DNA from: a virus | IMG/VR virus record: IMGVR_UViG_3300042564_004473 | Location: 1-54,426 of that record | Reading direction: 5' to 3' (one strand) | Length of the DNA: 54,426 nucleotides | Shown here: positions 1 through 54,426 of the stretch, in pieces | Layout of the letters: each line of letters opens with the position of its first letter | How positions within the stretch are numbered: the first letter of the stretch is position 1 | The notes under the pieces: model-generated | The model's database searches: none | Told to the model about the DNA's origin: nothing | The model's input: the letters and a program-made list of their open reading frames with translations, nothing else | Program-made: the position numbers and the translations under genes

Positions 1-487
1 CAATAGATTCCATATCGATTGAGGTGTTGCAAGTACGTTTCACCCCATTTTGAACAATGTCTTCTAATAGATGAGGTGAACAAGTTGTTTTCTCGGGTAA
101 GGTATTCTTTACCCCATTTTGAATGGCATCTTCAATTAGTTTTCCCCTTTGAAAATGTAATTTACAGGTGTTTCTCACCCCATTTTGAATGGTATCTTCA
201 ACTGAATTTAAATAATATAAAGAGTGTTTATTGGTGCGTTTAACCCCATTTTGAATGGTATCTTCAACCCATTTGGTGATATATCGTTGATTTTCAATAA
301 CATCCAACGAAAAGAAACTAAAAATAGAATTAAAAAAATTATAATTATACCATAATGTCCCATCTTTTGTTAATTCAATTACCCATTTTTTTTCATCGGT
401 AAATATTAACCAAGTGGAACCATTGTGTTGATATGTATCAACACCTTTAATGTTTTGCCCTATAAATTTAAGAATAATATTTTCCAT
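1..487 (-). CDS. Repeat protein, 3' end outside window (partial)
   Basis: An open frame runs on the minus strand from the ATG at 487 to the window edge without a stop, about 162 codons. The first 75 residues form a compact region rich in Trp, Tyr and Phe. After it the segment VEDTIQNGVKxT recurs four times at 22-23 residue spacing, with variable residues between, and the repeats continue toward the edge. The start is supported by a good TTG-N19-TATATTTG promoter ending 4 nt before the ATG. I do not recognise a function; repeated amphipathic segments suggest a binding or structural role. Coding is supported by in-frame conservation of the repeats. Confidence 0.75.
   Translation of the reverse strand, partial: MENIILKFIGQNIKGVDTYQHNGSTWLIFTDEKKWVIELTKDGTLWYNYNFFNSIFSFFSLDVIENQRYITKWVEDTIQNGVKRTNKHSLYYLNSVEDTIQNGVRNTCKLHFQRGKLIEDAIQNGVKNTLPEKTTCSPHLLEDIVQNGVKRTCNTSIDMESI
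42..268 (-). repeat. Four in-frame coding repeats, 26 bp units every 66-69 bp
   Basis: The segment ACCCCATTTTGAATGGTATC (plus 6 bp) starts at 42, 111, 177 and 243, with the copy at 42 most diverged. Spacings of 69, 66 and 66 are multiples of three and each unit encodes VEDTIQNGVK on the minus strand, so this is a protein repeat and not a CRISPR array. Confidence 0.85.
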
Positions 488-491
488 AGAG

Positions 492-521
492 CAAATATAT
501 AATTTTATTTTAAAAAAACAA
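492..521 (-). promoter_or_regulatory. Bacteroidota-type promoter for the repeat protein
   Basis: Read on the minus strand there is TTG (521-519), 19 nt, then TATATTTG (499-492), matching the TTG / TAnnTTTG consensus. The start codon at 487 follows after 4 nt, which leaves almost no 5' leader. Confidence 0.7.
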
Positions 522-540
522 AATATCGTCTAATCATATA

Positions 541-567
541 GTTTACAGTTTACAGTTTACTGTAAAC
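541..567. promoter_or_regulatory. Operator-like repeat between divergent genes
   Basis: GTTTAC occurs at 541, 548 and 555 at 7-bp spacing and is followed by its inverse GTAAAC at 562, making the odd palindrome GTTTACTGTAAAC. It sits between the divergent genes starting at 487 and 584, just upstream of both promoters. This is the form expected of a repressor or activator site; the binding protein is unknown. Confidence 0.5.
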
Positions 568-572
568 AAACA

Positions 573-580
573 TATTTATA
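573..580 (+). promoter_or_regulatory. TATTTATA box (candidate late promoter)
   Basis: TATTTATA ends 3 nt before the ATG at 584. The same box precedes most leader-bearing genes in the window, so it is treated as a candidate phage late promoter element; no expression evidence is available. Confidence 0.45.
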
Positions 581-583
581 AGT

Positions 584-1105
584 ATGTTTAATTACATCTC
601 ACAAATATTAAAAAACTTTACTTCAAGTCAAAGAATTTTGGCGTTGTTAATATTAGTTACATCAATCGTAACGATAACCCTTGGACCTTCGTTCATTAAT
701 TCTAATACAAATACGTGTGATGAATTAACCATAAGACTTAAAAGTCAAGAACAACAGATTATTGAATTAAATCAGAGAGTTAACGAACTTAATTCCCAAC
801 TATTAACCGGACAAAAAGAATGTACCGATAATCTAATTTCAAAACAAAAAGAAATTATGGACATTGTTAATGGTATGATTAAAGATGCTGAGAGTTCAAA
901 TAAACAAACAATAGTTAAAACGAACGAAACTCGTAAGACGACTATGAAAATAATGGATGATGGAAATCAGTCAACAGGTGAAGTATCATCAATGATGATT
1001 AAAGAACCAGAGACTAAAGTTATTATTGTTAAGGATAACACCGAAATGATTAAAAAACTTAAAACAATGAAATGTAATATACAAAACAACTTTAAAACAA
1101 AATAG
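584..1105 (+). CDS. Membrane-anchored coiled-coil protein
   Basis: 173 residues. A short cytoplasmic start is followed by one strong transmembrane segment (about residues 18-38, LALLILVTSIVTITLGPSF), then a Cys and a long polar region with heptad-like spacing of Ile/Leu (about 48-95) typical of a coiled coil, and a basic C-terminus. The layout resembles inner-membrane spanins or other phage inner-membrane/periplasm proteins, but no family signature is visible, so spanin is only a guess. It lies 4 nt upstream of the first metallopeptidase paralogue and is probably co-transcribed with it. Confidence 0.7.
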   Translation: MFNYISQILKNFTSSQRILALLILVTSIVTITLGPSFINSNTNTCDELTIRLKSQEQQIIELNQRVNELNSQLLTGQKECTDNLISKQKEIMDIVNGMIKDAESSNKQTIVKTNETRKTTMKIMDDGNQSTGEVSSMMIKEPETKVIIVKDNTEMIKKLKTMKCNIQNNFKTK

Positions 1106-1109
1106 TAGA

Positions 1110-2393
1110 ATGAAAATATTAATTAAAGAATCTCAATACAAAGTATTATTGGAACAAGGTTTTGAAATGATGGAACCATCACCAATAACTAAAGCTTATA
1201 ATGAAATTATTAGTGGTGCCAAGTATTGGATGGGAACAGATAAAACTAAAATACTTAAAGCATTTGATTATATTAAAAATGTACAAGATTTTAAAACATT
1301 GATTTCAATGTTTAAAGATAAAAGAACGGGATATGGAAGTTTTGAAGAAATGATAAACAAGGAATATGATAGGCTAGACTTTAAGGATATTATAAAACTT
1401 AAAGATAAATTATATTCAATTGGAGTTATTCTTAATTTTATTTCTGGTAAAAATATTGCTGGAAATCCAATTTTTTTAGAAGGTGTCAAAATATCCTATG
1501 TTAATAAAACACCTATTAAATCTTTACAACTAGTTCCAAAGGAGTGTAGTTCTAAATGGCAGCCTCAATTAGAGAAAGCAAAAAATTATTGGATTCAATG
1601 GTTATCAAGTCCAATCACCAAAAATAAATTTTTGAATAATTGGAAAAAGGTTGAAAAAAATATGACTTCGGCTGAAGTTGAAAATATATTTAAAAAATAT
1701 ATAGATTCGTTGAGGGTTTTAAAATTATATTATTTTGATTCTAAATTAATTCCGACAGAATCTAATTCCTACGCATTTGTTATTAAAAGTAATCCTGATA
1801 AAATTTTTGTGAATTGTTCTCAAAATGACCCAGACCCTTATGGAACTTTAATTCACGAGATACAACATCTGTTATATGAAATAAAACCATTAAATCCTGA
1901 GGTTCAAATTGCAAATGTTTTTGTGAATTCAAATACTAAAAAGTCAACAATTGAAACTTTTTTTGATTTTAAAAAAAATCCTAAACAAAAAACTTTTTCT
2001 TATGATAAAAAACTTTTTAACCCAAATGAAATAGCTAAACTTAATTCTACAAGTACACAAATTGGTGTTCCATTTGAATCTTTACAATATATATTAAATA
2101 ATTCGAAATATCACGAAAAGAGAAAACCAGGATATGCCTGTAGTGAAACTGAAAAAATGTCTAATATTATGTCGGTTAGAAATTTATTTGGTGTAAAACC
2201 TGGGCAAAATATAACTAAAGAAATGTTATTACCGTATATTAAAGAGGAAAAAAACAATGACGATGTTTCTTGGGTGTTAGCTTGTTGGGCGTTAAGAGGT
2301 TTTCCTGATTTGAGTGAAATGTTAAATAAAATAAATGACTTGGCTTACCAAAACGCAAACCAAAATAACAACAGTAGTACTCGAACGGTGTAA
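1110..2393 (+). CDS. Leader-bearing HExxH metallopeptidase-like protein, copy 1
   Basis: 427 residues. The start MKILIKESQYKVLLEQ is a short leader ending in L-L-E-Q, the hydrophobic-x-Glu pattern of T4-type capsid-targeting peptides. The body contains GTLIHEIQHLLYEIKPLNP near residue 245, an HExxH zinc motif, and a conserved PKECSSKWQ segment before it. The C-terminal part (SNIMSVRNLFGVKPGQNITKEM) is nearly identical in the next two genes. Residues 25-110 are shared with copy 3 but missing from copy 2. Inference: a zinc peptidase carried in the virion and delivered to the host; substrate unknown. Confidence 0.8.
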   Translation: MKILIKESQYKVLLEQGFEMMEPSPITKAYNEIISGAKYWMGTDKTKILKAFDYIKNVQDFKTLISMFKDKRTGYGSFEEMINKEYDRLDFKDIIKLKDKLYSIGVILNFISGKNIAGNPIFLEGVKISYVNKTPIKSLQLVPKECSSKWQPQLEKAKNYWIQWLSSPITKNKFLNNWKKVEKNMTSAEVENIFKKYIDSLRVLKLYYFDSKLIPTESNSYAFVIKSNPDKIFVNCSQNDPDPYGTLIHEIQHLLYEIKPLNPEVQIANVFVNSNTKKSTIETFFDFKKNPKQKTFSYDKKLFNPNEIAKLNSTSTQIGVPFESLQYILNNSKYHEKRKPGYACSETEKMSNIMSVRNLFGVKPGQNITKEMLLPYIKEEKNNDDVSWVLACWALRGFPDLSEMLNKINDLAYQNANQNNNSSTRTV

Positions 2394-2429
2394 TTTAATT
2401 TTATATTATATTTATTATTAATGAAAAAA
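2388..2429 (+). repeat. Intergenic 42-bp repeat, copy 1 of 3
   Basis: A 42-bp stretch starting at the last codons of the gene (GTGTAATTTAATTTTATATT...) and ending in ATGAAAAAA is identical after each of the three metallopeptidase paralogues (2388, 3446, 4711). It carries a TATTTATT box and is a duplication footprint. Confidence 0.9.
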
Positions 2430-2443
2430 ACCAAATAAAAAAT

Positions 2444-3451
2444 ATGAAAAATTTGTTTAACAATATTTCTCAAGAAGAAAAAAATAGAATTCTTGAAATG
2501 CACTCAAGTAAAAAAAGTGTAATATCTGAACAAAAAAATCCATTTCCATTACTAACTCCTAAAACATACACACCTCATAAATATTTACAACAAGTTCCAA
2601 AGGAGTGTAGTTCTAAATGGCAACCTTTGTTAGATAAAGCTAAAAACTATTGGATTCAATGGTTATCAAGTCCAATTACCAGAATTAAATTTTTAATTAA
2701 TTGGCAAAAAGTTGAAAAAAATATGACTTTGGCTGAAGTTGGAAATATTTTTAAAAAATATATAGATTCGTTGAAGGTTTTAAAATTATATTATTATAAT
2801 TCTAAATTAATGCCGGAAAATGCGGATGCCTTTGCATTTGTTGATAAATTTGAACCTGAAAAAATTTTTGTGAATTGTTCTCAAAATGATGAAGACCCTT
2901 ATGGTACTTTAATTCACGAGATACAACATATGTTATATAACATAAAACCATTAAATCCCGATGTTCAAATTGGAAATGTTTTTGTGGATTCAAATACTAA
3001 AAAATCAACACCTAAAACTTTTTTTGATTTTAAAGAAAATCCTAAACAAAAAACTTTTTTTTATGATAAAGAACTTTTTAACCCAATTGAAATAGCTAAA
3101 CTTAATTCTACAAGTAATCAAATTGGTGTCCCATCTGAATCTTTACAAAAAATATTACGTAAAGCGAAAAATAAAGAAAAGGAAAAACCTGGATATGTCT
3201 GTAGAAAAACTGAAAAAATGTCTAATATTATGTCGGTTAGAAATTTATTTGGTGTAAAATCTGGACAAAATATAACTAAAGAAATGGTATTACCGTATAT
3301 TAAAGGAGAGAAAAAGCATACCGATGTTGATTGGATATTATATTGTTGGGCGTTAAGTGGTTTTTCTGATTTGAACGGTATGTTAAATAAAATAAATGAC
3401 TTGGCTTACCAAAAAACAAACCAAAATAACAGTAGTACTCGAACGGTGTAA
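2444..3451 (+). CDS. Leader-bearing HExxH metallopeptidase-like protein, copy 2
   Basis: 335 residues, closely similar to its two neighbours from PKECSSKWQ onward, including GTLIHEIQHMLYNIKP near residue 157 (HExxH zinc motif). Its N-terminus is different: NISQEEKNRILEMHSSKK then VISEQK, a second leader type also seen at 33494 and, in shorter form, at 10003. The ~85-residue domain after the leader in copies 1 and 3 is absent. So the catalytic body is joined to a swapped leader that still ends in I-S-E-Q. Function inferred as for copy 1. Confidence 0.8.
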   Translation: MKNLFNNISQEEKNRILEMHSSKKSVISEQKNPFPLLTPKTYTPHKYLQQVPKECSSKWQPLLDKAKNYWIQWLSSPITRIKFLINWQKVEKNMTLAEVGNIFKKYIDSLKVLKLYYYNSKLMPENADAFAFVDKFEPEKIFVNCSQNDEDPYGTLIHEIQHMLYNIKPLNPDVQIGNVFVDSNTKKSTPKTFFDFKENPKQKTFFYDKELFNPIEIAKLNSTSNQIGVPSESLQKILRKAKNKEKEKPGYVCRKTEKMSNIMSVRNLFGVKSGQNITKEMVLPYIKGEKKHTDVDWILYCWALSGFSDLNGMLNKINDLAYQKTNQNNSSTRTV

Positions 3452-3487
3452 TTTAATTTTATATTATATTTATTATTAATGAAAAAA
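3446..3487 (+). repeat. Intergenic 42-bp repeat, copy 2 of 3
   Basis: Identical to 2388-2429 and 4711-4752. Here it runs on into a seven-codon remnant (3479-3502, MKKMLIE-stop) matching the start of the gene at 4744, which marks the join of the duplication. Confidence 0.9.
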
Positions 3488-3498
3488 ATGCTAATAGA

Positions 3499-4716
3499 AT
3501 GAAAATATTAATTAAAGAATCTCAATACAAAGTATTATTGGAACAAAGTAATTCAAATATACAAAAAGCCTATAATGAAATAGTTGCTGGAGCCAAGTAT
3601 TGGATGGGAACAGATAAAACTAAAATACTTAAATCGTTTGACTATATTAAAAATAAACGAGATTTTGAGACATTGAAATCAATGTTTAAAGATAGAAGAA
3701 CGGGATATGGAAGTTTTGAGGAAATGATAAAAAAGGAATATGATGTACTTGACGTTAATGATATTGAGAAACTTAAAACTAAATTAAATTCAATCGGTGT
3801 TAATTTTAATTATGTTTCTAATTATCATTCTATGTTGACTAATAATTTTCTCATTGGGGAACCGTATTTAGCTCCAAAGGAGTGTAGTTCTAAATGGCAA
3901 TCTCAGTTAGAGAAAGCAAAAAATTATTGGATTCAATGGTTATCAAATCCAATTACCAAAAGTAAATTTTTGAATAATTGGAAAAAGGTTGAAAAAAATA
4001 TGACTTCGGCTAAAGTTGAAAATATATTTAAAAAATATATAGATTCGTTGAAGGTTTTAAAATTATATTATTATGATAATAAATCTGAATCGGACCCACT
4101 TCTAAAAGACTCTTACGCTTATGTAAATGAAAGTAATCCTGATAAAATTTTTGTAAATTGTTCTAAAAATGACAGAGACCCTTATGGAACTTTAATTCAC
4201 GAGATACAACATATGTTATATGATATAAAACCATTAAATCCTGAGGTTCAAATTGCAAATGTTTTTGTGAATTCAAATACTAAAAAGTCAACAATTGAAA
4301 CTTTTTTTGATTTTTTTAAAACTTCAAATCAACAAAGTAATCAATCAATGGAATTACGTAATATTGAAATTAATAGTAAAAAAGTTGGAACTACAAGTGA
4401 TACTTTGAAGTCGTTATTACGTAAAGCCAAATTTAAAGAAAATAAAGACCCCGGATATGTTTGTAGAGAAACTGAAAAAATGTCTAATATTATGTCGGTT
4501 AGAAATTTATTTGGTGTAAAATCTGGACAAAATATAACTCAAGAAATGGTGTTACCGTATATTAAAGGAGAGAAAAACCATACCGATGTTAGCTGGGTGT
4601 TATTTTGTTGGGCGTTAAAAGGTTTTCCTGATTTGAACGGTATGTTAAATAAAATGAATCAATTGGCGTACCAAAAAACAAACCAAAATAACAACAGTAA
4701 TACTCGAAAGGTGTAA
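3499..4716 (+). CDS. Leader-bearing HExxH metallopeptidase-like protein, copy 3
   Basis: 405 residues. The leader MKILIKESQYKVLLEQ is identical to copy 1, and the following GAKYWMGTDKTKILK domain is shared with it. GTLIHEIQHMLYDIKP lies near residue 233. The stretch corresponding to residues 275-305 differs from both other copies (FFKTSNQQSNQSMELRN), so the family is diverging in the region just after the active site. Its ATG overlaps the stop of a seven-codon remnant of the next gene's start. Inferred virion-packaged peptidase. Confidence 0.8.
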   Translation: MKILIKESQYKVLLEQSNSNIQKAYNEIVAGAKYWMGTDKTKILKSFDYIKNKRDFETLKSMFKDRRTGYGSFEEMIKKEYDVLDVNDIEKLKTKLNSIGVNFNYVSNYHSMLTNNFLIGEPYLAPKECSSKWQSQLEKAKNYWIQWLSNPITKSKFLNNWKKVEKNMTSAKVENIFKKYIDSLKVLKLYYYDNKSESDPLLKDSYAYVNESNPDKIFVNCSKNDRDPYGTLIHEIQHMLYDIKPLNPEVQIANVFVNSNTKKSTIETFFDFFKTSNQQSNQSMELRNIEINSKKVGTTSDTLKSLLRKAKFKENKDPGYVCRETEKMSNIMSVRNLFGVKSGQNITQEMVLPYIKGEKNHTDVSWVLFCWALKGFPDLNGMLNKMNQLAYQKTNQNNNSNTRKV

Positions 4717-4752
4717 TTTAATTTTATATTATATTTATTATTAATGAAAAAA
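4711..4752 (+). repeat. Intergenic 42-bp repeat, copy 3 of 3
   Basis: Same 42 bp as at 2388 and 3446. Here the final ATGAAAAAA is the true start of the following gene at 4744, so this copy is probably the ancestral arrangement. Confidence 0.9.
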
Positions 4753-5481
4753 ATGCTAATAGAATCTAATATTTCAAATTTTATAAAAGATAAATTGGGT
4801 GTCGATTTATCTGACAGGATTCATATGGTGACAAACCAATATGAGTTACCTATGGAATTCGATTGGATTATTTCGTCAAAAGCTCTAAACCAATATTTGA
4901 ACCGATATGGACCTATGTATGTTTTTGAAGGAAAAAAAAATACGTATTTGGGACAACCTAGAAAAAATAAATGGTTTGTTGTCGATAAACAAGATTATGA
5001 GGTTTCTGAATTTGATGTTATGAAAGATTTGGGTATTGAAATGCTTGGATTATCGTTAAACGATTTAGTGTCTGAATATATAAATGAAACAAATAAAAAA
5101 AGTATGAATTACGTAATAACAGAATCACAATTAGAAAGATTATCCCAAGAAATTGAGTTAGCCGATAATTTTTATGGTTCAGTTGAAGAAACCAATTTTG
5201 TTGTTGGTGACTTACTAACTGAAGCGGAATATAAAGGACGTAAAGTTAAACTTGGAAAAATAATGCAAGGAGACGTGAAGAAATTTAAAGTTTACGTTAA
5301 AAACGATAAAGGAAACGTAGTTAAAGTTAATTTTGGGTTTGGTGGTAAATCCGCTCACGGTAAACGAATGGTTATTAAGAAAAATAATCCTGCAAGAAGA
5401 AAATCTTTCAGAGCTCGTCATCATTGTGAAAATCCTGGACCTAGATGGAAAGCTCGATATTGGGCTTGTAAAACTTGGTAA
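4744..5481 (+). CDS. Leader-type protein with basic C-terminal phage domain
   Basis: 245 residues. The start MKKMLIESN resembles a leader; a second, better leader-like segment, MNYVITESQLERLSQE, lies inside at residues 121-136 with its own Met (ATG at 5104), so an internal start or a fusion is possible. The C-terminal 80 residues are very basic, with KVYVKNDKGNVVKVNFG and then NPARRKSFRARHHCENPGP and KARYWACKTW. I recall this Arg/Cys/Trp pattern from a family of unknown function in T4-like phage proteins; its role is not established. A hairpin terminator follows at 5490. Confidence 0.75.
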   Translation: MKKMLIESNISNFIKDKLGVDLSDRIHMVTNQYELPMEFDWIISSKALNQYLNRYGPMYVFEGKKNTYLGQPRKNKWFVVDKQDYEVSEFDVMKDLGIEMLGLSLNDLVSEYINETNKKSMNYVITESQLERLSQEIELADNFYGSVEETNFVVGDLLTEAEYKGRKVKLGKIMQGDVKKFKVYVKNDKGNVVKVNFGFGGKSAHGKRMVIKKNNPARRKSFRARHHCENPGPRWKARYWACKTW

Positions 5482-5489
5482 AAAATTTA

Positions 5490-5516
5490 AATCCCCAAAC
5501 ATAGGGGATTTTTTAT
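5490..5516 (+). terminator. Rho-independent terminator
   Basis: AATCCCC / GGGGATT stem with a 7-nt loop, followed by TTTTATTTTT, 9 nt after the stop at 5481. Confidence 0.8.
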
Positions 5517-5556
5517 TTTTATCAGTATTTTTTCAGTTACTAACTATTTATTTAAG

Positions 5557-6399
5557 ATGGAAATAATTATAAATGAAAGTCAATACGGTAAAATAATTTA
5601 TGAAAATGTTAATCTAAGAGATTACTATACTGAAGATTTTGTCGAAGTTTTTTATGAAAAATTTCGTCCTTGGATTAGAATAAATCACGGGGATGAAGTA
5701 GGTAAATATCCAATGTCTTTTTTAATTAAAAAATATGCAAAAGATTTTGCCAAATCGGTGAAATACAGAGATTACATTGGAGATAATTTCACTCCGTTAA
5801 CTTTAATGGATAAATTAGGTCAACACATTGTTCTACAAGGACATATTCTTCCAACACTTAGTAAAGATTTTAAATTTACTGAAAAATATAAACTTGGTAT
5901 TGAAAAATTAGTTAATAGTTTAAACTTACCTTCGTTCGCAACAATTAGATTTGAAGAGTCGACACCCTTTAATGTCTATTGTTTTATGGATATTGATTTT
6001 TTCAAATACATTACTTCTGATTTAAATCGGGAGTCATTTACTCAGTTAGTAAATTCTAGACATATATTAGTGGATTATTTTGAAAAATTTATGGGAGTTA
6101 ATTTTGGAGACTCAATACACGGTGATTTAGAAATAGATTATAATACCCCACCAATTATGATTGGAGAAGATGAGTGGGTTCATTATTTTTTAAATAAAAA
6201 AATTAAAAAAGAAATTAAGTCACTTCCTAAGTCTCACAACTTATTTTCTGTAAAATATTCTAGAAGAGGATTCAACCCAATAATAAAATTAACTTTTAGA
6301 CGAAATACTAGATGGACTGATGAAAGCGAATTTATTAAAAACGTTAAAAATTATCTATCGGAGAATGGTTATAATTTGAATCTACTTGGAATTCATTAA
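5557..6399 (+). CDS. Leader-bearing protein of unknown function
   Basis: 280 residues. The N-terminus MEIIINESQYGKIIYEN is a clear ESQ-type leader with I-Y-E as the possible cleavage site. The rest is a mixed alpha/beta soluble sequence rich in Phe, Tyr and Lys (for example YPMSFLIKKYAKDFAKSVKY and DYNTPPIMIGEDEWVHYF) with no motif I recognise. ATTTATTTA lies just upstream. Probably a packaged virion protein on the strength of the leader only. Confidence 0.7.
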   Translation: MEIIINESQYGKIIYENVNLRDYYTEDFVEVFYEKFRPWIRINHGDEVGKYPMSFLIKKYAKDFAKSVKYRDYIGDNFTPLTLMDKLGQHIVLQGHILPTLSKDFKFTEKYKLGIEKLVNSLNLPSFATIRFEESTPFNVYCFMDIDFFKYITSDLNRESFTQLVNSRHILVDYFEKFMGVNFGDSIHGDLEIDYNTPPIMIGEDEWVHYFLNKKIKKEIKSLPKSHNLFSVKYSRRGFNPIIKLTFRRNTRWTDESEFIKNVKNYLSENGYNLNLLGIH

Positions 6400-6442
6400 A
6401 ATAATATTCACTTAACTATTTTATAAATTATTATTAATAATT

Positions 6443-6628
6443 ATGAACGATACAGAAAAATCAAATTTATACTCACATTTATTAGCACAATACGATAAAT
6501 TGGACAATCAAATCTCATCAATCAAAGGTGAAGATATTAATCTTAATGAATCTCAAGAATCTCGTATTAGAGATTTACAGATTAAAAAAGGACAAATTAT
6601 GTCCCAATTACAACAATTAATGAGATAA
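6443..6628 (+). CDS. Small helical protein
   Basis: 61 residues, polar and helical throughout (YDKLDNQISSIKGED, then RIRDLQIKKGQIMSQLQQL), consistent with a small coiled coil. No known family. It lies between leader-type genes in the same direction, with ATTATTAATAATT before the start. Confidence 0.6.
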   Translation: MNDTEKSNLYSHLLAQYDKLDNQISSIKGEDINLNESQESRIRDLQIKKGQIMSQLQQLMR

Positions 6629-6678
6629 TTTAATTAGTAAGGAAACCGCAATAATTTGGAGTTTTTTTGTTTTAAAAG

Positions 6679-6690
6679 TATTTATAATAA
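6679..6690 (+). promoter_or_regulatory. TATTTATAATAA box (candidate late promoter)
   Basis: The 12-mer TATTTATAATAA is found here 8 nt before the ATG at 6699 and again exactly at 13703, 33472 and 52939, each 8-13 nt upstream of a start codon. Confidence 0.5.
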
Positions 6691-6698
6691 AAAATATT

Positions 6699-6824
6699 AT
6701 GAAAAAAATATTATCAACTTTATTATTAGTAACTTTTATGTTTTCGTCTTGTGTTATAGTTGTAAAACCAAGAAAACATTACAGACATCATCGTCCTTAC
6801 AATAATCTTGGATGTAGAAAATAA
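6699..6824 (+). CDS. Small lipoprotein
   Basis: 41 residues: a signal peptide ending FMFSSC (lipobox, Cys18), then VIVVKPRKHYRHHRPYNN, a basic His-rich tail. It resembles small Bacteroidota-type lipoproteins and the o-spanin/lysis lipoproteins of phages in size only. The start follows a TATTTATAATAA box by 8 nt, and the stop is 5 nt before the next gene, so the two are probably one transcript. Confidence 0.65.
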   Translation: MKKILSTLLLVTFMFSSCVIVVKPRKHYRHHRPYNNLGCRK

Positions 6825-6829
6825 TTACT

Positions 6830-7504
6830 ATGAAATTTTTAATAACGGAAACGCAATATAGTCGATTATTCGAACAACTTGATACTAAATTTGATACTCC
6901 TTACAATAAAGAATTTATGAGAAAATATTCTAAACCTGTATCATTACCCAATTTATCTTTTGATGACACCATTGATGTTATTTCTGGTATGATAGACGGA
7001 ATACCCGGAATTGGTAATGCAATTTCAGCAGGAATTGATGTTACCCATGCGTTATCTTATGGGGTTAGATTTATGTATTCAAATAACGATAATGAGAAAA
7101 TCGAAAATGCTGTTTTGGGTATTGTAACTTTAGGTGCTGCAACAATACCTGTTGCGGGAAATGCGTTACCAGTAATTGCTAGAAGTGGTATTAAAGCAGT
7201 GTTGAAACGAACTCCTGAGGAAATTTTACTTATCGGAAAATCACTTGGACTTTATAAAAAAACAATTTTTCTTTTATCTAAAACTAAATGGAAATACAAT
7301 ATACTTTTAGTGTTAGCGAAGATATGTGGTATGGAAATGTTGGAAACTTTAATAAATGTTGTTAAATATATTAAAGATTTAATTCAAAAAATTACTAATG
7401 TAAGTGTAAAAAAATCATTACAATTATTATTAAGTGTTTTGGATGAAATTTTAACAGACACTGAAAGTATTAAAACTGCAAAAGAAATATCTAAAAAATT
7501 ATAA
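6830..7504 (+). CDS. Leader-bearing protein with glycine-rich hydrophobic core
   Basis: 224 residues. The leader MKFLITETQYSRLFEQ ends in L-F-E-Q. Residues 55-135 are hydrophobic and glycine rich (DGIPGIGNAISAGIDVTHAL, then VLGIVTLGAATIPVAGNALP), reminiscent of the membrane-active or pre-toxin regions of polymorphic toxins, and the rest is helical. A membrane-inserting cargo protein is possible but unproven. A terminator follows immediately at 7503. Confidence 0.7.
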   Translation: MKFLITETQYSRLFEQLDTKFDTPYNKEFMRKYSKPVSLPNLSFDDTIDVISGMIDGIPGIGNAISAGIDVTHALSYGVRFMYSNNDNEKIENAVLGIVTLGAATIPVAGNALPVIARSGIKAVLKRTPEEILLIGKSLGLYKKTIFLLSKTKWKYNILLVLAKICGMEMLETLINVVKYIKDLIQKITNVSVKKSLQLLLSVLDEILTDTESIKTAKEISKKL

Positions 7505-7529
7505 CCCTCCCTTTATTGAGGGTTTTTTG
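7503..7529 (+). terminator. Rho-independent terminator
   Basis: ACCCTC / GAGGGT stem followed by TTTTTG, overlapping the stop codon of the preceding gene. Confidence 0.75.
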
Positions 7530-7564
7530 TTTCCTATATAAATTTATTGAATATATTTTTAATA

Positions 7565-7801
7565 ATGAATATAAAAACTGTAGAAAGTATTTTTAAAATT
7601 TTATATCCTGAGTTAAAAATTCAAATAAAATCATTTGAAGAACTTTCACGAAAACAAATGAACGAATCTAACGAATGGGTTGTGGATTCCCCTTCTTATT
7701 TTGTTGGTGTGTTTATTAACGAGTACCCAAGTAAAGCGATAAACATAAGTGAAACAATGAGTTTATACACTGGTTTTGAATTTAATGTGTTTACTGAGTA
7801 A
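7565..7801 (+). CDS. Small protein of unknown function
   Basis: 78 residues from the ATG at 7565 (MNIKTVESIFKILYPELKIQ); an in-frame ATG at 7547 is less likely because it falls in the AT-rich promoter stretch. Soluble, mixed charge, with no recognised motif. Same direction as its neighbours and bounded by a terminator upstream. Confidence 0.6.
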   Translation: MNIKTVESIFKILYPELKIQIKSFEELSRKQMNESNEWVVDSPSYFVGVFINEYPSKAINISETMSLYTGFEFNVFTE

Positions 7802-7819
7802 ATTTTACCTAAAAACAGA

Positions 7820-7827
7820 TATTTATT
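7820..7827 (+). promoter_or_regulatory. TATTTATT box with CTAG-rich stretch downstream
   Basis: TATTTATT lies 57 nt before the ATG at 7885. Between them is ACTAGTTCTAGCACTAGAGG and further CTAG copies (7828-7863), four ACTAG/CTAGT-type units that could pair in several ways in the 5' leader. Confidence 0.4.
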
Positions 7828-7884
7828 ACTAGTTCTAGCACTAGAGGCTAGTTTAACTAGATTAAGTTAAATTAATTATATAAA

Positions 7885-9693
7885 ATGAAATTATTAAATT
7901 TATTAAGTAAAAATATTATACTGGAGGTTTCTGAAAAAGTTAAGAACCAACTCCTTGCCAAATTTAAACCAACTACTGAAGATAGTGATGAAACTATTTT
8001 AAACAATATTGATATGTTCGACAGATACAAACAAGGTTTATCTGTTGATAATAGAGATATTATGAAATACTCGTACGAAGATTTGAAAAATCTTATACAA
8101 TCTAAAGAAACAACTAAAGGTTTAAATGATATTTTTACAGAATTTAAGAAAAAAGAAAAAGGTATTGAGAACAATAATTTAAAAAGATATATTAAAAAGT
8201 TTTTAGAGATTCAATCAGAACTTCCAAAGGACAAACAAAACATATTAAAATTTAATTTTTTAAATTTAGTTAAATTAGTTGACGATTTATATCCAAGATT
8301 ATTCGTTAAAAAAATGTTTGGGAAATATTCTAAAGAAAATCCTAATTTAACTCAAGACCAAATACTTTATTATCTTGATTCTTATTATGAAAATTTCGAT
8401 TTAATTCCTTTTGATACTAAAGGTGTTGATAAGATGTCTTTTAGTGAATTAGAACACCTTTTAGACGGTTTACAAGGTAAAAAAGAACAGTCTAATAAAA
8501 ATAAAGAAGATTTAAGTAATATTGACTTAAAATACAACGAAAATGGGTTAAAAATTTTCGCCCCAACAACTAAAGACCAATGTATCAGATTAAGAAACGG
8601 TAGAGGATGGTGTACAAGTCGTGAAGGTAGTGGAAATATGTACTATAACTACAGATTAGGTCACTCGAGAACACTTTATTATGTTATTGATGAAGATAAA
8701 GACTTTGATGATTTAAACTTCGCTACGGTTATTCTTGTTGACCCTAGTGGAAGAATGGCGATGGCGGATAAATCAAATACAGGTACATACGGTGGTAGTA
8801 CAAATATACCATTTAGTCAAATTGTATCAAAAGTACCAAAATTACAAGGTTTGGAATACATTTTTGAACCGAAACCACTTACTCAAGAAGAAAAACAATT
8901 AATTAATACTGTTAAAAATGCTAAAGTTGGAGACAATCCAATGGAATCGTTTAATACTCTTCAAGAAGTTGAGATGTGGTTAGAGTATAACAGTCCAAAA
9001 TTAACTGATATTCAATACTCAAACATTACTTCTGAACTTAAAAAGAAATATATTGCCTTAGGTATGGATTTAAGTTCAAATATGATTAAATCATCAGAAC
9101 CTGAAGTTTTAAGATATTATATCTCTAAAAAAATTGATAGTATTAAATCTAAGGGGATTAATAATCTTACTACCGAAGACATTGCATTACTTAATACACC
9201 GATATTAAAGAAGGTAAAAGAAGAATTTAAACCAAAATTTGCAAAAGAATTAACTTCTGGTGGAGGAACTAAAGTTGAAATCGAATACCCTACTGGTAAT
9301 TCATCTAAATTTGTTGCTTTATATGGTTTTGAAGACTTGTTTGATAGTTTACCTGATAATATGACTAACTTCTTATTTAACAATAAATCAAAGACAGAAG
9401 TTAATTTAGAATTACCATCATCAATTTCAAGATTTCAAGATTTGGAGGCTTTATTATTAATGAATTGTGTTAGTTCTATTCCTGAAAATATTGGAGATTT
9501 AAAAAATCTTAATTTCTTAGCGTTACCTGATAATACTAATTTAACTTCATTACCTTCGTCAATATTAGACCTACCTAGTTTACTATTCATTAATTTAAAA
9601 GGTAGTAATCCTATGTTACCTGAAGGATTTAATGATAGATTCTCTGAAGAGGGTGGTAAAGGAAGTGGATTCTTTACTAGAAAAATGGGTTAA
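7885..9693 (+). CDS. Large WCTS-motif protein with C-terminal leucine-rich repeats
   Basis: 602 residues. The N-terminus LLNLLSKNIILEVSEKVKNQ is leader-like (I-L-E at residues 11-13). Around residue 236 is RLRNGRGWCTSREGSGNMY, the G-x-x-WCTS motif also found at 15809 and 51645; the surrounding 110 residues (KIFAPTTKDQCIRL to PFSQIV) form the shared domain. Residues 480-590 hold leucine-rich repeats (LPDNMTNFLF, IPENIGDLKNLNFLALPDN, LPSSILDLPSLLFINLKGS). The domain's activity is unknown to me; the LRR suggests protein binding. Probably a virion protein with a host target. Confidence 0.75.
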   Translation: MKLLNLLSKNIILEVSEKVKNQLLAKFKPTTEDSDETILNNIDMFDRYKQGLSVDNRDIMKYSYEDLKNLIQSKETTKGLNDIFTEFKKKEKGIENNNLKRYIKKFLEIQSELPKDKQNILKFNFLNLVKLVDDLYPRLFVKKMFGKYSKENPNLTQDQILYYLDSYYENFDLIPFDTKGVDKMSFSELEHLLDGLQGKKEQSNKNKEDLSNIDLKYNENGLKIFAPTTKDQCIRLRNGRGWCTSREGSGNMYYNYRLGHSRTLYYVIDEDKDFDDLNFATVILVDPSGRMAMADKSNTGTYGGSTNIPFSQIVSKVPKLQGLEYIFEPKPLTQEEKQLINTVKNAKVGDNPMESFNTLQEVEMWLEYNSPKLTDIQYSNITSELKKKYIALGMDLSSNMIKSSEPEVLRYYISKKIDSIKSKGINNLTTEDIALLNTPILKKVKEEFKPKFAKELTSGGGTKVEIEYPTGNSSKFVALYGFEDLFDSLPDNMTNFLFNNKSKTEVNLELPSSISRFQDLEALLLMNCVSSIPENIGDLKNLNFLALPDNTNLTSLPSSILDLPSLLFINLKGSNPMLPEGFNDRFSEEGGKGSGFFTRKMG

Positions 9694-9959
9694 AGAACGT
9701 CTAAGGTATTAACTTTAGTAATATCATTATTGATACCGGTGTATTTCCACCCCTCATCTATTAATATATTTAAACCTGTTGGAAATATATCTACAGAATC
9801 ATCAATTTCGGTTGCAAAAACTTTTGAATGAATTACATAGGATTTAGCGTTAGTAGAATAAGTCACTGATTCTATAACAATCTTACTACCCTTACCGAAC
9901 ATAAGTTCCATCTCATCTTTTTGGATTACGTTAATTAAATGTTCGAGCATTTTTTTCAT
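9690..9959 (-). CDS. Small acidic protein of unknown function
   Basis: 89 residues, convergent with the large WCTS protein and overlapping its stop by 4 nt. It begins MKKMLEHLINVIQKDEMELM and is then beta-rich (GSKIVIESVTYSTNAKSYVIH) with no known motif. It is divergent from the gene at 10003, with 43 nt between the starts. Confidence 0.6.
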   Translation of the reverse strand: MKKMLEHLINVIQKDEMELMFGKGSKIVIESVTYSTNAKSYVIHSKVFATEIDDSVDIFPTGLNILIDEGWKYTGINNDITKVNTLDVL

Positions 9960-9975
9960 CTTAGATAATTATAGT

Positions 9976-9983
9976 TATATTTG
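9976..9983 (+). promoter_or_regulatory. TATATTTG -7 element
   Basis: TATATTTG matches the Bacteroidota -7 consensus and lies 19 nt before the ATG at 10003. No TTG is present at the right distance upstream, so this is a weaker candidate. Confidence 0.4.
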
Positions 9984-10002
9984 CAAATAAAGTATATTTC
10001 AT

Positions 10003-10314
10003 ATGAGAAAGTTAATAATTACAGAAGAAGAAAAAGAAGAGATTCTTAATAAATACGATAACACTACTGATAATAAGTTGTTAACTCACTTAAAACGACA
10101 TTTTCCTATTAATGTTTTCAGTGTTGAGGGGTTTTCCAGACCATTTAGAAGAATACAAATTAATGGTAAAGAAAAAAGTTTAGATGATAATAAGAAATAC
10201 TTAGTTAATAGAATAGTTGATTCCGTTGAAGACGAATTTCCAAATTTAGATAAAAATATTATGAGAAGAACCATTAAATATTATATCGATATTAGTAGGA
10301 CACTTGATAGTTAA
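10003..10314 (+). CDS. Small protein with EEKxxIL-type leader
   Basis: 103 residues. It starts MRKLIITEEEKEEILNKYDN, similar to the leaders at 2444 (SQEEKNRILEMH) and 33494 (TKEEKENILDKH). The remainder (LTHLKRHFPINVFSVEGFSR through PNLDKNIMRRTIKYYID) is a compact basic domain without a known signature. It may be another packaged protein, although its upstream signal is of the TAnnTTTG type. Confidence 0.65.
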   Translation: MRKLIITEEEKEEILNKYDNTTDNKLLTHLKRHFPINVFSVEGFSRPFRRIQINGKEKSLDDNKKYLVNRIVDSVEDEFPNLDKNIMRRTIKYYIDISRTLDS

Positions 10315-10338
10315 TTATTTAACTTGTATATTTTAATT

Positions 10339-10557
10339 ATGATTTATTTAAGTATTATTTTAACAATTATTTGTTTGATATTATTAACTTTTTTAGTTTG
10401 TGCCGTAGTTCTAATCAAGAAATATGGTGGTAAAATGTCTAATTTTACTAAAAATAACCCCATTTCAGGTAGTTTTCCACCAATTGGTGACTCAAAACAG
10501 ATGGAAGAATCAATGAAAATGATATCAAACTTAATGAAAAACTTCGGTAAAAAGTAA
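10339..10557 (+). CDS. Small single-pass membrane protein
   Basis: 72 residues from the ATG at 10339. Residues 1-27 are one strong transmembrane helix (MIYLSIILTIICLILLTFLV), followed by a short polar tail with KKYGGKMSNF and an amphipathic end. No family recognised. A terminator lies directly downstream at 10561. Confidence 0.65.
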   Translation: MIYLSIILTIICLILLTFLVCAVVLIKKYGGKMSNFTKNNPISGSFPPIGDSKQMEESMKMISNLMKNFGKK

Positions 10558-10560
10558 CAA

Positions 10561-10586
10561 AAAAACCCCAAAATAGGGGTTTTTTG
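10561..10586. terminator. Bidirectional terminator
   Basis: AAAAACCCC / GGGGTTTTT stem with a 6-nt loop, with T tracts on both strands, between the convergent genes ending at 10557 and 10616. Confidence 0.8.
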
Positions 10587-10615
10587 TGGTAAATATTATA
10601 TATTTGGTAAGAAAA

Positions 10616-11194
10616 TTAGAGAGTTTTACCAAATAAAGATTGTAGTCTAATTAAAGATTCGGTAACAGGTTCTTTACCATTGACACCTTTATTTAAAAGT
10701 TTATTTATCTCTTCGTCAGATATCATATCATCAGGATTTGGAAACGATGTCCCTAATTTCCAAGGAACAGGTTTACCATTAATTTCTTGAATCATTACCA
10801 TATAGTAAGAGTCTGTTGGAAATGCACCAACAGGAGTTGTTACAGCATATAACTCACCTTCGTCACAATATTCGGAAACCCATCTACCGATTCTTAATAT
10901 TTCATTATCGGTTAGGTTGGGATAATCAAGGATTAAATTTGCAGTTAAATTAACATTCGAGTAACCAGGGTATGAATTGTCAACTTCGAAATCTAATATA
11001 TAAAAATTAAATTTGTGTTTTACACCTTTATCTCCTATAATCTGTAAAGAACTTTTAAACTTGGTATCGATAAAATCTTTTAATTCGTTATTTGTTTTAG
11101 ACAGGTTGAGTAAATTAGTCATACCTCCAAAATACTTTGAAGCGTCAAAGACACTGTCTTGTTTTTTAATAAAATCTATAATTTCGTTGGACAT
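10616..11194 (-). CDS. Soluble protein of unknown function with leader-like C-terminus
   Basis: 192 residues, MSNEIIDFIKKQDSVFDASK at the start. The middle (NFYILDFEVDNSYPGYSNVN and WVSEYCDEGELYAVTTPVGA) looks like a globular alpha/beta domain. The last residues, VTESLIRLQSLFGKTL, resemble the ES-type leader found at the N-terminus of other proteins, and a similar NESLDMFRRFKKY ends the gene at 33494. No function is recognised. Confidence 0.65.
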   Translation of the reverse strand: MSNEIIDFIKKQDSVFDASKYFGGMTNLLNLSKTNNELKDFIDTKFKSSLQIIGDKGVKHKFNFYILDFEVDNSYPGYSNVNLTANLILDYPNLTDNEILRIGRWVSEYCDEGELYAVTTPVGAFPTDSYYMVMIQEINGKPVPWKLGTSFPNPDDMISDEEINKLLNKGVNGKEPVTESLIRLQSLFGKTL

Positions 11195-11280
11195 ATTTAG
11201 ATAAATGTTTTATTTATTAATAAATAGTCTTAATATATAACTGGTGATATTTTATTTTAAAATATTACAAAATAACGAAG

Positions 11281-11288
11281 TATTTATA
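11281..11288 (+). promoter_or_regulatory. TATTTATA box (candidate late promoter)
   Basis: TATTTATAGGTAATAAAT lies 15 nt before the ATG at 11304; the same TATTTATAGGT string occurs before the gene at 34929. Confidence 0.45.
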
Positions 11289-11303
11289 GGTAATAAATTT
11301 ATT

Positions 11304-12320
11304 ATGAAAAAAATTATAAAATTAAACGAGTCAGACTTACGAAGAATTGTATCTCGTGTAATTAATGAGCATGATAGTAATATAGTCGAACCGACAGGAC
11401 AGTATTATACTCTTGGTGGTTTTTATTTTTATGTTGATGGTGGTAAGATGTGTTTAGCCGACAAATCAAATGGGGAATTATCTCCTAACTTATCTGTTGA
11501 ATTTCCATCCACAACTGAATTATCTGCCGAGTGGACGCAAAAAACACAAGAAGTTGATGACGAGAATATTAAAGGGAAAGAGTTGTCAGGATTGGCATTC
11601 GACCCTAAAATGAAAAATGCGATTAATTACGGTAAGTATATCTACGGAAAAAACCAAGCAATTGTGAACTTTGGTAGTATGATACCTGTATTATTTTTCT
11701 CAACAAAATACAACGCACCTACATTAGGAGGAGTTGTTGTTGGAACTGAGTTTCCTCAAGGTGTTGAGGGTAAATTAAACCTTATCGACGCTAAACCAGG
11801 TAATAAAATCTTTTTCCAACAATCCGCATTTAAACACGGTAAAGAATATGGTATTAGATTGGAAGTTTCAATGCACGGACAACCTATATCGTTAAAAGAT
11901 TTTGGTATTAGTCAAAATATGATGAAATTACCAAAAACATATAACATTGGTGATTTCTTTGCTGAAAACAGTGCAACACCTCATAACTTACATACAGCGT
12001 CATTTGTTGATACAATTAAAAACTTCATTAAAGATGGTGGTAAAATAAACCGTATTATGGTTAACGCATCCACATCTAAAATGCCGGCAGGGCACGTTGA
12101 TAATAACACATCAAATTCTAAATGGTCCGATGTTATGGATTATGATGATATGGTTGTTGGTAACAATGATGATGGGACAGGTAATTTACAATTATGTAAA
12201 GCGAAAGCTCATAACACATATAATGAATTAAAGAAAGCAATTCCTGAATTGGTAAGTGCCCCTTTCGTATTGAAAGCTGCAGGACCACTTGGGGAATATG
12301 TTCATATAAAATTTGAATAA
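11304..12320 (+). CDS. Leader-bearing protein of unknown function
   Basis: 338 residues from the ATG at 11304, chosen because it gives the leader MKKIIKLNESDLRRIVSRVI ending in V-I-N-E; an upstream in-frame ATG at 11244 would bury it. The body is mostly beta (YYTLGGFYFYVDGGKMCLAD; EFPQGVEGKLNLIDAKPGNK) and ends ...EYVHIKFE. I recognise no catalytic motif. It is the closest match in the window to the leader at 47583 and is presumably a packaged virion protein. Confidence 0.75.
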   Translation: MKKIIKLNESDLRRIVSRVINEHDSNIVEPTGQYYTLGGFYFYVDGGKMCLADKSNGELSPNLSVEFPSTTELSAEWTQKTQEVDDENIKGKELSGLAFDPKMKNAINYGKYIYGKNQAIVNFGSMIPVLFFSTKYNAPTLGGVVVGTEFPQGVEGKLNLIDAKPGNKIFFQQSAFKHGKEYGIRLEVSMHGQPISLKDFGISQNMMKLPKTYNIGDFFAENSATPHNLHTASFVDTIKNFIKDGGKINRIMVNASTSKMPAGHVDNNTSNSKWSDVMDYDDMVVGNNDDGTGNLQLCKAKAHNTYNELKKAIPELVSAPFVLKAAGPLGEYVHIKFE

Positions 12321-12357
12321 TAAAATAAATAATAAAAAAAAGTAAAAAAAAAATAAA

Positions 12358-12921
12358 ATGGCAACAGGTAGAAAAGTTTCATTTACTAATACTGGAGATA
12401 CTGTAGTTTATTTGAACTATCAAAGACTTAGTGACGGAATGTTAGAAAATGAAGTAGAATTAAATCCAAATGAAAAAAAAACAATTTGGTACGTTGACGG
12501 GACATTCTCAACGGATATAGTAAACCCACCTATCGTGGAATCAGATAATAGTGTTTGGCCACCTATACCACTAACACCATCAAATACTCCAACTCCAACG
12601 GTAACACCAACACAAACACCGACAAACACACCAACCCCAACACAAACACCAACAAATACACCAACTCCAACAAATACACCAACAAATACACCAACTCCAA
12701 CAAATACACCAACTCCAACAAATACACCAACAAATACACCAACAAATACACCAACAGTAACACCAACAAATACACCAACAAATACACCAACAAATACACC
12801 AACAAATACACCAACAAATACACCAACAAATACACCAACAAATACACCAACAAATACACCAACAGTAACACCAACAGTAACACCAACTCGTACACCAACA
12901 CCAACTCCTACAGTACCATAA
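12358..12921 (+). CDS. Thr-Pro-Asn repeat protein (virion surface or fibre-like)
   Basis: 187 residues. Residues 1-60 form a small beta domain ([20 protein letters not shown] ... [10 protein letters not shown]). From residue 78 the sequence is a low-complexity run of [12 protein letters not shown] and TPTVTP units to the end. Such stalks are common in secreted or virion surface proteins and are often glycosylated in Bacteroidota, which is an inference here. The underlying DNA is a 12-bp minisatellite and probably changes length quickly. A terminator lies at 12991. Confidence 0.8.
12586..12909 (+). repeat. 12-bp minisatellite AATACACCAACA
   Basis: Units of AATACACCAACA and variants (AATACACCAACTCCAACA, ACACCAACAGTAAC) follow one another across this stretch, encoding TPTNTPT. 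Between 12773 and 12860 the units are nearly perfect. Confidence 0.9.
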
Positions 12922-12990
12922 GTTATAATTTAATTAATAATACTTTAAATAATATCAAGGTATAAAGAAAAATACTAAAAAATATGTAGA

Positions 12991-13021
12991 ACAAGGAAGA
13001 TGAAAATTTTCCTTGTTTTTT
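12991..13021 (+). terminator. Rho-independent terminator
   Basis: ACAAGGAA / TTCCTTGT stem followed by TTTTTTT, 70 nt after the TPTNTPT gene and just before the promoter at 13026. Confidence 0.75.
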
Positions 13022-13025
13022 TAAT

Positions 13026-13056
13026 TTGACAGAATAAAAAAAATGTTTTATATTTG
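13026..13056 (+). promoter_or_regulatory. Bacteroidota-type promoter of a non-coding transcript
   Basis: TTG (13026-13028), 20 nt, TATATTTG (13049-13056). No open reading frame follows for over 300 nt, only a structured stretch ending in a terminator. Confidence 0.7.
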
Positions 13057-13061
13057 AATTA

Positions 13062-13358
13062 TTGAACGGAGGGATTTTTATTCAAGGGTTTTCAGTTACT
13101 ACACCCGCAGATTTTGTTACACCTCTTAAAACTAAAAAACAAAACGAAAAAAAAGTGATAAGGTTAACAGGTTGGAACTACCTTAACTATAACCTAGTGT
13201 ACACTAAATAAGTTTAAATTTGCCAAGTTTTTTACTAACTTTATTTCTTTAAAAAAGTTGTGGATGTTCAATCCCCACAGGTCTCAGAAGTCCTAAGTAA
13301 AAATTCTAACAAATCCCCGACGGGGGAGTACATAGGGAGACGACAGTCTCCCTTTTTT
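13062..13358 (+). ncRNA. Candidate structured non-coding RNA (about 295 nt)
   Basis: Between a good TTG-N20-TATATTTG promoter and a strong terminator there is no convincing reading frame. The stretch includes several pairing segments, for example GTTGTGGATGTTCAATCCCC next to CAC (T-arm-like), CCCCGACGGGG, and a GGTTAACAGG/AACTACC region. It does not match a tmRNA, RNase P or 6S pattern that I can recognise. The evidence is the promoter, terminator and absence of coding, so the class remains unknown. Confidence 0.5.
13335..13358 (+). terminator. Strong terminator of the non-coding transcript
   Basis: GGGAGAC-GACA-GTCTCCC, a perfect 7-bp stem with a 4-nt loop, followed by TTTTTT. Confidence 0.85.
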
Positions 13359-13369
13359 GGTTTAATAGA

Positions 13370-13377
13370 TATTTATT
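13370..13377 (+). promoter_or_regulatory. TATTTATT box (candidate late promoter)
   Basis: TATTTATT lies 19 nt before the ATG at 13397, after the terminator of the preceding transcript; ATACCAAGAT directly precedes the ATG. Confidence 0.45.
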
Positions 13378-13396
13378 GATATAAAAATACCAAGAT

Positions 13397-13642
13397 ATGA
13401 AAGAAATATTATTTGACGAAACTGGAAAAGTATCTATGAAAAGAGTTTGCGGATTTTTGTGTACTGTGGCACTTTGTGTGACTATGTATCATAACTCATT
13501 TTCACCTGAGGACCAAGCTCCATCACCTGTGTTAGTTAATGCTGTTGCATTATTAGCATTTGGTTGTTTAGGTTTATCATCTTTTGATAAATTTACTGCT
13601 ATGAAAAAAGATGTTGCGATTGGAACTAAAGATGAAGAGTAA
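13397..13642 (+). CDS. Holin-like small membrane protein
   Basis: 81 residues with two transmembrane segments, about 17-33 (VCGFLCTVALCVTMYH) and 45-63 (VLVNAVALLAFGCLGLSSF), charged ends and a tail EIGTKDEE-like in character. Size and topology suit a phage holin; the start MKEILFDETGKVSMKR is polar and would stay cytoplasmic. It stands alone between two terminators, with its own TATTTATT box. The endolysin is 14 kb away, so holin is a topology-based guess. Confidence 0.6.
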   Translation: MKEILFDETGKVSMKRVCGFLCTVALCVTMYHNSFSPEDQAPSPVLVNAVALLAFGCLGLSSFDKFTAMKKDVAIGTKDEE

Positions 13643-13663
13643 TCCTTTTTAAGATTTAAATTG

Positions 13664-13698
13664 AAATCCCCTACTCAAATAGGGGATTTTGTTTTTTT
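13664..13698 (+). terminator. Rho-independent terminator
   Basis: AAATCCCCT / AGGGGATTT stem with an 8-nt loop, then TTGTTTTTTT. Confidence 0.85.
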
Positions 13699-13702
13699 AA
13701 GG

Positions 13703-13714
13703 TATTTATAATAA
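13703..13714 (+). promoter_or_regulatory. TATTTATAATAA box (candidate late promoter)
   Basis: Exact 12-mer shared with 6679, 33472 and 52939; 13 nt before the ATG at 13728, directly after a terminator. Confidence 0.55.
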
Positions 13715-13727
13715 CAAAATAATATTA

Positions 13728-15017
13728 ATGAAGGTATTAGTTACATTAGAACAAATTAAAAAGTCGTTACCATATTTAATTTTAACGGAAAACGATACAA
13801 TCGATTTAACAAAAAATATTGATATATCTTCAAATCCGTCTTTGAAGAAATTAAAAAATGATGCAGTAACAATAGGTTTACAACATAATAAAGGTACTAA
13901 AACCAGAGAAAGAGGTTTAGAGTTAAAAAAAATGTTATCGTCAATCGAAGGATTAGAAGATAAAGAAACATTTGAAAAATACTTTCAAAAAATTGCCGAG
14001 TTAATTTCTAAATACAAATCTAAAACAATTGCTATTAAAAAATTGGCAGAAATTGTTTATGATTTAGCTCAAAAAGATATTAATGTTGCAAAACAACAGA
14101 TTGAAGATATTATTAAAATTTTTGAAGACCCAAGATTTGCCGACAAACATAAAAATAGATTAATAAAAATATTAACTGACAGAGGTAATGTTGATTTAGA
14201 TAATTTTTATAATGAAACCAAAAGAGCCTATGCGGATTACGAAAATTCATTTGCGGAAGGAGAAAGTAGTCCATTTAGTATTTATAGGACTTCACCACAA
14301 TTAAAAGTGTTATTGTCAAAAGATTATTCATATAATAATATGGTGATATCTGCAAGAGAATTTAATAGTCAAGACTCAGATATTTCAAAAGTTTTATATC
14401 TTATTGAAAAACTAATATCTGTTAAAATATATGGTGATGCTAATGATATTATATCTAAAATAATTTCATCTTTGTCTTTCGCATTTAATTTTAATTATTC
14501 TCCTGAAAATGTTAAAGCGGATTTAATACTTAGAGATTCATTAATCTATGAAGATAGAATTACTAAAAAAGTAGTACGAATTGCTCAAAAAGGAGGATTA
14601 GTGGAAATTAAATATAAACCGTTTAAGGAACCAAGTTATCTTTCAGAGTTTTTTAAAATTGACGCGTCAAATGTTAACTACTCATTAATTATTGAAGGAT
14701 TATCAAAAATTCCAAAAATTACAGATGTTAAAACTGCGTTTAAAGTTTTTATGTCAAGCCTTATTGGAAACCTTAAAAAAACTATGGTAACGACTGATGG
14801 TGAAAAAATTATAGAACATTTAACGAATAACCTATCAGGTATTATTTTTAAAGATAATATTTTTATACCAAAAAGTGATATAAGTTTTTATTGGAATTCT
14901 GTTGGATACGCAAACAGAGATAGGTTATCGATATGGTATAAAGTTTCAGGAAATCCTACAATCTATAAAATATCCTCAACATCACAAGGATTCTCAAGAT
15001 ACGTGTTTAAACCTTAA
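13728..15017 (+). CDS. Large leader-type protein of unknown function
   Basis: 429 residues. It starts MKVLVTLEQIKKSLPYLILT followed by EN, a longer variant of the leader with I-L-T-E as a possible cleavage site. The body is Lys/Ile-rich and largely helical (YFQKIAELISKYKSKTIAIK; IEDIIKIFEDPRFADKHKNR), turning beta near the end (DRLSIWYKVSGNPTIYKISS). No known motif. It is monocistronic: a TATTTATAATAA box before and a terminator after at 15028. Confidence 0.7.
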   Translation: MKVLVTLEQIKKSLPYLILTENDTIDLTKNIDISSNPSLKKLKNDAVTIGLQHNKGTKTRERGLELKKMLSSIEGLEDKETFEKYFQKIAELISKYKSKTIAIKKLAEIVYDLAQKDINVAKQQIEDIIKIFEDPRFADKHKNRLIKILTDRGNVDLDNFYNETKRAYADYENSFAEGESSPFSIYRTSPQLKVLLSKDYSYNNMVISAREFNSQDSDISKVLYLIEKLISVKIYGDANDIISKIISSLSFAFNFNYSPENVKADLILRDSLIYEDRITKKVVRIAQKGGLVEIKYKPFKEPSYLSEFFKIDASNVNYSLIIEGLSKIPKITDVKTAFKVFMSSLIGNLKKTMVTTDGEKIIEHLTNNLSGIIFKDNIFIPKSDISFYWNSVGYANRDRLSIWYKVSGNPTIYKISSTSQGFSRYVFKP

Positions 15018-15027
15018 AATATTTAAT

Positions 15028-15058
15028 AATCCCCTTTGATTTAAGAAGGGATTTTTAT
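15028..15058 (+). terminator. Rho-independent terminator
   Basis: AATCCC / GGGATT arms around a partly paired loop, followed by TTTATTATATT. Confidence 0.65.
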
Positions 15059-15070
15059 TATATTTTAATT

Positions 15071-15484
15071 ATGGAATTATTAAACACTCACCCAATCAAA
15101 AAATCAGACTTAGGATTTCACGGAAACCTCTTCGGTGGAAAATTACTCGCTTGGATAGATTCTGCGGCTGCGGGATATTCTATGCAACTTTGTGATTCAC
15201 CAAGAATGGTGACTGTGTCAATTGATAAATGTTTTTTTGAAAAACCGGCAAAAGAAGGACAACTACTAAAAATATACGGATACCCGACTAAATTAGGTAC
15301 CACATCAATTGTTTTATATATGGAGGCAAGAGCGCATAACGTATATACAGGTAATCAAATTGTAGTGTTAAAAACCAATATAAGATTTGTCAGAATTGAT
15401 GAGGAAGGAAATCCAATCCCAATTAATGAGAAAGGAAGAAACCGAATAGCAAAATTAATTCAAGAAAATATGATAACAGAATAA
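15071..15484 (+). CDS. Acyl-CoA thioesterase, hotdog fold (YciA/BFIT type)
   Basis: 137 residues, the usual size of a single hotdog domain. FHGNLFGGKLLAWIDSAAAG (residues 16-35) matches the N-x-x-FGG-x-x-x-x-W-x-D signature of acyl-CoA hydrolases, with Asp30 as the likely catalytic acid, and MVTVSIDKCFFEKPAKEGQL and MEARAHNVYTGNQIVVLKTN follow the family order. The family hydrolyses acyl-CoA to fatty acid and CoA in the cytosol. It is an unusual gene for a phage and is probably a host-derived metabolic gene affecting lipid or acyl-CoA pools. No close functional partner lies nearby. Confidence 0.8.
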   Translation: MELLNTHPIKKSDLGFHGNLFGGKLLAWIDSAAAGYSMQLCDSPRMVTVSIDKCFFEKPAKEGQLLKIYGYPTKLGTTSIVLYMEARAHNVYTGNQIVVLKTNIRFVRIDEEGNPIPINEKGRNRIAKLIQENMITE

Positions 15485-15493
15485 TAATTTTAT

Positions 15494-15501
15494 TATATTT
15501 G
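15494..15501 (+). promoter_or_regulatory. TATATTTG -7 element
   Basis: TATATTTG ends 4 nt before the ATG at 15506, the same short spacing seen at several host-type promoters here; no TTG is found at 19-20 nt upstream. Confidence 0.4.
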
Positions 15502-15505
15502 CAAA

Positions 15506-15652
15506 ATGAAAATAAATTTAATGAAAATTGGTTTAACAACATTAGGACTAAGTATTGTGGGTCTTATTGTGGGTACATCATTAGTATTATTAATGGGTTG
15601 TTTCTATATTGCCAAATGGATTTGTTTAAAACTTTGGAGTGTTCTGTTTTAA
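15506..15652 (+). CDS. Very small membrane protein
   Basis: 48 residues, MKINLMKIGLTTLGLSIVGL followed by further hydrophobic residues and a Trp/Cys-rich end (FYIAKWICLKLWSVLF). It is almost entirely one or two transmembrane helices. A TATATTTG element stands directly before the ATG. Possibly a small membrane toxin, holin accessory or superinfection protein; nothing decides between these. Confidence 0.5.
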   Translation: MKINLMKIGLTTLGLSIVGLIVGTSLVLLMGCFYIAKWICLKLWSVLF

Positions 15653-15808
15653 TAAATAAAAAAGGGGAGTAGCGAATTCCCCTCTTCCTTGTTACCGAAA
15701 ACGATAACGGTCCTAAAAGTCCCCAATTTAATGAGGCGGCTATTTCATTATAAATATTTAAAACTTGATAAGATAAAAAATAAAATTTATATTTAAACAA
15801 AAAATACG

Positions 15809-16750
15809 ATGGGAAAAATAGATGAGTTAAAAAAACAAAATCCTAATTTTAATATTAATATAATCGATATTATCAATGACATTTATGGGAAATCAAAATA
15901 TACCGAAATGGTGGTTAATTTAATCAAAAATAAGTATAATAAACGTAATAATGATAATAACTATTCCGACATTTATAGAGAGTTAGTTAGAGAATTTAAG
16001 TTAAATCCTGATAAACTTATTACTAAAAATTATTTTGATTTAGTTAATATGATTAGAGTTTTAAGTGAATATATCGGATATAATGAATCTAAAACTATTG
16101 AAAAATTTATTGAACTTAACGATAGAAATTTAATTGTGCAAAACGATTTAACATCATATAAAACATTTGAAGAGTTAGAATTACAAATATCTTTATCCGA
16201 TTTAAAGACTGTTGACAAAGAATTGGAAAAACAAGTTTTAAAATTGTTAGAGACAGATGAGTGGTTAGTTTTAAAACCATTGTCGTATCAAGCGTCAGTA
16301 AAATATGGTTCAGGTACTAAATGGTGTACATCATCTAAAAATGAATCGGAATATTACTTTAGATATAGTAAGAGAGGTATTTTAATTTATTATATTAATA
16401 AAAAAACTGGAGATAAAGTTGCGGGTTTTAAAAATCTTGATTTATCGTATGACAAAGAAACATCATTTTGGACAATAATTGATTTAAGAACTGATTCAAT
16501 TGATTGTGATTTACCTGAAGATGTTATGAATATTTTTAAAGAAGAATTTAAAAATACTAAAAAAACAAATTGGGAACTTTTATCTGATGATGAACGTAAT
16601 AAACAATTAATACAACAAGAAAGTTTGAATAATAAATATAATGTGGATATACATCCTACCGAGGGACACCCAACCGCCGAACTTAGAGTTACAAGAAGAG
16701 GTGATATTGTTTTAGATGAAGAAATTGATGTGAGTGATAGAAGAGCGTAG
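15809..16750 (+). CDS. WCTS-motif protein
   Basis: 313 residues. It begins MGKIDELKKQNPNFNINIID, closely similar to the start of the gene at 51645 (MSRLDRLKEQHPELNISLID). Near residue 155 a segment DEWLVLKPLSYQASVKYGSG leads into TKWCTSSKNESEYYFRY, the same domain as at 7885 and 51645 (G-x-G-TKWCTS). A Cys near a His/Asn-rich turn could be catalytic, but I know of no established activity. The C-terminal 60 residues are polar. Function unknown. Confidence 0.75.
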   Translation: MGKIDELKKQNPNFNINIIDIINDIYGKSKYTEMVVNLIKNKYNKRNNDNNYSDIYRELVREFKLNPDKLITKNYFDLVNMIRVLSEYIGYNESKTIEKFIELNDRNLIVQNDLTSYKTFEELELQISLSDLKTVDKELEKQVLKLLETDEWLVLKPLSYQASVKYGSGTKWCTSSKNESEYYFRYSKRGILIYYINKKTGDKVAGFKNLDLSYDKETSFWTIIDLRTDSIDCDLPEDVMNIFKEEFKNTKKTNWELLSDDERNKQLIQQESLNNKYNVDIHPTEGHPTAELRVTRRGDIVLDEEIDVSDRRA

Positions 16751-16763
16751 ATACAAGAAAAAA

Positions 16764-16797
16764 AATAACCTTTGATTATTCAAGGGTTATTTTTTAT
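16764..16797. terminator. Bidirectional terminator between convergent genes
   Basis: AATAACC / GGTTATT stem followed by TTTTTATTTT; it overlaps the 3' end of the minus-strand gene at 16787 and serves the plus-strand gene ending at 16750. Confidence 0.7.
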
Positions 16798-17560
16798 TTT
16801 GAATTTCTTCTTTAAGAATTTTTTTAATCGTTAATTTTAAATTTCCTTCCTTAATATTTTTTGGGTATTCGGTATACGTTCCGTGATTAAATGTTGGGGT
16901 ATCGTAATTTTGATTAATTTTAAAAACACCATTTTCTTCCATATATTTCGGACTTAATTTTACACCTACACTACACACATCTGTATCATAATCACTACCA
17001 TCACTGAAGATATAATAACTTTTATCTTTATTACAATAAAATCCTTTTGAATTTGGTAGGGATACAACATTACCTGATTTAGACATATCAACATTTAAAA
17101 ACTTAATAAGTTTTGATGACAAATCTTTAATATTAGGAAATAAAGTAACAGTGTTATTATTTCCTAATAAAAGTTTAATAGACTTATTAACATCCAAGGG
17201 TTTTAAAAGTCCTTGAGTCATTTTATCTAAATTATTAATTTTTGATTGTCCTGATAACGATTTAGAATTTTTATTTGGAAGTGAATTATTAACGTCCGAT
17301 AGTCTTGAAATCCCTTGAGTCATTTTATCTAACGTATTAGTTTTTGTTTGTCCTAATGACGATTTAGACTTGGCATTCGGGAATGACTTATTTAACAAGT
17401 TAATTGCTATTTGGCTTTTAACTTTAGGATTTGTTTCAATATTAATCCAATTACTTGAACCTATTTTTTTTGCATTCCAAACACCGTTAATAACCGCATA
17501 TTCCCATTTATTATCATTTGGTAATTTTAAAATTTCTTGTTCGATAACTAATCTTTTCAT
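16787..17560 (-). CDS. Leader-type protein with internal repeat
   Basis: 257 residues. The start MKRLVIEQEILKLPND is a short leader with V-I-E-Q. Residues 62-128 hold two copies of a ~33-residue unit (SKSSLGQTKTNTLDKMTQGI; SKSLSGQSKINNLDKMTQGL). The C-terminal domain includes GFYCNKDKSYYIFSDGSDYD. It ends LKLTIKKILKEEIQNKK, itself leader-like. Upstream on the minus strand is a TATTTATA box (17573-17566). No known function; likely a virion protein. Confidence 0.7.
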   Translation of the reverse strand: MKRLVIEQEILKLPNDNKWEYAVINGVWNAKKIGSSNWINIETNPKVKSQIAINLLNKSFPNAKSKSSLGQTKTNTLDKMTQGISRLSDVNNSLPNKNSKSLSGQSKINNLDKMTQGLLKPLDVNKSIKLLLGNNNTVTLFPNIKDLSSKLIKFLNVDMSKSGNVVSLPNSKGFYCNKDKSYYIFSDGSDYDTDVCSVGVKLSPKYMEENGVFKINQNYDTPTFNHGTYTEYPKNIKEGNLKLTIKKILKEEIQNKK

Positions 17561-17565
17561 AATAA

Positions 17566-17573
17566 TATAAATA
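17566..17573 (-). promoter_or_regulatory. TATTTATA box (candidate late promoter)
   Basis: On the minus strand TATTTATATTATT lies 5 nt before the ATG at 17560. Confidence 0.45.
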
Positions 17574-17632
17574 TACTAAATATGTTGATTTGATAGATTT
17601 GAAAGTTTATATTTCTATAATAAAGTATAATT

Positions 17633-17851
17633 ATGAAAAATTTGGTAATCTTAATGGTAATAGTAATTCGTATTTATTTTGTTTTCAAAGTAATTCAAGG
17701 ACTTTATTTTAGCCATTTTAACACTAATTATTCTTTAGATAACGTACAGTGGTACATTTACGCATTGGTTATTGATATTTATCTTGTTAAAATAATGGAC
17801 AATTCAAATCCGAATGATATTTATTTTGAAAAGAAAGGTAATGAAAAATAA
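17633..17851 (+). CDS. Small membrane protein
   Basis: 72 residues with two hydrophobic segments (LVILMVIVIRIYFVFKVI at 3-20 and VQWYIYALVIDIYLVKI at about 39-55) and a polar tail. No family recognised. Its end overlaps the start of the lysozyme-like gene at 17841 by 11 nt, so they are translationally coupled, which would suit a membrane partner of a wall-degrading enzyme. Confidence 0.6.
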   Translation: MKNLVILMVIVIRIYFVFKVIQGLYFSHFNTNYSLDNVQWYIYALVIDIYLVKIMDNSNPNDIYFEKKGNEK

Positions 17852-18440
17852 TAATATTAACGAATCAATTTTAGACGATATTAAAGATTTAATTCTTAAG
17901 TCAGATAAAGAATTAGCATCCAATGAAACCTATCAGAAACTTAAAAAGTTTTTTGAACCAATAATCAATGGAGTTAAAGGTTCTGAAGAAATAACAACTG
18001 ATGTTTTGATTCCTAATACCACAACAACTGACGACGAATTTTATAAAAAAATATTAAGTTGTTTAGGCGCTGAACCAACTAAAGGTAATATGGCGTTTTT
18101 CTATGCTTGGAGACAAGCCGAAGGGGGTTCCGCAGCAAACAATCCATTTAATACCACAAAGAAAATGCCAGGTGCTAAAAAATATAAGAATAATACTCAC
18201 GGAGTTAAGAATTATAAATCTGTTGAAGATGGTATTGAAGCAACTTGTAAAACATTAAAACTACATTACTATACTGATATAGTAGATGGACTTAAAAATG
18301 ACGTTGGGTTAAAAAAATTATCAAGAATGAGTTCCCTTAAAACTTGGGGTACAGGTAGCTTATTAGCGTCTGTTGCTGACGGTTATCTAAAAGGAAGTAG
18401 TCCAAAACCAAAAGATATTAATAAAGGTTATTATGCTTAA
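17841..18440 (+). CDS. Putative lysozyme/transglycosylase-like virion protein
   Basis: 199 residues from the ATG at 17841; the longer in-frame start at 17814 lies inside the upstream gene. The N-terminus NNNINESILDDIKDLILKSD is weakly leader-like. Residues 90-180 contain FFYAWRQAEGGSAANNPFNT and GVKNYKSVEDGIEATCKTLK, a pattern I associate with phage lysozyme-like/glucosaminidase domains, with Glu of AEGG as a candidate catalytic residue. Role would be peptidoglycan cleavage on entry. The assignment is by pattern memory only. Its stop overlaps that of the convergent PPK2 gene by 4 nt. Confidence 0.55.
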   Translation: MKNNNINESILDDIKDLILKSDKELASNETYQKLKKFFEPIINGVKGSEEITTDVLIPNTTTTDDEFYKKILSCLGAEPTKGNMAFFYAWRQAEGGSAANNPFNTTKKMPGAKKYKNNTHGVKNYKSVEDGIEATCKTLKLHYYTDIVDGLKNDVGLKKLSRMSSLKTWGTGSLLASVADGYLKGSSPKPKDINKGYYA

Positions 18441-19519
18441 TTTTCAGGTTTCAAAACTGTAAGAGCTTCAGGATACTCTTTATCTAATAATTCGGTATTT
18501 TTACCTTCATAAGGTATATTTTGTAATACATACCTAATTGCGTTTAACCCTGATACTTTTTTGTCAATAGCATCCAATATAATCCAAGGATGGTTCAAAG
18601 TTGATGTCTTATCAAATAATTTATCTTTAAATTCTGTAAATCTATCCCACAAATCTTGCATTTTAGAATCGTTAGGGGAATACTTCCAATATTTTAATTT
18701 TGAATTTTGTCTCATCTCAAATCTTTTTGCTTGAGTTTCTTTGTCAATTGAGAACCATAATTTAAATAAATAATCCCCATCTTTAACTAAAGAATTTTCA
18801 AACTCTTCAACACCATCCATAAATTCTTGATATTCTTTATCACTACCATAACCCATAACAGGTTCAATTAAACCTCTATTATACCAACTTCTATCAAATA
18901 GGTTAATTTTACCTTTCTCAATTTTTGATTCATATCTTTGCCACCAATTTTCTCTTTCTTCAGGAGTTGGGATTCCCATTGCTATAACATTAAATCCTTT
19001 TGGATTCATATTTTCGGTGAACTTTAAAATTGTTGAACCTTTACCAGCACTATCCCTACCTTCAAACACGATAATAACTGTTTTGTTATTTTTCATTAAC
19101 CACTCTTCTAATTTAAGAAGTTCAACTTGTAACCCGTATAATTCTTTTCTATAAACTTTTTTTGGTATAATTGAAGGTTCTTGAGGTTCAAAAGAATAAT
19201 CATCACTTTCAGGTTCTACGTTATATATTCCTTGTTCTCTCGTTTTTAATGAATCTAAAATTTTTGAAAAATAAGAATCAACATTTTTTTTCTTATCACC
19301 TTTGAATGATAAAACTTTTTTAAGTCCTCTCTCCATTAATTCATAATCGATTATTTTTTCATCACCAATTAATATTATAGAATTTAAATTAGATTCGATT
19401 GATGGTGTCATTATATCATTAACAATAAGAATATCTTTAATTTTTTTAAGATATGTTTCGATATTACCTTCATTTATAATACCTCTAATTTTTTGAATTT
19501 CGTTTAACAGTTTGTTCAT
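18437..19519 (-). CDS. ppk2: Polyphosphate kinase 2 with N-terminal leader
   Basis: 360 residues from the ATG at 19519; the in-frame ATG at 19537 would add six residues before the leader. The kinase domain is clear: Walker A GRDSAGKGS (154-162), IPTPEERENWWQRYESKI, Walker B-type FDRSWYNRG (208-216) and the KYWKYSPNDS lid region. PPK2 enzymes phosphorylate NDPs or NMPs from polyphosphate, or the reverse. The unusual part is the ~120-residue extension, which begins MNKLLNEIQKIRGIINEG, a leader with I-I-N-E. A TATTTATT box precedes it. I infer an enzyme packaged in the head to act on host nucleotide or polyphosphate pools. Confidence 0.9.
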   Translation of the reverse strand: MNKLLNEIQKIRGIINEGNIETYLKKIKDILIVNDIMTPSIESNLNSIILIGDEKIIDYELMERGLKKVLSFKGDKKKNVDSYFSKILDSLKTREQGIYNVEPESDDYSFEPQEPSIIPKKVYRKELYGLQVELLKLEEWLMKNNKTVIIVFEGRDSAGKGSTILKFTENMNPKGFNVIAMGIPTPEERENWWQRYESKIEKGKINLFDRSWYNRGLIEPVMGYGSDKEYQEFMDGVEEFENSLVKDGDYLFKLWFSIDKETQAKRFEMRQNSKLKYWKYSPNDSKMQDLWDRFTEFKDKLFDKTSTLNHPWIILDAIDKKVSGLNAIRYVLQNIPYEGKNTELLDKEYPEALTVLKPEN

Positions 19520-19520
19520 A

Positions 19521-19532
19521 CTAATAAATATA
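19521..19532 (-). promoter_or_regulatory. TATATTTATTAG box before ppk2
   Basis: On the minus strand TATATTTATTAG ends 1 nt before the ATG at 19519, matching the box before other leader genes and supporting that start. Confidence 0.45.
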
Positions 19533-19565
19533 TTCATTTACAAATGAATAATTAACATATCGAAA

Positions 19566-19573
19566 TATTTATA
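19566..19573 (+). promoter_or_regulatory. TATTTATA box before the secreted-protein cluster
   Basis: TATTTATATAAAAAT lies 32 nt before the ATG at 19606 and is the only promoter-like signal before the 19.6-26.6 kb gene run. Confidence 0.4.
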
Positions 19574-19575
19574 TA

Positions 19576-19593
19576 AAAATAAATTACCAAGAT
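19576..19593 (+). repeat. 18-bp dispersed repeat AAAATAAATTACCAAGAT, copy 1
   Basis: AAAATAAATTACCAAGAT recurs exactly at 33384-33401, and ATACCAAGAT directly precedes the ATG at 13397. In all three places it lies in the 5' non-coding stretch before a gene. Confidence 0.6.
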
Positions 19594-19605
19594 TTAAACT
19601 AAATT

Positions 19606-21513
19606 ATGAAAAAAATTCTAATGGCAGTCTCAGTCATGCTACTGAGTCTTGTCGGGTTTTCCCAAACGTGTCCAATCCCTGCATCGTCAGGAGTATTTGT
19701 GACATTAGACCCCACCTATCAATTGGCACCGTCATCAGTAGGGTTTACAAATGTTGGATTGTGTTTCTATAATAACACATCTACTTTAATTACGGCGGCA
19801 CAATTCAGAGTATTTTACGATAAACTAGCGTTCTCAGGTGTTGATACCGTAACGTCATTGAATACTTCATACGCTCAATATCTACAATTCGTGGATAATC
19901 CTGCTGGAGGATATGTAACAATCACAATGTCATACACAGGTAACTTATCGACTTTTCAAATCCCTAATGGAGCATTTGTTCAGTTAAAGTTAAATCACAT
20001 TGCAGGTTTCTCGTCATTAACTTCAATCGGAAATATGACATTTAGTGGTGTTGCAACATTTCCATCTATATCAACAACACAAGCGGGTATGGATAACTCC
20101 CTTACATTACAAAACTTTGGGGGTGTGATGTTACCACAGACTATGTCGTATCACGGTACATTCCTTAACGTAACTGGTTCAGGTGCTAAAAACCTAACAG
20201 TTGCTTTAGAGAAAAAATTAAAAACTTCATCTACTTGGAGTCAAGTTTCAACTCAATTAACTGCTAATGATGGTACATTTGCATTTAATAACGTGGCTAT
20301 TGACACTACAGGTTGGAATGTTAGGTTAAAAGTTCAGGGAGATACTTTAGCGGTAGGTAACGTAATATCTACAAGTGATGCTCAAAAAATTAACCAATAT
20401 GTTTTAGGTACATCAACTCCATCAGGATTTGATTATTACGCGGCAGATGTTAATGGAGATAATAATGTATCAATTTCCGACGCTTATGGCGTATTTGGTA
20501 GAGTTGCTGGTAGATTCACAACTTGGCCAAATTCAGTTAAAGATATTAAATTCTTTACTCAAACTGAATATAATACTATTAACGGTTCAACTAATAACTA
20601 TACCTCAACAATTGCTGGTGTAACTAATTTTACATTTGATATTGTTGCAGGACAACCTGACTCAGTTACTTATTATGTTTTAGTACCTGGAGATGCAAAT
20701 GGAACTGGATATCATATGGCTCGTTTAACACCTATTGATATTACAATAAACCCTAATTCAAATACACCTTCTCAGGTTTATAATGTCATTGACAACAAAG
20801 TTGAATACGATTTCCCAACCGCGTCTATTGAGGTTAATGTTCCGAGTCTTTCAGTAGATGAAGGTAATTTAGTTAATATACCAGTTAGAGTATATACTAA
20901 TGGAAATGATTTAGGTTCACTTCAATTTGGATTCAAATATGATGACACTCTTTTAGATTTTAAAGGTGTTGAATCTAAATCTGCAAGTTCAAGATGGATT
21001 ACTTTCCTTAATACTAATGACAATCAAGTTGATTGGGGTGGTTATGATAATAGTACAAATCTAAATTCATTACGTAATAATGATGAAGTTGTTACTCTTC
21101 AGTTTTTAGCAAAAAAACCACAAAATCAATGGGGAACAAGTCCTTTATTCACAACTAATAAATTCGCAGGAAATACAATTGCGAAAGATTTGAGTATTGC
21201 ACCAACAAACGGAATATTAGTTGTTTATAAGATATCTAATAGCTTTGATTTTTCGTTAAATGAAGATATGAAAATTTTTCCAAACCCAACGGATGACTAC
21301 ATAAACGTTAAATTCGAAGTAATTAAAGAAGGTAATGTTACGTTAGTTGTTTACGGAATTGATGGTAAATCACATAAGGTTATTGTTAATGGAACAATGC
21401 CTGAAGGAGAATATCAATACGGTGCTAGCTTAGGATATTTACCTGAAGGTACTTATGTGGCGGTTTTAAAAAGACAAGACAAAACAATAACAAATAAATT
21501 TGTTTTAAAATAA
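19606..21513 (+). CDS. Secreted cohesin/dockerin-like protein with T9SS sorting domain
   Basis: 635 residues. Signal peptide 1-20 (MLLSLVGFSQ end). Two beta domains have cohesin-like character, about 35-150 and 408-545 (VNIPVRVYTNGNDLGSLQFG). Around 283 is DVNGDNNVSISDAYGVFGR, a dockerin-type calcium loop, followed by RFTTWPNSVKDIKFFTQTEY, a module repeated in the gene at 24923. The last 80 residues, from KIFPNPTDDYINVKF to TNKFVLK, are a typical T9SS C-terminal sorting domain, which directs export and surface anchoring in Bacteroidota. Such a signal requires the host secretion machine, so the protein is probably displayed on the infected cell or built from captured host sequence. Confidence 0.85.
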   Translation: MKKILMAVSVMLLSLVGFSQTCPIPASSGVFVTLDPTYQLAPSSVGFTNVGLCFYNNTSTLITAAQFRVFYDKLAFSGVDTVTSLNTSYAQYLQFVDNPAGGYVTITMSYTGNLSTFQIPNGAFVQLKLNHIAGFSSLTSIGNMTFSGVATFPSISTTQAGMDNSLTLQNFGGVMLPQTMSYHGTFLNVTGSGAKNLTVALEKKLKTSSTWSQVSTQLTANDGTFAFNNVAIDTTGWNVRLKVQGDTLAVGNVISTSDAQKINQYVLGTSTPSGFDYYAADVNGDNNVSISDAYGVFGRVAGRFTTWPNSVKDIKFFTQTEYNTINGSTNNYTSTIAGVTNFTFDIVAGQPDSVTYYVLVPGDANGTGYHMARLTPIDITINPNSNTPSQVYNVIDNKVEYDFPTASIEVNVPSLSVDEGNLVNIPVRVYTNGNDLGSLQFGFKYDDTLLDFKGVESKSASSRWITFLNTNDNQVDWGGYDNSTNLNSLRNNDEVVTLQFLAKKPQNQWGTSPLFTTNKFAGNTIAKDLSIAPTNGILVVYKISNSFDFSLNEDMKIFPNPTDDYINVKFEVIKEGNVTLVVYGIDGKSHKVIVNGTMPEGEYQYGASLGYLPEGTYVAVLKRQDKTITNKFVLK

Positions 21514-21519
21514 AAAAAT

Positions 21520-21546
21520 GAGGTACTATTTTGGTACCTCTTAGCC
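21520..21546 (+). terminator. Hairpin after the T9SS gene
   Basis: GAGGTAC-TATTTTG-GTACCTC, a perfect 7-bp stem with a poor T tract (TTAGCCTTT). It could be a weak or attenuating terminator. Confidence 0.5.
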
Positions 21547-21579
21547 TTTAAACAATAAACTAAATTAAAAAACAAAAAT

Positions 21580-21927
21580 ATGTCAGAGGAAACAAATGTA
21601 CCTGAATCAGATGGAACTTGGTCAGGATTAAAGAAAACAATTATCGGAACTGTATCAACTGCAGTATTAGCAGGAGGAACTTGGGTTACGACAACTCTAT
21701 TTAACGGTGGGGAAGATAAAGAAGAAACAAAAACAGAACAAGCTGCTCCGGCTCAGCCTGTGATTAATGTTAATTTGGAAAACAATAATACCAATCAACA
21801 AAAACAATCTTCAGGAGGTGGAACAAATACGATTGTTAAAGAACGAGTGATTGAAAAACAAGCGGCTCCTGCACAATCTGCTGTAGCTCCCGTACCTGCT
21901 AAACCAAAAGAAGAAGACCCTTGGTAA
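21580..21927 (+). CDS. Small membrane-anchored Ala/Pro-rich protein
   Basis: 115 residues. One hydrophobic segment (about 21-42, TIIGTVSTAVLAGGTWVTTT) is followed by an acidic linker, an Asn/Gln-rich stretch, and an Ala/Pro-rich tail (AAPAQSAVAPVPAKPKEEDPW). No signal cleavage site is obvious. It ends 1 nt before the CsgG-like gene, so they are coupled. It may be an inner-membrane partner of the exported proteins, but this rests on position. Confidence 0.65.
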   Translation: MSEETNVPESDGTWSGLKKTIIGTVSTAVLAGGTWVTTTLFNGGEDKEETKTEQAAPAQPVINVNLENNNTNQQKQSSGGGTNTIVKERVIEKQAAPAQSAVAPVPAKPKEEDPW

Positions 21928-21928
21928 T

Positions 21929-22648
21929 ATGAAATTAAAAAAACTAATATACCTAATACCGTTTATATTACTTTCTTGTAATGTTTCGGCACAAATTGGT
22001 ACTGTTAAAACAGAACAATATCAAGCAGATTTTGAAAAAAAACAATCAATATCCGCAGTTGCAGATTATACCGATACAATTGTAATCCCTATTCAAGTAT
22101 TACAAATTGGTATTAATGAATCTGTTTATGAAATGTATCCTGAGTTAAAAGATAAGAGAGTCGGATTAGGGGTTGCTAATATTGTTTTAGAATACCTTGA
22201 GATGACAGACAGATTTAAATTCACTGAGGATAAGGCGGAAATTAAAAACAAAATGATTGCTCAAGATAAAGCATCTGCAAAAGGAATATCTCAAAATGAA
22301 ATTAAAGTTAAAGGGAATGTCATCTTAGCAAAATACTTTGTTTATATTGAAGTTTACGATTTTTCAGTTTCAGAGGATGAAGTTGTTAAAGCAACTAGCG
22401 GTTCTAAAGCAACACAAACAACTCGTTTAGGTTTACAAGTTAGATTTGTTGATGCTGAAACGGGTGAAGTAATTACGGGTAGTGGATTAGGTGAATCATC
22501 TACAGTTAAAACGGCATCATTATTAGACGGTGTGGATGAAATTAAATTTAACCAATCAACTATTGGTATATCAACTAAAAAAGCTCTTGAAACGGCATCG
22601 TCAAGAGTTATTTCTAAATTAATAAAAAAAGGTGTCTTTAAATCTTAA
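21929..22648 (+). CDS. csgG: CsgG-like outer-membrane secretion lipoprotein
   Basis: 239 residues, near the usual 260-280 of CsgG. A lipoprotein signal ends FILLSC (Cys17). The body matches CsgG in order: PIQVLQIGINESVYEMYPEL, GVANIVLEYLEMTDRFKFTE, KYFVYIEVYDFSVSEDEVVK, QVRFVDAETGEVITGSGLGE and STIGISTKKALETASSRVI. CsgG forms a nonameric outer-membrane channel for curli subunits; CsgG-like proteins are also known in tailed phages. In this phage it may form a pore in the host outer membrane or a virion part. Next gene starts 8 nt downstream. Confidence 0.75.
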   Translation: MKLKKLIYLIPFILLSCNVSAQIGTVKTEQYQADFEKKQSISAVADYTDTIVIPIQVLQIGINESVYEMYPELKDKRVGLGVANIVLEYLEMTDRFKFTEDKAEIKNKMIAQDKASAKGISQNEIKVKGNVILAKYFVYIEVYDFSVSEDEVVKATSGSKATQTTRLGLQVRFVDAETGEVITGSGLGESSTVKTASLLDGVDEIKFNQSTIGISTKKALETASSRVISKLIKKGVFKS

Positions 22649-22655
22649 AAAAAAA

Positions 22656-23018
22656 ATGGGAAAATTAAAAGAAAAATTAACAAGTTTTATTAGCTCTCCA
22701 TCCACTGTTAAAGTAGATGATAAAAATAGATTTTATTATATGTTACAACAAATGCAGGCTAATAGATGGAGAATCACTGCAATTGTATTAGGTTTATTTA
22801 CATTAATCATTGTGGGTATTAATGCTGGTGTATTTATGGGTGCATCAATCGGAGAAGATTGGAAAGAAATGTTACTAATCTTATTAGGTGCTTTTGTTGG
22901 TAATTTAAATAAAGTTGTCGACTACTGGTTCAATTCTGAAGATAGAGATAAAATGTTAATTCAAAAAGTTGACGAAGAAGATGGTGTTTCTTTATCAAAC
23001 ACTATGAGTATAGAATAA
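22656..23018 (+). CDS. Two-helix membrane protein
   Basis: 120 residues from the ATG at 22656, which has an A-rich stretch before it. A basic start (MGKLKEKLTSFISSPSTVK) is followed by two transmembrane segments, about 44-66 (TAIVLGLFTLIIVGINAGVF) and 76-92 (MLLILLGAFVGNLNKVVDYW), then an acidic tail. Topology would fit a holin or phage membrane scaffold. It lies inside the exported-protein run, 8 nt after the CsgG-like gene and 3 nt before the next, so is co-translated with them. Confidence 0.65.
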   Translation: MGKLKEKLTSFISSPSTVKVDDKNRFYYMLQQMQANRWRITAIVLGLFTLIIVGINAGVFMGASIGEDWKEMLLILLGAFVGNLNKVVDYWFNSEDRDKMLIQKVDEEDGVSLSNTMSIE

Positions 23019-23020
23019 TA

Positions 23021-24463
23021 ATGAGTATTAAGAAGATTATATTTACAATATGTTTTCTGTTCTCAACTATTACAATATTTGGACAGGGGTTTTCGTATTC
23101 ATTTACGGACCCCTGTACTTTTAAAACAAAACAAATTTTCATTAATAATCCTAATGGAAGTGTAGCCTTAATCTATAATGGACAAATTCAAAGTTTTACT
23201 CCTGCTCAATTACAAACGGGGGCATTAGAAGCTTGGATTACTCAGGTAAACTCATCAATACCCGAAGGAACAGGACCTTGTGGTGGTGTAGCATTATCAC
23301 AAAACACCAATATGAATGCGTTAGTAACCGTAAATACAATTTCGGTTTTAAATTCAGTAATGTCCTCAATGTCATCAATTGCTAGTATGTCAGATTTGTC
23401 GTCAAGTGCGGGAGGTAATATGTTACAAGGTATTATCCAAAGTGGTGAAAAATCAGCATCGAGTAATCAAAAAGATGAGGATAATAATAAAAATAACAAA
23501 AATGGAGGAACGAATAATAACGGAGGAAATTCAACAACTTCTGACAATAATCAAAAAGAAAACTCAACTGGGGGAGGAACTTCAGGAAATTCTAATTCTG
23601 AAGGACAATCAAATTCAGAACAAAATGGAGAGTCTTCAAGTTCAAGTAACTCAACTGAAGGGGGAAATTCAACGTCTCAATCATCTGTAAATGGTGAAAC
23701 TTCAAATTCAGATAACTCAACATCTGAACCATCTGTAAATGGTGAATCAGGTGAAAAAACAGATAACGAAAAAATATCGGATGTTAAAAGTGATGAGGTA
23801 AGAAGTTCGACTCAAGTTAAAGCGAAAGTATCATCAGTTAAACAAGGTAATTTGATGGTGACAGGCGATATCGTAATGATATCGAGTGCATCAGGAAATG
23901 AACCGAGACAATTTAGAGTGAATGCTAGTACTGTTAAAGTTAATACCGAAAACACTTTTGCAAAAGGTGCGTTGATTAATTACACCAGTGGTGCTCAAAA
24001 TAGTTGTATTACATTATTTTACGCACTTAGGTCTGGTAAATATACAACAACGGTTGCTAATTCAACAATGTTGAATACTCAAAAGGATTTGTTTAATACC
24101 ATATCAATAATGAAATCATATAAAAGTGGTAAGTTTACTTTTACTGTGGGACAAAATATTACGACAGGTAAATTAGGTGAATCTAAATTTAAAAGTTTAT
24201 CAACATTGGCAGGTGTTGTCAATAATTTTAATATTAACAAATCTATAAGCGGTACCGCAATGCTTGTAATGGTATACTCCCCATATATTTATTATTATGA
24301 AGGAATATGGTACAAATCAGGATTTATGGCAGTACCATTTACATCATTTGATTATAAAATAACTAAAAAATTTAAACTTAATTTAAGTTTTAGTGGTATA
24401 CAACCAATAAACGACGCTCCATTAAATTATCAAGTATTACTTGGAGGTAAAGCATTATTATAA
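23021..24463 (+). CDS. Secreted protein with Ser/Asn linker and beta-rich C-terminus
   Basis: 480 residues. Signal peptide 1-22 (FLFSTITIFGQ). The N-terminal domain holds CTFKTKQIFINNPNGSVALI and ...GTGPCGGVAL with Cys residues that could pair. Residues 145-260 are a low-complexity Ser/Asn/Gly/Glu linker (NSEGQSNSEQNGESSSSSNS). The last 200 residues are beta-rich with alternating hydrophobics, SITLFYALRSGKYTTTV-like strands and SPYIYYYEGIWYKSGFMAVP, as in an outer-membrane beta barrel. No family recognised. Belongs to the envelope-protein run. Confidence 0.7.
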   Translation: MSIKKIIFTICFLFSTITIFGQGFSYSFTDPCTFKTKQIFINNPNGSVALIYNGQIQSFTPAQLQTGALEAWITQVNSSIPEGTGPCGGVALSQNTNMNALVTVNTISVLNSVMSSMSSIASMSDLSSSAGGNMLQGIIQSGEKSASSNQKDEDNNKNNKNGGTNNNGGNSTTSDNNQKENSTGGGTSGNSNSEGQSNSEQNGESSSSSNSTEGGNSTSQSSVNGETSNSDNSTSEPSVNGESGEKTDNEKISDVKSDEVRSSTQVKAKVSSVKQGNLMVTGDIVMISSASGNEPRQFRVNASTVKVNTENTFAKGALINYTSGAQNSCITLFYALRSGKYTTTVANSTMLNTQKDLFNTISIMKSYKSGKFTFTVGQNITTGKLGESKFKSLSTLAGVVNNFNINKSISGTAMLVMVYSPYIYYYEGIWYKSGFMAVPFTSFDYKITKKFKLNLSFSGIQPINDAPLNYQVLLGGKALL

Positions 24464-24467
24464 AAGC

Positions 24468-24920
24468 ATGAAAAAATTATTATTAGTATTAGTAACATTA
24501 TTAATCTTTGTAACATCATTTTCCCAAGTTTGTTACACAGTAAAAAACGTTGAAAGTAAGGGAGACATCCAAGGAGTTAATCCTAAAAGATTTACTCTTG
24601 GGGTTAAACAAATTACGGAAGAAATACTATCAACTAATCATTCCATATGTGAAAATGGTGTACCAGTTTCTGTGGTGATTGAAAGTATTGAAGCTCCGAC
24701 TACAGGAGTAGGGGTTGGACCTTTTGAGTTTAAAAGAAAAAAAACAATCGTAACTTTAAATGTTATAATAAATGGAGTTTCTTACTTAGGTACAGGACAA
24801 AGTAATATGGATGTTAAATCTACATTTATCGAATTACAAGATGAAAATCTTCCTTTTGAAAAATCGGCGTTTTCTGCGGGTTTAAAAAAGGCATTACAAG
24901 ATGCGATTTCTAAATACTAA
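24468..24920 (+). CDS. Small secreted protein
   Basis: 150 residues from the ATG at 24468, preceded by GGAGG 22 nt upstream; a longer in-frame ATG at 24441 overlaps the previous gene. Signal peptide ends TSFSQ. The mature part (VCYTVKNVESKGDIQGVNPK ... LGTGQSNMDVKSTFIELQDE) is a soluble alpha/beta domain with two Cys. It follows the linker protein by 4 nt and precedes the lectin-type gene by 2 nt, consistent with one envelope operon. Function unknown. Confidence 0.65.
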   Translation: MKKLLLVLVTLLIFVTSFSQVCYTVKNVESKGDIQGVNPKRFTLGVKQITEEILSTNHSICENGVPVSVVIESIEAPTTGVGVGPFEFKRKKTIVTLNVIINGVSYLGTGQSNMDVKSTFIELQDENLPFEKSAFSAGLKKALQDAISKY

Positions 24921-24922
24921 CT

Positions 24923-26599
24923 ATGAAAAACATACTGATATTCATATTGATGTTTATGTTTATCCCGTTAATGTCAAATGCTCAATTTACATATTCGGGA
25001 TACATTTACAACGCTAATAATGTTGGTGCTGCTAACGTACCTGTTAAAATATATAAAAGAACCACACCAACTTTAACAGGATTTACATCTCAAACAAATT
25101 ATAACGGACACTCGTATTACCGTTCAACAGGATTGGCAACTTGGACAGTTGCAAAATCTAATTGTGAAGCAATGAATGGGCATTTGGTTACATTTTCTAA
25201 TGCTGCTGAAAACACATTTGTATTTAATACTTGGCCAAGTGGTTGGATTGGGTATTATCAGGATAAAGTTGCGGGGTATTTCTATTCAGAACCTTTAGGT
25301 GGATACAGATGGACTGAACTTCCAGTTACTAATGGATTACAGGCGGATTATGATGTATCATCTTACACATCAGGAACATCATTGTTGGATATTAAAGGGG
25401 GTGTTAATGCCACGTTAACTAATTCACCGACTTACACAAGTACATCAGGAAAGTATTTAACTTTCAATGGTGTTAATCAATACGGAATTACAGATAACTT
25501 AGCGTCAAAAGTAACAGGTAATACTGTTACATTAATGGCATGGGTTTATCCAACAGGAAATGGTGTTATTGTGACTGAATTGGGTGCGGGTAACCCATCA
25601 TCAGGTTGGCACGACTCTCAAATTGAAATTACCGGTGGTAATACTTTAAAGGTAGGTATTTGGAATACTAATATTGTATCTTTAAACACTTCAATCACAT
25701 TAAATGCTTGGCATTTAGTTGGATTTACTTATGACGGAACAACTTTAACAGGGTATAAAGATGGTGTTAGTTTTGGTTCGGTGGTAACTAATAGACAATC
25801 ACCCCAATTAAATGGAAATGGGTTATATTATGGAATTGGTTTGGCGGACGCGACTAATATGGGTTCAGGTGCGTATGGTGCATTTAGATTAGGTGACTTT
25901 CAGGTTTTCGATAGAGGTATAACTGCTGATGAGGTAAATAGAATGTATAATTTATACTCTTATAGATATGGGATTTATCCTTATTCCAATTGGAACGGTG
26001 GAGAACCTAATAATTCGGGAACTGAAGATTACACCCAATTTGTGGGTAGTGGTAAATGGAATGACTTGAATAATAATAATTCTTTAAACTATGTATTAGA
26101 GTTTGATTATATTGTTGATTTTACTCCTTGGGTTTTATTTAAAACCGTATACACCGACGCAACGGGAAAATACACAATAAATGAAACAACAAATCCTGCA
26201 ACGGAATGGTATCTTCAAATAGATGTTCCATCACCAACTACAACTACAATACAAACTGTAGACGCCTCAAGTGCTGGACTTAAATCTATTAGTAGAACTT
26301 GGACATCATTAGATTATTACAAATACGATGTTAATAATGATGGAACTATTACAGTGTCTGACACGTATTATATTTTTATGAAAAAGTCAGGTAGGTTTAC
26401 AACTTGGAAGTCTCCATTGCCCGATGTTAGATTATTCACTTCTACTCAATTTAATGCAATTAATTCGTCCACAACTGATTTAAGGGTAACTTACCCCGGG
26501 GTTTCCACTATTACAATTAATTCACCTGTTAGTGGGGGAAGTTCAAATTATTATTTAATTAATACCGGGTATTCAAATAATACGATATTAGGGTATTAA
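24923..26599 (+). CDS. Secreted C-type lectin domain interrupted by a LamG domain
   Basis: 558 residues. Signal peptide ends LMSNAQ (residue 21). Residues 22-50 resemble a carboxypeptidase-regulatory-like beta fold. Residues 55-120 are the first half of a C-type lectin domain (ATWTVAKSNCEAMNGHLVTF). Residues 137-345 are a LamG/concanavalin-like domain (YLTFNGVNQYGITDNLASKV; MAWVYPTGNG; WHLVGFTYDGTTLTGYKDGV). The lectin resumes at 352 (NWNGGEPNNSGTEDYTQFVG, GKWNDLNN). A dockerin-like loop DVNNDGTITVSDTYYIF and RFTTWKSPLPDVRLF follow near 468, the module shared with 19606, but there is no T9SS tail. Likely a carbohydrate- or surface-binding protein. Confidence 0.8.
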   Translation: MKNILIFILMFMFIPLMSNAQFTYSGYIYNANNVGAANVPVKIYKRTTPTLTGFTSQTNYNGHSYYRSTGLATWTVAKSNCEAMNGHLVTFSNAAENTFVFNTWPSGWIGYYQDKVAGYFYSEPLGGYRWTELPVTNGLQADYDVSSYTSGTSLLDIKGGVNATLTNSPTYTSTSGKYLTFNGVNQYGITDNLASKVTGNTVTLMAWVYPTGNGVIVTELGAGNPSSGWHDSQIEITGGNTLKVGIWNTNIVSLNTSITLNAWHLVGFTYDGTTLTGYKDGVSFGSVVTNRQSPQLNGNGLYYGIGLADATNMGSGAYGAFRLGDFQVFDRGITADEVNRMYNLYSYRYGIYPYSNWNGGEPNNSGTEDYTQFVGSGKWNDLNNNNSLNYVLEFDYIVDFTPWVLFKTVYTDATGKYTINETTNPATEWYLQIDVPSPTTTTIQTVDASSAGLKSISRTWTSLDYYKYDVNNDGTITVSDTYYIFMKKSGRFTTWKSPLPDVRLFTSTQFNAINSSTTDLRVTYPGVSTITINSPVSGGSSNYYLINTGYSNNTILGY

Positions 26600-26607
26600 A
26601 ACTATTT

Positions 26608-26638
26608 TTGGTGATTTTGTAAAAAAATCGTATCTTTG
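26608..26638 (+). promoter_or_regulatory. Bacteroidota-type promoter
   Basis: TTG (26608-26610), 20 nt, TATCTTTG (26631-26638), then TGGT and the ATG at 26643. The very short leader is the same as at 52503. Confidence 0.75.
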
Positions 26639-26642
26639 TGGT

Positions 26643-27044
26643 ATGATTACTAACAATGTCTTAACGAGAGAACAATCTATTAAAATTGCGGAATCTACCT
26701 TTGATTGGTGTTTAACTAAATTTGGAAATCCATTAAAGACGGTTAACCCAATACTTAATGTATCGTTTGACAAAAGAGTTAAACAATATTATGGACATTA
26801 CCGTAATAGAATTATTAGTGTATTCCCAAACGTATGTGGGAATGAAAGACTTATCATATTAACAGTTATTCACGAATTTAGACATTTTTTACAAATGCCA
26901 AAATTAGCTAATATGTCACAATACTATAAACTTTGTGAAAAATATGATTATGAAAATCATCCATTAGAGATTGATGCTATAAATTTTCAAAAAAAACACT
27001 ATTCGTCTTGTAGAAGAAGTTTGAAGAGAAAAGGAGTGTTATAG
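26643..27044 (+). CDS. Zinc-peptidase-like protein (HEFRH motif)
   Basis: 133 residues. LIILTVIHEFRHFLQMPKLA (about residues 76-95) has HExxH followed by an H-x-x-x region like SprT/metallopeptidases; EIDAINFQKKHY later could supply the third ligand. The C-terminus is basic (RRSLKRKGVL). No leader, no signal peptide, so it should act in the host cytoplasm. The start follows TATCTTTGTGGT directly. Activity inferred from the motif only. Confidence 0.65.
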   Translation: MITNNVLTREQSIKIAESTFDWCLTKFGNPLKTVNPILNVSFDKRVKQYYGHYRNRIISVFPNVCGNERLIILTVIHEFRHFLQMPKLANMSQYYKLCEKYDYENHPLEIDAINFQKKHYSSCRRSLKRKGVL

Positions 27045-27065
27045 GTGATTAATCTTTTTTGTAAA

Positions 27066-27077
27066 TATTTATTATAA
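27066..27077 (+). promoter_or_regulatory. TATTTATTATAA box (candidate late promoter)
   Basis: TATTTATTATAA lies 27 nt before the endolysin start at 27105, in keeping with late expression of lysis genes. Confidence 0.45.
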
Positions 27078-27104
27078 AATAAACTATAATAAATTACAAA
27101 AACA

Positions 27105-27926
27105 ATGTTATTAAAAAACGGCTCTAAAGGAGAGGATGTAAAAAAATTACAAGCAAAACTAGGATTAACCGCCGATGGAAGTTTCGGACCTGGTACAGAA
27201 GCAAAGGTTAAAGAATGGCAATCTGCAAATGGTTTAACTGCTGACGGAATCGTTGGTGAAGGAACTTGGGGTAAAATGTTTGCCGGTGAAGTCATTAAAG
27301 AAAATGTTGTAATTCCAACAGGGGGAGCATTTAAATTAGAAAAATTAAAAGGACATATTCCTGACGCGGTAATTGCTCAGATTCCTGATACCGCAGCAAA
27401 ATTCAATATCACAACTCCGTTAAGATTAGCACATTTCTTAGCACAATGTGGACACGAGAGTGGTGGATTTAAAGCGGTTAGTGAGAATGTGAACTATTCT
27501 GCAGATGGACTTAAAAAAATATTTGGAAAATATTTTCCAGGTAATTTAAATGAATCTTACGCTCGTCAACCCGAGAAGATTGCATCAAGAGTATATGCTG
27601 ACCGTATGGGTAATGGTAACGAAGCTTCAAAAGAAGGTTTTAAATTCCGTGGAAGAGGTTATATTCAATTAACCGGTAAATCAAACTATACTAACTTTGC
27701 TAAATTTATTGGTGAAGATACCGTAGCAAATCCTGACTTAGTTGCGACAAAATACCCATTAGCATCTGCAGCATTTTTCTTTGATTCAAATAAATTATGG
27801 GCAATCTGTGATAAAGGTGCTGATGAAGCAACTGTAACTTCGGTAACAAAAAGAGTTAATGGAGGTACAATAGGATTGGCTGATAGATTGAAACATTTTA
27901 AAGAATATTACGCTTTATTGGCATAA
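27105..27926 (+). CDS. Endolysin: peptidoglycan-binding domain plus GH19 muramidase
   Basis: 273 residues. Residues 1-60 are a PG-binding type 1 domain (LLKNGSKGEDVKKLQAKLGL, ADGSFGPGTEAKVKEWQ). Residues 80-273 are a glycoside hydrolase 19-like domain with LAHFLAQCGHESGGFK (Glu118 likely catalytic), VYADRMGNGNEASKEGFKFR, GRGYIQLTGKSNYTNFAKFI and ASAAFFFDSNKLW. GH19 phage enzymes cut peptidoglycan glycan strands during lysis. There is no signal peptide, so export would need a holin. The length is typical. Confidence 0.9.
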   Translation: MLLKNGSKGEDVKKLQAKLGLTADGSFGPGTEAKVKEWQSANGLTADGIVGEGTWGKMFAGEVIKENVVIPTGGAFKLEKLKGHIPDAVIAQIPDTAAKFNITTPLRLAHFLAQCGHESGGFKAVSENVNYSADGLKKIFGKYFPGNLNESYARQPEKIASRVYADRMGNGNEASKEGFKFRGRGYIQLTGKSNYTNFAKFIGEDTVANPDLVATKYPLASAAFFFDSNKLWAICDKGADEATVTSVTKRVNGGTIGLADRLKHFKEYYALLA

Positions 27927-27948
27927 TTAAAAAAAATGTCTATATTTG
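27918..27948 (+). promoter_or_regulatory. Bacteroidota-type promoter
   Basis: TTG (27918-27920, inside the end of the endolysin gene), 20 nt, TATATTTG (27941-27948), ATG at 27955 after 6 nt. Confidence 0.7.
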
Positions 27949-27954
27949 TTTAAA

Positions 27955-28197
27955 ATGAATAATACAAATAGTATGGATAAATTTAAAACAGAATATGAAA
28001 GAATCATTGAGACTTTAAAGTCTTGTAAAATTCAAAGTCATTTAGATGCTACCGAAAAATATTATAAATTATTTAAACAGAAATGGGCTGATTTTTATAA
28101 TTCAAAGGATAGTAAATTGGATGAACTTACATATAATTGTGATGTAAAATTTGAAATACTATTAAACAATAAAAGAAAAACATTGGGGTGGGTATAA
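27955..28197 (+). CDS. Small helical protein
   Basis: 80 residues from the ATG at 27955, MNNTNSMDKFKTEYERIIET then helical (ATEKYYKLFKQKWADFYNSK). It has its own host-type promoter and ends inside a hairpin, 18 nt before the next ATG. No motif recognised. Confidence 0.65.
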   Translation: MNNTNSMDKFKTEYERIIETLKSCKIQSHLDATEKYYKLFKQKWADFYNSKDSKLDELTYNCDVKFEILLNNKRKTLGWV

Positions 28198-28210
28198 TCA
28201 CCCCAATTTT
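28182..28210 (+). terminator. Hairpin over a stop codon
   Basis: ATTGGGGTG / CACCCCAAT, a 9-bp stem with an 8-nt loop followed by TTTTG. It spans the stop at 28197 and ends 5 nt before the next ATG, so it may also control translation of that gene. Confidence 0.65.
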
Positions 28211-28214
28211 GCCT

Positions 28215-28637
28215 ATGAAACAAACACAATTAGAATTTAAAAGTGAGTTTTTACCTGAAATAACCGTTGTGGTTGTTTTTGATGATGACCCACGATATGA
28301 ACAAGTTAAATCGTATTTTGACGAATACGGGTATGGATTTATGGTACCTGGTAAAAATTTAATAATCGTTGATGGTGAAGAATTATTAAACGGAGACGAC
28401 AATAGTATTTTAAAGTTTATCGAAGCTCACGAAGTGTCTCACATATTATTAAATCATTCAGGACCTAGAAATGAAAAAGAAGAACTTGAGGCAGATTTAG
28501 GTGCTTATATAATTTTAAAACATTATGGGTACAAAAAACCATTAGAGTTATTGTTAACTCATTTTGAAAATAGACACGGAATGGAATTTGATGAGTCGAT
28601 GATTCCTGAAATATCAAATAAATTGGGGTTGGGATAG
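28215..28637 (+). CDS. HEVSH zinc-peptidase-like protein
   Basis: 140 residues from the ATG at 28215; a GTG at 28188 lies inside the upstream gene. FIEAHEVSHILLNHSGP (about 73-90) and then EELEADLGAYIIL is the H-E-x-x-H plus downstream E-x-x-x-D arrangement seen in ImmA/IrrE-like metallopeptidases. It has no leader or signal and should be cytoplasmic. Whether it cleaves a regulator, as ImmA does, is unknown. Confidence 0.65.
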   Translation: MKQTQLEFKSEFLPEITVVVVFDDDPRYEQVKSYFDEYGYGFMVPGKNLIIVDGEELLNGDDNSILKFIEAHEVSHILLNHSGPRNEKEELEADLGAYIILKHYGYKKPLELLLTHFENRHGMEFDESMIPEISNKLGLG

Positions 28638-28725
28638 TCGTAAAACTAAATTTTTTTAAAATAATATATATTTATATGATACCTCCACCCCCTTATGGGT
28701 GTTTATATATATCAAGTACCAGAAG

Positions 28726-28751
28726 ACCCAAGAAATTCTTGGGTTTTTTTA
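28726..28751 (+). terminator. Rho-independent terminator
   Basis: ACCCAAGAA / TTCTTGGGT palindrome followed by TTTTTTT. Confidence 0.8.
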
Positions 28752-28752
28752 T

Positions 28753-28782
28753 TTGTATTTTGACTAAAATTTATTATCTTTG
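28753..28782 (+). promoter_or_regulatory. Bacteroidota-type promoter
   Basis: TTG (28753-28755), 19 nt, TATCTTTG (28775-28782); ATG at 28795. It starts immediately after a terminator. Confidence 0.75.
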
Positions 28783-28794
28783 TAAAAAAAATAT

Positions 28795-29430
28795 ATGGAA
28801 CCAGAAAGAGACATATTCGACGAATGGACGGAAGAAAGAGAAAAAGAATCGTGGATTATGAGAAAATTACGATTCATACCATTATGGTGGAAACACGATG
28901 GAAAATATTTACATCTTGAATTTAAACGAGGAGTGAAAAGTTTAATTTATTGGTTTCCAATCATATGGAAAGACAGAAATTGGGATAGTCATTACATATT
29001 TGAGATAATGAAACACAAACTATCTGCACAAGCTAATTATATTGGACATAGAGATTTACATACCCGAGCTCAAGAAGATGCTCGAAGAATGAGATTGTGC
29101 GTGAAATTGATGGGGTTGATTCAAGAAGAGTTTTATTCTTCTGAATATTTGGATTATCATAAAACAAAACATTGGTTTGAGGATGTTCCTGAACATCCGG
29201 GACTTTCTTCTTGGGAATCAAGAGTATTAGGAGAGAATTTTGATGATTATTTTAAAAAATACCCATTAATCTATAAAAGAGTGTTAAATGGTGAGGGTGT
29301 TTTTAATAGAGAAGGACGTGAGGATGATAAACAAATCATTGCTATGAATATTGGATACATAAATCACGTCAGAGCAAGAAAACTATTGTTTAAAATAATG
29401 GAAGATAATATAGAAAAATGGTGGGATTAG
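28795..29430 (+). CDS. Aromatic-rich protein of unknown function
   Basis: 211 residues, soluble, rich in Trp, His and Tyr (LRFIPLWWKHDGKYLHLEFK; IGHRDLHTRAQEDARRMRL). I recall similar sequences as conserved hypothetical phage proteins but no function. The length, single promoter and position beside a metallophosphoesterase suggest an early or middle gene. No leader or signal. Confidence 0.7.
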   Translation: MEPERDIFDEWTEEREKESWIMRKLRFIPLWWKHDGKYLHLEFKRGVKSLIYWFPIIWKDRNWDSHYIFEIMKHKLSAQANYIGHRDLHTRAQEDARRMRLCVKLMGLIQEEFYSSEYLDYHKTKHWFEDVPEHPGLSSWESRVLGENFDDYFKKYPLIYKRVLNGEGVFNREGREDDKQIIAMNIGYINHVRARKLLFKIMEDNIEKWWD

Positions 29431-29442
29431 CCTATTTTTTAT

Positions 29443-29450
29443 TATCTTTG
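29443..29450 (+). promoter_or_regulatory. TATCTTTG -7 element
   Basis: TATCTTTGTAAAAAAA lies 17 nt before the ATG at 29468; the -33 TTG is not conserved. Confidence 0.5.
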
Positions 29451-29467
29451 TAAAAAAATTAAGAATT

Positions 29468-30169
29468 ATGAAAATTACACTTTTGTCGGATACTCACAAT
29501 AATCACAAACAAGTGACTCAAGACTTACCTGGTGGTGACTTATTAATTCACGCGGGGGACATATCTTCAATGGGTTATGAACACGAGATTACCGAATTCT
29601 GTAAATGGTTCGATAAAATTGATAACTATGATACCAAAGTATTTATTGCGGGTAATCACGATTGGGGATTTCAAAATAATGTTAAGAAAACATCAAAGAT
29701 AGTTAATTCTTATAAAACAATTGATTACCTACAAGATGAGCTTTTGATGGTAGGTGAAGACTATGATAAAATGATTAAGATTTGGGGTAGTCCTTGGCAA
29801 CCTGAATTCTATAATTGGGCGTTTAATCTTCCTCGCAACGGTGAAGAACTTAAATCAAAATGGGATATGATTATTCCTGATGTTGATATCTTGATTACTC
29901 ACGGTCCTGCTTGGGGTTTCTTGGACGATGTTGAGGGTAGAAGAGGACATAGATTAGGTTGTGAATTATTGGCGGAAAGAATTAAATCTATTAAACCAAA
30001 GATTCACGTTTGTGGGCATATTCATACAGGGTATGGACACTACTTTGACGGACACACTCATTATTTCAATGCTGCGGTATTAAACGAAAGATATAATTAC
30101 GCTCAATTACCTTGGAATATTGATTGGGACCCAATCACAAATAGAGTTACTTTCTTGGACAATGATTAA
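29468..30169 (+). CDS. Calcineurin-like metallophosphoesterase
   Basis: 233 residues. The metal-binding motifs are in order: LLSDTHNNH (D-x-H, residues 5-12), LLIHAGDISS (GD), FIAGNHDWG (GNHD), ILITHGPAWG (H) and HVCGHIHTGYG (GHxH). Closest in layout to the MPPED-type phosphodiesterases. It would hydrolyse phosphomonoesters or cyclic phosphodiesters; the substrate is unknown. A UUCG-loop terminator follows. Confidence 0.85.
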   Translation: MKITLLSDTHNNHKQVTQDLPGGDLLIHAGDISSMGYEHEITEFCKWFDKIDNYDTKVFIAGNHDWGFQNNVKKTSKIVNSYKTIDYLQDELLMVGEDYDKMIKIWGSPWQPEFYNWAFNLPRNGEELKSKWDMIIPDVDILITHGPAWGFLDDVEGRRGHRLGCELLAERIKSIKPKIHVCGHIHTGYGHYFDGHTHYFNAAVLNERYNYAQLPWNIDWDPITNRVTFLDND

Positions 30170-30171
30170 AG

Positions 30172-30199
30172 AATCACCTTCGGGTGGTTTTTTATTTTT
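30172..30199 (+). terminator. Rho-independent terminator with UUCG loop
   Basis: AATCACC-TTCG-GGTGGTT stem followed by TTTTATTTTT. Confidence 0.85.
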
Positions 30200-30203
30200 A
30201 ACA

Positions 30204-30211
30204 TATTTATT
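30204..30211 (+). promoter_or_regulatory. TATTTATT box (candidate late promoter)
   Basis: TATTTATT ends 3 nt before the ATG at 30215. Confidence 0.4.
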
Positions 30212-30214
30212 ACT

Positions 30215-30799
30215 ATGCAAAGATTTGAAAATGAATTACCAAAATCGGTATTAAAACTGATTATCAATGAAATTGGTAAAGAGGTGAGTGAAAGTGATAT
30301 TAGTTGGACTAATGATGACGCTTATTCTAAAACTATTACAGAGTTAATTGATAATTCAATTAAGAAATTTGGTATTACGAATATTGATTGGGAGTCATAT
30401 GGGTTTTTTTGGAAGTTATATCAAGATAATCATGATTTTGATGGGGAAGGAGATATTGTAGTTCCAAAAATGATGGTATTTCCTGTAGATATATCAGTAA
30501 ATGTTAGAAAATATATGACAGAAAGTTATTTACACAATATACATACATATGATAAAGAGTATGTTAATTCTTTCATTTATGAAGGCGAATTTGATTATTA
30601 TGAAGGTAAATATATGAATGAAAATGTGTATGATACTTACACGAATGATTGGGAGATAGAAAGTATAGGGAATCCAGTTAGTTTAAAAGAAGGTAAAAAA
30701 GTTAGAAGAGTTATCACAGAAAGTGATAATAAAGAATTACAAGATTTATTAATAATGCAAAAAGCGATTGAAGAAAGGATTAATTACCTTTCTTCTTAG
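30215..30799 (+). CDS. Acidic protein of unknown function
   Basis: 194 residues. The start MQRFENELPKSVLKLIINEI contains I-I-N-E and may be a weak leader. The middle is acidic and Tyr-rich. Near the C-terminus KVRRVITESDNKELQDLLIM looks like the ESD-type leader placed inside the protein. It overlaps the convergent gene at 30780 by 20 nt. Function unknown. Confidence 0.6.
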   Translation: MQRFENELPKSVLKLIINEIGKEVSESDISWTNDDAYSKTITELIDNSIKKFGITNIDWESYGFFWKLYQDNHDFDGEGDIVVPKMMVFPVDISVNVRKYMTESYLHNIHTYDKEYVNSFIYEGEFDYYEGKYMNENVYDTYTNDWEIESIGNPVSLKEGKKVRRVITESDNKELQDLLIMQKAIEERINYLSS

Positions 30800-31013
30800 A
30801 CTTTTTTTCTTCAGAGATTAAATCTTTAATTGTCTTCTTTTTATTTGGAGAAGTCCAAATGTTAAAACCCCTTTTCCATCTATATTCAACAGAAACAGGT
30901 CCATTTGTGGTTATAGTTCTATCATATTTCCAAATAGAAATAGATTCTTCGTCTTCGTAAACTCTTTCCCACTTAGTTGGTTTATCTTCCTTTTTATTGT
31001 TTTGTAATGCCAT
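30780..31013 (-). CDS. Small basic protein
   Basis: 77 residues, MALQNNKKEDKPTKWERVYE with a Trp/Lys-rich core (SVEYRWKRGFNIWTSPNKKK) and a Lys-rich end. Convergent with and overlapping the gene at 30215. No known motif. Confidence 0.6.
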   Translation of the reverse strand: MALQNNKKEDKPTKWERVYEDEESISIWKYDRTITTNGPVSVEYRWKRGFNIWTSPNKKKTIKDLISEEKKSKKKGN

Positions 31014-31059
31014 AGTGTAAAATTAAGGTATTATTTTTTTTTAATCAAATTTTTTTAAT

Positions 31060-31067
31060 TATATTTG
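31060..31067 (+). promoter_or_regulatory. Orphan TATATTTGTGGT element
   Basis: TATATTTGTGGT matches the sites at 26631 and 52491, where ATG follows; here GTGTAA follows, so no start codon is available. No TTG at the right distance. Confidence 0.3.
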
Positions 31068-31117
31068 TGGTGTGTAAAAAATATTATCACTTCTTAGTTT
31101 ACTATTAAATACATTGA

Positions 31118-31125
31118 TATTTATC
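31118..31125 (+). promoter_or_regulatory. TATTTATC box (candidate late promoter)
   Basis: TATTTATCAGT ends directly before the ATG at 31129. Confidence 0.4.
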
Positions 31126-31128
31126 AGT

Positions 31129-32097
31129 ATGAGTGAAAATCAAGGAATATATGATATTGTTAATAGGTTAAACCAAGATAAGGTTTATGAATATAATGGA
31201 CCATTATTATCTGACGTACCATTTAACATTAGTTTTAAATATAAATTTAAAATAACTGGGGATTTAACATTACTCCATATGGGTAATCCTTTAAATCATA
31301 TAGGTATTGATTTAACTATCCTTGAGTTGACTCCTCCTAGTTTTCAAGATATCTTTAAGGGGTTAAATACCCGTATGAAAATTGATGATAGAATATATTA
31401 TCTATCAGGTAAATTAAAAAATGATATTTGGAGAGTTTTACAACATTTTAGTTTGGATGATTCCCCTGAAATTGTTAATGTTAATTTAGAATTAAATTCA
31501 GACGAACCTACGAGTATTACAGAATCACAAAGTGAAAAACGAAATGTGGTTAGAAAAGTTGTTGAAGATATTATACAAATTTTTAAAAGTAAAGGTGACG
31601 GAGAATACACTTTACCTGAAGATACTACCGGAGAATTTACGTATCAATTTGAAAATTTAAAAAATGACTTTAACGTTGAATTAAGAATTCAAGAAAGTGA
31701 TGAGGTAGATAAGTTTGAATTGGATGGTGGTTATTATGAGGATGATGAAACAATAGAGATTGAAATCGTATTTAATCCTGAAGCATTTCCTAAATCATTA
31801 TATGAATTGGTTGGTGATTTAAACGAAACATTTAGACACGAATTACAACATCATTTACAATATGGAAGAGGTGATGAGAACCCTAAAGGTAAAAAAAGTC
31901 CTGAGAAATATTATTCACAACCTCACGAATTAGATGCTCAGGTTGCTGGGATTAAAAGAAAGTCTAAAATAACTAAACAACCTTTTGAACAGAGCGTTAG
32001 AGATTGGTTTGCAAAAAATAAAAATAAACATACTTTGAATAACGCCTCTCAAGAAAGAGTGATTCAAAGGATTTTACAATATTATAATAATAAGTAA
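31129..32097 (+). CDS. HExxH metallopeptidase-like protein
   Basis: 322 residues from the ATG at 31129 (MSENQGIYDIVNRLNQDKVY). The C-terminal half holds LNETFRHELQHHLQYGRGDE near residue 230, an HExxH zinc motif, followed by PHELDAQVAGIKRKSK, where Glu is the likely third ligand. An internal segment SITESQSEKRNVVRKVVEDI near 130 resembles a leader placed between an N-terminal beta domain and the peptidase domain. A possible virion protease; substrate unknown. Confidence 0.7.
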   Translation: MSENQGIYDIVNRLNQDKVYEYNGPLLSDVPFNISFKYKFKITGDLTLLHMGNPLNHIGIDLTILELTPPSFQDIFKGLNTRMKIDDRIYYLSGKLKNDIWRVLQHFSLDDSPEIVNVNLELNSDEPTSITESQSEKRNVVRKVVEDIIQIFKSKGDGEYTLPEDTTGEFTYQFENLKNDFNVELRIQESDEVDKFELDGGYYEDDETIEIEIVFNPEAFPKSLYELVGDLNETFRHELQHHLQYGRGDENPKGKKSPEKYYSQPHELDAQVAGIKRKSKITKQPFEQSVRDWFAKNKNKHTLNNASQERVIQRILQYYNNK

Positions 32098-32109
32098 TGT
32101 TTTAAAATA

Positions 32110-32730
32110 TTAGTCTCTAAATCGAGCAACTAATTTAGTAATCAATTCTTTAAGAGCGTTACCTGAAACACTTACCAATCCAAACGACATTAGTCTAACT
32201 ATAATTTCTTTTACATCATTCCCTTTAATGCCTGATTGAGACATTTCCCATATTATAGGTAAGATAGGTATGATGAATGAGTAACTCATTATATTTGATA
32301 TTGTGTACAATGTCATATTAAGACTCTCAATGAATTTAAAGAACGTCTGTCTTAATTTGGTACCTTTTTTTAATACTTGAGAAAAAACTTCAAAAATACC
32401 CTGTTTTTTAATGTGGTCAACTAACGTTTTAATGGTTGATTTACTTTCGTTAAAAAGTATTGCTGAAGTTGCACAAAGGATAGACGCCACTTGGAATTCA
32501 TTCAAATTAAAATTCCCACTCATAATAAAATCGTTTAGTGGTGCCATAACACCTCCAACACCTGCACCCCAAATCAACAACATATTTAAATTAATTTTTA
32601 AATCTTGTTCAGTCTTGGTAATGACAGTTTCTGCAAATTCTTTCAAATTGCTTAAATAGTTTGTAAACTCATCACGAGATTCATTCAATAAAATTGCACG
32701 ATATTGACTTTCAGTTAATACTACTTTCAT
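32110..32730 (-). CDS. Leader-bearing membrane-active protein
   Basis: 206 residues. The leader MKVVLTESQYRAILLNES ends in L-L-N-E. Three hydrophobic segments follow: about 48-68 (MLLIWGAGVGGVMAPLND), 80-95 (FQVASILCATSAILF) and 140-165 (TISNIMSYSFIIPILPIIWE). The combination of a capsid-type leader and membrane helices suggests a protein stored in the virion that inserts in a membrane on entry. Unproven. Confidence 0.7.
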   Translation of the reverse strand: MKVVLTESQYRAILLNESRDEFTNYLSNLKEFAETVITKTEQDLKINLNMLLIWGAGVGGVMAPLNDFIMSGNFNLNEFQVASILCATSAILFNESKSTIKTLVDHIKKQGIFEVFSQVLKKGTKLRQTFFKFIESLNMTLYTISNIMSYSFIIPILPIIWEMSQSGIKGNDVKEIIVRLMSFGLVSVSGNALKELITKLVARFRD

Positions 32731-32733
32731 ATG

Positions 32734-32760
32734 ATAATAAATACTTATAATATATTTATT
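32734..32760. promoter_or_regulatory. Divergent pair of TATTTATT boxes
   Basis: On the minus strand TATTTATT (32743-32736) precedes the ATG at 32730; on the plus strand TATTTATT (32753-32760) precedes the ATG at 32774. Both flanking genes therefore carry the same box in their own direction. Confidence 0.5.
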
Positions 32761-32773
32761 GTTAAAAGAATTT

Positions 32774-33361
32774 ATGCTAAACCCAAAATTAAATAAAGGA
32801 GATAGAGTACTTTTACTTCATATGGAAGGTGAAATGATGTCACCTGGTAGTAAGGGTACCGTAACTGGTATGAGTAGAGACCCATTTGAAAAAGATGCGG
32901 TTATATATAATGTAAGGTGGGATGATGGGGGAAGTCTATCATTACTGTCGGTAACTGACGCTTGGAAAAAAATCGAAGAACCAATAAAAGAAAGTTTTGA
33001 ACACGCTAAATGGTTTATGAATAATAGAATAATTGTTGAGTGTTTTGATACTAGGTTTTTAGGCGAATTCTTAAAGAAGATTAAACAATCAGGTATTACA
33101 AATATGTTTGGAGCATCACCTTATTTATATATGGGTAGAGAAAGAATTGAAAACGAATTTAAATACCAAAATATTCATAATGAAGAGGCATTTGAGGAGG
33201 TGTTAGATATGGCGGACGAAGCTCAACACAAGATGATTAACGGAGTTATGAAAGTAATCGAGAAAGAGGATAAAGAAATTAGTGTTGAATTGGTTAACCG
33301 TTATATTAAAAGATATTCGTCTTTATTTTTGGATTACTGGATGAGACTACACTCGGCATAA
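32774..33361 (+). CDS. Protein with KOW/SH3-like N-terminal domain
   Basis: 195 residues from the ATG at 32774; the TTG five codons upstream lacks support. Residues 5-70 (LNKGDRVLLLHMEGEMMSPG ... SKGTVTGMSRDPFEKDA, VRWDDGGSLSLL) look like an SH3/KOW-like beta barrel. The rest is helical with DMADEAQHKMINGVMKVIEK. Possibly nucleic-acid or protein binding; unknown. Confidence 0.65.
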   Translation: MLNPKLNKGDRVLLLHMEGEMMSPGSKGTVTGMSRDPFEKDAVIYNVRWDDGGSLSLLSVTDAWKKIEEPIKESFEHAKWFMNNRIIVECFDTRFLGEFLKKIKQSGITNMFGASPYLYMGRERIENEFKYQNIHNEEAFEEVLDMADEAQHKMINGVMKVIEKEDKEISVELVNRYIKRYSSLFLDYWMRLHSA

Positions 33362-33383
33362 AAAAAAAGAGGGACAAGAAGTT

Positions 33384-33401
33384 AAAATAAATTACCAAGA
33401 T
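33384..33401 (+). repeat. 18-bp dispersed repeat, copy 2
   Basis: Exact match to 19576-19593. It lies in a 130-nt gap whose ends GAGGGA (33370) and TCCCTC (33416) could pair, bringing the repeat into a large loop. Confidence 0.6.
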
Positions 33402-33471
33402 ACTAAACCAAGAATTCCCTCTAATTAAGTTCTTTAAACAAAGATAAATAAACTATTTCAATCTGTAAAGA

Positions 33472-33483
33472 TATTTATAATAA
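33472..33483 (+). promoter_or_regulatory. TATTTATAATAA box (candidate late promoter)
   Basis: Exact 12-mer, 10 nt before the ATG at 33494. Confidence 0.55.
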
Positions 33484-33493
33484 AAAAACACAA

Positions 33494-34027
33494 ATGAATT
33501 CATATTTTTTAAACGTAACGAAAGAGGAGAAAGAAAATATCCTTGACAAACATAAGACATTATACGATGGATATGCCGTAAGATACGGACAACCTAGTAG
33601 TGAACAACCATTATATACTCAAGACTTTGCAAATGACAAAGAAGGAGTTACTATTAATTCTAAAGGGGAAGTGTCTAACTATTCTAATAAAATCTATATG
33701 AAAGAGTCTAAGAATGTTTGTAATGAATGTGGACTTTATGAAGAAGTTTGTGAATGTGGAAGTGAACAAGTTAAAGGTATTGGAGACAAATTTGATTATA
33801 CTGAACAAGGCGCTGGTGATGAGTATTTAAGAGTTGGTGAACAAGAAGAGGGTGACGAATATTTAATGATTGGTGAAGAGGATGATGATGAAGAAGAGGA
33901 AGCAGGATTCGTTGGTAAATCTGACTTAAATTTAGGTGAAGAAGAAGACGAAGAAGAGGAATATAAGATTATTGAGAAAGTTAACGAATCTTTAGATATG
34001 TTCAGAAGATTTAAAAAATATAACTAA
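33494..34027 (+). CDS. Leader-type acidic protein with Cys cluster
   Basis: 177 residues. The leader NVTKEEKENILDKHKTLYDG is the same type as at 2444. Residues 75-90 (CNECGLYEEVCECG) contain four closely spaced Cys that may bind zinc. Residues 105-160 are extremely acidic (GEEDDDEEEEAGF). The C-terminus VNESLDMFRRFKKYN resembles the C-terminal tail of the gene at 10616. It may be an internal head or scaffold-like protein; no family is recognised. Confidence 0.65.
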   Translation: MNSYFLNVTKEEKENILDKHKTLYDGYAVRYGQPSSEQPLYTQDFANDKEGVTINSKGEVSNYSNKIYMKESKNVCNECGLYEEVCECGSEQVKGIGDKFDYTEQGAGDEYLRVGEQEEGDEYLMIGEEDDDEEEEAGFVGKSDLNLGEEEDEEEEYKIIEKVNESLDMFRRFKKYN

Positions 34028-34078
34028 TTATAAACTTTTTAACAATTTTCAGATATTTTAATATAAAAATAGTTAATT

Positions 34079-34378
34079 ATGGAAATTGTTGAAATAATAT
34101 CATACTTTGTTAATCATTCTACAGATACTATAGATGTTAGATTTAGATTTAATAATGATGAAGAAGACGAAATCAGAGTCGATGTTATCGATTTAAAAGA
34201 ATCTGATGACTTTGGGTATACACTAATTGTGGAAGACTTTGATTTATTTATAGATGATGAAGATGAGGATGATAATAACCTCTTAGAAGATAATGTAGAT
34301 GAAATTGAACTACTAGCATTCCTCAACGAGTATTATCTAATTTACCCAGAAAAAGTTCCAAAAAAAGATTTATATTAA
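34079..34378 (+). CDS. Small very acidic protein
   Basis: 99 residues with an unusually high Asp/Glu content (FIDDEDEDDNNLLEDNVDEI). No recognised motif. It overlaps the convergent lipoprotein gene by 4 nt. Acidic small proteins in phages are sometimes DNA mimics, but nothing here tests that. Confidence 0.6.
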   Translation: MEIVEIISYFVNHSTDTIDVRFRFNNDEEDEIRVDVIDLKESDDFGYTLIVEDFDLFIDDEDEDDNNLLEDNVDEIELLAFLNEYYLIYPEKVPKKDLY

Positions 34379-34881
34379 GGACCTATCCTTGTTAAATGTA
34401 ACGTAATAGATTTATTATACCCTATTTGTGCATATCCCCAAGCTCCCGTACTTCGGAGAGTTATACTTTCTGCTTGGTCATCAACAATCTTAAACATCCT
34501 TCTAAAACCTTCACAATTGAAATCAAGATATCCTAAATCGTAATTTGAATTGTGATTGATTACTTCATAATAATATTGTTTAGTCCACATAGTAGAACCA
34601 GTTCCTGTTAATATCGGACACATTGAAATTATCGAATAATCTAAATGCCATTTAGTAGACCCTACTTTAATATTATCCATAGGAAATCGTTCCGATGGAT
34701 TAAAGTAAGTGTCACCGGGTAAATAAACAATATCGTTAGTCGAAACCGAGTTATTTATCTGACTATAAGTAATTTTATCAATCACATATTCACCACTTAG
34801 ACTTAATAACGTTGGTAATTCGTATTTTCTGCATGAACTTAATAAAAACAATAACGATAATATATAAACAAATCTTTTCAT
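34375..34881 (-). CDS. Lipoprotein
   Basis: 168 residues from the ATG at 34881; an ATG at 34914 would add 11 residues ahead of the signal. The signal MKRFVYILSLLFLLSSC carries a lipobox (Cys17). The mature part is beta-rich (SGEYVIDKITYSQINNSVST; YLDFNCEGFRRMFKIVDDQA) like a lipocalin-type Bacteroidota lipoprotein. It would sit in the host outer or inner membrane and might alter phage adsorption (superinfection exclusion), an inference from location only. Confidence 0.7.
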   Translation of the reverse strand: MKRFVYILSLLFLLSSCRKYELPTLLSLSGEYVIDKITYSQINNSVSTNDIVYLPGDTYFNPSERFPMDNIKVGSTKWHLDYSIISMCPILTGTGSTMWTKQYYYEVINHNSNYDLGYLDFNCEGFRRMFKIVDDQAESITLRSTGAWGYAQIGYNKSITLHLTRIGP

Positions 34882-34916
34882 AACTAATTGTAATAATTTT
34901 TTTTTAAAAATCAAAG

Positions 34917-34924
34917 TATTTATA
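34917..34924 (+). promoter_or_regulatory. TATTTATA box (candidate late promoter)
   Basis: TATTTATAGGTT ends just before the ATG at 34929. Confidence 0.45.
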
Positions 34925-34928
34925 GGTT

Positions 34929-35240
34929 ATGAGAACAGATATTGACTACTTAATTAATTTAATGGAAAGATATACTACATCTAAGTCAGTTAAAGAACTT
35001 GGTGAACAAGATGCCGAAACTCCTTCTGGAGGTTCGACAGGTGGAGGAAGTAAAAATAATGTCACAACTTGGGCGGGAACTGTTGGAGCTTCACTTAATA
35101 GAAGTGGACCTGCCAATCCAATCTCAAATAAACCAAGACCTGATAGAGTGGGTAGAACTGGACCCGCTAATCAAATTGGTAACACTAAATGGTCCGATAT
35201 TGTTAAATTAGGTAGAGGACCGGCAAATCAATTAACTTAA
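34929..35240 (+). CDS. Leader-type protein with GPAN repeats
   Basis: 103 residues. The start MRTDIDYLINLMERYTTSKS leads to VKELGEQ, a leader ending in L-G-E-Q. After a Gly/Ser linker, the motif R(S/T)GPAN or RGPANQ appears three times (about residues 58, 77 and 95). Two nt separate it from the next large leader gene, so they are coupled. Possibly a disordered internal head protein. Confidence 0.65.
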   Translation: MRTDIDYLINLMERYTTSKSVKELGEQDAETPSGGSTGGGSKNNVTTWAGTVGASLNRSGPANPISNKPRPDRVGRTGPANQIGNTKWSDIVKLGRGPANQLT

Positions 35241-35241
35241 T

Positions 35242-36924
35242 ATGAATAATAAAATACAAGAAGGATTTGAATCGATTGAAAGAGTTAAACTTTTAATGGG
35301 TTACTCATTATCAAAAACTTTAACGGAGAATGAAGAAAGTTTTCTAACAGAACAGTCTAAAAATGAAAATATACCCAAGTATATTAGTGATTTAGGGAGA
35401 AAGATGTATCAATCACAACATCCTGACGAAGTTTGGGACCCAAATGTAACTCAAAAACAATATAGTTTGGATAAACAAGGTAATACCATTACTAAAAATG
35501 TTAAAGTTGGAGGATTCGTTCCTTTAACTCCTGAAAATATGGGATTAAGAGGAACTCCTTTTGGATTCCATCCTGAAGAATACCCTGAATATTTAAAAAA
35601 AGTTGCTGAGATTAAGAAAAAAGTGTATAATTCAACAAATTGGTTTGAGGACAATACTGACAACAAAAGAAATCAAGAACTTGCCAAATTAAAATCTCAA
35701 TATTATCATCCTGATTTCCCTTCAGGAATAAAGAGACAAGATTATCTTGATTGGGTAAACGGAAAAAAAGAATTATCCGCACAACTAAGAAATGATTTGG
35801 ATTACTCTCGTAAATTATTTTCAGGGTCTTATCGGTCACCTAAAGATATGCCAAATTCTGATTATTTTTTAAATGTTCACAATCAAAATATTAAGAATGC
35901 GGAACTATCCAGAAACTCAAAAATTCTCACCGATTATAAAACAATGGGCGATTATATGGATGCTATATATGAATATGACCCATATAGTATTAAAGAAATT
36001 AATAAAAGTGCTCTTGATAAATGGTGGGATGATTATGGACTTCTCGCAGAATTTGCTCTTTGGATGTTAGCGGACTACGTAACAGGCGGTGTTGTTGCTT
36101 ATTTAACGGGACCTAGACAATTACTTGTGTTAGCAAGAGTAGTTAAATTTGCGGGTAGAGTTGGTTTACCGGTGGCGGTTGGTACTTATGATACAATTAA
36201 AAATGGTCATTTAACCGAAGAAGGTATTGTGGATTTTATGTTTGCGGTTTTACCTTGGGCTCATGCAAAATTTGGAATTAAATCAACACCATCCGTACAA
36301 TTAGTCGAATCTATTGTGAGTAAACAAGCGGGACTTAATTTAAAACTTACCCAAGACGTGAGAAAATATATGAAATTATTAACTCAAGAAGAAAAATCTT
36401 TATTTAGAGAAGTTACTAAATTAACTCAGAGTCAAAAGAAGAATGGTATTAAATGGGTTATTGATGAATTAAATAAAAAAGGATTAAAAGAAGTTTTAAG
36501 TACTGCTAATAAAATCAAGAGAAATACAAAAGACTTCATATTAAGACCAAAAGGTGAACTAATTAAACCTAGTAAATTAGTTAAAGCTGGTAAAATTGGG
36601 TTAACTATGGCAAAAGATTTAACAGGTTTTGAAATTGCAAAAGTGTTGGCTAGTAAATTAGGTTTATTAAATGCTGAGGAAAAAGAAAAAAAATTAGCAG
36701 ATGAATTTAATAAAAGAAAAGGACCTGAATTATTAATATTAATTGCAAATGTTATGGAAGTAATTAAAAGATACCCTTATTTAGATGCTGTTAGTATTAT
36801 TAAGAAATCGTTAAAACAACCTTATGCTAAAACAGAGGTAGAATCGATTGATATTATCAAGGGCAATGAGGATACTTTTAACGCATTCTTGGTGGACAAA
36901 AACGGTAACCCCGTTAAACGGTAA
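35242..36924 (+). CDS. Large leader-type protein with hydrophobic core
   Basis: 560 residues. The N-terminus ESIERVKLLMGYSLSKTLTE then SFLTEQSKNEN belongs to the EINEMKYLFGY-type leader, possible cut after F-L-T-E. Residues 270-345 are hydrophobic and Gly-rich (LLAEFALWMLADYVTGGVVA; GRVGLPVAVGTYDTIKNG), similar in character to the core at 6830. The C-terminal half is Lys-rich helical. A packaged membrane-active or tape-like cargo is possible; there is no tape-measure length. It starts 2 nt after its upstream neighbour. Confidence 0.7.
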   Translation: MNNKIQEGFESIERVKLLMGYSLSKTLTENEESFLTEQSKNENIPKYISDLGRKMYQSQHPDEVWDPNVTQKQYSLDKQGNTITKNVKVGGFVPLTPENMGLRGTPFGFHPEEYPEYLKKVAEIKKKVYNSTNWFEDNTDNKRNQELAKLKSQYYHPDFPSGIKRQDYLDWVNGKKELSAQLRNDLDYSRKLFSGSYRSPKDMPNSDYFLNVHNQNIKNAELSRNSKILTDYKTMGDYMDAIYEYDPYSIKEINKSALDKWWDDYGLLAEFALWMLADYVTGGVVAYLTGPRQLLVLARVVKFAGRVGLPVAVGTYDTIKNGHLTEEGIVDFMFAVLPWAHAKFGIKSTPSVQLVESIVSKQAGLNLKLTQDVRKYMKLLTQEEKSLFREVTKLTQSQKKNGIKWVIDELNKKGLKEVLSTANKIKRNTKDFILRPKGELIKPSKLVKAGKIGLTMAKDLTGFEIAKVLASKLGLLNAEEKEKKLADEFNKRKGPELLILIANVMEVIKRYPYLDAVSIIKKSLKQPYAKTEVESIDIIKGNEDTFNAFLVDKNGNPVKR

Positions 36925-36953
36925 TTAAACATATTTAGATTAAAAAAATTAAA

Positions 36954-39155
36954 ATGAAAAAAATAACGTTAACTGAAGAAATTGGAAGAATGTTTGAGAT
37001 AATGAATAATAATGAGGGTATGGTAATACTTGAATCTACTTTATTACTCGAACAAAATATTTTATCAGCGATAAAAGGTGCTGAAAAACTTTTAGGACCG
37101 ATAGGTGTTGGAAAAGCGGAAACATATTTAGAAAAAAATGCAGAATCTTTTGGGGAAAGATATTCAAAATTTTTTGAAAAAAATAATGTCAGTAAAAGTG
37201 GTAGAGAAACCTTAAGAAAATTTATTAAGGATGTTTCATCCGTTTCCCCCTCATTTGCCAAAAACTTTGTAACAAAAAATGAAACTTTTTTGGTTGAACT
37301 TGAACAAGAAAAGGGTACTAAAAAATTTAATGAAATAATAACATCTTCATTTGGTGAAAAAATATTAAATTCCTATAGAACATTACATCCTACTTCCTCT
37401 GTAGGTTCTAGAGCTGGTACGGCAACTCCGAAACCACCAAAGTCAAAACCACCAAAGTCAAAACAAAAATCAATACCAATACCTTCCGAATTAAAAGACT
37501 CTGAAGGTGTTAAAGATTTCCAAAAATGGTTAAATGATAATAAACCAGGATGGTTTAAAAATAAGGAAATGGAAATTGGTGGTGATAATAACTACGGTAG
37601 ATTTGGGAAATCCACAAGTAAAGCTTGGGAAACACACCAAATTGAATATTTAGAAAAGACAAAACCCCCTTCCGATTTAAGCACCAAAGAACAAATTCAA
37701 GACTTCCAAGATTGGATGGATTCTAAGCACCCTAATTGGATTGTAGATTCAGATGGTAAAGTCAGAAACTTATCACAAGGTAAGGGATGGGGTAAATATG
37801 ATATTAATACAAGTAAAGCATGGGAGAAATACGGAGAAAAATACAAAAAAACGTATGGAACTAGACAACGTATTAGGTCTGTCGATTTAAACAAGACCGG
37901 TATAGATAAGAAACCATTGGTAACTTCTAAAAAGTTATCATTACTTGAAAAAATCTTTGCAAGTGATACTGAAATTATAGGTGGAATAAGAAGATATTCT
38001 TTATTATTTTTAGATACTTTGACTAAAGTTATGAAGGGTGAGGAAGTCGTTATTGACGACATTTTCGGTAAGTTTATAACGGTGTTAGATAAATTAAAGG
38101 CGGGAGGTACATTAGCCGATAGTCAAACATATTTTAGAGATATTTCAATATCAATTAAAGCGTTACAGGATGGTAAAATAGATATTTACAGTACTTTTGT
38201 GAAGGATATTGAAGGTGTTTTAAAGAGTTCGAGGAAATACACTGAGGATGACATTGCTAAAGTAATTGAGCAATTAAAACAGAAAGATTTTGATGCTTTT
38301 AACCCTGAAAATACAAGTTGGTTACGTAGACTTTGGGGTGAAAGTAGTTGGAACAACTTTAGGAAAACGTTAATAGATAAAGACCTTAAATTGCGTCAAA
38401 AATTATTGGAGATTGTTAAAAGAGGAGCTATGGTATTAACTACAGGTGCTATAAAACTACCAAGTGAATATGCGAAACATATTATAGACAAAGGTGTGGG
38501 ACGTGGGATTACAGATATTTATTTAATAGCAACTTTCATAACTAAAGTTACGATGCCCATATTTTTGGCTACTATGGGAACATTATTCACAATGGTTAAA
38601 GGATTTTCTTCTGGATACCAAAACGAAGGTGTCGTTGAAGAATTTAAAGATAATCTTGAAGAACAATATAAGTCTGTATTTACTTTTGGTAATACTTTTT
38701 CAGAACTAACACTTCCTTCAATTATAGTTTCGGCAATAGTGCCTTTTCATTTTCATTGGTTTAATTTTCTCGGTTGGCTGAAAGATACTTTCGACAATCT
38801 AATTAACGGTAAAATATTTGAGTCATGGAATGAACAAGCAAAAAAATTTAAAGTAGCGCTTAAACAAGAATATGATAAAGGTATTAAAAAAGGAAAGGAG
38901 GAAAAGGATAAAATAGTATCTCGGGTGACTAATTATAAAGATAGTATCATTAATGTTAGAGATAGGAAAATTGAGGATTTACAAAATCAACTTAACAATC
39001 GTAATAACATAATTGATAACAGTGAAGCAGGATTTAGAGCGTGGTGTAAACTTAACAATTATAAATTTAAATCGTTTTCAAATTCTGTGGGAACAACTGA
39101 TGATGGTCAAGACTGGCCATGGAACAAAAACACAAATACCTTTGAACCGTATTAA
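36954..39155 (+). CDS. Large leader-type protein with two wall-binding-like modules
   Basis: 733 residues. The leader MKKITLTEEIGRMFEIMNNN then VILESTLLLEQ. Residues 180-235 and 242-300 are two copies of a module (GVKDFQKWLNDNKPGWF..., QDFQDWMDSKHPNWIVDSDG...) each ending K-W-G-K/Y-G-x-F/N-T-S-K-A-W-E, resembling a peptidoglycan-binding domain; a third copy is in the next gene. Residues 505-535 and 575-595 are hydrophobic (LIATFITKVTMPIFLATMGT). The C-terminal part is a coiled coil (KIEDLQNQLNNRNNIIDN). Likely a virion protein acting on the host envelope. Confidence 0.7.
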   Translation: MKKITLTEEIGRMFEIMNNNEGMVILESTLLLEQNILSAIKGAEKLLGPIGVGKAETYLEKNAESFGERYSKFFEKNNVSKSGRETLRKFIKDVSSVSPSFAKNFVTKNETFLVELEQEKGTKKFNEIITSSFGEKILNSYRTLHPTSSVGSRAGTATPKPPKSKPPKSKQKSIPIPSELKDSEGVKDFQKWLNDNKPGWFKNKEMEIGGDNNYGRFGKSTSKAWETHQIEYLEKTKPPSDLSTKEQIQDFQDWMDSKHPNWIVDSDGKVRNLSQGKGWGKYDINTSKAWEKYGEKYKKTYGTRQRIRSVDLNKTGIDKKPLVTSKKLSLLEKIFASDTEIIGGIRRYSLLFLDTLTKVMKGEEVVIDDIFGKFITVLDKLKAGGTLADSQTYFRDISISIKALQDGKIDIYSTFVKDIEGVLKSSRKYTEDDIAKVIEQLKQKDFDAFNPENTSWLRRLWGESSWNNFRKTLIDKDLKLRQKLLEIVKRGAMVLTTGAIKLPSEYAKHIIDKGVGRGITDIYLIATFITKVTMPIFLATMGTLFTMVKGFSSGYQNEGVVEEFKDNLEEQYKSVFTFGNTFSELTLPSIIVSAIVPFHFHWFNFLGWLKDTFDNLINGKIFESWNEQAKKFKVALKQEYDKGIKKGKEEKDKIVSRVTNYKDSIINVRDRKIEDLQNQLNNRNNIIDNSEAGFRAWCKLNNYKFKSFSNSVGTTDDGQDWPWNKNTNTFEPY

Positions 39156-39210
39156 TAATAAATTTTTATACTAAAACAATTATTATGAATAATTAAAATA
39201 TTTAATAAAT

Positions 39211-39921
39211 ATGATATCAGATAATATAACAAAAACAATAATGAGAAAAGTTCTACTTGAACAAAAAAACCCCAAATCAAAACAACCATTAAAGGGAGGA
39301 ACCTCATCACAAATACCTAAAGAACTTAAAGATGTTGAAGGAGTTAGAAAATTCCAAGATTGGTTAGATTCTAACCATGCAGGTTGGGCGAAAGGATATA
39401 AAAACAATATTATTAATAGAGGTAAAAATGGTCCTGGATATGGTACCTTTGGACCAAGAACAATTAAAGCGTGGAATAGTTATAAAAACGAGTATTTAAA
39501 GACATCAAATAGTGTTGAAACACCAAGTAATGATTCGACATCAAATTGGCAGGACGCATTTCCAAGTTGTGTGAAAGGATTAAAAGGTTTTTATAATCCA
39601 CAAAGTAATAGCTATTTCTCAGGTTTTGGTACCGATACCGAAGGTGTTCAATATCAAATAAATTATTTTTCACAAAAATTTAAAGCGGGTCAATTATGTA
39701 TTATTTATAATGACGGAGCATTTTTTGATAAAGGTTATTATAGTTGTACAACTAATAACCAACAAATAACGATTAAGACATTAAGTAGTTTATCAATAAC
39801 AGGTTCGGTAATTAATCCAGATTCTAAAGATATTGCATCGTCTAACCAAAATGATAAAGAGTTACCAAGTGGAGATGACACTTTAGATTATGATAGAGTA
39901 ACTAAAACAATAGGAATATAA
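39211..39921 (+). CDS. Leader-type protein with wall-binding-like module
   Basis: 236 residues. The leader NITKTIMRKVLLEQKN ends in L-L-E-Q. Residues 35-90 (KELKDVEGVRKFQDWLDSNH ... YGTFGPRTIKAWNSYKNEYL) are the same module found twice in the previous gene. The C-terminal half is beta-rich (SFSQKF-like strands, NDGAFFDKGYYSCTTNNQQI). It ends 2 nt before the next gene. Likely a virion protein. Confidence 0.7.
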   Translation: MISDNITKTIMRKVLLEQKNPKSKQPLKGGTSSQIPKELKDVEGVRKFQDWLDSNHAGWAKGYKNNIINRGKNGPGYGTFGPRTIKAWNSYKNEYLKTSNSVETPSNDSTSNWQDAFPSCVKGLKGFYNPQSNSYFSGFGTDTEGVQYQINYFSQKFKAGQLCIIYNDGAFFDKGYYSCTTNNQQITIKTLSSLSITGSVINPDSKDIASSNQNDKELPSGDDTLDYDRVTKTIGI

Positions 39922-39923
39922 TT

Positions 39924-41426
39924 ATGAAAAATAAAAGAAAAATTTTTGAACAATCGGAAGAATTAAAATCTCAAAATATGGATATGAGAAAATCTGTAGA
40001 ATCTGGTTGTTTTTCAAAAGAATCATATTCTTGGTTCACTATAGATGAAAATCAACCAAGAAAAACTAAAAGTGGTTTGGATGTTGTAACAGGTGTTAAT
40101 GAAAAGAAAGAGACTGTTTGGTTTTATTCTAATGGAACCGTTAAGAATCAAGTGACTAAAAAAGTTAAAACTTGGTTTTGTAAAAAAGAGTATACTACAC
40201 AACAACAACAAATTATAAATTATTTAGTAAATTCCGGTTATACAGATATTGAACCTGATGTTACAAGTCGTGAGCATGAGACCGAAAAAGATGTTAGAGT
40301 ATTTGAAAATGGTAAATATGCAAAATATTTCACAGTTTACACACCAATTTGGTTAGTAGGTGTTGCGAAAGCTAAACAGTTAAATCCTAAAGCTGCTCAA
40401 ACAACTACGTCAACATCACAACAAACAGGTGGTGATAATCCTCAAACAGAAGTAAAACCGGAATCAGTTAAGCAACTCGCTGATACGATTAAACAAAGTG
40501 CTAAACGTACTTCAAGAGAAGATTGTAGAGCTGCTATTATGACATTATATAAAGCGGATAAAAATCCTGGTATTACTTACTTCACAGATGATAATGACAT
40601 TATGTTATTTAAAACTACGGCAAAAAAATGTTCTCAACAAGGTATGAATTTTATAAAAGGGATTCTTGGTGTTGGAGATGAGTTAGATTATTTATTAAAT
40701 AAGAGAGGGAAGTTTGGACTTATGGAAAGTAAAAAAATGAACTTGAAAAGTATAATTAAAGAAAATTTAATTAAAACTCAAGAAAACAAAAATAGATTAT
40801 TACAAGAATCTAATATTGTTAAAACAAGATTAAATATAATTCTTGAAGGTAAAACATTTAAAACTAAGAGACAGGTTAATGACGTTTATGTTACAATCTT
40901 ATCTGAAATGATATACCTACACAAACAAGGATTTAATGAAGATATTATTGCCGAAAACGTTGATAACGTATTTGGAGCCTTAGGTAATATATTTGGAACC
41001 GGAATTAACGGAGTTATTGAAACCTTCAAAGAAAGAGGAGTTAATTATATCCTTGAAAAACTTGGACTTAGTAAAAATAATTTCTTAAAAAATTTCTTGG
41101 TAACCGCGTTAGCGAATACGGATATCAAGGATGTACCTAAATTATTTTCAGATTGTGATTTCTTAACTAAAAAAATATCAGAATCAATTCCTGAAGCATA
41201 TCTAAGAAAATTAGAATATGAAAAAGGAATGGGAAATATTTTTATGGATACGGTTAGAAATTCACTATATGATGTAATTAAAAATAGCGATTTCGCAGAT
41301 AAAGTAGAAAGTAGAATCTCAGGTATCGTTTGTCCGTTAGTTCAACAAATGAATAGTAAATTCTCAGACCACTTAAGCGGCATGAAATCTTCATTGATTT
41401 CAAATCCATTGAATATGCAATCTTAA
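39924..41426 (+). CDS. Large leader-type protein with internal leader-like segment
   Basis: 500 residues. The start MKNKRKIFEQSEELKSQ has a short leader, I-F-E-Q. Residues 15-145 contain a basic, Trp/Tyr-rich region, and 150-180 a Gln/Thr linker. Around residues 272-310 the stretch MNLKSIIKENLIKTQENKNR...LLQESNIVKTRLNIILEG repeats leader-like pieces, dividing the protein in two. The C-terminal half is helical (NVFGALGNIFGTGINGVIET). No function recognised. A bidirectional terminator follows. Confidence 0.7.
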   Translation: MKNKRKIFEQSEELKSQNMDMRKSVESGCFSKESYSWFTIDENQPRKTKSGLDVVTGVNEKKETVWFYSNGTVKNQVTKKVKTWFCKKEYTTQQQQIINYLVNSGYTDIEPDVTSREHETEKDVRVFENGKYAKYFTVYTPIWLVGVAKAKQLNPKAAQTTTSTSQQTGGDNPQTEVKPESVKQLADTIKQSAKRTSREDCRAAIMTLYKADKNPGITYFTDDNDIMLFKTTAKKCSQQGMNFIKGILGVGDELDYLLNKRGKFGLMESKKMNLKSIIKENLIKTQENKNRLLQESNIVKTRLNIILEGKTFKTKRQVNDVYVTILSEMIYLHKQGFNEDIIAENVDNVFGALGNIFGTGINGVIETFKERGVNYILEKLGLSKNNFLKNFLVTALANTDIKDVPKLFSDCDFLTKKISESIPEAYLRKLEYEKGMGNIFMDTVRNSLYDVIKNSDFADKVESRISGIVCPLVQQMNSKFSDHLSGMKSSLISNPLNMQS

Positions 41427-41480
41427 GGATTGTTTATTATAAAAGGTTAAAACTAAAGGGGGTAATTTTTTCCTGTGAAA

Positions 41481-41507
41481 AAGGAGTCGATTTCGACTCC
41501 TTTTTTC
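41481..41507. terminator. Bidirectional terminator
   Basis: AAGGAGTCG / CGACTCCTT 9-bp stem with T tract on each strand, between the convergent leader gene and clpP. Confidence 0.85.
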
Positions 41508-41509
41508 TT

Positions 41510-42184
41510 TTAACCCTTCTTAGATTTTACAATCTCATCAATAATTCCGTAATCCAAAGATTCTTGTGAAGATAACCATAAATCACGACTTGCATCTTTC
41601 ATTACTTGTTTTGCAGTTTTACCACAATAGCTTCCAAGCAAATCAAACAACGTCTCATTGATTTTTTTCCATTCTTTCATATCGATTTCCGCATCTTGAA
41701 TATTTCCACGGAATCCACCTGAAGACTGGTGTAACATTGTGCGAGAGAAACGTAATGAAGAACGTTTTCCTTTAGTTCCAGCTCCTAACAATACAGAACC
41801 CATTGACGCCGCCATACCTGTGTTAACTGTACGGATATCACATTTAATGTAGTCCATAACATCAACCATACTTAAACCTGATTTAACCGAACCACCAGGA
41901 CTATCAATGTGCATTGTGATGTCTGAAGCATCTGCAGAATCCAAGAACATTAATTGAGCTTGTACGATTGTTGACATATTATCATTAACCTCACCAGCAA
42001 CCCATAAAATTCTGTCTCTCATTAATCTTGAGAAGATATCAATCTGAGTCGCTCTCATCTCTCTTTCCTCCAAAATGTACGGAGTCATTGAACTCTCAAT
42101 TTGTTTTGAATAGTAATCCAAATTACTTGATGGTTTATACAAGTGTTTTGTGTAATACGACTTAAATTCTTTTCCGTAATCCAT
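41510..42184 (-). CDS. clpP: ATP-dependent Clp protease proteolytic subunit (ClpP)
   Basis: 224 residues from the ATG at 42184; a longer frame would read through the tRNA-Leu gene. The S14 catalytic triad is present: Ser127 in GMAASMGSVLLG, His152 in RTMLHQSSGG, and Asp201 in SRDLWLSSQESLDYG. MHIDSPGGSVKSGLSMVDVM is the usual substrate-binding segment. ClpP forms a tetradecameric chamber fed by a Clp ATPase; no ATPase gene is visible here, so it may use the host's ClpX or act as a phage head-maturation protease. It sits directly downstream of tRNA-Leu on the same transcript. Confidence 0.9.
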   Translation of the reverse strand: MDYGKEFKSYYTKHLYKPSSNLDYYSKQIESSMTPYILEEREMRATQIDIFSRLMRDRILWVAGEVNDNMSTIVQAQLMFLDSADASDITMHIDSPGGSVKSGLSMVDVMDYIKCDIRTVNTGMAASMGSVLLGAGTKGKRSSLRFSRTMLHQSSGGFRGNIQDAEIDMKEWKKINETLFDLLGSYCGKTAKQVMKDASRDLWLSSQESLDYGIIDEIVKSKKG

Positions 42185-42208
42185 ATTTAATTTTTGTTTT
42201 AATTTTAG

Positions 42209-42290
42209 TATCAGATGAGGGACTCGAACCCTCACGTCGTAAGACATAAGCTCCTAAAACTTACGTGTCTACCAATTCCACCACTCTGAT
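42209..42290 (-). tRNA. tRNA-Leu (anticodon UAG)
   Basis: 82 nt on the minus strand. The parts are: acceptor ATCAGAG / ATCTGAT (one G-A mismatch at 7:66), D-arm GTGGAATTGGTAGACAC, anticodon stem TAAGT/GCTTA with loop TTTAGGA (UAG at 34-36), a long variable arm, and a normal T-arm GAGGGTTCGAGTCCCTC. The long variable arm confirms class II (Leu). No CCA is encoded. Confidence 0.9.
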
Positions 42291-42299
42291 ATTTTTTTA

Positions 42300-42330
42300 C
42301 AAAGATATATCAAAAACTTGAAACTATCAA
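42300..42330 (-). promoter_or_regulatory. Bacteroidota-type promoter for tRNA-Leu and clpP
   Basis: On the minus strand TTG (42330-42328), 20 nt, TATCTTTG (42307-42300), then 9 nt to the tRNA 5' end at 42290. It overlaps the end of the HNH gene. Confidence 0.75.
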
Positions 42331-42821
42331 CTTGTAAATGATATTTTATATTCTCTCCAAATTTTTTCAATAGAGTCATTTAAAAAATCTGAGAAAAAAG
42401 ATGGTTCATAAGGTTTTTTAGTCATAAACATATTCGCCTCTTGAGGTGTCTTATTTGACTTACGAACATTACAATTATGACAACAAGTTACCAAGTTATC
42501 CCAACTGTTACTACCCCCTCTTGAGCGAGGAATAACGTGGTCTAACGTTAATTGTTTTGTCGAACCACAATATACACATTCGTCATTATCCCGTCTAAAA
42601 ATTCTTGTTCTATTCACTCTTATGTTTCTTACTTTGTACTTAACATATTTTAATAGACGGATAATTAATGGACGAACAAAATTTTCATAACTTGCGTAGA
42701 TAGGGTTATCGGAACTCTTTAAGACTTCCGCTTTACCCTTGTACACCAAATTAAAACCTCTTTGTTGTGATGTAACATTAATTGGGGTGTAATCAGCATT
42801 TAATACCAATACTTTGTCCAT
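42327..42821 (-). CDS. HNH endonuclease
   Basis: 164 residues. ECVYCGSTKQLTLDHVIPRS (about 95-115) and SWDNLVTCCHNCNVRKSN provide the HNH fold with two CxxC pairs for zinc and the catalytic D-H...N...H. The N-terminal half (LVLNADYTPINVTSQQRGFN) is the usual partner region of this common Bacteroidota/phage HNH family. It could be a homing, packaging-associated or restriction-type nuclease; no inverted repeats mark it as mobile. Own promoter upstream. Confidence 0.85.
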   Translation of the reverse strand: MDKVLVLNADYTPINVTSQQRGFNLVYKGKAEVLKSSDNPIYASYENFVRPLIIRLLKYVKYKVRNIRVNRTRIFRRDNDECVYCGSTKQLTLDHVIPRSRGGSNSWDNLVTCCHNCNVRKSNKTPQEANMFMTKKPYEPSFFSDFLNDSIEKIWREYKISFTS

Positions 42822-42827
42822 ACTTTA

Positions 42828-42857
42828 CAAATTTAATTAAAAAAATTGTATAAACAA
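42828..42857 (-). promoter_or_regulatory. Bacteroidota-type promoter for the HNH gene
   Basis: On the minus strand TTG (42857-42855), 19 nt, TAAATTTG (42835-42828), ATG at 42821. Confidence 0.7.
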
Positions 42858-42884
42858 AAAAAGGTTACAATTTCTTGTAACCTT
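42853..42884 (-). terminator. Terminator of the minus-strand leader genes
   Basis: AAGGTTACAA / TTGTAACCTT 10-bp stem with a 4-nt loop, then TTTTTTTG on the minus strand. Confidence 0.8.
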
Positions 42885-42913
42885 AATTCTATACGTTGAT
42901 TTTTTATTTCAGT

Positions 42914-43036
42914 TTATAGTTGTTTATCTAAAACGCGTAAGGTTACCACTCCACTCTCACATAACGATGTGAATGGATTATCTTGTACCAGAAGACTAAT
43001 GTTGTTAAACGACTTTATAACTTTACTGTTTTTCAT
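42914..43036 (-). CDS. Very small protein
   Basis: 40 residues, MKNSKVIKSFNNISLLVQDN, then PFTSLCESGVVTLRVLDKQL. The start follows TTTATTATAA, and it lies 12 nt after the end of the leader gene at 43049, upstream of their shared terminator. No motif; coding support is modest. Confidence 0.45.
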   Translation of the reverse strand: MKNSKVIKSFNNISLLVQDNPFTSLCESGVVTLRVLDKQL

Positions 43037-43048
43037 TTATAATAAATT

Positions 43049-43939
43049 TTAACTTCCAAACATTGCGTCGTAAGTCTGTTCTCCAAAAATACCATCAGGT
43101 TTTATTTCAGCATCTTCTTGGAATTTTTTAACCATCTTTTTAGTTTTTGCTCCGTAATTTCCGTCACAACTATTTTCATCTGTAGCACAAGCTTGGATGT
43201 CATTTGTAAAGGTTTCGCCCGTATATCCATTAGACGCTAAAAAGTTTTGAACCTTTTTAACTAAACTTCCTTTAGCACCTAACCCCATAATTTTATTATC
43301 ATTTGTTATAGCACTAAAATCTGTATCCGTATTTGATACATAACCTGGAGATGATTTAGTTATATTTCTTTCCCAAGTAAGTGTAGGTTTAGCTCCGTCC
43401 CAAGACCAATTTCCTCTTACCACATTTCCTTTTTTACATTTAAACTTATTTGCATATTTATCGTCAAAAAGGTACATAGTACAGTCATTACCATTTGTTG
43501 CCGTGTCCTTAGTTTTAACCTTAATATAATCAAAAATGACACTGCCATCATCAAGTGTGTTCGTACTTACAAATGTCCAATTCGCATCAGTATTACCTGA
43601 ATAATATTTAACTATTTTACTGTAATCGGCATCATCAGTATTTTGAGTTGACGATGATGGTGTTACTGGTGCAGGAGTTGTGTTTGTTGTTGCCGGTGCA
43701 GGAGATGGAGGTGTTGAGGGTGCTGGTGTTGTGTTTGTTGGTTTAAAATACCATCTATTATCTGAACCTTGTTTAACCTCACCTTCAGATTTTTTCTTTT
43801 CTATTTCTGACTGAGGAATTTTAATCCAACCAGGACCCGGAGGACCTGTAGTTGTTGATTGTTCTGAAATAACAACACCTCTTTTATAACCAAAAAGGTA
43901 TTTCATTTCATTTATTTCGTTTAAAAGTTGTTTTTTCAT
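43049..43939 (-). CDS. Leader-bearing wall-binding protein, paralogue A
   Basis: 296 residues. The leader LLNEINEMKYLFGYKRGVVI then SEQ, almost identical to the next gene. After a Gly/Pro start, residues 68-100 are a Thr/Pro/Ala linker (TPSSST, PAPSTPPSPAPA). The central domain (KIVKYYSGNTDANWTFVSTN, YDYIKVKTKD-like, NWSWDGAKPTLTWERN) is shared with the next gene, and the last 70 residues are a peptidoglycan-binding type domain (GLGAKGSLVKKVQNFLASNG; CDGNYGAKTKKMVKKFQ). Likely packaged and peptidoglycan-directed. The linker is missing in paralogue B. Confidence 0.75.
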   Translation of the reverse strand: MKKQLLNEINEMKYLFGYKRGVVISEQSTTTGPPGPGWIKIPQSEIEKKKSEGEVKQGSDNRWYFKPTNTTPAPSTPPSPAPATTNTTPAPVTPSSSTQNTDDADYSKIVKYYSGNTDANWTFVSTNTLDDGSVIFDYIKVKTKDTATNGNDCTMYLFDDKYANKFKCKKGNVVRGNWSWDGAKPTLTWERNITKSSPGYVSNTDTDFSAITNDNKIMGLGAKGSLVKKVQNFLASNGYTGETFTNDIQACATDENSCDGNYGAKTKKMVKKFQEDAEIKPDGIFGEQTYDAMFGS

Positions 43940-43970
43940 ATTTGTTTGTTAAATTTTATTTGTTAAATTT

Positions 43971-44011
43971 GCGTTTAAGAACGTTAATATATAAATATTA
44001 AATTTTTATAA
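43971..44011 (-). promoter_or_regulatory. Duplicated promoter block, copy 1
   Basis: About 40 bp (CGTTTAAGAACGTTAATATA then TAAATATTAAATTTTTATAA, as written on the plus strand) is the same here and at 44961-45002, upstream of both paralogues. It contains TATAAATA at 43990, which is TATTTATA when read toward the gene. Confidence 0.7.
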
Positions 44012-44109
44012 AAAAAGTAAATTTTACCTGTATATTCGATTAAAACCAAACTAATATCAAAATTTAAATTCACTTGAAGTTTTTTTTAGGTTATATACGG
44101 TTTAACATA

Positions 44110-44952
44110 TTATTTAACCTTAGCAGAAGATAATGCACCCCCTAATGCCTCATATGTTTGATTACCTACAATACCATCAACGTCTAAACCATAATCTTTT
44201 TGTAATTGTTTAACCATTTCTTTTGTAGATTTTCCATAAATACCGTCACATTTTTCATAGTCAATCTTACAACCTTCAATATCTTTAGTAATTGGTGAAT
44301 TTGTACTTCCACTATACCCTGCATAAATTAACGCACTTTGTACTTCTTTAACCAAACTTCCTTTGGCTCCTAACCCCACAATTTTGTTATCATCCGTAAC
44401 ACCACTCCAATCGTTGTCAGTATCTTTTATATATCCTGAAGCTTTTTTGGTTTTTTCTTCAAATTTTATTACAGGACGATTACCTTCCCATTTCCAAGTA
44501 CCGTAAACATTCCCACTCTTACCTTTCCAATTTTGTAAACGTGCACGGTAATCATCACTATCTAATTCTAACGTCGCATTAGGTTCGTTAGAATCTTTTG
44601 ATTTCATTTTTATTCTTTCGTAGACTGCTGACGTTATTTCAATACCAACCCAACTCCAATGAGAATCTGTATTTCCTGAGAAATATTTAACGACTTTATC
44701 CCAATCCGGTACTGATTTTATAGGTTCGGCGGAATACCAATTACCCTTAGAATCTTGTTTAACTTCATAACCTTGTTTAATCATCATAGGTTTAACTATT
44801 GGACTTATTATCTTCCAACCATCTCCTGGAGGAGTTGTGTGTATTGTTGATGTTGGTGAAGGGTTTATTAGTTGTTCAGAAATAACAACACCCCTTTGAT
44901 AACCAAAAAGGCGTTTCATTTCATTTATTTCGTTTAAAAGTTGTTTTTTCAT
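44110..44952 (-). CDS. Leader-bearing wall-binding protein, paralogue B
   Basis: 280 residues. The leader LLNEINEMKRLFGYQRGVVI then SEQ. The central domain (KVVKYFSGNTDSHWSWVGIE; TWKWEGNRPVIKFEE) and C-terminal peptidoglycan-binding domain (GLGAKGSLVKEVQSALIYAG; CDGIYGKSTKEMVKQLQKDY) match paralogue A. No Thr/Pro linker. Conserved Cys pair C-x-x-D-x-x-x-C-D-G in both. Possibly separate binding specificities after duplication. Confidence 0.75.
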   Translation of the reverse strand: MKKQLLNEINEMKRLFGYQRGVVISEQLINPSPTSTIHTTPPGDGWKIISPIVKPMMIKQGYEVKQDSKGNWYSAEPIKSVPDWDKVVKYFSGNTDSHWSWVGIEITSAVYERIKMKSKDSNEPNATLELDSDDYRARLQNWKGKSGNVYGTWKWEGNRPVIKFEEKTKKASGYIKDTDNDWSGVTDDNKIVGLGAKGSLVKEVQSALIYAGYSGSTNSPITKDIEGCKIDYEKCDGIYGKSTKEMVKQLQKDYGLDVDGIVGNQTYEALGGALSSAKVK

Positions 44953-44960
44953 ATTGATTT

Positions 44961-45002
44961 ACGTTTAAGAACGTTAATATATAAATATTAAATTTTTATA
45001 AA
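44961..45002 (-). promoter_or_regulatory. Duplicated promoter block, copy 2
   Basis: Same block as 43971-44011, with TATAAATA at 44980 (TATTTATA toward the gene), 28 nt from the ATG at 44952. Confidence 0.7.
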
Positions 45003-45030
45003 AAACTATAAACTTTTTTATTTATAAAAT

Positions 45031-45061
45031 TTGTCTATTTAAAAGATTAGTCATATCTTTG
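45031..45061 (+). promoter_or_regulatory. Bacteroidota-type promoter
   Basis: TTG (45031-45033), 20 nt, TATCTTTG (45054-45061). A 250-nt untranslated stretch separates it from the first start codon at 45313. Confidence 0.75.
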
Positions 45062-45067
45062 TACAAC

Positions 45068-45312
45068 GAAAGACAACTTTTAACAGAAGACGGATTAGCA
45101 CCGTTGAAAGAAACCTTGACTTTGGGGAGTAATTACCCTAAAAGTATTAAATGGCTCAAGGAATACTGTAATGAACCCTGCTCTATGGTACACACATAAC
45201 AGGTGATGGGGAACAAACCATCAGTAAAATTTAAACGTATGGTGAGCATACTTTAAGTTGTTTTTTGTTTTTTTAACTAACTTAAACTTTAAAAAATATT
45301 ATTATTATTATT
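45068..45312 (+). ncRNA. Long structured 5' leader or small RNA
   Basis: No reading frame is convincing here. Pairing segments include TGATGG-GGAACAAA-CCATCA (around 45203), CCTG...CAGG enclosing CTCTATGGTACACACATAA, GTATG-GTGAG-CATAC (45238-45252) and GGG-AGTAATTA-CCC. A T-rich stretch TTGTTTTTTTAAC follows near 45262. This could be a free RNA or a regulatory leader of the gene at 45313. Class unknown. Confidence 0.45.
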
Positions 45313-45573
45313 ATGCCAGAATTTAACACATATGTGGATTTGGAGGTTTACGAAATTTGGGACTCCTGCTCAAGAAGTGAAAAAGAAGAACTTATTGACT
45401 TATTGGAGGAAGAAGGTTATGTTAAAAGAACCAACTCTAAAGGTAAGAAAGAACAAAAAAGTCATATGGAAGAAAACCATATTAAATGTTGTGAAATTCT
45501 TATGAACTCATATATTAGTTTATCAGTTGAGGACATTGAATTAATTAAACAGATTGCGAATAAATATTCATAA
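45313..45573 (+). CDS. Small acidic protein of unknown function
   Basis: 86 residues, MPEFNTYVDLEVYEIWDSCS, then helical (KEELIDLLEEEGYV; ISLSVEDIELIKQIANKYS). A helical domain of this kind is common among conserved small phage proteins. It is embedded between structured non-coding stretches downstream of a strong host-type promoter. Confidence 0.65.
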   Translation: MPEFNTYVDLEVYEIWDSCSRSEKEELIDLLEEEGYVKRTNSKGKKEQKSHMEENHIKCCEILMNSYISLSVEDIELIKQIANKYS

Positions 45574-45987
45574 CCTACCAAATCAACAAACGTGTCTTGT
45601 TCAGCTCTGACGAAAGTTAACTACAAGGTCTCGGTAGACAGAACTTGTCTGATTCTACCCAAAATGCGGTAGTCGTATAATGGTTTATTATATAACTATA
45701 TTAAAGTTAAGATGGAGGTTCGATTCCTCCCAACCGCCCAATGAGTAAGAGATACTCATCAGATTTGGCATCGTTTCTTAAACAATGATGTAGTTGTCGC
45801 CTTCCACGACTTTAGAGAGGGGGTTCGTCGGAGCCTGGACGTAACAAATCCACCGAGTATGTTTGACTTTTTAAGCGGTAAGACGCGTTGGGTTTTTCAA
45901 CAGGAAAAACCGTGAATATCTACTCACCATAATCTCAGGGTGGGGAATTTTTTCACCAAAAAATAAACTTAAAAAAAAAATAATATT
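45574..45987 (+). ncRNA. Structured non-coding stretch next to tRNAs
   Basis: 414 nt without a convincing reading frame, rich in perfect hairpins: GACA-GAACT-TGTC inside GGTA...TACC (45632-45658), ATGAGTA-AGAGA-TACTCAT (45740-45758), CATCGTTT...AATGATG (45768-45790), GTCG-CCTTCCA-CGAC (45798-45812) and GGTTTTTC-AACAG-GAAAAACC (45891-45911). It also contains the tRNA-like element at 45666. Large ornate RNAs such as GOLLD and ROOL are known next to phage tRNA genes; I cannot match either. Confidence 0.45.
45666..45738 (+). tRNA. tRNA-like gene, apparent anticodon AUU (Asn?)
   Basis: The T-arm GGAGGTTCGATTCCTCC is canonical, and the D-loop has the usual AATGG. Acceptor GCGGTAG / CAACCGC pairs with one A-A mismatch. 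The anticodon stem TAACT/AGTTA has loop ATATTAA, giving AUU at 34-36, which is odd because Asn tRNAs normally carry GUU. The D-stem has only three pairs. It may be a decayed or specialised tRNA. Confidence 0.5.
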
Positions 45988-46167
45988 ATGATGTGGGTAA
46001 TTATTAAACATATTGAAAATAAAGAGGGGGTAAAACTTCCTGTAATCATTTTAAATAGTGATAGTGAAATTTGGGAATTTGACACTGAAGAACAGGCTAA
46101 TCATATGAAAACTATTTTTGAAACCAATTCAGATTCGGGGTATGAATATGTAATTAAGAAAATATAA
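45988..46167 (+). CDS. Small protein of unknown function
   Basis: 59 residues starting MMWVIIKHIENKEGVKLPVI (two adjacent ATG codons at 45988 and 45991), then NSDSEIWEFDTEEQANHMKT. Compact alpha/beta sequence, no motif. It ends 6 nt before the tRNA-Arg gene. Confidence 0.6.
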   Translation: MMWVIIKHIENKEGVKLPVIILNSDSEIWEFDTEEQANHMKTIFETNSDSGYEYVIKKI

Positions 46168-46173
46168 CTATAC

Positions 46174-46247
46174 GCACTCGTAGCTCAGCTGAAAAGAGCA
46201 AATCACTTCTAATGATTAGGTCCCAGGTTTGAATCCTGGCGGGTGTA
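46174..46247 (+). tRNA. tRNA-Arg (anticodon UCU)
   Basis: 74 nt. Acceptor GCACTCG / CGGGTGT (with G-U pairs), D-arm GCTC-AGCTGAAAA-GAGC, anticodon stem AATCA/TGATT with loop CTTCTAA (UCU), T-arm CCAGG-TTTGAAT-CCTGG. It reads AGA, a favoured Arg codon in AT-rich phage genes. Confidence 0.9.
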
Positions 46248-46257
46248 CAATTATAAT

Positions 46258-46284
46258 CCACCGTGAATCTCACGGTGGTATTTG
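46258..46284 (+). terminator. Hairpin after tRNA-Arg
   Basis: CCACCGTGA-ATC-TCACGGTGG, a perfect 9-bp stem with a 3-nt loop followed by TATTTG; a weak T tract. Confidence 0.65.
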
Positions 46285-46300
46285 ACTAAATAATATTATT

Positions 46301-46531
46301 ATGGATAATGAAATTGAAAAGGCAAATCGTTCAGAATTCTTTGATGCTATGATGAAAGAAAGAATTAAACATTCTAATTATCATAAGTTTGTGGGTATTG
46401 CTCCTGAAGGTTTTACATTAGTACCCAATGAAGTATTAGAAGAACTTAAGGATTTTGATATTTGGAAAGAATTTAAAAATGATGAAGAATGGATTGAAAA
46501 GGCATCAAAAAAACATTTAAAAAAAAAATAA
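46301..46531 (+). CDS. Small protein of unknown function
   Basis: 76 residues, MDNEIEKANRSEFFDAMMKE, then VGIAPEGFTLVPNEVLEELK and a Lys-rich end. Soluble; no motif. It is 5 nt upstream of the lipoprotein gene and probably co-transcribed. Confidence 0.6.
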   Translation: MDNEIEKANRSEFFDAMMKERIKHSNYHKFVGIAPEGFTLVPNEVLEELKDFDIWKEFKNDEEWIEKASKKHLKKK

Positions 46532-46536
46532 CTAAT

Positions 46537-46818
46537 ATGAGAAGTAGAACATCTGTACTTATAACAATATTAACCTTTTTGATTATTGGGTTAATGATGA
46601 TTTCGTTAGGTTGTAATACAAAACCTAACATTGAACCGGGAGATACGGTTGTAAAATGCGTTATTGATAGTATGTCAATGGAAGGACCCCATTCTACCAT
46701 TGAAGTTGATAACCAATATTATTATTATACCGATTGTGGACAAAAAGTTAAAACTAATAGGTGTGATATTTATCACGTAGGTGATACCATCACTTATGTT
46801 CATAAAAAAATAAAATAA
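46537..46818 (+). CDS. Small lipoprotein
   Basis: 93 residues. Signal sequence with lipobox MMISLGC (Cys27), then a small beta domain (GDTVVKCVIDSMSMEGPHST; YYYYTDCGQKVKTNRCDIYH) with three further Cys. Probably anchored to a host membrane. Role unknown; phage lipoproteins often affect superinfection or lysis. Confidence 0.65.
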   Translation: MRSRTSVLITILTFLIIGLMMISLGCNTKPNIEPGDTVVKCVIDSMSMEGPHSTIEVDNQYYYYTDCGQKVKTNRCDIYHVGDTITYVHKKIK

Positions 46819-46827
46819 TTTAATGAT

Positions 46828-46968
46828 ATGTCATTTCAACATACTATCGACCCTACTAAAGAAATTAAAGAAGAAATCAACGAAATAGTTGATGCCCAAT
46901 CAACAGGTGTTGCTCAATGTGATGAGCCCGAATGGGATAATTCGCAAGGAGATTTAATATACTTTTAG
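46828..46968 (+). CDS. Very small acidic protein
   Basis: 46 residues, MSFQHTIDPTKEIKEEINEI, ending ...WDNSQGDLIYF. Starts 9 nt after the lipoprotein gene. Modest coding support from position and codon use. Confidence 0.5.
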   Translation: MSFQHTIDPTKEIKEEINEIVDAQSTGVAQCDEPEWDNSQGDLIYF

Positions 46969-47020
46969 GAGTTGTATTTCAACCATTTAAAATTAAATGG
47001 TTAAATTAAAAAAATAGTGT

Positions 47021-47028
47021 TATCTTTG
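47021..47028 (+). promoter_or_regulatory. TATCTTTG -7 element
   Basis: TATCTTTG lies 22 nt before the ATG at 47051; the -33 position reads TTA rather than TTG. Confidence 0.45.
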
Positions 47029-47050
47029 TCTTCTAATATCGAACGTTATT

Positions 47051-47224
47051 ATGCCACTTTATAAAGAATTAAAAGAGATTAGATTGAAGATAGAATTATG
47101 TGAAAGGATTAAACCGAAAAACATAATTTCTAAAATCTTTATTAATTATAAACTAATGGTGTATAATAATAAGGTTAGAGCCATTCTTATGCAATTGGAA
47201 AAAAGAAAACAAAATGATAGATAA
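47051..47224 (+). CDS. Small basic helical protein
   Basis: 57 residues, MPLYKELKEIRLKIELCERI, with a high Lys/Ile content. Its end overlaps the next start by 11 nt, so the two are translationally coupled. Function unknown. Confidence 0.55.
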   Translation: MPLYKELKEIRLKIELCERIKPKNIISKIFINYKLMVYNNKVRAILMQLEKRKQNDR

Positions 47225-47549
47225 TAGTAAAGAATATATTTTATGCGCTGCAATTTGGTATTTAGATTTACCAATGAAAAAACCTGAGGTTTTAGATAAC
47301 CGAGGATTCAGACCATATAATGTTGATAAGGGAGTTGTTATTAGTGGATGGAGACACGGAAACTGTATATATCAAATGGTGGGTATTACAGGATTACGTT
47401 CAGTACCTTCCGAATCTGGTAAAGAAATCCAAGGGTTTTTAACAAGTAAAAATAGGTTTGTAGATAGAGAAGAAGGTGGTAGAATTGCCTTCAATGCGGG
47501 ACAAACTGATAAGTTAAAAAAAACATTATATTCTGAAGACATTTATTAA
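47214..47549 (+). CDS. Conserved phage-type protein
   Basis: 111 residues. Motifs include EYILCAAIWYLDLPMKKPEV, GVVISGWRHGNCIYQM and GFLTSKNRFVDREEGGRIAF. I recall a family of phage proteins with a C-A-A-I-W start and a T-S-x-N-R-F-V-D-R-x-E-G motif, but not its function. Expressed from the promoter at 47021 with the preceding small gene. Confidence 0.65.
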   Translation: MIDNSKEYILCAAIWYLDLPMKKPEVLDNRGFRPYNVDKGVVISGWRHGNCIYQMVGITGLRSVPSESGKEIQGFLTSKNRFVDREEGGRIAFNAGQTDKLKKTLYSEDIY

Positions 47550-47557
47550 AATAGTCA

Positions 47558-47565
47558 TATTTATA
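47558..47565 (+). promoter_or_regulatory. TATTTATA box (candidate late promoter)
   Basis: TATTTATATATGTATAAATA lies just before the ATG at 47583 and contains the box in both orientations. Confidence 0.45.
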
Positions 47566-47582
47566 TATGTATAAATATAAAT

Positions 47583-48509
47583 ATGAAAAAAGTAATAAGA
47601 TTAACCGAATCAGATTTAGAAAAAATCGTTAAAAGAGTTCTTAAAGAACAATCGGTTATTGGTGCGCCTAATTATGGTATGATTGATTGGAAATCATATG
47701 ACAAACCTTCAAATAATTCAACTGATAGGGTTATTGAAATCCAAAAATCCCTTATACGAAAAGGGTACGATGTTGGAAAAAGGGGTGCTGATGGAGACTT
47801 TGGAAGGGCTACCAGAATGGCAATTATAAAATTTCAAAAAGATAATAAGATTAAACAAACTGGTGATGTAGACCCAATAACCGCTAAAGCTTTAGGGGTT
47901 AAACCTATTATATTATCGAAAGATAGTGGATTTATTTTGATATGGGCATTTCCAGAATATGAACCTAAAATTGATGGGAAAGGTATGGGAGACCAACTAT
48001 TTGGTTCAGTAATAAGAAATTTATCAGGTGGAGGAACAAAAGGTACTTATGGTAAATTAGGTCACGGTGGTTGTGTTGTTATTAAATCAAATGGTGATGC
48101 AACTTGTTATGAATTTGGTAGATATCCTGGAGTTAAAAAAGAAGGATATGGAAAAGTATTAACTCACCCATTAGGTAATGTTGCTAAAATTAAAAACGGT
48201 AAATTATTAAATGGTAAACAAGTTGCAGAATTAGCAAGAAGAAAAACTTTTCCTCCCGGACCAACAATGTCAATGACAGTTGCCGAGGTTAAATTACCGA
48301 ACCCATCAAAATCGATTGAATATGCTTCAGTAAAAGAAAGAGATTATAGTGCACTAGATTTTAAAATCGGTGATGAGGCTAATTGTGGTACTTTTGCTCG
48401 TGATGTTGCTTATTATGGAGGAGTTGAGGTGAGTTCGTTTTGTTACCCAACCCCAATTTCAGTTGTGAATAGTTTTAAAGACAAATCAGATAATTTCTAC
48501 GTAGTTTAG
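47583..48509 (+). CDS. Leader-bearing wall-binding and papain-fold peptidase-like protein
   Basis: 308 residues. The leader MKKVIRLTESDLEKIVKRVL then KEQ is the best example of the ESDL type. Residues 45-105 are a peptidoglycan-binding domain (VIEIQKSLIRKGYDVGKRGA; GDFGRATRMAIIKFQ). The C-terminal part has KLGHGGCVVIKSNGDATCYE, FGRYPGVKKEGYGKVL and later EANCGTFARDVAYYGG, an arrangement of His, Glu/Asp and Cys like the permuted papain-fold amidases and T6SS-associated peptidases. Predicted role: cutting or modifying peptidoglycan after delivery. Overlaps the convergent gene by 4 nt. Confidence 0.75.
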   Translation: MKKVIRLTESDLEKIVKRVLKEQSVIGAPNYGMIDWKSYDKPSNNSTDRVIEIQKSLIRKGYDVGKRGADGDFGRATRMAIIKFQKDNKIKQTGDVDPITAKALGVKPIILSKDSGFILIWAFPEYEPKIDGKGMGDQLFGSVIRNLSGGGTKGTYGKLGHGGCVVIKSNGDATCYEFGRYPGVKKEGYGKVLTHPLGNVAKIKNGKLLNGKQVAELARRKTFPPGPTMSMTVAEVKLPNPSKSIEYASVKERDYSALDFKIGDEANCGTFARDVAYYGGVEVSSFCYPTPISVVNSFKDKSDNFYVV

Positions 48510-49111
48510 TAATTATTATAAATTGTTTTAACGTTAGGATTTTTATAGATATCTACAGGTGTGATAACCATTTCATTTAAATTAATTGAATTGCGATTAT
48601 ATCGTTTCTTAATTGCCGCCTTAACAACATCATTGTTAAGGTTGTAATCTCGGATTTTTTTACCGTAACCTACAAATCTGTCACCAGCAACCATTACTTT
48701 ATATACTAATTCAGAACAATACATTTTGTCATCTGACCATTTAAATTGAGAATCGTAATTTTTACCCAAAAGACTTACCGCATAATTAAACATATTGTTT
48801 AATTCACTTTTAGTTAATGGGTTTTTAACTCTTGAAACAATATATTTTTTACCCACCCCACGATTTATCCATTCTTGTAATGGAGTTTTTTTTACAGGTT
48901 GTACTGCTTCAAAAACATAAGGTTTTCCATTTCGAAAAAAAATGATTCCACAATGAGTCAGCTTTGATTCTGTTATCTGTTGAATCATTTTACTCTGAGA
49001 GGATTTGGAAGTTTGGAAAATAATATCTCCATTTTTAAAATCTTGAGACATACAAGATTCAAACATAAAACTCATAATACTAATAACTAATAATAAATTT
49101 TTCTTTTTCAT
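48506..49111 (-). CDS. Secreted YiiX-type permuted papain-fold peptidase
   Basis: 201 residues. The N-terminus is a signal with lipobox-like FMFESC (Cys20). GDIIFQTSKSSQSKMIQQIT, LTHCGIIFFRNGKPYVFEAV (His) and later DDKMYCSELVYKVMVAG (Cys) follow the YiiX/YebB order of the NlpC/P60 superfamily. Such proteins act on lipids or peptidoglycan/peptides in the envelope. Own host-type promoter (49134-49163), in contrast to the leader-type peptidase on the opposite strand. Confidence 0.75.
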   Translation of the reverse strand: MKKKNLLLVISIMSFMFESCMSQDFKNGDIIFQTSKSSQSKMIQQITESKLTHCGIIFFRNGKPYVFEAVQPVKKTPLQEWINRGVGKKYIVSRVKNPLTKSELNNMFNYAVSLLGKNYDSQFKWSDDKMYCSELVYKVMVAGDRFVGYGKKIRDYNLNNDVVKAAIKKRYNRNSINLNEMVITPVDIYKNPNVKTIYNNY

Positions 49112-49133
49112 ATCTTTATAATTTAATAGGATA

Positions 49134-49163
49134 CAAATATACTACTTTAAATTTAATCACCAA
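49134..49163 (-). promoter_or_regulatory. Bacteroidota-type promoter
   Basis: On the minus strand TTG (49163-49161), 19 nt, TATATTTG (49141-49134), ATG at 49111. Confidence 0.75.
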
Positions 49164-49197
49164 AAAAATAAACATCAAATTTTTTATTAAAAAACAT

Positions 49198-49227
49198 TTG
49201 GAAGACTCGGATATTATTGTATCTTTG
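49198..49227 (+). promoter_or_regulatory. Bacteroidota-type promoter
   Basis: TTG (49198-49200), 19 nt, TATCTTTG (49220-49227), serving the HAD remnant at 49245 and the secreted protein at 49352. Confidence 0.75.
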
Positions 49228-49244
49228 TAAAAACATTTATTAAA

Positions 49245-49328
49245 ATGAAAGTGTTATTTTTAGATAATGATAGAGTAATTTGTCTTTCCAATAATTGGGG
49301 AAGTAGAGGTAATAAATGGAAAAAATAA
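49245..49328 (+). pseudogene. HAD-family phosphatase remnant
   Basis: 27 codons, KVLFLDNDRVICLSNNWGSR then GNKWKK and a stop. This matches the beginning of HAD-type hydrolases (hhhhDxDGVhxxSxNWG), but the second Asp position reads NDR instead of IDG and only the first 27 residues remain of about 150. The promoter is intact, so it is probably what is left after a deletion, now a short leader ORF before the gene at 49352. Confidence 0.6.
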
Positions 49329-49351
49329 TTAAATTTTTAAAACAATAATAT

Positions 49352-49786
49352 ATGAAAACAATCATCACATCTTTAATGATGTTCTTCTCGGTTATGGCGT
49401 TCGCTCAAAAACCGATGGTGGGTTTTACACCTGCAGAAATTAAACAACAAAATTACCTTGAATTTAGTACTTTGTATGATTCTTGGAGTGTGGACGAAGC
49501 CGATGGGTTTTATATGTTATATACCGAAGTACCAAATATAGACGGATATGCGTATTATTACTTTGCTAATGGTGCTGAATTAAATTACCTAAGTGCTTTG
49601 ATAATGTATGATTATAATACATATAAACGTATTAAATACAATACTATAAAAAGTTGCGTTCAACAACCTAAAGGTTGGTACAAACAAAAAAGTAGCGGAT
49701 TATATGTTTATTTTCAAAAAAATAATGGTGATGGAAAAAATATATATTCAATTATTTATTCATACCAAATGTTTGAAATGAAATAA
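49352..49786 (+). CDS. Small secreted protein
   Basis: 144 residues. Signal peptide ends VMAFAQ (residue 19). The mature part starts KPMVGFTPAEIKQQNY and is Tyr-rich (DEADGFYMLYTEVPNIDGYA; YDYNTYKRIKYNTIKS). No family recognised. It resembles exported small proteins of Bacteroidota and could be a host gene taken up by the phage. Confidence 0.65.
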   Translation: MKTIITSLMMFFSVMAFAQKPMVGFTPAEIKQQNYLEFSTLYDSWSVDEADGFYMLYTEVPNIDGYAYYYFANGAELNYLSALIMYDYNTYKRIKYNTIKSCVQQPKGWYKQKSSGLYVYFQKNNGDGKNIYSIIYSYQMFEMK

Positions 49787-49822
49787 ATAGAAAGTATTTG
49801 GAAAATACTATAAAAATTTATT

Positions 49823-50233
49823 ATGAAAAAGAAAAAAATATACCTTGATGACATTCGTACACCTGTCGATAAACAATGGACGGTTGTTAGAAATTACGAT
49901 GAGTTTGTAGATAAAGTTACTGAAATTGGGTTAGAAAATATTAAATTAATTTCATTAGACCACGATTTAGGTGATTCTGCTATGAAAGAATGGCGTACTA
50001 ATGTATATAATAACTACGAATTGAATTACGATAACATAACTGAAAAAACAGGTATGGATTGTGCTAAATGGTTGGTTGAGAAATGGTTAGACGGAGCACC
50101 TGTTGTTGAAGTTGTTATTCACTCGGCAAATGCTGTCGGTAGTGCAAATATGATGGGATATATCAACAACTACCGTCACATAAATCGTTTACCTCAAAAT
50201 TGTGTAAGAGTACGAATCGAACATACCGTATAA
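49823..50233 (+). CDS. Cyclic-phosphate-processing receiver-like protein (cPPR)
   Basis: 136 residues. The motifs IYLDDIRTPVDKQW (residues 6-19), ISLDHDLGDSAM (about 47-58) and VVIHSANAVGSANMMGYINN (about 92-111) fit the receiver-like family that is predicted, from comparative work on RNA repair systems, to process 2',3'-cyclic phosphates. Asp/His residues, not a phospho-acceptor site, are conserved. Together with the kinase (52503) and RNA ligase (53731) it suggests tRNA repair. Confidence 0.65.
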   Translation: MKKKKIYLDDIRTPVDKQWTVVRNYDEFVDKVTEIGLENIKLISLDHDLGDSAMKEWRTNVYNNYELNYDNITEKTGMDCAKWLVEKWLDGAPVVEVVIHSANAVGSANMMGYINNYRHINRLPQNCVRVRIEHTV

Positions 50234-50234
50234 T

Positions 50235-50468
50235 ATGACAAAATTTGAATATAAATTATTAGCATTTTTAAATGTAATGTGGATGATTATACTCCCGTTG
50301 GTTATTGCTAACGGGATTTATTATCTTCTTGGAAGTTTTATTGCTCGGGACTTAAATCCTCATCACTGGTGGATGTTCACATCAACATTTGGTAGAGTTT
50401 TGATGGTATTTTTTGAGGTTATGATATTACTTAGTATACCCAAGTGGTGGGAACAATTTAAAAATTAA
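50235..50468 (+). CDS. Two-helix membrane protein
   Basis: 77 residues with transmembrane segments about 8-31 (LLAFLNVMWMIILPLVIANG) and 47-66 (WMFTSTFGRVLMVFFEVMIL), basic-aromatic tail PKWWEQFKN. It starts 2 nt after cPPR. No motif recognised. Confidence 0.6.
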   Translation: MTKFEYKLLAFLNVMWMIILPLVIANGIYYLLGSFIARDLNPHHWWMFTSTFGRVLMVFFEVMILLSIPKWWEQFKN

Positions 50469-50469
50469 T

Positions 50470-50499
50470 TTGGAGGTTTAAAAAAAATAACTACCTTTG
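50470..50499 (+). promoter_or_regulatory. Bacteroidota-type promoter
   Basis: TTG (50470-50472), 19 nt, TACCTTTG (50492-50499), ATG at 50504 after 4 nt. Confidence 0.7.
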
Positions 50500-50503
50500 A
50501 GTT

Positions 50504-50995
50504 ATGAATATATTTTTTCTTGATTACGACGTTAAAAAATGTGCACAATATCACGTAGATAAACACGTGGTTAAAATGATTTTGGAAACCGCACAATTAC
50601 TGTGTGGAGTTCATCAGGTAATTGGTACAACTGATGTACCATACAAGTTGTCACATAAAAATCATCCTTGTTCAATATGGACGAGAAAGTCATTATCAAA
50701 CTATTTGTACTTGTGTGAGTTAGGTTTGGAGTTATGTAAGGAGTACACTTATCGATATGGTAAAAGACATAAATCTCAGGATGTTATTGAATGGTGTCTG
50801 ATTAATAAACCAAACATTCCTGATATTGGATTTACAGAACCTGCAAAGGCAATGCCTGATGAATACAAAGCAAAATCCGTGGTTGAATCTTATAGAAATT
50901 ATTATATGGGTGCAAAATCAGGATTTGCGGTTTGGAAAAACAGAGAAAAACCTGAATGGTTTAAAGAAAATGTATTAGATTTGCAGTATGATTAA
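50504..50995 (+). CDS. Conserved phage protein with DKHVxKMxxE motif
   Basis: 163 residues. MNIFFLDYDVKKCAQYHVDK followed by HVVKMILETAQLLCG is a strongly conserved start that I recall in many phage and some archaeal proteins, with the Asp/His/Glu pattern of a metal- or nucleic-acid-binding site. Also NHPCSIWTRKSLSNYLYL and ...KAKSVVESYRNYYM. The function is not established. Overlaps the next gene by 8 nt. Confidence 0.7.
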   Translation: MNIFFLDYDVKKCAQYHVDKHVVKMILETAQLLCGVHQVIGTTDVPYKLSHKNHPCSIWTRKSLSNYLYLCELGLELCKEYTYRYGKRHKSQDVIEWCLINKPNIPDIGFTEPAKAMPDEYKAKSVVESYRNYYMGAKSGFAVWKNREKPEWFKENVLDLQYD

Positions 50996-51641
50996 GATTG
51001 ATAAAGATAGAAAGGTATGGATAACCTCCGACACACACTATGGACACAAAAATATCTGTAGAGGAGTAACGTCTTGGAGATTACCAGATGGAAGTATTCC
51101 AATAAATAAAACTAGAGATTTTGATACGATAGAAGAGATGAACGAAGCTATCGTAGATGGAATCAATAGTGTTGTTGGACAAGACGATGTGTTAATTCAT
51201 CTTGGTGATTTTTCTTTTGGGGGATTTGAAAACATCCAAAAGTTTAGAGATAGAATTATTTGTAAGGAAATTCACCTTATATTGGGTAATCACGATACCA
51301 GCATAGAAAATAACAAAGGTGATGTTCAGGAATTATTTACAAGTGTTAATCACTATACAAGATTATTATATAAAAATAAAACATTTGTCTTATCTCATTT
51401 TCCAATATCGTCGTGGGATGGATTAAGTAAAGGTAATATCCAACTTCACGGGCACGTGCATCTCCCGACAAATTTAAGATTTGGTAAAGGTAAGAAAATG
51501 GACGTTGGTATGGACGGTCACCCAACGTTTGGTGTGTATGATATGAATGATATTATACAAATGATGGATAAACGTGAGATTGCTTCAGATATGTTATTTG
51601 ACCACCACACAGATGAAATTATTAACAAAGATAAAGGGTAA
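50988..51641 (+). CDS. Calcineurin-like metallophosphoesterase
   Basis: 217 residues. Metal-site motifs: WITSDTHYGHKNI (D-x-H), LIHLGDFSFG (GD), LILGNHDTS (GNHD), FVLSHFPISSWDG (H) and QLHGHVHLPT (GHxH). It is a different subgroup from the one at 29468. Probably a nucleotide- or RNA-phosphatase; a repair role is possible given the neighbours but is not shown. Confidence 0.85.
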   Translation: MIKIDKDRKVWITSDTHYGHKNICRGVTSWRLPDGSIPINKTRDFDTIEEMNEAIVDGINSVVGQDDVLIHLGDFSFGGFENIQKFRDRIICKEIHLILGNHDTSIENNKGDVQELFTSVNHYTRLLYKNKTFVLSHFPISSWDGLSKGNIQLHGHVHLPTNLRFGKGKKMDVGMDGHPTFGVYDMNDIIQMMDKREIASDMLFDHHTDEIINKDKG

Positions 51642-51644
51642 ACT

Positions 51645-52439
51645 ATGTCAAGATTAGATAGATTAAAAGAACAACATCCTGAGTTGAACATATCGTTAAT
51701 CGATATGTTAGTAAAGGTTGACCCGACTAGTACCTACAAGTACACCGAGTTTTTAATTAAAATGATTAAGGAAATGTTCATCGATGATGATGCCAGTGAT
51801 ATTGGATTAAACATAGGAATAGACATTTTAGGTTGGGATAATGTTGACTCTCTTAATGAATTTGAAATTCATTCTCGTGCGGGTAGAATTAAAAACTCGG
51901 ATATTAGTTCATACAAAAATTGGAAACAAATTGAGAATTCGGTTAAAGATGCGGAAGAAGTTGTTAAACAAAAAGAGGCGGAAAAACAGATTAATAAATT
52001 ATATGATGATTCTGAATGGTTGGTTGTAATTCCTCTTAGTTTTGAATCGTCAAAAGTGTACGGTATGGGAACTAAATGGTGTACCACTCAGGAAAATCAT
52101 TGGAATGATTATATCTCTAACTATAAAATGATTTACATAATCAATAAATTAAGTAATGAGAAATACGCAATCTCGAGAGATAAGAGGTCCGATTCTAAAA
52201 TACAGGCTTGGTTGTCTGATGATAAGGAAACAAGTCCTTTTATGTTACCATTACCCTCAAATATTATGTCAATTATTACTGAAGAAGTTCGTAAAAAAGA
52301 ATGTATTAGGGATTTAATGGGGGGTATTTCAGATGAGATTAAAGATGATGTATATGATGTTATGAAATACATTGAAGGTTTATACGGTAATTACGCCGTT
52401 AATTCGACTAATAATAATTTACCTCCCAGTTATTGGTAA
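51645..52439 (+). CDS. WCT-motif protein
   Basis: 264 residues. The start MSRLDRLKEQHPELNISLID matches that at 15809. At about residue 125 SEWLVVIPLSFESSKVYGMG precedes TKWCTTQENHWNDYISN, the same domain as in 7885 and 15809, with WCTT in place of WCTS. It lies 3 nt after the phosphoesterase and is read in the same direction. Function unknown. Confidence 0.7.
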   Translation: MSRLDRLKEQHPELNISLIDMLVKVDPTSTYKYTEFLIKMIKEMFIDDDASDIGLNIGIDILGWDNVDSLNEFEIHSRAGRIKNSDISSYKNWKQIENSVKDAEEVVKQKEAEKQINKLYDDSEWLVVIPLSFESSKVYGMGTKWCTTQENHWNDYISNYKMIYIINKLSNEKYAISRDKRSDSKIQAWLSDDKETSPFMLPLPSNIMSIITEEVRKKECIRDLMGGISDEIKDDVYDVMKYIEGLYGNYAVNSTNNNLPPSYW

Positions 52440-52468
52440 AATCTTTTAAACTTAAATGAGATTGATAC

Positions 52469-52498
52469 TTGGTAATTAAATAAAAAAAAGTATATTTG
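52469..52498 (+). promoter_or_regulatory. Bacteroidota-type promoter
   Basis: TTG (52469-52471), 19 nt, TATATTTG (52491-52498), then TGGT and ATG at 52503: practically leaderless. Confidence 0.8.
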
Positions 52499-52502
52499 TG
52501 GT

Positions 52503-52901
52503 ATGAAAAAATTATTTTTAGTTCGCGGTATTCCGAATTCAGGTAAGTCTACATTTGCGAAAGAATTAGGTGGTGTTCATTTTGAAACTGATAACTATTT
52601 TATGGTTGATGGTGAGTATAAATTTGACGGTACTAAATTAAAAGACGCTCATCAATGGTGTCAAAATGAAGTCAATAATGCAATGATTTTAAATCACACC
52701 GCAAAAATTAATGATAGAATTGTAGTTTCAAATACATTCACTCAAGAGTGGGAAATGAAACCGTATTTTGAAATGGCGAAAGAATGGGGTTATACCGTGT
52801 TCTCGATTATTGTGGAAAATAGACACGGAGGTATTAATGAACACGGGGTTCCCGAAGATAAATTGGAAATGATGAAAAATCGTTTTGAGGTTAGATTATA
52901 A
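52503..52901 (+). CDS. P-loop kinase, polynucleotide-kinase-like
   Basis: 132 residues. Walker A VRGIPNSGKSTFAKELGGVH (residues 7-26), then FETDNYFMVDGEYKFDGTKL and ...VVSNTFTQEWEMKPYF. The layout is that of the 5'-polynucleotide kinase / N4BP2-like P-loop family (small AAA-type kinase without the phosphatase half). Predicted to phosphorylate 5'-OH RNA or DNA ends. It lies upstream of the T4 Rnl1-type ligase, as T4 Pnk works with Rnl1 in tRNA repair. Confidence 0.75.
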   Translation: MKKLFLVRGIPNSGKSTFAKELGGVHFETDNYFMVDGEYKFDGTKLKDAHQWCQNEVNNAMILNHTAKINDRIVVSNTFTQEWEMKPYFEMAKEWGYTVFSIIVENRHGGINEHGVPEDKLEMMKNRFEVRL

Positions 52902-52938
52902 AATGATTGAAGTTATGGGATTACTTTACATTAGTAGA

Positions 52939-52950
52939 TATTTATAATAA
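52939..52950 (+). promoter_or_regulatory. TATTTATAATAA box before the homing endonuclease
   Basis: Exact 12-mer, 8 nt before the ATG at 52959. It would give the endonuclease its own, late, expression, while the flanking repair genes use a host-type promoter. Confidence 0.5.
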
Positions 52951-52958
52951 AGAGATTT

Positions 52959-53726
52959 ATGATAGGTATTTACAAAATTACCAACCCCAAAGGTAAAATA
53001 TATATTGGTCAAAGCACAGATATTGAATATAGGTTTTATGGTTATAAAAAAATCATTAGATGTAAAAGTCAAAAAAAACTCTATAATTCATTAATAAAAT
53101 ATGGTGTTGAAAATCACATATTTTCCATTATTGAGGAATGTGAGGTTGAGGTGATGAATGAACGAGAAAGATATTGGCAGGATTATTTTAATGTTATTAA
53201 GAAAGGACTTAACTTAAAATTAACAGGATATGATGATAAAATGGTGTCTTTATCTGATGAGACAAAAGAAAAAATAAAACAAGGATTAAAAAAATATTTT
53301 AATAATTTAACAGAAGAAGAAAAAAATAAAATTTACGGAAAAAGTTCATTATTAAGAAAAGGAAAACCTGGTAATAGAAAAGGAAGTAAATTAACTGATG
53401 AGCAAAGAAAAAAAATTGGTTTATCTTTAAAGGGGCATAAAGTATCTGATGAAACAAAAGAAAAAATAAAACTATCAATGATAGGTAGAACTATTACTTG
53501 GGGAGATAAAATCAGTGAAAAATTAAAAGGAAAACCAAACTTAAAAAATAGAGGAAGGGGGAATAAACCGATAATACAATTTGATAAAAAAAATAATCAA
53601 ATAAAAGAATGGAATTCAATATCCGAAGCTTCGAAAGAAACGAAAATATCGTTCAACTCAATTTCCAATAATTTAGTTGGTAGATGTAAAAGTGCCGGTG
53701 GATTTATTTGGAAATATAAAATGTGA
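52959..53726 (+). mobile_element. GIY-YIG homing endonuclease (SegA-like)
   Basis: 255 residues. The N-terminus MIGIYKITNPKGKIYIGQST is GIY-YIG, with Arg27 and a Glu near 66-68 (NERERYWQDYF) in the expected places. Then three NUMOD3-like motifs (SDETKEKIKQGLKKY; TDEQRKKIGLSLKGH; SDETKEKIKLSMIG) and a C-terminal NUMOD1-like segment (QFDKKNNQIKEWNSISEASK). Such free-standing homing endonucleases cut at and insert next to essential genes. This one lies between the kinase and the RNA ligase. Confidence 0.9.
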
Positions 53727-53730
53727 AATT

Positions 53731-54426
53731 ATGATAGAAGAATTAAATAGATTATATGAAGAGGGTTTACTACATAAACAATTTCATCCGAAATATCCAT
53801 TAATTATATGGAATTATTCGCCACGTGTACAGTATGAAAAACTTTGGACACAACTATTAATGGGGTGTCGTGGTTTAGTTACGGATTTTGATGGTAATGT
53901 TGTTGCAAGACCGTTTAGTAAATTCTTCAATTACGAAGAACTAACACCCGAACAAATTCCAAATGAATATTTTGATGTCTACGAAAAAATGGATGGTTCT
54001 TTGGGTATATTGTTCAATTACAACGGTGAATGGATATTGGCAACCAGAGGTTCATTTACTTCAGAACAATCAATTAAAGGTCGTCAACTACTTGAAAAAT
54101 ATGACTATAATAGATTAAATCCTAATTACACGTATTTGTTTGAGATAATCTATCCTGAGAATAGAATAGTTTGTTCTTACGATTTTGAGGACTTGATATT
54201 GTTAGGGATGATACATACTGAAACCGGTGATGAAGTTAACATCCATCGCACTGATAATGAAGATATTCGTTTCAAGAATTTGTTAAATAACTTAGGTTTT
54301 AAAATTGTCACACTATATAAAACTTGGGGTGAGGGATTTGATGTGTTAAAAAAAGAAATATCTAAGGATAAAGAAGGATATGTAATTCGTTTTAAAAATG
54401 GTTTTCGTATGAAAATTAAAGGAGAA
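53731..54426 (+). CDS. rnlA: T4 Rnl1-type RNA ligase (partial, runs off the window)
   Basis: The reading frame is open to the window edge (232 residues). Motif I KMDGS at residue 86-90 (lysine adenylated), upstream CRGLVTDFDGNVVARPFSKF, motif III/IIIa ATRGSFTSEQ and YTYLFEIIYPEN, motif IV EGYVIRF and motif V MKIKGE match T4 RNA ligase 1. It joins 3'-OH to 5'-phosphate RNA ends, the last step of tRNA repair. T4 Rnl1 is 374 residues, so about 140 are missing here. Start follows the homing endonuclease by 4 nt. Confidence 0.9.
   Translation, partial: MIEELNRLYEEGLLHKQFHPKYPLIIWNYSPRVQYEKLWTQLLMGCRGLVTDFDGNVVARPFSKFFNYEELTPEQIPNEYFDVYEKMDGSLGILFNYNGEWILATRGSFTSEQSIKGRQLLEKYDYNRLNPNYTYLFEIIYPENRIVCSYDFEDLILLGMIHTETGDEVNIHRTDNEDIRFKNLLNNLGFKIVTLYKTWGEGFDVLKKEISKDKEGYVIRFKNGFRMKIKGE

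Follow-up and report, generated by a model that had tools for sequence, protein, structure and literature searches.

A capsid-targeting-type leader on a polyphosphate kinase 2 suggests an enzyme carried in the heads of large T4-type phages

T4-type prohead proteases cut after Glu, and the capsid-targeting sequences (CTS) of T4 are short N-terminal propeptides (PMC9026906, PMC5694885), a 10-residue CTS being enough to package and deliver foreign enzymes (PMC9026906). The T4 proteins IPI-III and Alt, the last of which is also an injected enzyme (PMC9026906), carry a short N-terminal leader ending in hydrophobic-x-Glu. The giant Salmonella phage SPN3US packages many proteins in its head, some of them matured by a Glu-cutting prohead protease, with an AxE motif and mostly long propeptides (PMC5694885). 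Class I polyphosphate kinases 2 (PPK2s), for their part, mostly spend polyphosphate to turn NDPs into NTPs, as does PA0141 with a 75-fold preference and GDP as its favoured substrate, whereas some prefer the opposite direction, polyphosphate synthesis (PMC8776046). Here, we describe a gene that joins a PPK2 to a capsid-type leader in the window, a stretch of viral DNA of 54,426 nucleotides (IMG/VR record IMGVR_UViG_3300042564_004473). Both ingredients are known, and their combination is absent from the literature searched, which lies outside most subscription papers and all supplements and yielded no phage PPK2 or phage-head polyphosphate enzyme; nor did PHROGs yield a family matching the window protein. 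The reading that we favour, with a probability of roughly two in three, is that this class I PPK2 of a large T4-type phage is targeted to the capsid, ejected, and draws on host polyphosphate at entry to make NTPs; what we infer here is packaging, cleavage, ejection, the direction of the reaction and its benefit.

The window covers part of the genome of a large T4-type phage, with the head module missing. No head genes lie within its 54,426 nt, and the link to the head runs through relatives: 41 of its 72 ORFs have counterparts in the long contigs G001 (321 kb) and G005 (182 kb), several at 60-89% identity, and both contigs encode a T4-type gp21 protease, a gp23 capsid protein and further head genes. 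A gp21-type (S77) prohead protease together with gp23 was found in G001, G005 and a further relative, G006. A single scan of public viral contigs returned 345 PPK2 relatives, on contigs of up to 321 kb. Divergently transcribed beside the PPK2 gene lies a protein with a type IX secretion sorting domain at its C-terminus (PF18962; 19606-21513), and Flavobacterium phages are among the closest relatives of gp23 in culture, on which grounds the host is likely a member of the Bacteroidota.

The PPK2 frame is open over 18437..19537 (-), with a possible in-frame ATG at 19537. We place the start at the ATG at 19519, because the Met there is invariant in an alignment of 39 relatives, giving a protein of 360 aa (18437..19519 (-), stop codon included). 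The Pfam profile PF03976 matches residues 126-347 of the 366-aa form with 228.9 bits (E 7.6e-68; curated cut-off 22.3 bits) and is covered from position 4 to 227 of 229, hence the whole domain; since the match begins at residue 126 of that form, about 117 residues stand before the catalytic core in the 360-aa protein (core: residues 118-345, 18485..19168 (-), delimited by Pfam and solved structures). Walker A, GRDSAGKG (residues 154-161, 19037..19060 (-)), conforms to GxDxxGKG with its catalytic Asp, and the Walker B region reads DRSWYNR (residues 209-215, 18875..18895 (-)); G154-G161 and D209-G216 are invariant in the 39-sequence alignment. The signature of class I is an Asn after the Walker B motif (PMC8776046), here the equally invariant N214. 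By signature and fold the protein is class I-like, although it falls outside the TIGR03707 equivalog, the Pseudomonas-type enzyme (261.7 bits against a cut-off of 301.8). The full PPK2 core with GRDSAGKGS and FDRSWYNRG that a sequence-only reading had reported is thus borne out, and, because the Pfam match, the class I structures, the invariant Walker motifs and the class I Asn agree, the core is complete and very probably active.

That reading had also taken the entire extension, some 120 residues, for a capsid-type leader. Comparison upholds a capsid-type N-terminus, but only about 17 residues belong to the leader and the remainder is a conserved helical domain. Three parts can be told apart: the capsid-targeting-type leader MNKLLNEIQKIRGIINE (residues 1-17, 19469..19519 (-)), with a predicted cut after Glu17 (INE|G) and modelled as a helix of low confidence; a four-helix domain (residues 19-96, 19232..19465 (-)), predicted by AlphaFold; and an acidic linker (residues 97-117, 19169..19231 (-)) with low model confidence at 97-113.

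The end of the leader follows the rule of T4-type prohead proteases, [LIVM]-x-E. It does so in 44 of the 44 relatives counted, despite varying leader length, against a mean of 27 and a maximum of 36 in shuffles. The gp23 propeptide of G001 ends LINE|A, aligned with IVSE|A in the gp23 of phage immuto, a cultured isolate; from their position and by analogy with T4 gp23, we take both to be the cut sites, and the leader end of the window PPK2, INE|G, compares with LINE|A. Furthermore, the leader type is common to otherwise unrelated proteins of these phages. A profile seeded with PPK2 leaders alone, read at a threshold of 8 bits, picked out the N-termini of eight other proteins, with G001's own PPK2 excluded, and none of 987 internal and 1989 shuffled segments. 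Likewise, [LIVM]xEQ occurs within residues 6-35 of 12 of 55 window ORFs and in none in each of three internal stretches, and near the N-termini of 32 of 304 ORFs in G001 against 7-9 internally; in G005, enrichment by this xEQ measure is weak (7 against 2-7). These internal and shuffled controls rule out a chance pattern. Describing the leader by one regular expression proved too loose and picked up chance matches, and LSEI alone is no evidence of a leader, since a ribonucleotide-reductase-like protein (G001 24783) shows a weak LSEI match to an earlier leader profile.

Within the window, leaders were found on a peptidase-like ORF with an HEIQH motif (MKILIKESQYKVLLEQ; 1110..2393 (+)), on MKKIIKLNESDLRRIVSRVINE (11304..12320 (+), from the [LIVM]xEQ count), on MKKQLLNEINEMKYLFGYKRGVVISEQ (43049..43939 (-), from the PPK2-leader profile) and on MKKVIRLTESDLEKIVKRVLKEQ, which carries a peptidoglycan-binding domain (47583..48509 (+), from a domain search and the [LIVM]xEQ count). 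T4 and the window's relatives thus share a gp21-type protease, a gp23 capsid protein and a leader common to unrelated proteins, and the short leader ending in hydrophobic-x-Glu of IPI-III and Alt recurs on the window PPK2. Compared with the T4 internal proteins, the window leader is another dialect and its cargo a polyphosphate kinase, with packaging predicted from sequence; compared with SPN3US, the window type has [LIVM]xE and short leaders.

A tag of this breadth might instead sort proteins genome-wide to a destination other than the head, such as the membrane or a replication compartment, leaving PPK2 an intracellular auxiliary metabolic enzyme. Many leader-bearing proteins are of unknown function and no virion proteome ties the leader type to heads: none for the window's phage clade was found in the literature searched, and the Baltic Flavobacterium phage paper does not include immuto and reports no virion proteome. 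We nevertheless regard such sorting as unlikely. The leader end fits the gp23 propeptide site, two leader proteins of G001 (100272 and 102702) adjoin the capsid gene, and immuto encodes many leader proteins at 102-125 kb, next to its head genes. Moreover, replication and metabolic proteins lack the leader; neither G001 nor the huge-phage genome LR756502 carries it on ThyA, ClpP, DnaJ or Dam-like proteins. Two immuto ORFs near head genes also have leader-like N-termini, a putative 5'-deoxyribonucleotidase (L132:9856-10455) and an annotated cobalamin adenosyltransferase (L132:17631-18632).

The leaders of huge phages, which resemble the T4 CTS, also speak against non-head sorting. LR756502, LR745206 and LR756501/LR756503 (635-735 kb) encode PPK2s that fall in one clade with the window enzyme (support 100/100) and, like it, have an N-terminal extension and a leader ending in Glu. 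Their leaders are of a different kind, MINNFIKFINEE and similar, in T4-CTS style (xxxFxxFINEE), whereas the window dialect reads LLNEIxRIKxVMGxxxE; S77 protease matches in these phages fall below the family cut-off. The middle domain of the huge-phage PPK2s is weakly similar to the four-helix domain (hhalign probability 51%), which is only suggestive of homology. In the first 400 kb of LR756502 (W01, 642 kb), about 50 of 580 ORFs (loci L139-L158) start with an MKHLKxYKIFES-type leader similar to the T4 CTS, which suggests that this phage may inject a great many proteins, and the huge-phage PPK2 leaders match this style of their own lineage. The dialect also swaps on five further families shared by G001 and W01 (pairs 49837/113187, 100272/141855, 113257/280913, 255156/91808 and 266128/221232). 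Even in the window's own clade, the HEIQH peptidase-like family differs in its leader, MKILIKESQYKVLLEQ being the window form and MNLNENISRVKELMG that of G001. The best explanation for a tag that changes to the local form while staying with its proteins is a function that each lineage's own machinery would read, and, because the leader end matches the protease site, head assembly is the best candidate for that machinery. The two leader dialects are new; capsid-tagged injected enzymes are already a known kind.

If the leader is a capsid-targeting sequence, its roughly 17 residues would take PPK2 into the prohead core, where the gp21-type protease of the phage would cleave after Glu17. The mature protein, consisting of the four-helix domain, linker and core, would remain in the head until it is ejected along with the genome. 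Once inside the new host, assuming polyphosphate to be present at entry, it would move phosphate from host polyphosphate to NDPs, so that NTPs become available ahead of all phage gene expression; this supply could aid early transcription or offset nucleotide loss. Alternatively, a head-borne PPK2 may drain host polyphosphate or run in reverse, disturbing stress responses or defence. The synthetic preference of some class I enzymes would allow this, as would the absence of Ppx/GppA from five phage records, which leaves PPK2 the only polyphosphate enzyme seen there; the usual class I preference for NDP phosphorylation, 75-fold in PA0141, weighs against it, the direction itself being unreadable from sequence, and we find it distinctly unlikely. 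Among the gene neighbours of PPK2, endolysin-like and other genes recur and no polyphosphate partner gene was seen.

Should the favoured reading, NTP synthesis by an ejected PPK2, be true, these phages would arrive in the cell with an energy enzyme already made, and no polyphosphate enzyme had been proposed for a phage head before within the literature searched; the use of, or contest over, polyphosphate, an ancient energy store, at the onset of infection would become testable. We see about an even chance that the wider picture holds, in which widespread T4-type large and huge phages inject a nucleotide-charging polyphosphate enzyme at entry as one of many capsid-tagged enzymes in an arsenal particular to each lineage, with cargo recognisable by its tag from sequence alone. 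With the two dialects, one could then list the proteins, most of them of unknown function, that are probably injected by many large phages not yet in culture.

SPN3US offers a different model for the extension, as its head proteins include some with propeptides of 124-127 residues (PMC5694885). By analogy, all of the approximately 117 residues might be removed, with the PPK2 core alone staying in the head, and the linker of relatives in the 39-sequence alignment often ends VEE or IEE before a Pro, as such a cut would have it. The window's own linker, however, has no [LIVM]xE at its end, and it is at residue 17 that a cut-like site is conserved. The helical domain is, moreover, predicted to be folded: residues 17-100 modelled alone with AlphaFold reach a mean pLDDT of 89.9 and a pTM of 0.80. 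Fold searches returned no match (best E 4.6 in the PDB and 2.2 among viral models). The whole protein, full extension included, is conserved at 62-80% identity among IMG/VR contigs, and purifying selection acts on all four segments, dN/dS being about 0.22 for the leader, 0.09 (0.087) for the helical domain, 0.05 for the linker and 0.04 for the core. Selection this strong on the helical domain argues against a discarded propeptide, which we hold to be very doubtful.

Class I PPK2s (5LL0; Sinorhizobium SMc02148, 3CZQ/6DZG; TIGR03707) share the fold, the Walker motifs and the class I Asn with the window protein but lack its leader and four-helix domain. The best solved match, Francisella tularensis PPK2 (5LL0), is 45% identical over 230 aligned columns, and core identity to bacterial class I PPK2s is 42-46%. 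In solved single-domain PPK2s the equivalent point is preceded by roughly 14-67 residues, which in no case align to the extension, in keeping with the sequence-only reading that PPK2 normally lacks one. Six bacterial relatives emerged from a genome scan that used patterns from the window protein, which distant cases could escape, and their alignments start only at about residue 109-123; one of the six, L082, has a longer N-terminus of unrelated sequence. The same extension on ordinary bacterial PPK2s, on which the sequence-only reading had staked itself, was therefore not encountered in the sample reached. That the window gene is an ordinary bacterial PPK2 on a misassigned or prophage contig, as its core identity might suggest, is scarcely credible: no bacterial match spans the extension, phage PPK2s form a clade apart (support 100/100) from a bacterial sample that is small and without Bacteroidota, and the 345 viral relatives, with T4-type head genes on contigs of up to 321 kb, rule out host contamination.

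A further hint in favour of the head reading comes from two relatives in which PPK2 is followed, within one ORF, by a domain of phage tail lysozyme (PF18013, E 6.6e-13), giving a leader-PPK2-tail lysozyme fusion of 660 aa (L076:3428-5407; L077:6248-8227). The stretch that joins the two enzymes, ...ESKNINETEG, contains another site of the leader-end form, the cut-like KNINE|T.

Several other ORFs deserve mention. Three tandem HEIQH peptidase-like paralogues (1110-2393, 2444-3451 and 3499-4716) bear two kinds of leader, and their G001 relative (205652-206677) a third. A GxxWCTS domain recurs in the window ORFs 7885-9693, 15809-16750 and 51645-52439, the second of which matches phrog_17056 and phrog_28193. 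Finally, the window ORF at 12358-12921 consists mostly of Thr-Pro repeats (TNTPTPT).
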